Source: Candidatus Woesearchaeota archaeon
GTDB taxonomy: Archaea; Nanobdellota; Nanobdellia; Woesearchaeales; GW2011-AR4
DNA: 42,624 nucleotides
Assembly: GCA_016784105.1 (NCBI GenBank)
Contig: JADHVG010000003.1
Span: 1 to 42,624 of the forward strand
Direction of reading: 5' to 3'
Part shown: in pieces, positions 1 through 42,624 of the stretch
How the letters are laid out: each line of letters begins with the position of its first letter
Numbering within the stretch: the first letter of the stretch is position 1
The notes under the pieces: generated by a model
Seen by the model: the letters and a program-made list of their open reading frames with translations, nothing else
Databases searched by the model: none
Told to the model about the DNA's origin: nothing
Program-made: the position numbers and the translations under genes

Positions 1-999
1 TTTTTCTTTTAACTTTCCGACTATCTTTCCCTCTTTATACAACAAGTTTGTTTCGGAAGGTCCACCAACTATTCCTATGTCTGCTTTTTTGCTTTCTCCT
101 GGACCGTTGACAGCACATCCCATTATCGCAACATGTATCGGTTTTTTTATGTTTTCAGTTCTGCTTTCTATCTCTTCGGATATCTTAATTACATCAAAGT
201 GTGTTCTTGCGCACGTTGGACAGCTAGTAACTTCCACTCCATCCTTTCTCAACCCTAAACCGCGCAATATCTTCTTCCCAACTTTTACTTCTTCTACTGG
301 ATCGTCGGACAGTGAAACTCGGATAGTATCTCCAATACCTTCTGATAATAAGATTCCCATACCCATTGAGCTTTTTATTGCTCCAGGTAATCTACTTCCT
401 GCCTCTGTAACACCTAGATGCAAAGGATAATTTGTTTTTTTAGCAAACAATCTGTAAGCCTCTACCATGCGCGGAACATCACTAGCTTTCAAAGAAACAA
501 TAGTATCATAAAAATCTAAGTCTTCTAAAATCTTTACATGTCTCATAGCACTTTCAACCATGGCTTCTGCAGTATATCCATACTTTTGAAACAAGTCTCT
601 TTCCAAAGAACCCAAGTTTACACCAATTCTGATAGGCAAAGAATAATTTTTAGCAGCTTGCACAACTTGTTTTACTTTGTCTTCATTGCCTATGTTACCG
701 GGGTTTATGCGTAATTTATCTACATACTTCGCAGATTCTATTGCTATCTTGTAATCGAAATGTATGTCCGCTACCAAAGGTATGCTTATGTTTTTTTTAA
801 TCTCTTTCAAAGCTTTAGCAGCTTTCATTGTCGGAGCTGAAACTCTAATTATTTCACATCCAACCTCTTCAAGGGAATGAATTTGCTCTATAGTAGCAGT
901 TACATTTTCAGTATCAGTATTGGTCATGGATTGAATTGATACTTGAGCACCTCCACCAACAAAAACATTTCCAACTTTTACTTTTCTTGACTGCCTCAT
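1..999 (-). CDS. ispG: 4-hydroxy-3-methylbut-2-enyl diphosphate synthase (IspG/GcpE), 3' end cut by window start
   Basis: Own reverse-strand translation from CAT at 997-999, open to base 1 (not in ORF track): MRQSRKVKVGNVFVGGGAQVSIQSMTNTDTENVTAT...LRINPGNIG...LHLGVTEAG...VEVTSCPTCARTHFDVIKI...AIMGCAVNGPGESKKADIGIVGG; Fe-S cysteine motifs CPTC and MGCAVNGPGE. Confidence 0.93.
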   Translation of the reverse strand, partial: MRQSRKVKVGNVFVGGGAQVSIQSMTNTDTENVTATIEQIHSLEEVGCEIIRVSAPTMKAAKALKEIKKNISIPLVADIHFDYKIAIESAKYVDKLRINPGNIGNEDKVKQVVQAAKNYSLPIRIGVNLGSLERDLFQKYGYTAEAMVESAMRHVKILEDLDFYDTIVSLKASDVPRMVEAYRLFAKKTNYPLHLGVTEAGSRLPGAIKSSMGMGILLSEGIGDTIRVSLSDDPVEEVKVGKKILRGLGLRKDGVEVTSCPTCARTHFDVIKISEEIESRTENIKKPIHVAIMGCAVNGPGESKKADIGIVGGPSETNLLYKEGKIVGKLKEK

Positions 1000-1038
1000 A
1001 GAATAAAGTAAAAAGCTTTGATTTAAAAAGATATAGAA

Positions 1039-1476
1039 TTATTGTGAGGTTTTCCTTAAATCCATTAACGGTTTTCTGCCCATGTAGCATCCTCCAAGAT
1101 CGTGCCAGTATTTGATACTTTTTTCTCCAAGCTTCCAGCACAGGAAGATGTCTTTTCCATTATAGTTCGAATAGAAATCTATAACTCCTATTTCTAAGTC
1201 CACGATTACACATCCTAGCTCTTCCATCTTGTCTATGTTTGCGTAAAATTCATAAGACAGTCTGTGGAATTCTTTGTTTAGTTTAGTTACTCTTCGTAGA
1301 TTATCATAATCCTCATCATAGACTTCTATTTCTATGGAGCTTAATAAATCAAGAGCTTTATCAAGAGTTATAGTTCTTCTTAGAATTTTATTTATTTGTG
1401 GGATGAGCCTTTCAGCATCTTCTAAAGTAAAATATTTTTTTGATAATTCTTGTTTTTGAAATTTTTTGTGAACCAT
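1039..1476 (-). CDS. DUF2203 family protein
   Basis: FTLEDAERLIPQINKIL...GCVIVDLEIGVIDFYSNYNGKDIFLCWKLGEKSIKYWHDLGGCYMGRKPL matches the DUF2203 pattern. Confidence 0.8.
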   Translation of the reverse strand: MVHKKFQKQELSKKYFTLEDAERLIPQINKILRRTITLDKALDLLSSIEIEVYDEDYDNLRRVTKLNKEFHRLSYEFYANIDKMEELGCVIVDLEIGVIDFYSNYNGKDIFLCWKLGEKSIKYWHDLGGCYMGRKPLMDLRKTSQ

Positions 1477-1574
1477 CTATATTCTCTGTAGAATAACTTA
1501 TTTATATATTTTTTGAAATAATGAAAAATACACACGAAAACAAACATTTTAAATAATATATCTCTTAAAGCTGT

Positions 1575-2489
1575 ATGATGAAGCATAGCTTAAAAATAAC
1601 CCTTTTTCTCCTCAGCATGTTTTTTGTGACTCAGGTTATTGGTCTTGGGATAACTAAGGAGTATCTTGAAGTAACTCAATTTTTTGATCCAGAAACAAAC
1701 GAGTTAAGAAAAGAATTAACAACAAAACAGTTACCTTATGACATCGAGCGTCCTGAAGTTGAAGCATCGACATCTTATGTGTGGATTGTTATTTCTATTC
1801 TGATAGGGACTTTGTTGCTTTTGCTGATAATAAAATTTGGGAAGATGCATCTTTGGAAGCTGTGGTTTTTCATTGCAGTTTTTTTTACTATGGCTATAGC
1901 TTTTTCAGCGTTCATACCGCAGAACATTGCAGCAATCTTGGCTTTTATTTTTGCAGTATTCAAAGTATATAAACCAACAACTATCATCCAAAATATCTCT
2001 GAACTTTTTATTTACGGTGGTCTAGCAGCAATTTTTGTCCCAATCATCAATGTTTTTGCTGCCTCAATGATATTACTTCTAATTTCCATCTATGACATCA
2101 TTGCGGTCAACAAAACAAAACACATGATTACATTAGCAAAATTTCAAACTAAAAGTAAAGTTTTTGCAGGACTGATGTTTCCTTATAAGAAAGTAGAAGG
2201 AAAAATTGTTGATAAGCCTGATGCTAACACTAAGTCGGTGAGGGTAGCTGTCCTAGGTGGGGGAGACATAGGTTTTCCTATGATTTTTGCTGGAGCCGTC
2301 ATGAAGGAACTATTGCTTGTTAACACAGAGCTCTTGAGTTTCCTTAAAGTATTGATTATTCCTTTATTCGCAACAATCGCCTTATCTTATCTTCTTTTTA
2401 ATGGACAAAAAGGCAAGTTTTATCCTGCCATGCCTTACATTTCGGCAGGATGTTTTATCGGTTATGTCCTAATTTATTTCTTTTTTTGA
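1575..2489 (+). CDS. Presenilin/SPP-like intramembrane aspartyl protease (archaeal PSH)
   Basis: Multi-TM protein with YD (SIYDIIAV), GxGD (GGGDIGFP) and PAL-like (FYPAMPYISAG) motifs. Confidence 0.87.
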   Translation: MMKHSLKITLFLLSMFFVTQVIGLGITKEYLEVTQFFDPETNELRKELTTKQLPYDIERPEVEASTSYVWIVISILIGTLLLLLIIKFGKMHLWKLWFFIAVFFTMAIAFSAFIPQNIAAILAFIFAVFKVYKPTTIIQNISELFIYGGLAAIFVPIINVFAASMILLLISIYDIIAVNKTKHMITLAKFQTKSKVFAGLMFPYKKVEGKIVDKPDANTKSVRVAVLGGGDIGFPMIFAGAVMKELLLVNTELLSFLKVLIIPLFATIALSYLLFNGQKGKFYPAMPYISAGCFIGYVLIYFFF

Positions 2490-2533
2490 TTAGAATATAA
2501 AAATTTAAATAAGAATTTTCCCTTAACCCAACA

Positions 2534-2782
2534 ATGAACCTTCCAAAACCAAAGATATTGAATGAGGATGAATTCCATCAAGAAGTCTTGGATTACATTC
2601 GAAAAGAACTAAAGAAGGGTATAAAAGGAAGTTTGATAACTGAACTTCTTGTGGAAGCAGGCCACAATCAGGAAGACATAGAAAAGCACTTCAGTCACAT
2701 AACGAACAGAAACATCCTAATTTATAGTTCTATACTGGTTTTTGTTACAATAATTATTACTTTAATAATGAATTCTTTGTAG
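2534..2782 (+). CDS. Small hypothetical protein with C-terminal TM helix
   Basis: 82 aa; acidic/helical N-terminus then ILIYSSILVFVTIIITLIMNSL. Confidence 0.6.
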   Translation: MNLPKPKILNEDEFHQEVLDYIRKELKKGIKGSLITELLVEAGHNQEDIEKHFSHITNRNILIYSSILVFVTIIITLIMNSL

Positions 2783-2788
2783 AAATTT

Positions 2789-3736
2789 TCACTCTGGTTT
2801 GTTTTCTTCTTCTAAAGTTTTTTGCTCTTCCTTGATCATGTTGTCTATCTCTGCTACTTTGTTTTCTTCTTCTTTTTGGTAATTCATTCTCACTCCTTCT
2901 GATTTGGAAAATTTGTAAAGTGTTTTTTGGCCTTGCTCTACTGCATAGCTCACTGGGTTAACAACCATGCCATCCTTTGCAGCTATTACCTGACAATCAG
3001 TCTGCTTTTGCATATCCCTAATCTCATACAGGGGGTCTGCTTTCAGGAAGTTCACTCCAAAATGAGTTATGATTGCAAGTTTTGGTTTTACTCTGTCTAT
3101 GATCTTTATAGCATCTTCTTTGCAAAGGTTGTTTTTTCCTTCTTCCTTGTTAAGATAGGGTACATTCAATATTAGGACATCAGAATCATCGTACTGGGAT
3201 GCAGTTTCTACACTATACTGGGTGTCTCCAACATAAGTAAGAACGTAATCTGGAGTTATGAACTTGTATCCTAGCGCAGAAGCTTCATTGTGTTTGGTGC
3301 TTAAGGCTTGTATCTCCACGTTATTTATACCTACTCGCTTCCCAGCTTCTAAGACTATAAATCGTTCCAGAAAATTTTTGTAATGTTCATGCAAGAAAGG
3401 AACATAATGTTCGCTTCCGTTTATCACGGTATTATTAGCTATTAACACTCCTTTTTTGTCAAACCCAGAGTAGGTCATTGCATCTATTACGGCATTTATG
3501 TCATTGCAATGATTGAGGTGATTATGTGTTACTAAGACCGCAGTATTAGCCCTTACGTTGACACCGTATTCTTTTGCGTTTGCTAAACTACCTGGACCTG
3601 GGTCAATGTGGAATTGGTCTTCATTAACTTGCAGGATTATTCCTCCTGAGCCTCTTATATTCTTTCCAACAACATAACTTCCCGATCCGGTTCCAAGAAA
3701 AATAATATTAGATGTTATTTTAACCCCCAAACACAA
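2789..3736 (-). CDS. MBL-fold metallo-hydrolase
   Basis: VTHNHLNHCND (HxHxxH-type motif), TYVGDTQYS, AIITHFG spaced as in metallo-beta-lactamase-fold hydrolases. Confidence 0.8.
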   Translation of the reverse strand: MCLGVKITSNIIFLGTGSGSYVVGKNIRGSGGIILQVNEDQFHIDPGPGSLANAKEYGVNVRANTAVLVTHNHLNHCNDINAVIDAMTYSGFDKKGVLIANNTVINGSEHYVPFLHEHYKNFLERFIVLEAGKRVGINNVEIQALSTKHNEASALGYKFITPDYVLTYVGDTQYSVETASQYDDSDVLILNVPYLNKEEGKNNLCKEDAIKIIDRVKPKLAIITHFGVNFLKADPLYEIRDMQKQTDCQVIAAKDGMVVNPVSYAVEQGQKTLYKFSKSEGVRMNYQKEEENKVAEIDNMIKEEQKTLEEENKPE

Positions 3737-3802
3737 GAAATCCTAATTTAGATTATAAAGTTTTCTAAACACAACCTTTAAAAAACGCTTTAGCATTCTC
3801 AG

Positions 3803-4081
3803 AATGGGTGAGCTAGGCTGGTGCGTTGGTCCTGCACTGTTACCTTAAACGGGCCTTATGAAGGAGCTGAAGCTTGAGAAGAGGCATTTGTTTAGTGAGG
3901 TGGTCTTGGTTTGGACTATGATATTCTGTCCTTCGGGATCATGTCTTTTGAAAATCAGTCAGGTCAGGAATGAAGCAGCTGTAATCTTTGGATGTGGTGC
4001 TCTTAGGGTAGCGGAATTGAGGAAAGATCAGGGTAAACTACTTTGCTTTGTAGGTGTCCATTTTTGAGCATGCTCACCTAC
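3803..4081 (+). ncRNA. ffs: SRP RNA (7S RNA)
   Basis: Helix-8 core CAGTCAGGTCAGGAATGAAGCAGCTG (cf. GGTCAGGTCCGGAAGGAAGCAGCC), complementary ends GGTGAGCT.../...AGCATGCTCACC, ~280 nt, no convincing CDS. Ends approximate. Confidence 0.92.
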
Positions 4082-4084
4082 TTT

Positions 4085-4876
4085 CTAAAAACAGATTGAG
4101 TGTATTGGTTTATCAGAAAGCTTTATAGTGACTTTTTGTTTTGCTTTGAAAATGTGTTCAGTAGCCGTTGAATCAGCTATTATCACCCCATTTCCAATCT
4201 CAAATTCCATGATAACTTTTTCATTCTTTTTGAGGATTCCTTGAGATAATGAACATTTTGCGGCAGTCCTCCCACAGTACGGTTCTCGGATTATGTATTC
4301 GAAATTGTCTGATTCTATTGGTAATTCCTTTCCTCCAGCACTCTTGACCCAAGCATAGCTTCCTGCTGCTGAACTTACAAGAACTCCTGAACTTTTTTGT
4401 CTTTCTCTTTTCCCTCTAACAGTAAGATAATATCTTGCAGTGTGGTATGGTTTTTCTGATGCGATGTAGAATTCATTCAATGCTAGTTCTTTTATTTTTT
4501 TGTCATCTATATGCGCTTCTAATCTGTGTAATTTTCTTATTCTGAACTTACTCTCTAAAACTTCATCAAACTTTTTTTCGAAATCTTTCTTATCAGAGGC
4601 CATGAAAAATCCCTCTCTACAAGAAGGGTCTGAGTTAACTCCCAGCATAGGGGTATTGTCATCTATGTGATGAGATGCCATGAGGAATGTACCATCTCCT
4701 CCTGCAGCAATCACAATATCCTTATTTCTATAATGTTTTTTCTTTAGTTTTTCTCTAAGAATAACTTTAAATTTTATATTGTTCTTTTTCAATACTCTTC
4801 TCACTAATTCTATGGTATCTCTTTGGATTTTGTTTCTTGTGATGGTATACACAACCAGAACACTTTTTATTTTCAT
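4085..4876 (-). CDS. nadK: NAD kinase family protein
   Basis: IVIAAGGDGTFLMAS and downstream ALNEFYIA, GVLVSSAAGSYAW of NAD kinases. Confidence 0.82.
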   Translation of the reverse strand: MKIKSVLVVYTITRNKIQRDTIELVRRVLKKNNIKFKVILREKLKKKHYRNKDIVIAAGGDGTFLMASHHIDDNTPMLGVNSDPSCREGFFMASDKKDFEKKFDEVLESKFRIRKLHRLEAHIDDKKIKELALNEFYIASEKPYHTARYYLTVRGKRERQKSSGVLVSSAAGSYAWVKSAGGKELPIESDNFEYIIREPYCGRTAAKCSLSQGILKKNEKVIMEFEIGNGVIIADSTATEHIFKAKQKVTIKLSDKPIHSICF

Positions 4877-4967
4877 AATAATTAGGGGGAGTGGTAAATA
4901 TTTAAACTTATGCTTGAATAAAATGCAAAATATTTTTAAATGAGAAGCAACACTAAACTTCTAGGTG

Positions 4968-5032
4968 ATATTACAAACACTACATAGGTTATGTAGGGGA
5001 GTCATTAATTAAAATATTAAGGTTTGTAATAT
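4968..5032 (+). promoter_or_regulatory. Leader inverted repeat overlapping the start codon of the downstream gene
   Basis: ATATTACAAAC (4968-4978) and GTTTGTAATAT (5022-5032) are perfect 11-bp inverted arms; inner hairpin CTACATA-GGT-TATGTAG (4980-4996). Start ATG is at 5031. Confidence 0.55.
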
Positions 5033-6146
5033 GGAATTAATTCGTAAAAGTAATCCTGGATTCAATTCTTTTGTAAGTACTTTATATTCTGGAGCGGATG
5101 AATTTCTTAGAAATTTTGGTCCTGATGCGTACATCGCAAAGTTAACAGACAAACCATTACCTAGAAATCCATTTGGAATTAACATAGCTGCTTCTGCAGG
5201 AGACCATGGGGAGATTAGAGAAAGTTTGGACAGCTTTGAACCAAAAACCAGGAATTTTGGAAAAGTGTTAACGCAATATCTGGATGCTTACGCTAAAGAA
5301 AACAATGTTGACCCCATCCTTACAACCGGAGCTTGTCCTTTTATTGGTTCATGGGTTACTCAAGAAGTTTCTGATAGGACAAAATCAACTTACATTGTTG
5401 GTTTGGCTCCAGAACTGTTTGGTAAAAAACTCAATCCTGAAGAAATACCTTTAAACGATAATATAAAACATTATGATGCTATAATCTATCCGGATATGCC
5501 GATATTCTTGAGAAGCCCTTTGGTGGGAAAATTGAACAAAGGTCTTATAGTTATACATGGGGGTTACGGTTCTATGGTAGAAACTGCTACAGCAGCAGAC
5601 GAAGGGAGGGTTATAGGATTTTATGATATAGGTTCAGAATTTGGAATGTCTAAAACAGGAATGCAATCTTTGATAGGTGCAACTTATAAGAAAACTCCTG
5701 CAGTATTTTTTAAGAATTCGGATCCTTCTGTGCTATTGGATCGTGTTTTGACGGAAATTTCAATAAAAGACCAAGGGATAGGAGATAGTTTAACTTCTTT
5801 GGTGGTCTACAATCATACTCATGATAAAGGAAACCATCCAGATTTTCAACAAGGCCAGAATTCAGTTATTGTTAATTTAAGACCTGCGTCAAAACCAGCT
5901 ACTTTTTCGCATAATGGTAAATGGGTTCGACCTGTGGACCAGACTTTATTTCTTGCTTCTGAAGATTTAATAATGGAATTATTTTCTGAGGAGTATGGTG
6001 GTTCTGCTCAAGAATGGAATCCAAGACCTATAGAAGTCCCAAAGATAATTCATCCAGTGGGCATGGACCTGGAGCAAGCGGTTGTAGCCGCAGAACAATT
6101 AAGAAATGAATTCGGAGATAGAGTAGTTTGGCATAGGCAATTTTAG
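5031..6146 (+). CDS. LOG/Rossmann-type nucleotide-binding protein (putative)
   Basis: LIVIHGGYGSMVETATAADEGRVIGFYD resembles the PGGxGTxxE region of LOG-family proteins; rest not recognised. Confidence 0.5.
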   Translation: MELIRKSNPGFNSFVSTLYSGADEFLRNFGPDAYIAKLTDKPLPRNPFGINIAASAGDHGEIRESLDSFEPKTRNFGKVLTQYLDAYAKENNVDPILTTGACPFIGSWVTQEVSDRTKSTYIVGLAPELFGKKLNPEEIPLNDNIKHYDAIIYPDMPIFLRSPLVGKLNKGLIVIHGGYGSMVETATAADEGRVIGFYDIGSEFGMSKTGMQSLIGATYKKTPAVFFKNSDPSVLLDRVLTEISIKDQGIGDSLTSLVVYNHTHDKGNHPDFQQGQNSVIVNLRPASKPATFSHNGKWVRPVDQTLFLASEDLIMELFSEEYGGSAQEWNPRPIEVPKIIHPVGMDLEQAVVAAEQLRNEFGDRVVWHRQF

Positions 6147-7027
6147 TTCTTACTTTCCAAAAACTTTATCATCCCGACTAGACTTTCGTTAACCGGAGTT
6201 TTTACATTATACTTTTTACCTAACCTAACCACAGCCCCATTAAGATAATCTATTTCTGTTTTTTTACCTTTAAACAAATCTTGGTACATTGAGGATAGGT
6301 TGTCTGAAGTGATGATGAATTTCAATATATCGTTTATAATTTTTTTTGGGAATGTTATCCCTTCTTTTTTTGCAACTTTGATGCATTCTTCACCTATCAA
6401 CTGCATCAATGGTTTCAACTTTGTGCTTGTTACTTCATTGTTTTTTATTTTTAATATGGCAGTCACAGGGTTCAATAAACAATTGACAATCAATTTTTTC
6501 CATATTTCTTTCTTGATGTTTTTGCTCACTGTTCCTTTTAACCCACAATCGTCAAAGTTTTTAGCAATTATTTTACTTTGCGAACTTTCTTCTATCACAG
6601 AATATCCTAGGTGGTTCATTTTAATACTTCCAGGTTTTGTATAAGAGACTCCCACAGAACTAACACCTCTAATAACTGCACATTTTTTACCAACAATTTT
6701 CTTAGCAACTTCCTCAGCCCCATAACCGTTCTGAAGACAAAGAATTATGGTATCTTTTCTTAATGAGTTTTTGATGGGTTTTAGTGCTTTTTCAGAATCG
6801 TAGACTTTAGTAGACAATATTATCAAAGTATTTTCTTCTATTTTGTTTATTTTACTTACTGCTTTTAATTTGTATGTTTTATCCTCAACTCCAGTTATTT
6901 TTAATCCATTTTTATTTATCTCAGCTACATGTTTTTTTCTTGCAACTAAAGTTACTTCATTTGATTTTGAAAGCTTTGCTCCGTACAAGCTTCCTATCGC
7001 TCCTGCACCTAAAATTATTATTTTCAT
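6143..7027 (-). CDS. Ketopantoate reductase (PanE/ApbA)-like dehydrogenase
   Basis: MKIIILGAGAIGSLYGAKLSKSNEVTLVAR Rossmann start; ILCLQNGYGAEE; start chosen at the internal Met (7027) rather than 7132, which overlaps leuS. Confidence 0.83.
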   Translation of the reverse strand: MKIIILGAGAIGSLYGAKLSKSNEVTLVARKKHVAEINKNGLKITGVEDKTYKLKAVSKINKIEENTLIILSTKVYDSEKALKPIKNSLRKDTIILCLQNGYGAEEVAKKIVGKKCAVIRGVSSVGVSYTKPGSIKMNHLGYSVIEESSQSKIIAKNFDDCGLKGTVSKNIKKEIWKKLIVNCLLNPVTAILKIKNNEVTSTKLKPLMQLIGEECIKVAKKEGITFPKKIINDILKFIITSDNLSSMYQDLFKGKKTEIDYLNGAVVRLGKKYNVKTPVNESLVGMIKFLESKN

Positions 7028-7037
7028 TTTCTTAGAA

Positions 7038-9875
7038 TTAATCAACCAGGATTGCTGGTTTTCCAGGTATTGATTGTCTTGCTTTAGCTTCTTTGGAATC
7101 TTCTGCATCAATAATCTTAACATCACATCCAAATTCTTCTTTATATTTTTTCAGAGATTCTTGCAGAGCATTTAGCTCATCATTTTTTGTTATTTTAACA
7201 TTTGGAATCATGCTTGCATTTTTTACTAGTCTAGGAATAAGTTTAGATATTTCTTTTCCTTGTTTTCTTAAGTCTGTTCCCATTACTGCTTTTATTATAT
7301 CTCCAGTATTTCTTGTTTCTTTTAATTTCTCTCTAGTTAAATCCACTAAATTATATTTCCATTCTTCGGAAACAAACAAAATCACTTTGGAAAGTTTTTC
7401 TTTTTTTGAAAGTTCTTTAACAGTACTAATGTCTTTTTTTGTGTTTGCTATCATGTCATCAAAAAAGTTAGCTTTTAGGTCTATTTTACTTTCATCAAAT
7501 TCCGGCCAGGAAGCGTTTGTAACATAACCCTGGTTTCCCAATTTTTCCCATACTTCTTCACAGATGAATGGAGAAAAAGGTGTATTCAGAATTATTAAGC
7601 TTTCAATAGCTTTGTTCATAATTTCTTTATTTGGATTATTATCTGATTTTGCAATATAATTCTTTATTGTTTTTGGGAGTTCAAAAAAACTTTTTTGTAA
7701 TGCACTCCTGAACAATGTTTGTTCCATGAACTCTGTACAATTTTTTATTATGCAGTTTAGTTGTGATTCCATCCATTTGTCAGCATTTGTTACTTTGCTG
7801 CTCCCTTTATCATAATTATCAGCACAAAGTTCATACAAACCATTTAGTTTGTTTTCCATGCTTTTTGCTGTGTCAGAATCCCAGTTGGGATCATCAAGAC
7901 CTTCTCCCCCTGACATGATGGTTATTCTAGAACCGTCCACCGAAGATTCTTTTACAAGATCTTTAAGCATGATAAAATTTCCTAGACTTTTACTCATTTT
8001 CTGCCCGTCAACAGTAACCCACCCATTTACTCCAAAACTTCTGGGCCATTTATCTTTTGGGAATATGGCAACATGATTGAAGATTGAAAATGCAAGATGA
8101 TTTTGTATTAAGTCCTTGCCACTATTCCTGAAGTCCATCGGATACCAGTAATTGAATTCTTCTTTCATCGTATCAAGATGTTTTAGTTTTTTAGTTGGTT
8201 TTTCTTTGCCTAAGAAAATGTGATCAAACACAGAATCATCTATTTCATTTAAATCCTCTTCTTGTAGCAAATGTGCTATTGTATAGTATGCCATATATAT
8301 TGTACTATCTGACAAGCTTTCAATAACCCATTTATCGTCCCAGGGTAATTTTGTTCCTAAACCCACTTCGCGAACACAAGCCCAGTTTTGCAGCCAATCT
8401 AAGACATAATTAAATTGTTGTCTGCTCTTATCAGGGTAAAGTTTCATACTATCTAAACATTCATGAGCTAATTTTTTCCATTCTTTATCCGAATAGTTCA
8501 TGAACCATTGATCTTCAACTATCTTCACAACACACTCAGATAAACTTCTAGCAACAACTTTTCCTGTGAGCTGATAATATTTATCTGAGAAGCCTTGTTT
8601 TTCAAGCTCATCCTTTATTAATTCTTTATGGTCTTGTACATTTTTCCCTTCTAAGTTTTCTGAAAAATAATTTTGATATAGGGAATTAAAGGTTGCATTA
8701 TAGAAGCTTATCTTATACAATTCATTTCTTATCTTTTCTAATTTTTTGGATTCTTTTTGTGATTTGATTCCTTCCTCCCTTAACATTACTTCAGCAGGAT
8801 TCTCTCCGTAACCGGGAGTGTTAAGGACAGGTATCGGTTTTATTGCGTTAACTTCTTCAACATTAAAACCATATTTTTTCAGAGTCTGTTCATCTTTTTG
8901 CAAATCCCATAATGCTATCAGGTCATCTACGCTGTCTGATGGAACTGAGTGTACTAAACCCGTTCCGTATTTTTCATCCACAAAGCTTGCAGGTAGACAC
9001 AAAACTTTTCTGTTGCCAACAACCTCTACCTTCTTCGCAATCAAAGATTTTCCAGAAACATCGCCTCTAACTTTTGGATTAAAACCCTGGGATTCTAAAT
9101 TAGCAATACAATTTTCTGAAACTATCCATTTCTCATTTTTTACTTCAACTTCTTTGTAAGTTACATCGGGATTAACATATAAGTTTGTTATTCCAAGTAG
9201 GGTATCTGGTCTGAGGGTTGCAGTAACAATTAATCTTCCGTCTTCCAGTTTATGTTTAATAAGCAAGAACTCTTGAGGAATTTCCCCTTCTCCTTCTACT
9301 CGGTCATGGTCCCCTACAGGAGTATTTTCTTTTGGATCCCATACAACCGGATGCTTTCCCTTCACAACGTACTTACCTTTTAACTTATTAAATTGCCATT
9401 CTATGAATTTATCATAATACGGATTTAAGCTAGTTGTGATAAAACTTCTACGAAAATCAACACTCATTCCTAGGTTGAGATAGTCTTCTTTTGCTCTTGC
9501 AGGAAAGAATTCTGTCCAGTGCTTTGCTTCTCCAAATTTTTCTATCTCTTTATCAGAAAAACCCTGTTTCTTCATGCTTTCTATCTGTTTTGACTCTTTT
9601 TCTCTTACTCTTTTTGCTGCTGCTTCGATAGGGCTCCCAGTACAGTGCCATGCTTGTGGAAATAACACATTATGTCCTTGAAGCCTTTTATATCTTGAGA
9701 AGACTTCTGCTCGCATAACAGAATAAAAATGACCCATATGAAGAAATCCGTTCATGTAAGGATAAGGAAATGTAGCAAAAAATTTCTTTTTTCCAAGAGA
9801 AGCATCTGACTCAAAGACTTTGTTTTCTTCCCAGATTTTCTTCCATTTCTCTTCTATAGACTTTAGATCAACCAT
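7038..9875 (-). CDS. leuS: Leucyl-tRNA synthetase (archaeal type)
   Basis: 945 aa; FPYPYMNGFLHMGHFYSVMRAE (HIGH region), DGQKMSKSLGNF (KMSKS). Confidence 0.95.
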   Translation of the reverse strand: MVDLKSIEEKWKKIWEENKVFESDASLGKKKFFATFPYPYMNGFLHMGHFYSVMRAEVFSRYKRLQGHNVLFPQAWHCTGSPIEAAAKRVREKESKQIESMKKQGFSDKEIEKFGEAKHWTEFFPARAKEDYLNLGMSVDFRRSFITTSLNPYYDKFIEWQFNKLKGKYVVKGKHPVVWDPKENTPVGDHDRVEGEGEIPQEFLLIKHKLEDGRLIVTATLRPDTLLGITNLYVNPDVTYKEVEVKNEKWIVSENCIANLESQGFNPKVRGDVSGKSLIAKKVEVVGNRKVLCLPASFVDEKYGTGLVHSVPSDSVDDLIALWDLQKDEQTLKKYGFNVEEVNAIKPIPVLNTPGYGENPAEVMLREEGIKSQKESKKLEKIRNELYKISFYNATFNSLYQNYFSENLEGKNVQDHKELIKDELEKQGFSDKYYQLTGKVVARSLSECVVKIVEDQWFMNYSDKEWKKLAHECLDSMKLYPDKSRQQFNYVLDWLQNWACVREVGLGTKLPWDDKWVIESLSDSTIYMAYYTIAHLLQEEDLNEIDDSVFDHIFLGKEKPTKKLKHLDTMKEEFNYWYPMDFRNSGKDLIQNHLAFSIFNHVAIFPKDKWPRSFGVNGWVTVDGQKMSKSLGNFIMLKDLVKESSVDGSRITIMSGGEGLDDPNWDSDTAKSMENKLNGLYELCADNYDKGSSKVTNADKWMESQLNCIIKNCTEFMEQTLFRSALQKSFFELPKTIKNYIAKSDNNPNKEIMNKAIESLIILNTPFSPFICEEVWEKLGNQGYVTNASWPEFDESKIDLKANFFDDMIANTKKDISTVKELSKKEKLSKVILFVSEEWKYNLVDLTREKLKETRNTGDIIKAVMGTDLRKQGKEISKLIPRLVKNASMIPNVKITKNDELNALQESLKKYKEEFGCDVKIIDAEDSKEAKARQSIPGKPAILVD

Positions 9876-9949
9876 TGTGAATTGTGAGCAATTTTTTAGA
9901 TTGTGTGGGGGTTGCTCGTTTGCATCCTACTAAGAACTCCATGCAGTTT

Positions 9950-10858
9950 TTATAGTTTTTTGTCTATTTTCTTTAAGGAGTAGCCTTTCTTTATCATATC
10001 CGGATGATATGACATTTTTATCTGTTTTAAATATTCTATGCCCCAGTCTTCTCCTGCATTTACTAGTTCACAATCAAACAGCTTAAGAAATTCCCCATAT
10101 ATAAAAACCGAAAGTCCTTTTATATCTAAATTTGTTTTCTCAAAGAAACAAGTACACATTTTTCCATTTGTTCGCTCTCCAAAGCTATACCCTTGGACTT
10201 TTCCATCAACATACACTGTAATTCCCTTTAGATTAAATTCGTTGACTTTGTTTAATGCCTCTAGGTTAGCAAGATACTCATACTCCAAACTGTTTTCCCC
10301 CCCTTCCATGTTTGTGAGCTTCTGTTTTTTCCATGTTTCAAGAAGTTCTTTACATCCATCAAGGTGTTTTTCTTTATCATACTCTTCAACTTTGTTTTTG
10401 TAATTATTAAGAAAATAATTTCCTAGGTTTCTTTTGCTTTTGTAATTATCCCCTTTTAATCCTATTATTTTTCCCCTTTCATAGATGTAATCTTGATTTT
10501 GTTCAATAAGTACATAACCTTCAAGTTTTTCATAATCTTTTTTTAGCTCTTCTGGAATGTACATAATTGTAACATCTCCTTCCTTGCCAGAATTTTTTAG
10601 TATTTCTTGGCATTTTTCTAAAGTATTTTCTAATTTGTTGCCTGGAAGGATCGGTCCCCAAACATATTTTTTACCTTCAAATTTTAAAAATAAGCACAGA
10701 TTATTGTTTATCTTGGTCCATTTCATTTCTTTGTAGCAGTCTTTCCACAATAATAACCAATAAAAGCTATTTTCTGCTAACGGAAATTTTAGTTTAGAAT
10801 AAGTATCATAAAATATTTTTTTGTCTTTTATCGAGAATTTCTTCAATTTTTCCTTCAT
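9950..10858 (-). CDS. DUF2156 domain protein (GNAT-like)
   Basis: LKGDNYKSKRNLGNYF and NAGEDWGIEYLKQIKMSYHPDMIKKGYSL match the DUF2156 pattern. Confidence 0.75.
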   Translation of the reverse strand: MKEKLKKFSIKDKKIFYDTYSKLKFPLAENSFYWLLLWKDCYKEMKWTKINNNLCLFLKFEGKKYVWGPILPGNKLENTLEKCQEILKNSGKEGDVTIMYIPEELKKDYEKLEGYVLIEQNQDYIYERGKIIGLKGDNYKSKRNLGNYFLNNYKNKVEEYDKEKHLDGCKELLETWKKQKLTNMEGGENSLEYEYLANLEALNKVNEFNLKGITVYVDGKVQGYSFGERTNGKMCTCFFEKTNLDIKGLSVFIYGEFLKLFDCELVNAGEDWGIEYLKQIKMSYHPDMIKKGYSLKKIDKKL

Positions 10859-10871
10859 TTTGGATAAGGAA

Positions 10872-10975
10872 TAGCCCCGCCAGGATTCGAACCTGGGTCC
10901 TCGGATGTTTTCGATGAAATCGAAAAATGCTCCACCACCAAAATCCGAGATGATTGACCACTACACTACGGGGCT
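10872..10975 (-). tRNA. tRNA-Gln (UUG) with a 31-nt intron
   Basis: Reverse strand AGCCCCGTAGTGTAGTGGTCAATCATCTCGGATTTTGG / TGGTGGAGCATTTTTCGATTTCATCGAAAAC / ATCCGAGGACCCAGGTTCGAATCCTGGCGGGGCTA; acceptor AGCCCCG/CGGGGCT, T-loop GGTTCGAATCC; anticodon TTG. Intron inferred at 10907-10937 (position 37/38). Confidence 0.93.
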
Positions 10976-11061
10976 ATGTGAATTGTGATATCTGGAACTA
11001 TTTATAAAATTATCTTCAAACAAATTGCAAAACTATTTATATTAATTTATAAAAATAAAGG

Positions 11062-11445
11062 ATGATGAAAAGAATTTTGCTTTTATTTTCTGCTTTTTTG
11101 TTGTTATTCTTGATTGCTTGCTCTAATGAGGATAATAATGTTACTGGTGCGAGTGTGGCTTTTGATATAATCCAGGAAGAAGATGCCATAGAAGAAATCT
11201 CGGAAAAAATTGAGGAAGTGCCTGAAGAGATACATACAGTAAGATTATGTCACGATACTGACAATTCCATAAACCGGTTTGTTGCAGGAAAGACTTTTGG
11301 TTATTACGATAATTCTTCGAGATTTGAGTTTGAGGATTTTTGTACTAGTTTGAAGTATGTACGAGAATTTTATTGTGAGGATGAGAATCCCATGCAGGGC
11401 AATTTCGAATGTGAGTATGGCTGTGAAGAAGGTCATTGTAGGTAA
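11062..11445 (+). CDS. Putative lipoprotein
   Basis: MMKRILLLFSAFLLLFLIACSNEDNN: signal peptide with lipobox (LIAC); C-terminal cysteine cluster. Confidence 0.65.
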   Translation: MMKRILLLFSAFLLLFLIACSNEDNNVTGASVAFDIIQEEDAIEEISEKIEEVPEEIHTVRLCHDTDNSINRFVAGKTFGYYDNSSRFEFEDFCTSLKYVREFYCEDENPMQGNFECEYGCEEGHCR

Positions 11446-11446
11446 G

Positions 11447-12007
11447 ATGGGATTGTCAGAAAGAAATTATGCTACACGGGAGGTTGTTAGAGGAATTCCT
11501 TTGGATATTGATCGTGGTGAAGTTATTCTTTTTTTGACTGGGAAGCAAGATATGACTAGTTATTGGGGGTTTCCTGGTGGTGGCATTGAAGATGGAGAGT
11601 CGGAATTGGGTGCTTTGGAGAGAGAATTAGTTGAGGAATTAGGAATAAGAAGTGCCGATTTTGAACTATATGGGCATATTAGTCATGAGCCAGACTCATT
11701 TGTTGTTCAAAGAGCTGGAAAAAGTACACTAATAAATTCTGTTTTTTATCCATTCATTGTTGGAGGCGGTGCGGAATTCAGATTAAATCGTTCTTCAGAT
11801 AATCATCTTGCTTATGTCCGGATGCCTATCTTCGAAGCCGGAGAAAGCATAACTTATGAGGAGCAGAGAGAATCTTTTGAGAGTATTGTTACGCAGTTAA
11901 GTCATGATTTTTTGAATCCTGAGAGGAAAGTTGTACCAATAAATTCTGGAGTAGTGGTTCTTCCAGGAGTAATTGGGAATTATATTAACCTATCTCCACA
12001 ACCGTAA
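11447..12007 (+). CDS. Nudix hydrolase
   Basis: Nudix box GGGIEDGESELGALERELVEELGI; start set at ATG 11447 immediately after the upstream stop rather than 11357. Confidence 0.88.
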   Translation: MGLSERNYATREVVRGIPLDIDRGEVILFLTGKQDMTSYWGFPGGGIEDGESELGALERELVEELGIRSADFELYGHISHEPDSFVVQRAGKSTLINSVFYPFIVGGGAEFRLNRSSDNHLAYVRMPIFEAGESITYEEQRESFESIVTQLSHDFLNPERKVVPINSGVVVLPGVIGNYINLSPQP

Positions 12008-12745
12008 CGCTTCTTCTTCCATGAAATGTAACTTTTGAGATGGAACTATCAGACATTGCATACCTTTACCAAAGTCTTGTTTTAGGAGCTCATGAGCTTT
12101 TCCAGACTTAATTATCCTGTCTTGACTCCCTAGATTAGAACAGCCAACACACAAGGTTCCATCCTTAAAAACACCTTCTCCTCGTTTTAGTTCTACTTTT
12201 TGCAAGTATCTTATTGCATCATTAACAGATAATATCTTATTTTCTACTGGATTAAGGTCTAATAAGAACAAAGTATGTAGATTATTCTTCAAATTAGATT
12301 TTAAAACATCATAAGGAACTTGTACGTTCTCATTTTCAAAAGGAATGCTGCTTGTTTTGCCAAATTTGTATAGTTGTAGGCCAGTTATCCCTATTGCTGT
12401 AAGAACTGAGGCATTATTCACAATTTCTATTTTTATCTCCTTTTCTTTAGCTCTAAGATAGAGGTCTAAGTGTGTTGTTGCGGAAAAAACATCTCCTACA
12501 ACCAAGAAAGCAACGTTCTTTATTTGAGCATTATCCAAGATCTCATCAGAATCAATTTCTACTTTTTTTCTATCAGCTAAAATAACTTCTTTACCGTACA
12601 ATTTTTCTAGTTCTTTTTTACTACAATTTAGCTGGGAGGTATAGTTTTCCAGATAAACGACATCTGATTTCTTTACTAGTTCTAAACCTTTTACGGAGAT
12701 ATCATTCTCATTTCCTAGCCCCAATCCGATGAAATAAAGTGACAT
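11990..12745 (-). CDS. dphB: Diphthine synthase
   Basis: MSLYFIGLGLGNENDISVKGLELVKKSDVVYLENYTS...VVGDVFSATTH...LLDLNP; SAM-dependent tetrapyrrole-methylase-type fold as in archaeal DphB. Confidence 0.92.
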   Translation of the reverse strand: MSLYFIGLGLGNENDISVKGLELVKKSDVVYLENYTSQLNCSKKELEKLYGKEVILADRKKVEIDSDEILDNAQIKNVAFLVVGDVFSATTHLDLYLRAKEKEIKIEIVNNASVLTAIGITGLQLYKFGKTSSIPFENENVQVPYDVLKSNLKNNLHTLFLLDLNPVENKILSVNDAIRYLQKVELKRGEGVFKDGTLCVGCSNLGSQDRIIKSGKAHELLKQDFGKGMQCLIVPSQKLHFMEEEALRLWR

Positions 12746-12884
12746 AATTGTAGGAATTCTAATTTAATTTATAAGATTAATCTAAAATCTCCTAAACCAA
12801 TATACTAAAAACTATATTTTGTACTAAAGAAATATTTATATAATAGTTAAGTTCTTGATTAATTAATAAAAAGAAATATTTAAT

Positions 12885-13025
12885 TGAGTCTTTTTGGCGA
12901 AAAACTCAACCGAGCAGCTTTTTTTGGCGAAAAAGCGACTTTTTCAACACGTTTTTGGTACAAACAAACTTTATCTTAGTTGATTTAATAAATTCAAGCT
13001 ATTTGTTGGCGCAAACAACTTTGTT
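12885..13025 (+). repeat. Reiterated GGCG-centred inverted-repeat motifs upstream of ftsZ
   Basis: TTTTTGGCGAAAAA near 12891 and 12921, GTTTTTGGTACAAAC near 12951, TTTGTTGGCGCAAAC near 13003; first three ~30 bp apart. Confidence 0.6.
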
Positions 13026-13127
13026 TCTAAGGGTAGGAATGTATTAAGTCCAATATAAATATTTTGGTACTCTAATATTTAGTTTGGAACATATATTTCA
13101 AAAAACCACAAAATTTGGGGTGACTAA

Positions 13128-14204
13128 ATGGAATTTATTGTTGAAAACGCGATTAAAGCTAGTGAGCAGACTGAAAATGCAGATGCACGAATAGGTCAAG
13201 CAAATATAAAAGTAATTGGGATTGGTGGTGCTGGTAACAACATGGTTGGCTGGCTGTATAATAAAGGTGTTAAGGGTGCTGAGATTCTTGCATGTAACAC
13301 TGATCAACAACACTTGGACATGATTAATGCTGATCGTAAGTTCCTAACAGGAAAAGAAGTAACTAGAGGTTTAGGATGTGGTGGTTTTCCAGAAAAAGGG
13401 GCAGAAGCCGCACAAGAAAATTTACAAGAATTCAAAGAATGTCTTAAAGGGTCTGACATGGTTTTTGTCTGCGCAGGAATGGGCGGAGGAACCGGTACAG
13501 GTGGAGCCCCAGTTGTTGCACAGGTATCAAAAGACACAGGAGCCATTGTTATTGGTACGGTCACCATGCCTTTTAAGATAGAAAGGGCTAGGGTTGATAA
13601 AGCAGAATTTGGACTGCATCAATTAAGGCAAGTAGCAGATACGGTAATAGTTATTGATAATAATAGATTGGTAAAGATCGCTGGAAATTTACCGATCCAA
13701 CAAGCATTTGCAGTAGCAAATGAGCTGGTTGCAACAATGATTAAAGGTATTGTGGAAACGATTGCAGTTCCTAGTTTAGTGAATCTGGATTATGCTGACG
13801 TGAAAGCAATCATGACCAATGGCGGCGTAGCAGCTATAGGTGTTGGTGCAAGTGATACTAATAGTAAGGTAGATGAAGCGGTTAATGGAGCTTTACAAAA
13901 TCCTTTGTTAGATATTAATTACAAAGGCGCAACCGGAGCATTAATCCATATTGAAGGTGGAACGGACATGACCTTGGATGATATCAACAGAGTTGGAGAA
14001 CTAGTAACAGATTCACTTGACCAAGATGCTAATGTCATCTGGGGAGCTAGAGTTACTAAAGAAATGGACGGTAAACTAACGGTCATGACCATAGTTACTG
14101 GAGTCAAGAGTCCATGGATTTTGGGAAAAGAGCACGCTCTAGAATCCAGTCCTGAAGTTTTAGAATTAACAGAGGAACTCGGGATAGAGATAGTGGATCA
14201 ATAG
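13128..14204 (+). CDS. ftsZ: Cell division protein FtsZ
   Basis: IKVIGIGGAGNNMV, tubulin signature CAGMGGGTGTGGAPVVAQ, T7-loop region NLDYADVKAIM. Confidence 0.96.
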   Translation: MEFIVENAIKASEQTENADARIGQANIKVIGIGGAGNNMVGWLYNKGVKGAEILACNTDQQHLDMINADRKFLTGKEVTRGLGCGGFPEKGAEAAQENLQEFKECLKGSDMVFVCAGMGGGTGTGGAPVVAQVSKDTGAIVIGTVTMPFKIERARVDKAEFGLHQLRQVADTVIVIDNNRLVKIAGNLPIQQAFAVANELVATMIKGIVETIAVPSLVNLDYADVKAIMTNGGVAAIGVGASDTNSKVDEAVNGALQNPLLDINYKGATGALIHIEGGTDMTLDDINRVGELVTDSLDQDANVIWGARVTKEMDGKLTVMTIVTGVKSPWILGKEHALESSPEVLELTEELGIEIVDQ

Positions 14205-14350
14205 AGTAAGTAGGCACATTCACCCTTTAGTCTTTGTGGTGGACACCGTAAGGTGTTTGTTTTCTGTGCCTTCATTAGAAAAAAACCACCCCCAACGTTT
14301 TTAACTGTGAAGGCAATTTGTCCCTCGTAAGAGGGATTTTATTTTTTTTT
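14205..14350 (+). ncRNA. Candidate structured RNA / 3'-UTR element with terminator-like hairpin
   Basis: AGGCACA (14212-14218) pairs with TGTGCCT (14265-14271); inside it ACACC-GTAA-GGTGT (14243-14256); later TCCCTC-GTAA-GAGGGA followed by TTTTATTTTTTTTT (14321-14350). Confidence 0.45.
14321..14350 (+). terminator. Hairpin plus poly-T, terminator-like
   Basis: TCCCTCGTAAGAGGGATTTTATTTTTTTTT: 6-bp stem, GTAA loop, T tract. Confidence 0.6.
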
Positions 14351-14383
14351 GACAATAAACAGGAAGAACTATTATTCTAAAAA

Positions 14384-15052
14384 TCAATTTCTATCTTTCT
14401 TAACTCGCTTACTTATTTTTTCTTTTACTTTTTTATGTACTTTTTTTGCTAATTTTTTGGTTTCATCTACTGTTCTTTTGTTGAAGACACTCCACCATCC
14501 GATGTATGTTTTCGGATTTTCTAATCTTCCGAACCACTTGTCGAAGTACATCACATGTTCTAGTCTTAATTTTGGAGGTGCTTCTGGTTGTTCATCCGCA
14601 TATCCAATAGTTATGATTCCTTGTACGTTGACATCTTCCGGTAATCCTAGAATTCTTCTTATTTCGTATTCATCAAACGCTCCAACCCAACAGCTTCCTA
14701 GACCGAGGCTTGTAGCCGTTAACATCATTGTTTGGATAGCAGCTCCGCATTGTTGCACGGTATATAATCTTGAGCCTCTAACTCCATAGAATCTTTCTGC
14801 TTTTTTTGGTTCCCCAATGACCACTATATGTACTGGAGCTTGTTCCATCCATTCCTGTTGCATGCATGCCTGGGATATTGCACTTCTCTTACCATCTATT
14901 TTAACTGTGATAAACTTCCAGTTTTGTAGGTTTCCTGCACTTGGAGAGTACTTTCCTGCTTGTAGGATTGTAACAATGTTATCCCAGGGAACTTCTTGAT
15001 CAGTATATTTTCTTATACTCCTCCTCACCCTTATTGCTTCAAAGACGTCCAT
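14384..15052 (-). CDS. Nitroreductase family protein
   Basis: MDVFEAIRVRRSIRKYTDQEVPWDNIVTILQAGKYSPSAGNLQNWKFITV...LGLGSCWVGAF. Confidence 0.9.
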   Translation of the reverse strand: MDVFEAIRVRRSIRKYTDQEVPWDNIVTILQAGKYSPSAGNLQNWKFITVKIDGKRSAISQACMQQEWMEQAPVHIVVIGEPKKAERFYGVRGSRLYTVQQCGAAIQTMMLTATSLGLGSCWVGAFDEYEIRRILGLPEDVNVQGIITIGYADEQPEAPPKLRLEHVMYFDKWFGRLENPKTYIGWWSVFNKRTVDETKKLAKKVHKKVKEKISKRVKKDRN

Positions 15053-15142
15053 ACTCTTCCTTTTGATTAATAATTAATAAATTTATTGTTTTAACTACCA
15101 GAACTAGATACTCAAAAAAAGAAAAATTGTGGATATTCCATC

Positions 15143-15370
15143 TTAATATTTTTTCTTTAGATGAATGTGGTCAAAAGTGCTGAACCCTCTAGAATATTCC
15201 CTAGATAGCAATCCCATGTCAGAATCCCCTACACAATTGCTACACACATCTCTTTTTTTTGACAATTTGGAATGCAGTTCCTCTCCACACCCAATACATT
15301 TCAGATACATTACCTCCACCTCCCTTATAGACAAACCTACTCTCTTACAACCATCAAGCAAGACCAACAT
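15143..15370 (-). CDS. Small Zn-ribbon protein
   Basis: CIGCGEEL...CSNC paired cysteine knuckles; true start may be the internal MYLKCIGC. Confidence 0.5.
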   Translation of the reverse strand: MLVLLDGCKRVGLSIREVEVMYLKCIGCGEELHSKLSKKRDVCSNCVGDSDMGLLSREYSRGFSTFDHIHLKKKY

Positions 15371-15409
15371 ATAATTTCTCCCTCTATAATTTATATAGAT
15401 TATAAGGAA

Positions 15410-17782
15410 TTAGTTTTTCAGAACGTCTTTGATGAGGTCATATACCTTCGGATAACGATCAATATCCAACACCTGTGTATGTAATAGGTCTGAGAATCCT
15501 TCGCAGCTTCCATTAACAAAAAAGTTTTCAGTATAATCTAACACTCCATTTTCTTTATTCACGATTCCATCCCCTCCATCGCAACCCTCTCCGATTATGT
15601 TGAAGATTCTTGCATTTTTAGGAATCTTATTAGGATCATTAATTTTTTTTACGAATATACTGTTAGAGGACATATCATTGCATTCCTTTTTCTCTCCAAG
15701 AATCGGACAGTAATTGTTTATCTGTCCGGAAATTCCTTTATTAGGGGTAGCTATCATTATAAGTTTGTTGATGTCTCCATCTCCAAATATTTGCATATAT
15801 GACCTCACAACTAACCCTCCCATGCTGTGTGCTATTACATTTATTTTATCTTTCCCGGTTCTAAACTTGAGAAGATCAACAAGTTCTTTTAATCTTATTG
15901 CGTATGTTTCTATGTTCTCACTTTTTTGTGTTGCCAAAGAATAGCTTTCAATATCATAAAAGCTGATGAGATAATAGCTTCCCTTGACGGAAACAGGTTT
16001 TGAGGATAATCCCCAGTTGCCTTTTTCTATTTCACTATATTCTGATTTAGGTGTTATGGTGCCTGCGCTTACATACCCATCCTCTTGTAATCTTGTTTGA
16101 ATCTTGTTGAACGCATCTAAAGAATAATCTGGACTATTGTCACTGTTGAAAGAATGTCCATGTAAAAATAGGACAGGATACAATGATTCATCATCGCATG
16201 ATTCTTCACTGCAGCACTTATTACAATCCCCAAACACACAACACACTGGGAAGTTTTCACTCAGTTCAATATCTATCATAGAAGTAAAGTTTTTCCCTTC
16301 AACATCTTTTATTTTATCAATATCCTCGGGTGTCAGATTAGAGTAAAAACCACAATAGGTTTGATTAAATTCTAAAGTTTTGTTGTCTATTACTCCAGAA
16401 ACAGTATGCTCTTCACTTAAATTAAATAAAATTTCTAGGGACTGGTTTATTTCGTTTGCAGATTGAAGGTTAGAGATTTCATCCAGGATGTTGTCCTTTA
16501 TCAGGTCTACCTTAGTTTCGTTGATGCGGGTTATATTTTCATAATTTGCTAGGAGATTGTTCAAGGACGAACATGCATCTTTCACGTCTTGTGATTCTGC
16601 GTTCACTGATCTTAGGATTGTTTCAGCAAAGTTTGCTCTGTCAAGACACATTCCCAGCATGCATAATTTGTCTCTTTCAAGCACGTTATAGTATGTCCCT
16701 TCCAAATAAAGTTTTTTGATCAGTTTTTTAGATTCTAGTTTTAATTCTTCAAATTTTATTTTTAAGATTTCGGCATCAGACGTTAAGATGCTATAGTTGT
16801 CAAAGGAATTTTTTGTTATGGTTTCGGATAGATTTTTCAGGTCCTCAAGAAGGTAGTTGTAATTTTCATAAAGATAAGAATTTTCTAGGAGGGAACTTGT
16901 TGAATTATCTAATCTCAAGCCATTAACATCTTCTATTATTGAATTATGTTTGTCTAAAATTATTCCCCCATCAATTTCAAATGCGAGGATATCTTCCTTT
17001 AGTTCCGAGATCCGTTTATCATAACTTTTGTTGAAAAGCTCTTCCAGCAGGAAATAATTTTCTTCTGACCATACTCTTTCCAAACCTTCAAGCTCAATTA
17101 TTATGTTGTTGTAATCTTGATTTATGTTTTCCTTTCTTACAACAAAATCTTTTAGGTTGATATCAAAACTCAACTTGAAGAATCTGCTGTTCAGTTTCTG
17201 CACATCAACATCTAAGATTTCTAGTTCTTTTATCAGATTGGTAATATTCTTCCTGAGTGTTTCTTTCAATAATTTTTCTGATTCTGAAATGTCATAATTG
17301 AGAGTTATGAAAGAAGATCTTTCCCTTATGTCTTCGTTACTCGGGCAAAAGAATTCCCTCATATTGTTGCATTTTATTTTGAAAGAGTAAAGTTTCTGGC
17401 CAGCTCCAACTCTATCAGCTTCCAAGGAAAATGTTTTTTCAAATTTGTTTTCTTCAAGGTTGCTTGTAAAAGTTCCTTCATCTAATGTTTCTCCTACCGA
17501 AAGGTCTTTGAATTCATAAGTGCAAAAAGCGTTGCAAAATAGACTGTTTTCAACTTCTGCCGATATAGAAACATCCTGTGTATCTCCGTAATGGATTGAG
17601 AATGATCTATCTTTTGGTTCTAAGTTTAAGACAAGATCATCCCCCACAAAAAAACTGAAATTCAGCCAGGCTTTATAAGAAGAAAAAGAAAATACCAGAA
17701 TCACAATAACAACCATTGAAATTATCAATTTCCTGTTTTTTTTGATTGTTTTTTCCAGATCAGTATTGTTTTTCTTTAACAT
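15410..17782 (-). CDS. Membrane-anchored protein with C-terminal alpha/beta hydrolase (lipase-like) domain
   Basis: N-terminal TM (LIISMVVIVILVFSFSSY), long charged helical region, then VLFLHGHSF and INVIAHSMGGLVVRSYM (GxSxG-type nucleophile elbow), ATPNKG. Confidence 0.78.
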   Translation of the reverse strand: MLKKNNTDLEKTIKKNRKLIISMVVIVILVFSFSSYKAWLNFSFFVGDDLVLNLEPKDRSFSIHYGDTQDVSISAEVENSLFCNAFCTYEFKDLSVGETLDEGTFTSNLEENKFEKTFSLEADRVGAGQKLYSFKIKCNNMREFFCPSNEDIRERSSFITLNYDISESEKLLKETLRKNITNLIKELEILDVDVQKLNSRFFKLSFDINLKDFVVRKENINQDYNNIIIELEGLERVWSEENYFLLEELFNKSYDKRISELKEDILAFEIDGGIILDKHNSIIEDVNGLRLDNSTSSLLENSYLYENYNYLLEDLKNLSETITKNSFDNYSILTSDAEILKIKFEELKLESKKLIKKLYLEGTYYNVLERDKLCMLGMCLDRANFAETILRSVNAESQDVKDACSSLNNLLANYENITRINETKVDLIKDNILDEISNLQSANEINQSLEILFNLSEEHTVSGVIDNKTLEFNQTYCGFYSNLTPEDIDKIKDVEGKNFTSMIDIELSENFPVCCVFGDCNKCCSEESCDDESLYPVLFLHGHSFNSDNSPDYSLDAFNKIQTRLQEDGYVSAGTITPKSEYSEIEKGNWGLSSKPVSVKGSYYLISFYDIESYSLATQKSENIETYAIRLKELVDLLKFRTGKDKINVIAHSMGGLVVRSYMQIFGDGDINKLIMIATPNKGISGQINNYCPILGEKKECNDMSSNSIFVKKINDPNKIPKNARIFNIIGEGCDGGDGIVNKENGVLDYTENFFVNGSCEGFSDLLHTQVLDIDRYPKVYDLIKDVLKN

Positions 17783-17861
17783 TGAGAGAATGCTACTTTA
17801 AACACTTTAAAATCTTTCCTCCAGCGACACTTTTTTATACTATCTGAGATTAATTTTTGTA

Positions 17862-19613
17862 ATGAAATACTCGGAACTTGTTGAAGTTTATGAACAACTT
17901 GATGGTACAACAAAAAGGTTGCACTATACTCACATAATTTCTGAGTTTCTTAAAACGATAAATGAAGGTGATTTAAGCAGTGTTGTTTTGTTGTTGGAAG
18001 GAAGAATTTTTTCCAGACAAGATGATTCAGAAATAGGTATTGCTTCTAAGATTCTTGTTAAGGCTATTTCTATTGCTTCTGGAATCCAAAAAGAAAAAAT
18101 AAATGAGGACTGGAAAGGTTCTGGAGATTTAGGAACAACTGCTTATAATCTGATAAAGAAAAAAAAGCAGGTTACTTTGGCTTCTCAAGACCTAACAATC
18201 GAGAAGGTTCTGAAAAATTTAAGGGAGCTTGCGATTATGGAAGGGAGTGGTTCAGTGGACAGGAAGATTTCTTTGATAGCTGAACTTCTTACGTCCGCAA
18301 CCCCTGCCGAAGCAAAATACATAGCAAGAACGATATTGGATGATATGCGCATTGGAGTTGGAGAAGGCACTATCCGGGATTCTATAGTGTGGGCTTTTTT
18401 TGGAGAAAAACTTAAGGTGCAATATGTGAAGGAAGAACACAAGGTAGAGATTGAAGACCGGGAACTTTACAACAAGTATGTTGGTGCTGTTCAGGGAGCT
18501 TATGATGTAACAAATGATTTTGTTCCTGTTGCAAAAGCAGCTAAAAAAGGGCTTGAAGCATTACAAAAAGTGGAGATGGAAATTGGAAATCCCATTAAGG
18601 TGATGCTTGCTCTTAAAGCTAAAAACATTGAAGAAGCTTTTGAGCGTTGTGGTAAACCAGCAGAGTTTGAGTATAAGTATGATGGTATGCGCATGCAGAT
18701 ACATAAGGATGGGGGAAAAGTAAAAATTTTCACAAGAAGGCTGGAGAATATAACCCAACAATTTCCGGAAGTTGTGGAGTATGTAAAATCACATATTCGT
18801 GAAGATAAAGTAATTCTTGATTCTGAAGCTGTGGGTTATGATAAAAAAGCAGGCAGATATTTACCTTTCCAGAATATTTCTCAGAGAATCAAGAGAAAAC
18901 ATGGAATAGAAGATTTGTCAAAAAAGTTTCCTGTGGAGGTTAATGTTTTTGATGTAATAAACTATCGAGGTAAAACCACAACCAAGCTTCCTTTTAAGGA
19001 TAGGAAAGAAATTTTGAAAAAGATAATTGATGAAAAGGAAAAAAAGATAGTTCTAGCAAAAAGCATCACTACTTCGGATGAGCAAGCAGTTTCTGATTTT
19101 TACAGAGCAGCTTTAGATTCTGGTAATGAAGGGCTTATGGCTAAAAAGCTTGATGCTCCTTACAAGCCTGGAGGCAGGGTTGGGTACATGGTAAAATTGA
19201 AGCCAACGAAAGAAAATTTGGATTTAATGATTGTAGCTGCCGAGTGGGGAGATGGTAAACGTTCGGAGTGGATTACCAGTTATACTCTTGCTTGCATTGA
19301 TGAAAATAATAATTTGTTGGAAGTTGGCAAGGCCAGCACCGGATTAAAAGAAAAAAATGAAGAAGGATTAAGTTTTGATGACCTTACCAAGCTGTTGAAG
19401 CCTTTAGTAACTAAGGAATCTGGAAAAGGATTACTGGTAAAACCTAAGATAGTTTTGGAGATTGGTTATGAAGAATTGCAAAAATCTCCAACTTATACTT
19501 CTGGTTATGCTTTACGTTTTCCAAGAGTTATTAAGTTGAGGGAAGATCTTGGGAAGAATGATATTGCAACTCTTGAAATGATAGAATCTGCTTACGGTGA
19601 GCAGAAGAAGTAA
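17862..19613 (+). CDS. lig: ATP-dependent DNA ligase
   Basis: AEFEYKYDGMRMQIHK (KxDG adenylation motif), EGLMAKKLDAPYKPGGRVGYMVKLKP. Confidence 0.95.
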   Translation: MKYSELVEVYEQLDGTTKRLHYTHIISEFLKTINEGDLSSVVLLLEGRIFSRQDDSEIGIASKILVKAISIASGIQKEKINEDWKGSGDLGTTAYNLIKKKKQVTLASQDLTIEKVLKNLRELAIMEGSGSVDRKISLIAELLTSATPAEAKYIARTILDDMRIGVGEGTIRDSIVWAFFGEKLKVQYVKEEHKVEIEDRELYNKYVGAVQGAYDVTNDFVPVAKAAKKGLEALQKVEMEIGNPIKVMLALKAKNIEEAFERCGKPAEFEYKYDGMRMQIHKDGGKVKIFTRRLENITQQFPEVVEYVKSHIREDKVILDSEAVGYDKKAGRYLPFQNISQRIKRKHGIEDLSKKFPVEVNVFDVINYRGKTTTKLPFKDRKEILKKIIDEKEKKIVLAKSITTSDEQAVSDFYRAALDSGNEGLMAKKLDAPYKPGGRVGYMVKLKPTKENLDLMIVAAEWGDGKRSEWITSYTLACIDENNNLLEVGKASTGLKEKNEEGLSFDDLTKLLKPLVTKESGKGLLVKPKIVLEIGYEELQKSPTYTSGYALRFPRVIKLREDLGKNDIATLEMIESAYGEQKK

Positions 19614-19654
19614 TAACCATAATCTTTATATAATGAAAATCACTGCGAGATAAT

Positions 19655-20494
19655 ATGGCATCTTTCCTTCAGAACATATACGGGATTGTATTGGATAAGG
19701 TTAACTCTTATCTCCCTAAAATAGCAACTACTTTAGTTGTAATCATTGTAGGTTATATTTGTATTAAGTTGATTATCAAGGCTATTGAGAAGTTCTTCCA
19801 TAAATTTGAATTTGAACGTGGTGTGGAAACTTTCATAGAGAATGGGGTTAAGGTTATTCTTTGGTTGATTTTGATTATCATAGTTCTAGCAAATCTGGGA
19901 GTTAATGTGTCTGGGTTGGTAGCTGGATTAGGAATCATGGGTTTTGTTGTTGGTTTTGCACTAAAGGACACTTTGGGTAATCTTGCTTCCGGAGTCTTCA
20001 TACTTTTCTATAAACCTTTCAAGGTGCATGATTGGGTTGAAGTGGGTGGCATAACTGGAGAAGTTGTCAAGGTAGGGATTGCTGCTTGTGAACTGAAAGC
20101 TGGTAATCAAAACAAGATAACCATTCCGAATAACAAGATTTGGGGAGATGTTATAGTAAATTTTTCTGGTAATAAGATAAGAAAAAATTATGATATGATG
20201 GTAGGTATAAGTTATAGTTCAAACATGGACCAAGCGATAAAGATCATTAAAGACATCCTGAAAAAAGACGATCGTGTTCTAAAAGAACCTGAACCTCAGG
20301 TTGTTGTGCATAATTTGGGAGATAGTTCCGTAAATATAACTGTAAGACCTACAACCAGCAAGGATGATTATTGGTCAGTTCATTTTGATACAATCAAGAA
20401 GATCAAGGAAGAATTCGATAAGAATAAGATAGAAATTCCGTTCCCACAACAAGATGTCCATATTAGGGAAATGCCTAAAGAAAAGAACAAATAA
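19655..20494 (+). CDS. MscS-type mechanosensitive channel
   Basis: GVNVSGLVAGLGIMGFVVGFALKDTLGNLASGVFILFYKPFKVHDWVEVGGITGEV. Confidence 0.92.
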   Translation: MASFLQNIYGIVLDKVNSYLPKIATTLVVIIVGYICIKLIIKAIEKFFHKFEFERGVETFIENGVKVILWLILIIIVLANLGVNVSGLVAGLGIMGFVVGFALKDTLGNLASGVFILFYKPFKVHDWVEVGGITGEVVKVGIAACELKAGNQNKITIPNNKIWGDVIVNFSGNKIRKNYDMMVGISYSSNMDQAIKIIKDILKKDDRVLKEPEPQVVVHNLGDSSVNITVRPTTSKDDYWSVHFDTIKKIKEEFDKNKIEIPFPQQDVHIREMPKEKNK

Positions 20495-20540
20495 TCAAAA
20501 AACAAAGTTTTAAATATCTCTTTCAAAATCAAAATATAAA

Positions 20541-20960
20541 ATGACGGTAGTATCATTCAACTTCACAAAAATAAGGGCTGAGAAGAAGGAAGCAGCTAAA
20601 GGTAAGGTCAGTATTGACAATAATGTTTCTATTATCAATGTTGAGGAAAAAGACCTTGCTATCGGAGCTAGTAAGCAAAAGGCTCTTTCTTTCACGTTTG
20701 AGTTTACTTGCAAGTACACTCCTAGTATGGGAAGTATTAATCTAACTGGTAATGTTCTTTATTTGGAGGAGTCTAAGAAGTCTAAGGAAATAATGGATGA
20801 CTGGAAGAAAAACAAGAAGCTTCCTAAAGATATGATGGCAAAAATAATCACTGTTGTTCTTAATAAATCAAACGTACAGGCATTGATACTAAGTAATGAA
20901 GTTAATTTGCCTTCTCCAGTGCCATTGCCAAAGGTTCAAGTTGAGAACCAAAAAGCCTGA
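20541..20960 (+). CDS. Conserved hypothetical protein
   Basis: 139-aa ORF with good coding character; C-terminal LPSPVPLPKVQ; possibly SecB-like fold (weak inference). Confidence 0.55.
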   Translation: MTVVSFNFTKIRAEKKEAAKGKVSIDNNVSIINVEEKDLAIGASKQKALSFTFEFTCKYTPSMGSINLTGNVLYLEESKKSKEIMDDWKKNKKLPKDMMAKIITVVLNKSNVQALILSNEVNLPSPVPLPKVQVENQKA

Positions 20961-21028
20961 TTCTTTTTTTAACTACTCTCAAACAAAAACTTTATATAAA
21001 CTCATAATTTCAGGTTCTTGTTAAAACG

Positions 21029-23305
21029 ATGAAAGAAAAAGTTCTAAAGCTAAAGGTTGCGGAAGCGATTCAAGATGATGTTAATAAGGGGATAGTTCGT
21101 GTAGATAATTCTTTTCTTAATGAAATTGGGGTAAGGCCTGGAGACATAATTGAGTTAGAAGGTGACCGTAAAACTGTTGCTATTGCAGATCGTGCTTATC
21201 CTGGAGATATTGGTCTGAACATTGTGCGTATGGATGGTATCATAAGGAAAAATTCCAAAACGGGGATTGGAGAGATGGTTCAAGTCAAGAAAGCAGATGT
21301 CAAGGAAGCAAAAAAAGTCACGATTGCCCCTGCAAGAAAAGGGATGGTAATTCGTGCATCCCCAGAAATATTTAAACAAGGCCTTTTGGGAAGAGCTTTG
21401 GGAAAAGGAGACATAGTTTCACTTGGAGGTTCAAAGCGAAGACGTTCTACAATGTCAGAATCTCCGTTTTTTGAGGACGTTTTTAATATTCTTGATGAGA
21501 GTATGATGGGTTTTGGTTTTTCAGATATTAAGTTCATAGTTGTGGATACTAATCCTAAGCAGAGTGTGATAATATCGGAACATACTGAAATTATTTTCAA
21601 CCCAGAAGCGGTTGAGGTCAAAGAAGAGATGGTTCCTGAAGTCTCTTATGAGGATATTGGTGGATTAGAAGATGAAGTTAAGAAAGTTAGGGAGATGGTT
21701 GAGCTTCCATTAAAACATCCTGAAATCTTTGAACGTTTAGGTATAGAAGCTCCGAAAGGTGTTTTACTGCACGGTCCTCCTGGCACTGGAAAGACGTTGT
21801 TGGCAAAGGCAGTTGCCAATGAAACAAATTCTCATTTTATTCTTATTAATGGTCCTGAAATTATGAGCAAGTATTATGGTCAGTCAGAAGAAAACTTGAG
21901 GAAAAAATTTGAGGATGCAGAGAAAAATGCTCCTTCCATAATTTTTATAGATGAGATTGATGCTATCGCATCGAAGCGTGAAGAGACTAAAGGAGAAGTT
22001 GAGAGAAGAGTTGTAGCTCAAATGCTTGCTTTGATGGATGGTTTGCAAAGCAGAGGCAAAGTAGTTGTTATTGCTGCAACAAATGTGCCTAATATCCTGG
22101 ATCCTGCTCTTAGAAGACCTGGACGTTTTGATAGGGAAATAGAAATTGGTGTTCCTGGAAAACCAGGCAGATTAAATATTTTAAAGATTCATACAAGAAA
22201 CATGCCTCTGGCCAAAAACGTAAATTTGAAGGAACTCGCAGACATAACTCATGGTTTTGTTGGAGCGGATCTTGCTTCACTTGCAAAGGAAGCTGCTATG
22301 ATTATTTTAAGAAGAATTCTTCCTGAATTAAGGCTGGAGGAAGATCAACCAATTCCTAAGGAAGTTTTGGAAAAATTAAGATTGACTCAAAAAGATTTCA
22401 AGGATGCACTTAAGGTAGTTAGACCTTCTGCCTTAAGAGAGGTTTTAGTTGAAATCCCTAATGTGAAGTGGGAGCATGTTGGTGGATTAGATGATATGAA
22501 ACAGGAGCTTAAAGAAGCTGTTGAGTGGCCCTTAAATCATCCGGAATCTTTTGCAAGATTAGGAGTAAAACCTCCAAAAGGCATATTGATGTATGGTGCT
22601 CCTGGCACTGGAAAGACTTTGCTGGCAAAAGCTGTCGCAAATGAATCACAAGCGAATTTTATTCTTGTTAAAGGACCAGAATTATTATCTAAATGGGTTG
22701 GTGAATCTGAGAAAGCTGTTAGGGAAGTTTTCAAGAAAGCTAGGCAAGTAAGTCCTACAATAATTTTCTTTGATGAGATTGATTCTTTGGCTCCTAGACG
22801 GAGCATGGGTTCAGAGAATAATGTAGCTGAACGTGTTGTAAATCAATTATTAACAGAAATTGATGGTCTTGAGGAAATGCATGATGTTGTTATTATCGCT
22901 GCAACTAACAGGCCAGATATTGTTGATACTGCTTTGTTAAGACCTGGAAGATTTGATAGGATTATTCTTACTCCTCCTCCTGATGAGTTTTCAAGAGTTG
23001 AAATTTTTAAGGTTCATACTAAGGGGATGCCCCTTAAATCAGTAAAGTTGGAAGAGCTTGCAAAAAAAACCGAAGGTTATGCTGGAGCGGACATAGAAGG
23101 TGTGTGCAGAGAAGCTGCTATATTTGCATTAAGAGAGAACATGGATGCAAAACATATTGGTATGAAACATTTTGAAAAAGCTTTGGAGAAAGTACCTCCT
23201 TCTGTAACTAAGGAAATTGAACAAGCCTATGAATCTTTAAAGAACCAGTTTAGCTCTGCTCGCGCAAAACAGATGCAGGAAGAAAGACCAGTTTATTTAG
23301 GTTGA
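21029..23305 (+). CDS. Cdc48/VCP family AAA+ ATPase
   Basis: Two AAA modules: [17 protein letters not shown] and [17 protein letters not shown] with [11 protein letters not shown] and [11 protein letters not shown] Walker B; N-terminal Cdc48 double-psi barrel region. Confidence 0.97.
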
Positions 23306-23307
23306 TA

Positions 23308-24441
23308 ATGCACACTAAAGAAAAAATTTTCTATTTTTTTGAGGAATCCAAAACAACATACGCAACTTCTTTCAGGATCTTCATAATCTTGCTTATTTTG
23401 ATTTCTTCAGGAAGTGCGGTTATAAGTTTGTTCACACCAACTTATTTAGAACCTTATCATGAAGTTATAATAAAAGCAGAGTTTTTTGTTCTGGTAATCT
23501 TTACTCTTGAATATGTTCTTCGTTTTGCAACTTCTCCAAACAAGGTTAAGTTTGCTATAGATAAATTTAATTTGATAGACTTATTAGCCATAGTTCCTTT
23601 TTATCTTGGTTTCAATAATCTTGCTTACCTAAGGGCTTTTAGGATTTTGAGACTATTAAGGTTGTTGAAGTACATCAAGATATATGGGGTATTTCAGTTT
23701 AGGGAGACAATTTTTGAAAAGATAACTCCATTGGTTTTATTATTAGTCTTATTTAAGTCGGTAATCATCTATCTAGAAAAGATTGGGACCTGGTTTGCGA
23801 TTGATAATGTTTCGGTATTGTTTACAATAATAGGTTTCGCGTTAGGAGTTATCTTGTCTCAGAAAATTGGAACAACTTATGGGAAGTATCTGGATTTGGA
23901 GCGGGCAATGTTTTCTATGCACGGAAAAGTTTCTTCTTTGGTTTTTAATTTGAATGCATTAAAAAATAAAGCAGGAACAAAAGCAATGCATAGTTGGATT
24001 GAAGATTTTTTGAAGATATATCGTGGACCGGACAAAGATTGTGTAAAGTTAATGGTTAAATCAAATGAAAGGTTGTATAATAAAGTTTTGGAACTTGGAA
24101 ATCATCCTTTGATTCCTCATCATCGTCTTGCTGCTTTGTTGAGTGGAATTTTTGAAGATTCCACTTTCATAATAGGGAGAAAATCTTCCTACACTCCTTC
24201 CGCTTATGATAAGCTTTTGCAACAGGTATTGTTGCTTTATCTAGCTTTGATAGCGATATTCCTCCCTGGAGCAAATGGTATGATCTCTGTTGCCATTGCT
24301 ACTTACTTACTATATGGGATGTATTACGTTACTCAGGATTTTGATCTTGCGGTGGGTGATAAAAAAATTAGTTTGATAAAGTTAGATCCCAGCAGGTTAC
24401 AATATTTCTTTGACGAGTTAGACAAGGACTTAAAGATATAA
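23308..24441 (+). CDS. Voltage-sensor-like domain fused to bestrophin-like C-terminal domain
   Basis: S2-S4-like LVIFTLEYVLRF, FNLIDLLAIVPFYL, YLRAFRILRLLRLLKYIK; then IIGFALGVILSQKIGTTYGKYLDLERA and SAYDKLLQQVLLLYLALIAIFLPG...GMYYVTQDFD resembling bestrophins; no TVGYG-type filter. Start ATG 23308 preferred to TTG 23302. Confidence 0.68.
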   Translation: MHTKEKIFYFFEESKTTYATSFRIFIILLILISSGSAVISLFTPTYLEPYHEVIIKAEFFVLVIFTLEYVLRFATSPNKVKFAIDKFNLIDLLAIVPFYLGFNNLAYLRAFRILRLLRLLKYIKIYGVFQFRETIFEKITPLVLLLVLFKSVIIYLEKIGTWFAIDNVSVLFTIIGFALGVILSQKIGTTYGKYLDLERAMFSMHGKVSSLVFNLNALKNKAGTKAMHSWIEDFLKIYRGPDKDCVKLMVKSNERLYNKVLELGNHPLIPHHRLAALLSGIFEDSTFIIGRKSSYTPSAYDKLLQQVLLLYLALIAIFLPGANGMISVAIATYLLYGMYYVTQDFDLAVGDKKISLIKLDPSRLQYFFDELDKDLKI

Positions 24442-24485
24442 TTTCTTCCCAAAATATTTAAATAACTTAGTTCTTATTTTTCTGC

Positions 24486-25781
24486 ATGACCTCAAAACCA
24501 GGAGACAGAGTTAAGGTAACAACTAAAGATTCAGTTAAAGAGGGAATCTTGATGCCTAATCAGGAAACTAGTTCTATTGTCATAAAGCTGGATAGCGGTT
24601 ATAATGTTGGGATAGATAACAAAAAAATAGAAGGGATTAAGATAATTGAAAAGTATAAATCTGTAAAACAGACAACAAAAAAAGAATCAAAAAAAGATTC
24701 TAAAAAACCAACAATTTCTATTCTTCATACTGGGGGCACCATAGCTTCGAAAGTTGATTATCGGACTGGGGGGGTTGTATCAAAGTTTTCTCCTGAAGAG
24801 ATTCTTGAAATGTTTCCAGAACTAAAAGGCATTGCTAACATAGAAAGCAGGCTTATATCTAACATGTTTTCTGAAGATATGAGATTTAAACATTATTCTC
24901 TGATCTGCAAAGCCATAGAAGAAGAAGTAAAGGAAAATGTGGATGGGATAATCTTGACACATGGAACTGATACTATGGGGTATAGTGCTGCTGCCTTGAG
25001 TTTTGCTCTTGAAAACATAAACATTCCTTTGATTATTGTTGGTTCTCAGAGAAGTTCGGATAGGGGAAGTACAGATGCAGCTTCTAATTTGATTGCTGCC
25101 GCAAAATTCATAACTGGTTCTGCTTTTGCTGGTGTTGCAGTTTGCATGCACGAAAATACTAATGACTCTGATTGTTTGATAATGCCTGCGACTAAGACTC
25201 GTAAGATTCATACAAGCAGGAGAGATGCGTTCAAAGTTGTCAATGATAGACCAATTGCAAGAGTTAATTATGAATCTGGAAAAATTAATTTTTTGAACAA
25301 TTATGCAAAGAAATCAAAATCTGATAAGCTTTTGATAAAAGATAATTTCGAGGAGAAAGTTGGTTTTTTAAAATGCCATCCGAACATGTTTCCAGAACAG
25401 TTTGAGTTCTTTAAAAGTTACAAAGGTCTGATTATCGAAGGTACGGGTCTTGGTCAGGCTCCAGTAGGGAATCCTAATGAGCTTACTAAGATACATGAAA
25501 AGAATTTGAAAGCAATAGAAAATGTTGCAAAAAGTGGGTGTGTTGTTGTGATGAGTTCTCAATGTATCTTTGGAAGAGTGCATATGCACGTTTATTCAGG
25601 TGCAATAGATTTACAAAAAGTAGGTGTTATTTCAGGAGAAGATATGCTTCCTGAAACTGCTTTCATAAAGCTTGCATGGCTTCTTGGAAATTTCAAGAAA
25701 GATGAAGTTAAAGATCTTGTGACTAAGAATCTTAGGGGAGAAATTAATGAAAGACTATTGGAAGATGAATTTTTAGGTTGA
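24486..25781 (+). CDS. gatD: Glutamyl-tRNA(Gln) amidotransferase subunit D
   Basis: Asparaginase-like TISILHTGGTIASKVDYRTGGV, ILTHGTDTMGYSAAAL, N-terminal GatD domain. Confidence 0.95.
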   Translation: MTSKPGDRVKVTTKDSVKEGILMPNQETSSIVIKLDSGYNVGIDNKKIEGIKIIEKYKSVKQTTKKESKKDSKKPTISILHTGGTIASKVDYRTGGVVSKFSPEEILEMFPELKGIANIESRLISNMFSEDMRFKHYSLICKAIEEEVKENVDGIILTHGTDTMGYSAAALSFALENINIPLIIVGSQRSSDRGSTDAASNLIAAAKFITGSAFAGVAVCMHENTNDSDCLIMPATKTRKIHTSRRDAFKVVNDRPIARVNYESGKINFLNNYAKKSKSDKLLIKDNFEEKVGFLKCHPNMFPEQFEFFKSYKGLIIEGTGLGQAPVGNPNELTKIHEKNLKAIENVAKSGCVVVMSSQCIFGRVHMHVYSGAIDLQKVGVISGEDMLPETAFIKLAWLLGNFKKDEVKDLVTKNLRGEINERLLEDEFLG

Positions 25782-25788
25782 TTCTAAA

Positions 25789-27222
25789 ATGGACATAGAT
25801 TATAAGAAATTAGGTTTCAAATGTGGTCTTGAGATACATCAGCAATTAGAAGGAAAAAAACTTTTTTGTTCTTGCCCCACCATAAATTCTAGTAGGGAAT
25901 CTGATGTGAAGTTTGAGAGAAAGCTTAGAGCTGTTGCAGGAGAACAAGGACAAGTTGATGTAGCTGCATCCCACGAAATGCAAAAAAGTAGGAAGTTTGT
26001 TTATGAGGCCAATTCAGAAGATACGTGTTTGGTTGAATATGATGAAGAACCTCCTAAGCAATTGAATAGGGCGGCATTAGAAACAGCTTTGAAAATTTCT
26101 CTGTTATTGAATGCAACTCCTGTTGACGAGATACAATTCATGCGCAAGACTGTTGTAGATGGAAGTAATGTTTCTGGTTTCCAGAGAACAGCGCTGATAG
26201 CTTTGGATGGAAATATTGAAACTTCTCTTGGGACTGTCAGAATCTCTACTATCTGTTTAGAAGAAGAAGCAGCACAAAAGCTGGAGAGCAAAAAAGATTA
26301 TGTGAAATATAAGTTGGATCGGTTGGGAATTCCACTTATAGAAATTGCAACAGACGTAGACATAAAAAATGCAGAGCACGCAAAAGAAGCAGCTTCCAAG
26401 ATAGGTATGATTTTGAGGAGTGTGGATAATGTTAAGCGAGGCTTAGGAACTATAAGGCAAGACGTTAATGTTTCGATAGAGCAAGGTGAAAGAGTAGAGA
26501 TAAAAGGTTTTCAAGATCTAAAAAGTATTCCTAAAGTTATAGATTATGAGGTAAACAGACAAATTTTCGAAACAGAAAATGGAAAAAAGCTTGAAAAGGA
26601 AGTTAGAAAAGCAGAACCTAACTTTACTACTTCTTTCTTGAGACCTATGCCCGGTTCCGCTAGATTGTATCCGGAAACTGATGTCTCTCCAGTAGGTATT
26701 GAAAAACATTATTTGGATGAACTCAAAAAAAATCTTCCAAGATTGCTTTCTGAAAAAATAGGGGAGATAGAGAAAAAACATAAGTTGAAGAATGATTTAG
26801 CTAGGGAGTTAGTGGATAATGAACATTTTGAAAAGTTGATAAAGAAATTTTCTAAGCTAGAACCTTCTTTGATTGCAAACACATTAATCAGCATCCCTAA
26901 GGAGATTAAGTCCAGATTAAAATTGGATCCTTCTTCTTTGGTTTATGATGATTTTCATGAAGTTCTTGATTATTTGCATAAAGGCAAGGTTGCTAAAGAT
27001 GTAGTTATAGATTTGTTAGTCAAGAAAATAAAAAAAGAGAAGATAATTTTGGAAAAGTATGTTCCTATATCTGACAAGGACCTGGAAGCAGATATCAAGG
27101 ATATTCTGGAAAAGAGAAAAGGCCTTAACATTGGAGCCTATATGGGAATTTTAATGGGTAAATATAAGGGGAGTATTGAAGGCAAAAAGCTCATGCAAAT
27201 CTTAAAAAAACTACTTAAATAG
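25789..27222 (+). CDS. gatE: Glutamyl-tRNA(Gln) amidotransferase subunit E, apparently lacking the AspRS-like insertion
   Basis: FKCGLEIHQQLEGKKLFCSCPT...RQDVNVSIEQGERVEIKGFQDLKSIP...LRPMPGSARLYPETDVSP; C-terminal YqeY-like region. 477 aa. Confidence 0.9.
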   Translation: MDIDYKKLGFKCGLEIHQQLEGKKLFCSCPTINSSRESDVKFERKLRAVAGEQGQVDVAASHEMQKSRKFVYEANSEDTCLVEYDEEPPKQLNRAALETALKISLLLNATPVDEIQFMRKTVVDGSNVSGFQRTALIALDGNIETSLGTVRISTICLEEEAAQKLESKKDYVKYKLDRLGIPLIEIATDVDIKNAEHAKEAASKIGMILRSVDNVKRGLGTIRQDVNVSIEQGERVEIKGFQDLKSIPKVIDYEVNRQIFETENGKKLEKEVRKAEPNFTTSFLRPMPGSARLYPETDVSPVGIEKHYLDELKKNLPRLLSEKIGEIEKKHKLKNDLARELVDNEHFEKLIKKFSKLEPSLIANTLISIPKEIKSRLKLDPSSLVYDDFHEVLDYLHKGKVAKDVVIDLLVKKIKKEKIILEKYVPISDKDLEADIKDILEKRKGLNIGAYMGILMGKYKGSIEGKKLMQILKKLLK

Positions 27223-27305
27223 CTTTCTAAAAAATATATAGTTTTTATAAAAATTATAAGGATTAACTATAAATATCTATAAAACTATCTAATAGTGTGA
27301 TAAAG

Positions 27306-27437
27306 ATGGGGGAATGCGAAGAGTATAGATGTGCTAGGGAAGCCACTAAGGCGTGGCATGGCAGGTATGTATGTGGAGACCATTACCACATGTACTGGGA
27401 AGAAATAGATAAGATAAGGATGAAGTTCCAGATATAG
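27306..27437 (+). CDS. Small (43 aa) Cys/His-rich putative zinc-binding protein
   Basis: Own translation MGECEEYRCAREATKAWHGRYVCGDHYHMYWEEIDKIRMKFQI*; below ORF-track length cutoff. Confidence 0.5.
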   Translation: MGECEEYRCAREATKAWHGRYVCGDHYHMYWEEIDKIRMKFQI

Positions 27438-27480
27438 GTCTATAAGTTGGCTAATTCTGTACAGGGGGTAAGATAAGAAA

Positions 27481-27555
27481 CGCGCCTGCGAAGATTCGAA
27501 CTCCGGACCTATTGCTTAGGAGGCAATCGCTCTATCCAAGCTGAGCTACAGGCGC
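27481..27555 (-). tRNA. tRNA-Arg (CCU)
   Basis: Reverse strand GCGCCTGTAGCTCAGCTTGGATAGAGCGATTGCCTCCTAAGCAATAGGTCCGGAGTTCGAATCTTCGCAGGCGCG; acceptor GCGCCTG/CAGGCGC; anticodon stem ATTGC/GCAAT, loop CTCCTAA. Confidence 0.95.
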
Positions 27556-27651
27556 ATAGGACTCTAGAACAATACCTGATTTAAAAAGCTTATTCTATTA
27601 AAACAAAACAAACAATAAATTTTATATATACTTCCTATTTGGTGCCTATTT

Positions 27652-28524
27652 ATGGAGATACGAAATATACAACGGACTGGAGATATGCATTATATTTACC
27701 TGCCTACTGCTTGGTGCAGGGAGCATAAAATAAGTTCAAAATCAAAGGTAAGTATAGAACAAAGCAGCAAAGGTTCTTTGGTAATTTCTCCGCAGATAAC
27801 TGAAAAAAAACCAACCCATCTCAAGTTTAATATTGGGGAAGATGATCCTGAAATAATTCATAAGTTGGTTGTTGCTTCTTACATTAATCCTGCTTCTTCT
27901 TTTGAGATAATATTGGATAAAGAGATGGACTTCACAAAACTCCTTGACCAAAAAAGGTTAATCAGTTTGGAATCTGTGGAGATAGATCAAAAACAGATAA
28001 CTTGTGATGGTGCTGCTACGGTGGCAGATCCTAGTTCTTTGATTAAGACAATGATCAAGAAGGTAAAGAATATGATTATTGTCATGAAAAAGAATTACAA
28101 TAAGGAGCTTCTCGACAAGTATGAAGATGAGATAGACAGAAGTAAGATGCTTATAGACAAAGCAGTTATAGGTTCTTTGATGTTTGGAAGCACTTCCAAT
28201 TTGAAGAATATTGATCTTTATTATATTTCATTAATATCCAAGGAACTTGAAAGAATGGTGGATAGGTTGATAAATCTTAACGATAAAGACATTAAATTTC
28301 TTGATGAGGTAATAAAGCCAATAGAGATATTGCAAGATATTTTGGTTGACATATCCAAATTGGATTTAAAGAAAGCAGTGTCATTTACCAAATCCGTGGA
28401 GCATATCAATGAAGTGGATGTAAGGGATATCAAGACGTATGATATGGAGAGAATTAAGCAAGATTTAGTAAAAATTTCGGAGGTTGTGATGGACTGGATG
28501 GTAACCTTAAAAATAGAAAACTAA
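27652..28524 (+). CDS. Phosphate uptake regulator-like (AbrB-like + PhoU domain)
   Basis: N-terminal MEIRNIQRTGDMHYIYLPTAWCREHKISSKSKVSIEQ swapped-hairpin-like domain; C-terminal helical PhoU-like repeats. Confidence 0.8.
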   Translation: MEIRNIQRTGDMHYIYLPTAWCREHKISSKSKVSIEQSSKGSLVISPQITEKKPTHLKFNIGEDDPEIIHKLVVASYINPASSFEIILDKEMDFTKLLDQKRLISLESVEIDQKQITCDGAATVADPSSLIKTMIKKVKNMIIVMKKNYNKELLDKYEDEIDRSKMLIDKAVIGSLMFGSTSNLKNIDLYYISLISKELERMVDRLINLNDKDIKFLDEVIKPIEILQDILVDISKLDLKKAVSFTKSVEHINEVDVRDIKTYDMERIKQDLVKISEVVMDWMVTLKIEN

Positions 28525-28591
28525 ATGTTTTTCATAGAACATTTACATCATTTTATTAAGCCATAATGCAGTTCCGTACGTAAGAAAGAAA

Positions 28592-28912
28592 ATGAGTGAA
28601 GTAATACTAAAAGAAATATTGGATGCTGAAAAAGGCATAGATTCCAAATTAGAGAAAGCGAGAGAAAAAGCAGATTCTATGGTGCGGGAAGCAGAGTCAT
28701 CTTCAAAAAATTCAGTGGAAAAGAAGAGACAAGAGCTTGAACAGAAAAATGTTGAAGCAATGGAAAAGTTGAAGAAAAATCTCGAATCCGAAAAAGTAAA
28801 GAAGTTAGGAGAAGCAAAGAAAAATATCGAGAAGATAAGAAAAAAAGCATTTTCAAATACAAAGAAAGCTACCGATTATGTGTATGACGAGTTCTTGAAA
28901 TCAACAAAATAA
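28592..28912 (+). CDS. atpH: A/V-type ATP synthase subunit H
   Basis: 106-aa coiled-coil protein at the start of an A/V-ATPase operon. Confidence 0.8.
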   Translation: MSEVILKEILDAEKGIDSKLEKAREKADSMVREAESSSKNSVEKKRQELEQKNVEAMEKLKKNLESEKVKKLGEAKKNIEKIRKKAFSNTKKATDYVYDEFLKSTK

Positions 28913-28913
28913 A

Positions 28914-30761
28914 ATGATTAAGCCTGAACGTATGTCCAAGTTGTTTATTGTAGGGCCAAAATCCACTTTATCTAATGTAGTTTCAACGCTTCATAAGTTA
29001 AAGGCGGCACATTTTATTGAACATAAGAAAGATGAATATGATCTATGCAGTCCTCTGGAGCAATTAGAGAAGACAAGCAGTTTGCTGGTGCAAACAAGAT
29101 CCATGATAACTCATCTTAATATATCTGGAGAAGTAAAAGAAACCAAAGAGTTAAAATTAGATGATCTTGAAAAAGGTTTAACAGATATAAAAGAAAATGT
29201 GAACAAACACGTTGAAAACATAAAATCAAAAGAGGATGAATTATCTATTATTTCAGAACAGAAAAAAATATTAAAATTGTTAACTATGTTGGATTTGTCT
29301 CCTAGCATTTTTCAAAATTCTGGTTACATAAATTCTTACCTAGGATATGTTTCTGATGCAGATATAAAGGAAAAAATTAGTAGCATAACTGAAAATTTTG
29401 AGATTTTCACTATGCAGGAAGACAAAAAAACATTTGTTGCTCTTTTTGTAGAAGCTGCAAAATCTGAAGAGGCAGAAGTTGAATTATCAAACGCAAATTT
29501 TTCTGAAATTGATACAAATTCTGTTATTTCATTGAAAGGACCAGCAAAAGAATGTTTTGAAGGTCTCATAAAGAATGAAGGGAAGATGGGCAAAGAAATT
29601 CAGGCTGGAAAAAATACATTAAAAGAGTTGGCAAAAAAACATAAAAGTTATTTGTTAGGCACAGAAAATTTTTTGTCAACGGAAACAGATAAGGCACAAG
29701 CTCCTTTAAGTTTTGGTTCAACAAAAGAGACTTTTTTTATGAGTGCATTTGTTCCTAAAAAAGATATTCAGAGTATAAGGAAACAACTTCAAGATTCTGC
29801 TTCTGGAAATTTATACTTCGAAGAACAGAAACTGGGAGATGCGGAAGAGATACCGATTAAGTTGAACAATAAAGGATATACTAAGCAGTTTGAATTTTTC
29901 ACAAACATTTATTCTCTTCCAAAATATGATGAGTTTGACCCTACTTCTTTGATGGCGTATACCTTCCCTATTTTTATGGGATTCATGCTTGGAGATGTGG
30001 CTTATGGAATTATCATAGCAGCATTATTTTATTATTTGAAGAAGAAATTTCCAGTTGGAAGTAATTTTTTCAATATAATGATTTCTGCCGGAATTTCTAC
30101 AATGATTTTTGGAATCTTGTTTGGAGAGGTACTGGGTTTTGAGCCGTGGCACGGATTGATAGTGAGAACGCACGACTTTGATATGTTGATGGCTATTGCG
30201 GTGATAACTGGAGTGGTTCACGTAAATTTTGGATTATTATTAGGATTTATTCTAGAATTCAAAAATCATGGGATTTGGCAAGCTATAACTCACAAGATGA
30301 GTTGGGTTTTAATTCAGATAGGTGCTCTTTTATTTATAGGTCCCCTGATGGGGCTGGTAAGTTTTCCAGAACTTCATTCCGAGATTGGGATGTGGGTTTT
30401 ATTGGTTGGAATATTCTTGCTGTATAAGGCAGAAGGGTTCATAGGAATAATTGAACTTCCAACAATTATCAGCCATATCTTATCTTATGCTAGGCTGATG
30501 GCTGTCGGTCTAGCTTCTGTTTTCATTGCGGTAATGGTAAACCAATTTGCAACATTCTTGTTTCATAAAGGAATCTTGTTTATCCCATTAGCATTAATAG
30601 CATTGATCATTGGGCAAACTTTTGCTTTGGCCTTAGGAATTTTAAGCCCGTCATTACACTCAGTTAGGCTTCATTATGTGGAGTTCTTTACCAAATTCTA
30701 TAGTGGGGGCGGTAAAGAGTTTAGCGCATTTGGGGCAGAGAAAGAAAAATCAATACTATGA
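28914..30761 (+). CDS. atpI: A/V-type ATP synthase subunit I
   Basis: Long coiled coil then multi-TM; FMGFMLGDVAYGIII, ISHILSYARLMAVGLASV, LHSVRLHYVEFFTKFYSGGGKEFSAF. Confidence 0.95.
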   Translation: MIKPERMSKLFIVGPKSTLSNVVSTLHKLKAAHFIEHKKDEYDLCSPLEQLEKTSSLLVQTRSMITHLNISGEVKETKELKLDDLEKGLTDIKENVNKHVENIKSKEDELSIISEQKKILKLLTMLDLSPSIFQNSGYINSYLGYVSDADIKEKISSITENFEIFTMQEDKKTFVALFVEAAKSEEAEVELSNANFSEIDTNSVISLKGPAKECFEGLIKNEGKMGKEIQAGKNTLKELAKKHKSYLLGTENFLSTETDKAQAPLSFGSTKETFFMSAFVPKKDIQSIRKQLQDSASGNLYFEEQKLGDAEEIPIKLNNKGYTKQFEFFTNIYSLPKYDEFDPTSLMAYTFPIFMGFMLGDVAYGIIIAALFYYLKKKFPVGSNFFNIMISAGISTMIFGILFGEVLGFEPWHGLIVRTHDFDMLMAIAVITGVVHVNFGLLLGFILEFKNHGIWQAITHKMSWVLIQIGALLFIGPLMGLVSFPELHSEIGMWVLLVGIFLLYKAEGFIGIIELPTIISHILSYARLMAVGLASVFIAVMVNQFATFLFHKGILFIPLALIALIIGQTFALALGILSPSLHSVRLHYVEFFTKFYSGGGKEFSAFGAEKEKSIL

Positions 30762-30775
30762 TGGAGGTAAAATAA

Positions 30776-31009
30776 ATGGCAGTAGAACTAGCGATAGGAA
30801 ACGGATTATTGGGAGTGGGAGCAGGTCTTGCTCTAGGTTTAGGAGCTATAGGCACCGGTCTTGCGCAACAACAAATTATTCCAGCAGTACTTGGAGCTAT
30901 AGCTGAAGATCCAAAAATGTTAGGTAAAGGTTTGTTTTTCATACTTTTACCAGAAACATTAGTCATATTTGGTTTCGCAATTGCAATGATTTTGATAGGA
31001 AAAGTGTAA
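30776..31009 (+). CDS. atpK: A/V-type ATP synthase subunit K (rotor ring)
   Basis: 77-aa two-TM hairpin: GAGLALGLGAIGTGLAQQQIIPAVLGAIAEDP...LLPETLVIFGFAIAMIL. Confidence 0.93.
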   Translation: MAVELAIGNGLLGVGAGLALGLGAIGTGLAQQQIIPAVLGAIAEDPKMLGKGLFFILLPETLVIFGFAIAMILIGKV

Positions 31010-31079
31010 GGTTTTCCTTACCTTCCTTTCAATTTACCAAATAGATTAGTCAGTAAAAAAATAGGATTGGGTGTTGATA

Positions 31080-31628
31080 ATGAGTCTTGAAAAAATAAAA
31101 TCACAGATAGTGAAAAAATGTGAAGAAGCAGAGAAAAAAATACTTGATGAAGCAAGCAAGAAAATTAAAGAGATTAATAACAAAGCTTCTGAAAGTGTAA
31201 AGAAGATAGAATTGGAATTAGAACAAAAATTTGTTGAAGAGTCAAAGGTGGTGGAGAATCGAGAAAATTCTCTCGTGAATATGGAATCTCAGAAGATGGA
31301 ATTTGAGATTAAGAAAGAGATGATAGATTCTGTTTATTTACAAGCGTATGATAAGATCAAGAACATGCCAAAAAAAGACCGGGAAGGAGTCACAAAAAAA
31401 TTGATAGATCTTGCTGGAAAAGAGATCAGTGTGGATGTGATCTACGCAAATGATTCTGACAAAAGTTTCTGCGAGGGTAAAGCAGAACTCAAGAGTTTGG
31501 ATACAGATGGTGGGATAATTTGCGAAACGAAGGATGGGAATGTTCGAGTTAATTATACCTTTGAGTCGATGTTCCAGGAAATGAAAGAGAAAACAATCAA
31601 GGAGGCATCAAGGATTTTGTTTGAATAA
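31080..31628 (+). CDS. atpE: A/V-type ATP synthase subunit E
   Basis: Position in operon and coiled-coil N-terminus; start ATG 31080 (MSLEKIKSQ) preferred over 31071. Confidence 0.87.
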   Translation: MSLEKIKSQIVKKCEEAEKKILDEASKKIKEINNKASESVKKIELELEQKFVEESKVVENRENSLVNMESQKMEFEIKKEMIDSVYLQAYDKIKNMPKKDREGVTKKLIDLAGKEISVDVIYANDSDKSFCEGKAELKSLDTDGGIICETKDGNVRVNYTFESMFQEMKEKTIKEASRILFE

Positions 31629-31630
31629 AG

Positions 31631-32677
31631 ATGGTAAAGCAGCTTATATTGGAAAAATATCCGTATACTTACTTAAGGACAATGATCATGAAGAAAGCCC
31701 TTCTTACTAGGCTGGATTATGATAAGATCCTTAAGCTTTCTCCGGATGAGATTGGAAAGTATCTGGAAGATTTCGAATATAAGAATGAAGTTGATGAGCT
31801 GGCTATGGAATATTCTGGCATAGAACTTATTGAAAGAACCTTGCAACTTAATCTTGGGAACAAGTTTGATAAGCTTCTGAAAATATCTCCCCAGGATTTA
31901 AAAATTTTGATAACTTTGTACTTAAAAAGATATGATATATACAACATAAAGACGATTTTGAGATCTAAGTTCAGTAGTATTTCTCCAGAGGATACAAAGA
32001 GACACCTTAATCCAGCTTCTGTTTCCAGTTCAAATTACTTTGACAAACTTATATCTCAAAAAACTGTGGAAGAAATATTTTCCGGATTGGATTTTTTGAA
32101 GGAAAAAGATACTCGCGCTGCTTTAGATCATTTCAAAAATTCAAATTCTTTGGTTTATATTGAGAATGTTCTGGATAGGTATTATTTTAATTTTGTATTT
32201 TCTCAATCGAAGTACTTGAACATAGAGGGAAAGCTTTACAAAAAGTTTTTGTTCCATGAGATTGATGTGCTGAACATAAAACTTCTTTTGAGATTGAAGA
32301 AGGAGAATTTCTCTGATCAGGACATAAAGGAGATGGTGTTTCATTTCGGAACCATAAGAAAAGAGATTATGGATAAGATGCTAAAAGCGGATGTTTCTGG
32401 AATATTAAAAGAACTTGAAAATACTGATTTTAGGAATATAGTTGAAAAGTATTCAAAAGACTCGGGAGAAATAAATTTTTCCGATTTGGAAATAGATTTA
32501 GATAAATTTTTGCTTGAACAATCAAAGAAATTAATTAGGCAACATCCGATGAGTGTGGATGTAATTTTGGGTTATATGTTCTTGAAGGATTTGGAAGTTA
32601 AAAATCTTACGAGGATAGTAAAGGCAAAGCAACTTTCACTTTCAGAGGAATTTATCGAAAAAACAATTGTGATATGA
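31631..32677 (+). CDS. atpC: A/V-type ATP synthase subunit C
   Basis: PYTYLRTMIMKKALL...GYMFLKDLEVKNLTRIVKAKQ typical of subunit C. Confidence 0.9.
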   Translation: MVKQLILEKYPYTYLRTMIMKKALLTRLDYDKILKLSPDEIGKYLEDFEYKNEVDELAMEYSGIELIERTLQLNLGNKFDKLLKISPQDLKILITLYLKRYDIYNIKTILRSKFSSISPEDTKRHLNPASVSSSNYFDKLISQKTVEEIFSGLDFLKEKDTRAALDHFKNSNSLVYIENVLDRYYFNFVFSQSKYLNIEGKLYKKFLFHEIDVLNIKLLLRLKKENFSDQDIKEMVFHFGTIRKEIMDKMLKADVSGILKELENTDFRNIVEKYSKDSGEINFSDLEIDLDKFLLEQSKKLIRQHPMSVDVILGYMFLKDLEVKNLTRIVKAKQLSLSEEFIEKTIVI

Positions 32678-32683
32678 GGTAAT

Positions 32684-32983
32684 ATGGTTAATGTAGCGGT
32701 TTTAGGAAGTAATGAATTTGTGGTAGGATTCCAGTTAGCTGGAATAAAAAACATAGTAGAAGCTACTGATGATCATTTTAATGATATTAAAGAGATAAAG
32801 AATAAGGAAGGAGTAGGAATTGTTGTTCTTGAACAGAAAATCATGGACAGTTTAGATGAAGTTCAAAGACAAGAAGTTGAAGATTCTGTGGAACCTGTTT
32901 TTATTCCGGTTTCAATTGAATTAGAACAGGAGAGCCTGAAAAGATTGATAAAAAAATCGATAGGCGTAGATTTATGGAGTTGA
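32684..32983 (+). CDS. atpF: A/V-type ATP synthase subunit F
   Basis: [18 protein letters not shown]...[14 protein letters not shown]; operon position. Confidence 0.92.
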
Positions 32984-32988
32984 TGAAT

Positions 32989-34713
32989 ATGAAAGAAGGA
33001 GTTATTTATAGAATAGCAGGACCGGTTGTTGTCGCAAAAGGCATCAAACCAAGAATGTATGATGTTTGTAGAGTAGGTAATGAAAAATTGATGGGGGAAG
33101 TCATCCAGATTGACGGAGACAAAATTGTCATTCAGGTTTATGAAGATACTTCTGGAATTAAACCCGGAGAACCGGTAACTAATACTGGAGAACCTCTAAA
33201 AGTTGAATTAGGTCCTGGAATGCTTGGAAGCATTTATGATGGGATTCAAAGACCGTTGCCAGTTTTGATAAAGCAGATGGGAGAATTCATCAAGAGAGGA
33301 GTGGATGCTCCTGGTTTGGATCAAACAAAGAAATGGGATTTTAAGGCCACTGCAAAAGTTGGAGACTCTGTTAAACCAGGAAATTCTATTGGAGAAGTTG
33401 AAGAAAATGAAGGGGTTCCTCATAAGATACTTATCCCTCCAACCGAATCCGGAAAGATTGTTGAAATAAAATCTGGAAGCTTTACCGTAAATGATGTTGT
33501 TGGAAAACTAGATAATGGTTATGAATTAAAGCTAAAGCACAATTGGCCGGTTAAGTTCGCAAGACCTGCTGGAAAAAAACTTAATCCTGAAATTCCGTTA
33601 ATTACTGGACAAAGGGTTTTTGATGCACTTTTCCCGTTAGCAAAAGGAGGAGTAGCCGCTATCCCTGGACCATTCGGTGCAGGAAAAACCGTTTCACAGC
33701 AACAGCTTGCTAAGTGGTCTGATGCAGATATCATTGTTTACATTGGTTGTGGGGAACGCGGAAATGAGATGACTGAAGTTCTTACCGAGTTTCCAGAGCT
33801 AACAGATCCAAAATCTGGTAAGCCATTGATGAACCGCACAGTATTAATAGCAAATACTTCTAACATGCCAGTTGCAGCACGTGAAGCCTCTATTTACACT
33901 GGAGTTACTATCGCAGAATATTATAGGGATATGGGTTATAGTGTTGCGGTAATGGCAGACTCCACAAGTAGGTGGGCAGAAGCTATGAGGGAAATTTCTT
34001 CTAGACTAGAAGAGATGCCTGGGGAAGAAGGTTATCCTGCTTACCTGTCTACAAGACTCGCGCAGTTTTATGAACGTGCTGGACGTGTTATACCATTAGG
34101 AACAGATAAAGAAGGTTCAGTTTCTATTATTGGAGCTGTCAGTCCTCCGGGAGGAGACTTTTCAGAACCAGTAACTCAAAATACTTTGAGAGTCACAAAA
34201 TGTTTTTGGGCATTGGATGCAAAGTTAGCACAAAGAAGACACTTTCCAAGTATCAACTGGTTAACATCTTATTCTTTGTACCTAGAAACATTAAAGGATT
34301 ATTATGCAAAGAATGTCGCTCCAGACTGGCACGATCTTGTTAGCGAAATAATGACTATATTGCAAGAAGAAGAAAGGCTTATGGAAATTGTGCAGTTAGT
34401 GGGTTCGGATGCTTTACCTGAAAGACAACAACTTACGTTACAAGTTGCAAGACTCATAAGGGAAGTATTGTTACAACAAAATGCATTCCATGACATAGAT
34501 ACGTTTTGTGATTTAAAGAAGACTTATGAGATAATGAAAGCTATATTGCAGTTCTCTAAGCTTTCAAATGTTGCTTTGGATAATGGTATGAGGGTCAAGG
34601 ATATTCTGGATACTAAGGCAAAGGATCGTTTGGGAGAAGTAAAATTCATTAAGGAATATGAAAAACTTCTTGGAGACTTGTCTAAGGAAATGGAGAAAGA
34701 ATTAACCAACTAG
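32989..34713 (+). CDS. atpA: A/V-type ATP synthase subunit A (catalytic)
   Basis: P-loop [49 protein letters not shown]; start uncertain (32974 or 32989). Confidence 0.97.
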
Positions 34714-34723
34714 GAGGATCAAG

Positions 34724-36091
34724 ATGAAAGAATACAAAACAATAACCAGGATTGCAGGACCTTTGATTTTTGTTGAAAAAACAGAACCGATAGGGTATTC
34801 AGATATTGTAAAGGTTACTATGCCTAATGGTGACGTAAAAAACGGTCAGGTTTTAGACACATCAGATGAGCTAGTGGTTGTTCAGGTTTTTGAAGGAACT
34901 TCTGGAATAGATGTGGAGAGTAGTGTGAAGTTTCTTGGCAAAACACTAAAATTAGATGTTTCCCAGAATATGATGGGTAGAGTTTTGAGCGGACGTGGAA
35001 AACCAATTGATGATGGCCCAGATATCATTCCTGAAAAGAGTTTGGATATCATGGGTGCTGCTATCAATCCGTTTGCCAGATCATCTCCTAGCGACTTCAT
35101 CCAAACCGGAATCTCAACAATAGATGCGATGAACACTTTGGTTAGGGGCCAAAAATTACCTATTTTTTCAGGTTCTGGACTCCCACATAATGAAATAGCT
35201 TTGCAGATAGCCAGACAAGCTAAAGTTATTGGAAAGAAAGAAAATTTTGTGGTTATATTCGCTGCTATGGGTATCACAAATGAAGATGCGCAATATTTTA
35301 TCAATGATTTCAAGCAGACTGGAGCATTAGAGAGAAGCGTGGTCTTCCTTAACCTAGCAGATGATCCTGCTGTGGAAAGATTAGTTACACCCAAAATGGC
35401 TCTTACTGCAGCTGAGTACTTCGCTTATGAGCACGGTTATCACGTCCTTGTTATTTTAACAGACATGACCAACTATTGTGAAAGTCTTCGTGAAATTGGT
35501 GCAGCAAGGGAAGAGATCCCTGGAAGGAGAGGTTATCCTGGTTACATGTATACTGATCTTGCAACTTTGTATGAGCGGGCAGGAGTCATTAAGGGTAAGA
35601 AAGGTTCCGTTACACAATTACCTATCTTGACCATGGTTGGGGATGACATAACACATCCTATTCCGGATCTTACTGGTTACATAACTGAAGGTCAGATTGT
35701 TTTGATGAGGGAACTGCACAGAAAAGGTATTTATCCCAATATAGATGTTCTTCCTTCTCTTTCAAGGCTGATGAACGCTGGAATTGGACCAGAAAAAACC
35801 AGAGATGACCATAAACAGGTTTCTGACCAGATGTACGCTGCTTATGCAGAAGGTAGGGACTTAAGAGGTCTTGTTGCAATAGTTGGAGAAGAAGCCTTAT
35901 CTGATAGAGACAAAAAACTGCTTAAGTTTGCAGAAGAGTTTGAGGATAAGTTCGTAAGACAAAGCCGGGATGAAGATCGTTCTATCCAGGATACTTTGGA
36001 CTTGGGATGGAAACTTTTGAGAATACTCCCAGATAATGAACTGACAAGAATTTCTCCTGAGTTGAAGGAAAAATATATTAAGAAAAAATAA
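34724..36091 (+). CDS. atpB: A/V-type ATP synthase subunit B
   Basis: [55 protein letters not shown]. Confidence 0.97.
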
Positions 36092-36105
36092 TTTTTTTTT
36101 GAATA

Positions 36106-36723
36106 ATGGCACAAGACGTTAAACCAACCAGATCTGAACTGCTTAAGGTAAAGAAGCAGATTAAGCTAGCTCAGTCTGGATACTCTCTCCTAAAAAAGAA
36201 GAGGGATGGTTTAATTCTTGAATTCTTCGAGATAATGAAGAAAGCCAAAACATTGCGTCAAGAATTGGTTGAAGAGTATGTTAAGGCTTTAGAGAAGATA
36301 AACATCGCAAGAACCTTGGAAGGAGACCTAAAAATTAAATCTATTGCTATGGCAATAAAAGAACTTCCGGATATTAAGCTTGAAACAGTAAACATCATGG
36401 GGGTTAAGGTTCCTAAAGTTGAACATTCAGAGATCAAGAAAGCATTTGTGGATAGGGGTTACGGTGTTTATAGTTCTGCTGCCATAGATGAAGCGGCTTC
36501 CAGTTATGAAAAAGTTGTCGAAAAAATTCTTTTAGCAGCTGAAGTGGAAACTTCGATGCGTAAGCTTCTTAATGAGATTGAAAAGACTAAAAGGCGTGTT
36601 AATGCTTTAGAATTTGTGGTTATTCCTAAGTTGGATAATGTACAGGCATTTATACAATTGCGATTAGAGGAAATGGAACGTGAAAATGTTTTCAGACTGA
36701 AGCGTATTAAAGCATCTGCATAA
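36106..36723 (+). CDS. atpD: A/V-type ATP synthase subunit D
   Basis: KPTRSELLKVKKQIKLAQSGYSLLKKKRDGLILEFFEIM; RRVNALEFVVIPKL. Confidence 0.95.
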   Translation: MAQDVKPTRSELLKVKKQIKLAQSGYSLLKKKRDGLILEFFEIMKKAKTLRQELVEEYVKALEKINIARTLEGDLKIKSIAMAIKELPDIKLETVNIMGVKVPKVEHSEIKKAFVDRGYGVYSSAAIDEAASSYEKVVEKILLAAEVETSMRKLLNEIEKTKRRVNALEFVVIPKLDNVQAFIQLRLEEMERENVFRLKRIKASA

Positions 36724-36854
36724 TGTCTAAAGAAGAAATAAAGAAAAAGCAAGAGTTCATCAAAAAATTAAGAAAGTTCTTGATAGTATTTCATGTTTCT
36801 GTTTTTGTTATTGTTGTTATAATAATTGTATTAAAATTGAAGAATATTTTTTGA
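36723..36854 (+). CDS. 43-aa single-TM micropeptide coupled to atpD
   Basis: Own translation MSKEEIKKKQEFIKKLRKFLIVFHVSVFVIVVIIIVLKLKNIF*; TAATG stop/start overlap with atpD; below track cutoff. Confidence 0.6.
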   Translation: MSKEEIKKKQEFIKKLRKFLIVFHVSVFVIVVIIIVLKLKNIF

Positions 36855-36893
36855 CCAAAAACTTTTTAAACAATTCTTTGAATTTTAGTTTAA

Positions 36894-38885
36894 ATGACAC
36901 AAGAAAATATTCTACTCGGAGTTTTTCTGGTAAGCATATTTACTTTTTTATTTGCTTTAAAGCTTATTAGATATATTTTAAAAAAGCCTGCTGGAAATAA
37001 ATTAGTGCAGGAAATTGGAGAACAGATACATAAGGGGGCTATGACGTTCTTGAATAAAGAATATAAAATCATGGCCATATTCATGCTTGTTATTGTTGCT
37101 GTTTTTGTTTTGCTGGATATTTCTGGCAAGATGGAACATGGTAACGAATTAGCTATAATGTTTGTTGTTGGAAGTATCTTTTCTGCTGTTGCAGGCAGAA
37201 TTGGCATGTTCATCGCAACTAAAGCCAATACTAGAACTGCTGTTGGGGCAGATAAGAGTCTTAGTGAGGGGCTTAAGATTGCTTTCTCATCAGGGGTTGT
37301 GATGGGTATGGTTGTTGTTGCTCTTGCTCTTTCGGGAATCACATTTTTCTTCTGGCTTTATGGTGATCCAGAACTGATTTTTGGTTTTGCTTTCGGAGCA
37401 TCTTACATTGCTTTGTTTGCAAGGGTCGGTGGGGGTATATTCACAAAAGCTGCGGACGTAGGTGCAGATCTTGTTGGGAAGGTTGAGAAAAACATTCCGG
37501 AAGATGATCCAAGAAATCCTGCTGTCATCGCTGATAATGTGGGGGATAATGTGGGGGATGTTGCTGGTATGGGTGCTGACCTTTTTGAAAGTTATGTGGA
37601 AGCTATTGTTGCTGCCATGGTTATTGGTTTTGTTTTCTATACTGCAAATTCTGGAAATGCTACTTTACTTCCTTTGGTTCTTGCAGCTGTAGGGATTGTT
37701 GCATCTATTATAGGAACATTTTTTGTTAATGCAAAAAAAGGTCAAAACATTTATCGTGCTTTGGACAAAGGGGTTTATGTTGCTGGAGCCTTGATGATCG
37801 GAGCTTCTTACTTTGTCATAAAATGGATGATAAATGATATGAGTATTTTCTGGGCTACTCTCATTGGTCTTGGTTCTGGAATTGTTATTGGTGCCTCAAC
37901 AGAGTATTATACTTCAAAACACAAAAAACCAACTTTGGGAATTGTAGAAGCTTCAAAGACTGGAGCTGCAACCAACATAATTGCTGGCTTGGGAGTTGGA
38001 ATGTGGAGCACAGCTATTCCAATTTTAGTTGTTGCTGGAGCCATGATCTGGACTTTTAAGATTGGAGGATTGTACGGAGTTGCTATTTCTGCTGTTGGAA
38101 TGCTTTCAACCTTAGGAATCACTCTTGCTGCTGATACTTATGGGCCAGTAGCTGATAACGCTCAGGGAATTTCTGAGATGGGGAAACTTGGTAAGCGGGC
38201 AAGAAGAAGAACTGAGGAGCTTGACGCTATAGGGAACACTACTGCTGCCATTGGTAAAGGTTTTGCTATTGGTAGTGCTGCTTTAACATCTATTGTCCTA
38301 TACATTGATTACATTCGAGCAACAAACATCAAAATATTAGACATTGCACAACCGGAAGTAATTGTTGGTCTGTTTATTGGTGGATTGATGCCTTTTATCT
38401 TCTCTGCTTTGTTGATGAACTCAGTTGGTCATGCTGCATCTAAGATAGTTGAAGAAGTCCGTAGGCAGTTCAAGACTATTCCTGGATTGATGTCTGGCAA
38501 GGGAAAACCTGATGTTGAGAAATGTATTTCTATAAGCACTCACGCCGCTTTGAGTCATATGATGCTTCCTGGGATCTTGATTATTGTGGTTCCGATTGTT
38601 GTTGGATTATGGAGTCCGGAAGCGCTTGGAGGAGTCTTAATTGGGAAAACTGTTGTAGGATTCTTGCTTGCTATCTTCATGGCTAACTCTGGTGGGGCTT
38701 GGGATAACGCAAAGAAGTATATCGAAGATGGAAATCTTGGTGGTAAAGGGTCTGATGCTCACAAAGCAGCAGTTGTTGGAGATACTGTGGGGGACCCCTT
38801 CAAAGACACCGCCGGACCGTCTCTCAACATTCTTATGAAGCTTATGACTATAGTAGCATTAGTCTTTGTGCCTCTTTTTATTTGA
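36894..38885 (+). CDS. hppA: Membrane-bound ion-translocating pyrophosphatase
   Basis: [72 protein letters not shown]. Confidence 0.97.
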
Positions 38886-38890
38886 GGCAC
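38868..38890 (+). terminator. Hairpin spanning the hppA stop codon
   Basis: GTGCCTC-TTTTTATTT-GAGGCAC, 7-bp perfect stem including the TGA stop. Confidence 0.4.
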
Positions 38891-38976
38891 TGGACATTTG
38901 CGCGTGAGCTTTATAAATTTCTTTTTCTTTTACATTTTAATCACTTAGGTAGTGTTAAGCATCCAAATCATGATTT

Positions 38977-40080
38977 TTGCTTAAAATAAAATCATTTACG
39001 AAGCTTACACTTAAGAAAATTATGATTAAAATGAAAAAAGGATTAAAATTTACAAAATCTCAGCTTGAAGAATTGTATCTAAATAAAAAGTTGTCACTTA
39101 GTCAAATTGGAAAACTCTTTGATTGTCATCAAGTTAACATACTTTATTGGTTAAAAAAATTTGGAATTAGGAGAAGGCCTGCTTACCGAGAATATGTTCA
39201 TATTTCTAAGGAAGATTTGCGTAGGTTATACTGGAAAAAGGGATTGAAAACTCAAGAAATTGCATATATGTATGGTTTAAAAAATGGAAGATCTGTTCTA
39301 AAGAAAATGAAAAAATATGGCATTAATTCCAAAACTGTTTCTGAGGCAACAACTAAAAAAATGAAAAACTCATTTAATGGTGATTTTGCAGAAAAAGCAT
39401 TTCTTTTAGGTTTGCGTGCAGGAGATTTCCATGCAAAGAGGGTGAGGAAATGTATCCGTGTTCAATCAACTACAACACATTTGGCTCAAATAGACTTATT
39501 AAAAAACTCATTTGAAAAATATGGTGTAATTTGCAAGTATCTAAGCAAACACCATGCACGATGTGATGAGTGGTTCATTTACGTTGATTTAGATAAGTCC
39601 TTTGAGTTTCTACTTAGAAAACCAGAGCAAGTTTCCAATTGGATTTTAGAAAAGGAGAGATATTTCTGGGAGTTTTTAGCTGCTTACATGGATTGTGAAG
39701 GTAACTGGCATTTGAGCAGGAGCCATGATATACATACAAGATTAACATTTAGGATTAGGTCAGGGGACAAAGAAATATTAGAGGATTGCTCAAAAAAACT
39801 TGCATCATTTGGATACAATCCAATTTTCTGCCTTGACACCAAAAAAGGCAAGAAAGGGCCAAATAGATTTTTACGAAAGGATATGTATGGTATCATCATA
39901 AACAAAAAAAAGGAGGTCATTCGCTTGTGCAATCAATTGATTCCTTTCAGCAAACATTCCGAAAAAGTTCGCAAGATGAAACTCATGATTGCTCACGGAG
40001 ATAAAAACTACTCTGCAATCTCTAAAAAATGGAATGATCTAAAAGAACAGATCAAAGGAGAGATTTTGGTCAATGTTTAG
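38977..40080 (+). CDS. LAGLIDADG-family protein with two N-terminal HTH-like segments
   Basis: Two LAGLIDADG-like helices: AFLLGLRAGDFHAKR and FWEFLAAYMDCEGNWHLSR; HTH-like LSLSQIGKLFDCHQVNILYWLKKFGI and LKTQEIAYMYGLKNGRSVLKKMKKYGI. TTG start in track; ATG 39022 is an alternative. Confidence 0.82.
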   Translation: MLKIKSFTKLTLKKIMIKMKKGLKFTKSQLEELYLNKKLSLSQIGKLFDCHQVNILYWLKKFGIRRRPAYREYVHISKEDLRRLYWKKGLKTQEIAYMYGLKNGRSVLKKMKKYGINSKTVSEATTKKMKNSFNGDFAEKAFLLGLRAGDFHAKRVRKCIRVQSTTTHLAQIDLLKNSFEKYGVICKYLSKHHARCDEWFIYVDLDKSFEFLLRKPEQVSNWILEKERYFWEFLAAYMDCEGNWHLSRSHDIHTRLTFRIRSGDKEILEDCSKKLASFGYNPIFCLDTKKGKKGPNRFLRKDMYGIIINKKKEVIRLCNQLIPFSKHSEKVRKMKLMIAHGDKNYSAISKKWNDLKEQIKGEILVNV

Positions 40081-40270
40081 AAAATGATTGGATCTTAGTT
40101 TTTTTTGATTGTGATATGGATTTTTTGATAATAGATTAGGGAATTCGTGGATTAAAAAGAAATATTTAAATATCAAACACACTATAAAACTAGATAACAA
40201 TAGAATCTAAAAAAGCCTTTGTACAGGTAACATATGTATCTTTTTGGTGAACTTATAATTGTAGGTCATT

Positions 40271-40597
40271 ATGAATAATGCAAAAGATTTGCCCAAGTGG
40301 TATTTATTAACAAGTTTAATTATTGTAATTTTACTTCTTATTATCAATACTATAGATTTTGTGGGTTATTCCTTGTTTCCCATAATTGTAATTGGTTCTA
40401 TAGGCTTTTTTATCTTTAATTTCATATTAGTTACTTATTTTTTTGCTAAAAAATATTCTAATTTATATTCGATTTTGCCCATTTTATTAATACTATATTC
40501 AATTTTTAGCGGTCCTTGGTTTTTTAACATCTTTGTTGTTTACTTTTTTGGTTTGATTGCTTTAAGTTATATGTTATATTTATTGTGGAAGGAATAG
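40271..40597 (+). CDS. Small multi-TM hypothetical protein
   Basis: 108 aa, highly hydrophobic with about four TM segments. Confidence 0.5.
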   Translation: MNNAKDLPKWYLLTSLIIVILLLIINTIDFVGYSLFPIIVIGSIGFFIFNFILVTYFFAKKYSNLYSILPILLILYSIFSGPWFFNIFVVYFFGLIALSYMLYLLWKE

Positions 40598-40691
40598 TGG
40601 AGAGGATATTTTAGAAAAGACAACTTAGCAATTTTCTGAGAAAGGGTTTAAACTTAACTAAAATATATAAAAAATAGTAGGGGTTTTATAT

Positions 40692-40850
40692 ATGGAAAAA
40701 AATATTTATTGCCACAAATGCGGAGCAAATGCATTTCATATACATAGAATAAGTAATGGGAAATACCTCTTAAAATGTATGAGGGCAGATGGTCATGAAA
40801 GAGAATTTAAATTGGATAATGACACATTAAGAGAGTTATCGAATAAGTAA
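40692..40850 (+). CDS. 52-aa Cys/His-containing putative zinc-binding protein
   Basis: Own translation MEKNIYCHKCGANAFHIHRISNGKYLLKCMRADGHEREFKLDNDTLRELSNK*; below track cutoff. Confidence 0.5.
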   Translation: MEKNIYCHKCGANAFHIHRISNGKYLLKCMRADGHEREFKLDNDTLRELSNK

Positions 40851-40960
40851 AAACGGACTGATATTCGGTAGTTAATAATTTTCCACTGATAATTTATTCT
40901 AAAATTATGTAAAAATATTTATATATCTCTAAAATTTGAATTTGATGTGAGGGGAGTATA

Positions 40961-41785
40961 TTGAAACATTGCTTTAAGTGCAATAAAAGCTTTTCAAAAG
41001 ATAAAACGTATTGCGATAGTTGTGGGAAAAAACTAAAACATAATAAAAAGGAATATTCTCACAAAAAACATAATCCCCCTTACAAATTTAGTGTTGTTCC
41101 TTGGGCTATTCCTTGGATTGTTTTAGGAGTATTGTTGATAATTGCTATTGCAATTATATTACCAACAAAGGCAGTAAGTTACAAAGTGGAAGTACCCTAT
41201 ATTGATACAGAGCAATATACAGTTGATGTACCCTACGAAGATGTTGAGGAATACACTGTCCAAGTTCCTTACGAAACAAAAGAGCAATATGTCGAAAGTG
41301 TTCCAGTGCAAAAAGAGGAGCAGATAAGATATAGTAGAGAATGGGTAAAATGCAGTTCTTCTGGGTTTTTTACTACGGGAGAATCTATAGTAAAGATTAC
41401 TAATATCGACACAGAAGGTGCCACATTTAATGTAAATATTGGATATAATGACAATTCTGGTAATTTTATCTATGATACTCAATCTAAGTTTATCCCACAA
41501 CTTTCTTCTGCCACTTTCACATATACCCTCACTCCAGATTCTTTTGACCAATGTTCTTACAATTTTGCAAACACTCCTACAAAAACCACTACCGAATACA
41601 AAGATGTCATAAAAGAAAAAGAAGTAACGGAGTACAGAGATGAAACTAGATATAGGAAGGTAACAAAAACGAGAACTGAGACTAGGGAAAAAGAAGTTAG
41701 GAAAACTAAGATTGAAACAAGGCAAAAGGAAGTAAACTGGATTTTTGGTTTTGATGCTTTAGTTAAGTTTAGGAATCTGGAATAA
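40961..41785 (+). CDS. Zn-ribbon + TM + repeat-arm surface protein
   Basis: CFKCNKSFSKDKTYCDSCGKKL zinc ribbon; TM VPWAIPWIVLGVLLIIAIAIILP; repeats VPYxDxExYTV and later RxETREKEVRKTK. TTG start. Confidence 0.75.
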   Translation: MKHCFKCNKSFSKDKTYCDSCGKKLKHNKKEYSHKKHNPPYKFSVVPWAIPWIVLGVLLIIAIAIILPTKAVSYKVEVPYIDTEQYTVDVPYEDVEEYTVQVPYETKEQYVESVPVQKEEQIRYSREWVKCSSSGFFTTGESIVKITNIDTEGATFNVNIGYNDNSGNFIYDTQSKFIPQLSSATFTYTLTPDSFDQCSYNFANTPTKTTTEYKDVIKEKEVTEYRDETRYRKVTKTRTETREKEVRKTKIETRQKEVNWIFGFDALVKFRNLE

Positions 41786-41786
41786 A

Positions 41787-42624
41787 ATGACTTTCTGTTC
41801 TTATTGCGGCAAGAAAATAGAAAAGGATAAAGTTTTTTGTTCGTATTGCGGAAAGAAAACACAATCCAAAAAACACAAGACCAAAAATATTAAACAGCAT
41901 TTAGGATTGTCAATATTCTTAATTATTCTTTTTGTTGGGTTAATATCCTTAATAGTTATGGTTCTAAACCAAAAAGGCATTGTCTGGGAAGATGGAAATC
42001 TTTTGCTAACTTTATCTGAAGAAGAAGTGATAGATATAGATCAGCAGATCAAGGAAATAAAAGGTTTTGAAGAAAAAAGAAAAGAAGGTTACAAATTAAA
42101 TGAAAAGAATTTTGATGAGGGAAATTATGCTTACGATGAGAGAACTATTGATTTTAGATTGGTATGTTCAAACCCTTGTCCAGTTTCAAAACAAGTTTTG
42201 GAACAAGAATTTGCGGCAATATCCTATTCTATTTCAACACTGAGAGGCTTGACAAAATCTGAGATTAATGAAGACATAATGCCTTTTGAGGTTCATGCTT
42301 CTGAGGATTCAAGATGTCCTACACTGAAAAGTGCATTAGCTTACAAAACAGCATTTGTTGATAATAATGGTTATTATAGAGGATTGTTGTGCTTCTTTTA
42401 TGATAAAATAAGATATGACCGGTCAAAATTTCCTTATTCTACTTCCGTGCATGAAGTAACTCATTTATTTGAGGATGGAAAAATCCAGCATAATAGCATT
42501 TTATTTGAAGGATTATCTGAGATGATGGAGTCTTTTTTTGTAAGTGGTAATGAAAAAAATAGCTTTTGCTGGCAGGGAAACAATTGGTATGGACAGACAG
42601 TAAACAATCCTCATGATCCGCATG
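41787..42624 (+). CDS. Zn-ribbon + TM + HExxH metalloprotease-like protein, truncated at window end
   Basis: Own translation: MTFCSYCGKKIEKDKVFCSYCGKKTQ...LGLSIFLIILFVGLISLIVMVL...YSTSVHEVTHLFEDGKIQHNSILFEGLSEMMESFF; open to base 42624, not in ORF track. Confidence 0.75.
   Translation, partial: MTFCSYCGKKIEKDKVFCSYCGKKTQSKKHKTKNIKQHLGLSIFLIILFVGLISLIVMVLNQKGIVWEDGNLLLTLSEEEVIDIDQQIKEIKGFEEKRKEGYKLNEKNFDEGNYAYDERTIDFRLVCSNPCPVSKQVLEQEFAAISYSISTLRGLTKSEINEDIMPFEVHASEDSRCPTLKSALAYKTAFVDNNGYYRGLLCFFYDKIRYDRSKFPYSTSVHEVTHLFEDGKIQHNSILFEGLSEMMESFFVSGNEKNSFCWQGNNWYGQTVNNPHDPH

Follow-up and report, generated by a model that had tools for sequence, protein, structure and literature searches.

In a single gene of a Candidatus Woesearchaeota archaeon, a voltage-sensor domain (VSD) is joined to a bestrophin. 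The gene (VSD-bestrophin, VB; 23308..24441, forward strand) lies in a stretch of 42,624 nucleotides (contig JADHVG010000003.1, assembly GCA_016784105.1), here called the window, and encodes a complete S1-S4 voltage sensor and a complete bestrophin domain, an architecture (Ion_trans plus Bestrophin_2) found again in eight homologues. VB is one uninterrupted open reading frame of 377 amino acids, from the ATG at 23308 to the stop at 24441, starting 2 nt past the stop codon of a CDC48 gene and ending 44 nt ahead of gatD. A preliminary description of this DNA had placed the gene correctly and had counted 379 residues, two too many. Both modules are known; their combination, and its organization with an asparaginase in an operon, are new as far as could be found. 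No published description of a VSD-bestrophin protein was found in open-access full text, most subscription journals being outside this scope, and the preliminary description had likewise known of no described example.

At the level of protein families, Ion_trans (PF00520) matches VB residues 21-149 (E 5e-14, above the curated Pfam cut-off). The match covers about the first half of the profile only, and Ion_trans is the only confident Pfam domain of the N-terminal part, with no rhodopsin domain there. Bestrophin_2 (PF25539) matches residues 128-221 without gaps, spanning TM1-TM2 only, with an E-value of 9.8e-8 for the whole protein and of 3.5e-8 for the C-terminal half alone, and with a score of 32-34 bits against a curated cut-off of 27. 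Both families were recovered in all seven VB members tested (the window protein and the homologues L041-L046), PF25539 with E-values below 1. When the two halves were compared separately as profiles (hhalign), the N-terminal half matched 20 K+ channels with 99.8% probability (E 2e-28) and, as a control, 14 bestrophins with 0.1%. For the C-terminal halves the probabilities were 90.4% against the 14 bestrophins (E 1.4e-6, with 209 aligned columns that begin at TM1 and extend beyond TM4) and 0.6% against the 20 K+ channels. No TVGYG-type K+ filter and no S5-P-S6 segment occur in the VB translation. The fusion of a voltage sensor with a bestrophin, as it had been claimed in the preliminary description, is therefore borne out by profiles, by the structure models and by conservation across nine proteins; the absence of an S5-P-S6 pore and filter also holds, given the translation and the 0.6% match of the C-terminal half to K+ channels. 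The bestrophin family proposed at that stage, PF01062, has itself no Pfam match in VB, and the bestrophin assignment stands through Bestrophin_2.

The voltage-sensor domain (residues 1-124; 23308..23679, forward strand) matches Ion_trans with an E-value of 1.5e-15 when taken alone, retrieves Kv channels of the PDB by sequence search, and has its helices in the structure model of the window protein: S1 at about residues 17-42, S2 at 56-74, S3 at 86-101 and S4 at 105-122. The S4 charges R109, R112, R115, R118, K121 and K124 (23632..23679) stand at every third position; R109 and R115 are invariant in the nine VB proteins, the remaining charge positions are nearly always basic, and a stretch of 24 residues includes 7-9 basic ones in each of the nine. 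The charge-transfer motif of S2, F65-T-L-E68 (23500..23511), is invariant in all nine together with D91 in S3, and we take F65, E68 and D91 to correspond to F233, E236 and D259 of Kv1.2. The S1-S4 bundle, the S4 repeats and the charge-transfer residues are common to VB and to Kv channels, prokaryotic ones included (PF00520), whereas the S5-P-S6 segment and selectivity filter of these tetrameric channels have no counterpart in VB, which is expected to form a pentamer. All nine proteins retain S4 and the charge-transfer centre intact, which strongly suggests that VB is modulated by voltage.

S4 is followed by a short linker (residues 125-133; 23680..23706), delimited by alignment, which occupies the position of the S4-S5 linker of Kv channels and has low confidence in the model of the window protein. 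The bestrophin domain (residues 134-377; 23707..24438, forward strand), supported by Bestrophin_2, by the hhalign match across TM1-TM4 and by Foldseek matches to KpBest, consists of TM1 (135-158), TM2 (166-190), cytosolic helices, TM3 (299-318) and TM4 (321-346). The 14 bacterial bestrophins used for comparison include L040, which is either KpBest or nearly identical to it and has I62, I66 and F70 at the published positions of KpBest. The kinship is remote, with about 18% identity. In the pore helix TM2 (23809..23877) the alignment to L040 is ungapped and sets the VB neck residues F177, V181 and Q185 against I62, I66 and F70. Throughout the family the neck is F177, V/I181 and Q185 (E in L057), that is, F-I/V-Q in VB versus I-I-F in KpBest and I-F-F in eukaryotic bestrophins; the third position is polar, so the neck is not hydrophobic at all three residues. 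Without the third hydrophobic residue of known bestrophins, the pore could function differently. From the bacterial bestrophins (KpBest, E. coli YneE; PF25539), with which it shares the four transmembrane helices in order, the gapless TM2 and a fold match that covers KpBest almost completely, VB differs in bearing a voltage sensor where they have a short N-terminal segment, in its shorter cytosolic part and in forming a separate clade. Conservation among the nine VB proteins is highest in TM2 (mean 0.87), followed by TM4 and TM3, and lowest in the cytosolic part (0.47). Together with the invariant sensor residues, and as far as sequences can tell, this is what would be expected if pore and sensor are both functional.

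AlphaFold models of the window VB and of L041 were built from alignments holding VB proteins only, with no ordinary bestrophin, and are of moderate confidence (pLDDT 65 and pTM 0.47 for the window protein; pLDDT 67 and pTM 0.41 for L041). In a Foldseek search with the window model, the best 36 PDB matches are KpBest entries, aligned over about 270 columns with target-normalised TM scores of mostly 0.62-0.71, and the L041 model matches both KpBest and Kv channels. A sequence search of the PDB with the C-terminal half gave no match, so the fold match rests on these models. The joint between sensor and pore is among the worst parts of both, and its geometry is not given by them.

The eight full-length homologues come from Patescibacteria, all carry the same fusion and share 36-41% identity with the window VB over the whole length. 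Six of them (L041-L046), on contigs labelled Kuenenbacteria, Patescibacteria, Daviesbacteria, Peribacteraceae, Kaiserbacteria and Kerfeldbacteria, were retrieved by aligning the window VB with real bestrophins bearing shuffled decoy N-termini, the patterns being taken from the bestrophin half only, and two more (L055 and L057) were obtained from genome searches. VB is rare and patchy: it was found in one of 380 genomes of the phylum spread, that one being the centre genome (G397), and in the other sets of relatives there are one or two cases per more than 100 genomes. Among 371 genomes of the archaeal phylum of the window, PF25539 was not found beyond the window itself, with positive controls, and a search of the same genomes with the whole VB gave matches to the voltage-sensor part only. 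Moreover, no VB relative was found by single-protein pattern scans of genome contigs and viral contigs, by tblastn of plasmids and phages, or by scanning viral contigs with the extended VB alignment. In trees, the VB sensors are united in a single clade to the exclusion of K+ channels (support 97/92), as are the VB bestrophin domains to the exclusion of other bestrophins (100/100); with both halves forming single clades, the fusion probably arose once. The simplest history of the archaeal VB would be a transfer from Patescibacteria to the archaeon, in view of the lack of any other PF25539 in the 371 genomes and of the CDC48-gatD gene order of relatives without VB. L057 is the nearest to the window VB in the trees; both have long branches and, according to a warning of the program, their join may be false.

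In seven of the eight bacterial loci (L041-L046 and L057) the gene next after VB encodes a type-I L-asparaginase; its start either overlaps the end of VB by ATGA or lies behind it at a distance of a few to about 35 nt. The enzymes were identified by TIGR00519 in four loci and by sequence motifs in all seven, and they keep the GGT and HGTDT motifs (HGTNT in one). Since any gene of the type-I asparaginase kind occurs in only 18 of 192 Patescibacteria, this adjacency goes far beyond chance, keeping in mind that the seven loci may descend from one operon and are not seven independent events. The asparaginases linked to VB group together in the tree (89/87), which suggests that the pair moves as a unit. 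The exception is L055, where VB lies between metE and metF with no asparaginase beside it, and where a search of the genome with a GatD query gave no asparaginase-family gene. A fragment of a duplicated metE 3' end is present downstream of this VB (L055 2652-2870) and, together with the metE/metF position without asparaginase, suggests a recent insertion. Upstream of VB, three loci have genes for membrane-like proteins with no confident Pfam or NCBIfam match (L042 4094-4906, L044 3593-4582 and L045 3893-4858). Another pair of enzyme and bestrophin was seen on a Caballeronia plasmid (L034, 1-1455), where only 1 nt separates a carbonic anhydrase gene from the gene of an ordinary bestrophin downstream of it.

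In the archaeon, VB is located on the same strand directly downstream of a gene for a CDC48 AAA ATPase (21029..23305; NCBIfam TIGR01243) and directly upstream of gatD (24486..25781; NF003217/TIGR02153 and TIGR00519), which encodes the asparaginase-family subunit of the Glu-tRNA(Gln) amidotransferase and is followed by gatE (25789..27222; NF003107). gatD is the only asparaginase-family match in the archaeon's own genome (83% complete), and its product groups with archaeal GatDs and is a native archaeal GatD. Ahead of it, a TATA-like box, TTTAAATA (24457..24464, forward strand), is shared at the same distance with most of the family relatives examined, so that gatD probably has its own promoter. 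A joint arrival of the archaeal VB and gatD was considered and rejected, given the archaeal character of GatD and the presence of the CDC48-gatD order and of the promoter box in family relatives that lack VB. The position of VB beside an asparaginase-family gene is striking, and it may be due to chance, since a different insertion occupies the same CDC48/gatD junction in L069 (G003, about 742-1501), with open reading frames that resemble toxin-antitoxin genes. A few genes upstream of VB, the window also holds a gene for an MscS-type mechanosensitive channel (19655-20494).

From these data, VB is likely to be a pentameric bestrophin channel gated by its attached S4 sensors and functionally tied to an amidohydrolase. 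In each subunit, about ten residues would connect the end of S4, in a Kv-type S1-S4, to the N-terminus of the bestrophin; the end of S4 and the N-terminus of bestrophins are both cytosolic, so the topology of VB fits. As the connection stands in place of the Kv S4-S5 linker, movement of S4 could open the neck: a shift with the membrane potential would pull TM1/TM2, and the neck in TM2 (F177, V/I181, Q185) would open or close. Bestrophins are C5 pentamers (PMC8496536), and five VB subunits would thus make a bestrophin pore with the five sensors around it.

As to the ions, KpBest is a Na+ channel with the neck I62/I66/F70, eukaryotic bestrophins with I/F/F are Cl- channels, these residues are linked to selectivity, and the substitution I66F shifts KpBest towards Cl- (PMC8496536). 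In VB the middle residue is I or V, as in the Na+-conducting KpBest, and not F, and the third is polar (Q, in L057 E) and gives anions no advantage. Both residues argue against the label of anion channel given in the preliminary description, and we find this label unsupported. The ions of VB would most likely be cationic, or the pore weakly selective, rather than strictly anionic, bearing in mind that selectivity is not safely deducible from three neck residues. A voltage-gated anion channel that passes Cl-, HCO3- or aspartate, perhaps exporting the aspartate of the partner asparaginase, is hence a doubtful alternative, which has two precedents to recommend it. Bestrophin-2 (Best2) is reportedly paired with glutamine synthetase, for glutamate release (Owji 2022, cited in PMC12236511 and PMC13219296), and the partner of VB is likewise an enzyme of amide metabolism. 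Furthermore, those eukaryotic bestrophins that have been studied well conduct anions (PMC8496536). Returning to the gated pentamer with cationic or weak selectivity, in bacteria VB would work with the asparaginase of the same apparent operon, which converts Asn into Asp- and NH4+, and the most plausible role would be to let out a deamidation product (NH4+ or aspartate) or to balance charge as the membrane potential changes. More tentatively, at somewhat less than even chances, VB may represent a class of voltage-gated channels not described before: its pentameric bestrophin pore, which is not of the P-loop type, would be driven by S4 and would form one unit with an asparaginase, the potential controlling the traffic of deamidation products.

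Two further readings dispense with a bestrophin pore. An improbable one is that of a voltage-sensing signalling protein, whose sensor would move a bestrophin scaffold that only docks or regulates the asparaginase. VSP phosphatases are voltage-sensing proteins without a pore, a VSD is fused to bPH_2 in a DPANN relative, and the neck of VB is unusual, all of which count for this reading; the concentration of conservation in TM2, with its minimum in the cytosolic part, is the opposite of what a docking scaffold would show. Less probable still is permeation through the VSD itself, as a proton or cation leak of the Hv1 type, with the bestrophin half merely holding the oligomer. A VSD can indeed conduct alone, as in Hv1, whereas in VB conservation peaks at the bestrophin neck and not in S1-S4, and the sensors found to be related to that of VB are those of ordinary K+ channels. 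There is, finally, the possibility of an artefact, to which the fragmentation of the source genome (71 contigs) lends some colour. The eight full-length homologues elsewhere, in unrelated genomes and with the same joint, rule out the assembly fusion that the preliminary description had named beforehand, as well as a chance in-frame fusion; with the frame open and the flanks syntenic, it is negligibly probable that a frameshift joined two genes or that the gene is degenerate.

To our knowledge, all described S1-S4 proteins have a tetrameric P-loop pore, consist of the VSD only (Hv1) or control an enzyme (VSP). VSP phosphatases and Hv1 resemble VB in having a VSD without a K+-channel pore, and differ from it in that this domain is attached to a phosphatase or stands alone, with no bestrophin. 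The Best2-glutamine synthetase and VB-asparaginase pairs both combine a bestrophin with an enzyme of amide metabolism, the former being an animal pair concerned with amide synthesis and without a VSD, the latter concerned with amide hydrolysis and with a VSD. VCCN1, a voltage-dependent Cl- channel of plant thylakoids, is a bestrophin with an added N-terminal charged helix (PMC9076864); this helix lies outside the membrane, S1-S4 are lacking and the voltage dependence is weak, whereas VB has S1-S4. A precedent for a membrane sensor fused to a bestrophin is found in the bestrhodopsins, algal fusions of rhodopsin and bestrophin (Rozenberg 2022, cited in PMC11453091), which are eukaryotic and have a light-sensing rhodopsin and no VSD, in contrast to the VSD of VB.

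A VSD joined to a bestrophin would test what is minimally needed for the coupling of S4 to a pore, in a five-fold and not four-fold geometry. If the proposed reading is true, it would show that the voltage sensor can be carried from one protein to another as a module, having become linked in evolution with metabolism as well as with an unrelated pore. The pairing with asparaginase would point naturally to candidate substrates and, next to Best2, would be the second example of a bestrophin with an enzyme of amide metabolism. VB would also be a rare lead on the electrical and ion physiology of DPANN archaea and Patescibacteria, few of which have been cultured.

Other proteins with a VSD and without a K+ filter were also observed. 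In a DPANN relative, L011 combines Ion_trans with bPH_2 (PF03703, 1.6e-9), and L010, from a DPANN relative as well, looks like it by eye. In Patescibacteria, L063-L066 have C-terminal parts of a pattern similar among them, that of L065 without a Pfam name. These six proteins are possibly further voltage-sensing fusions.
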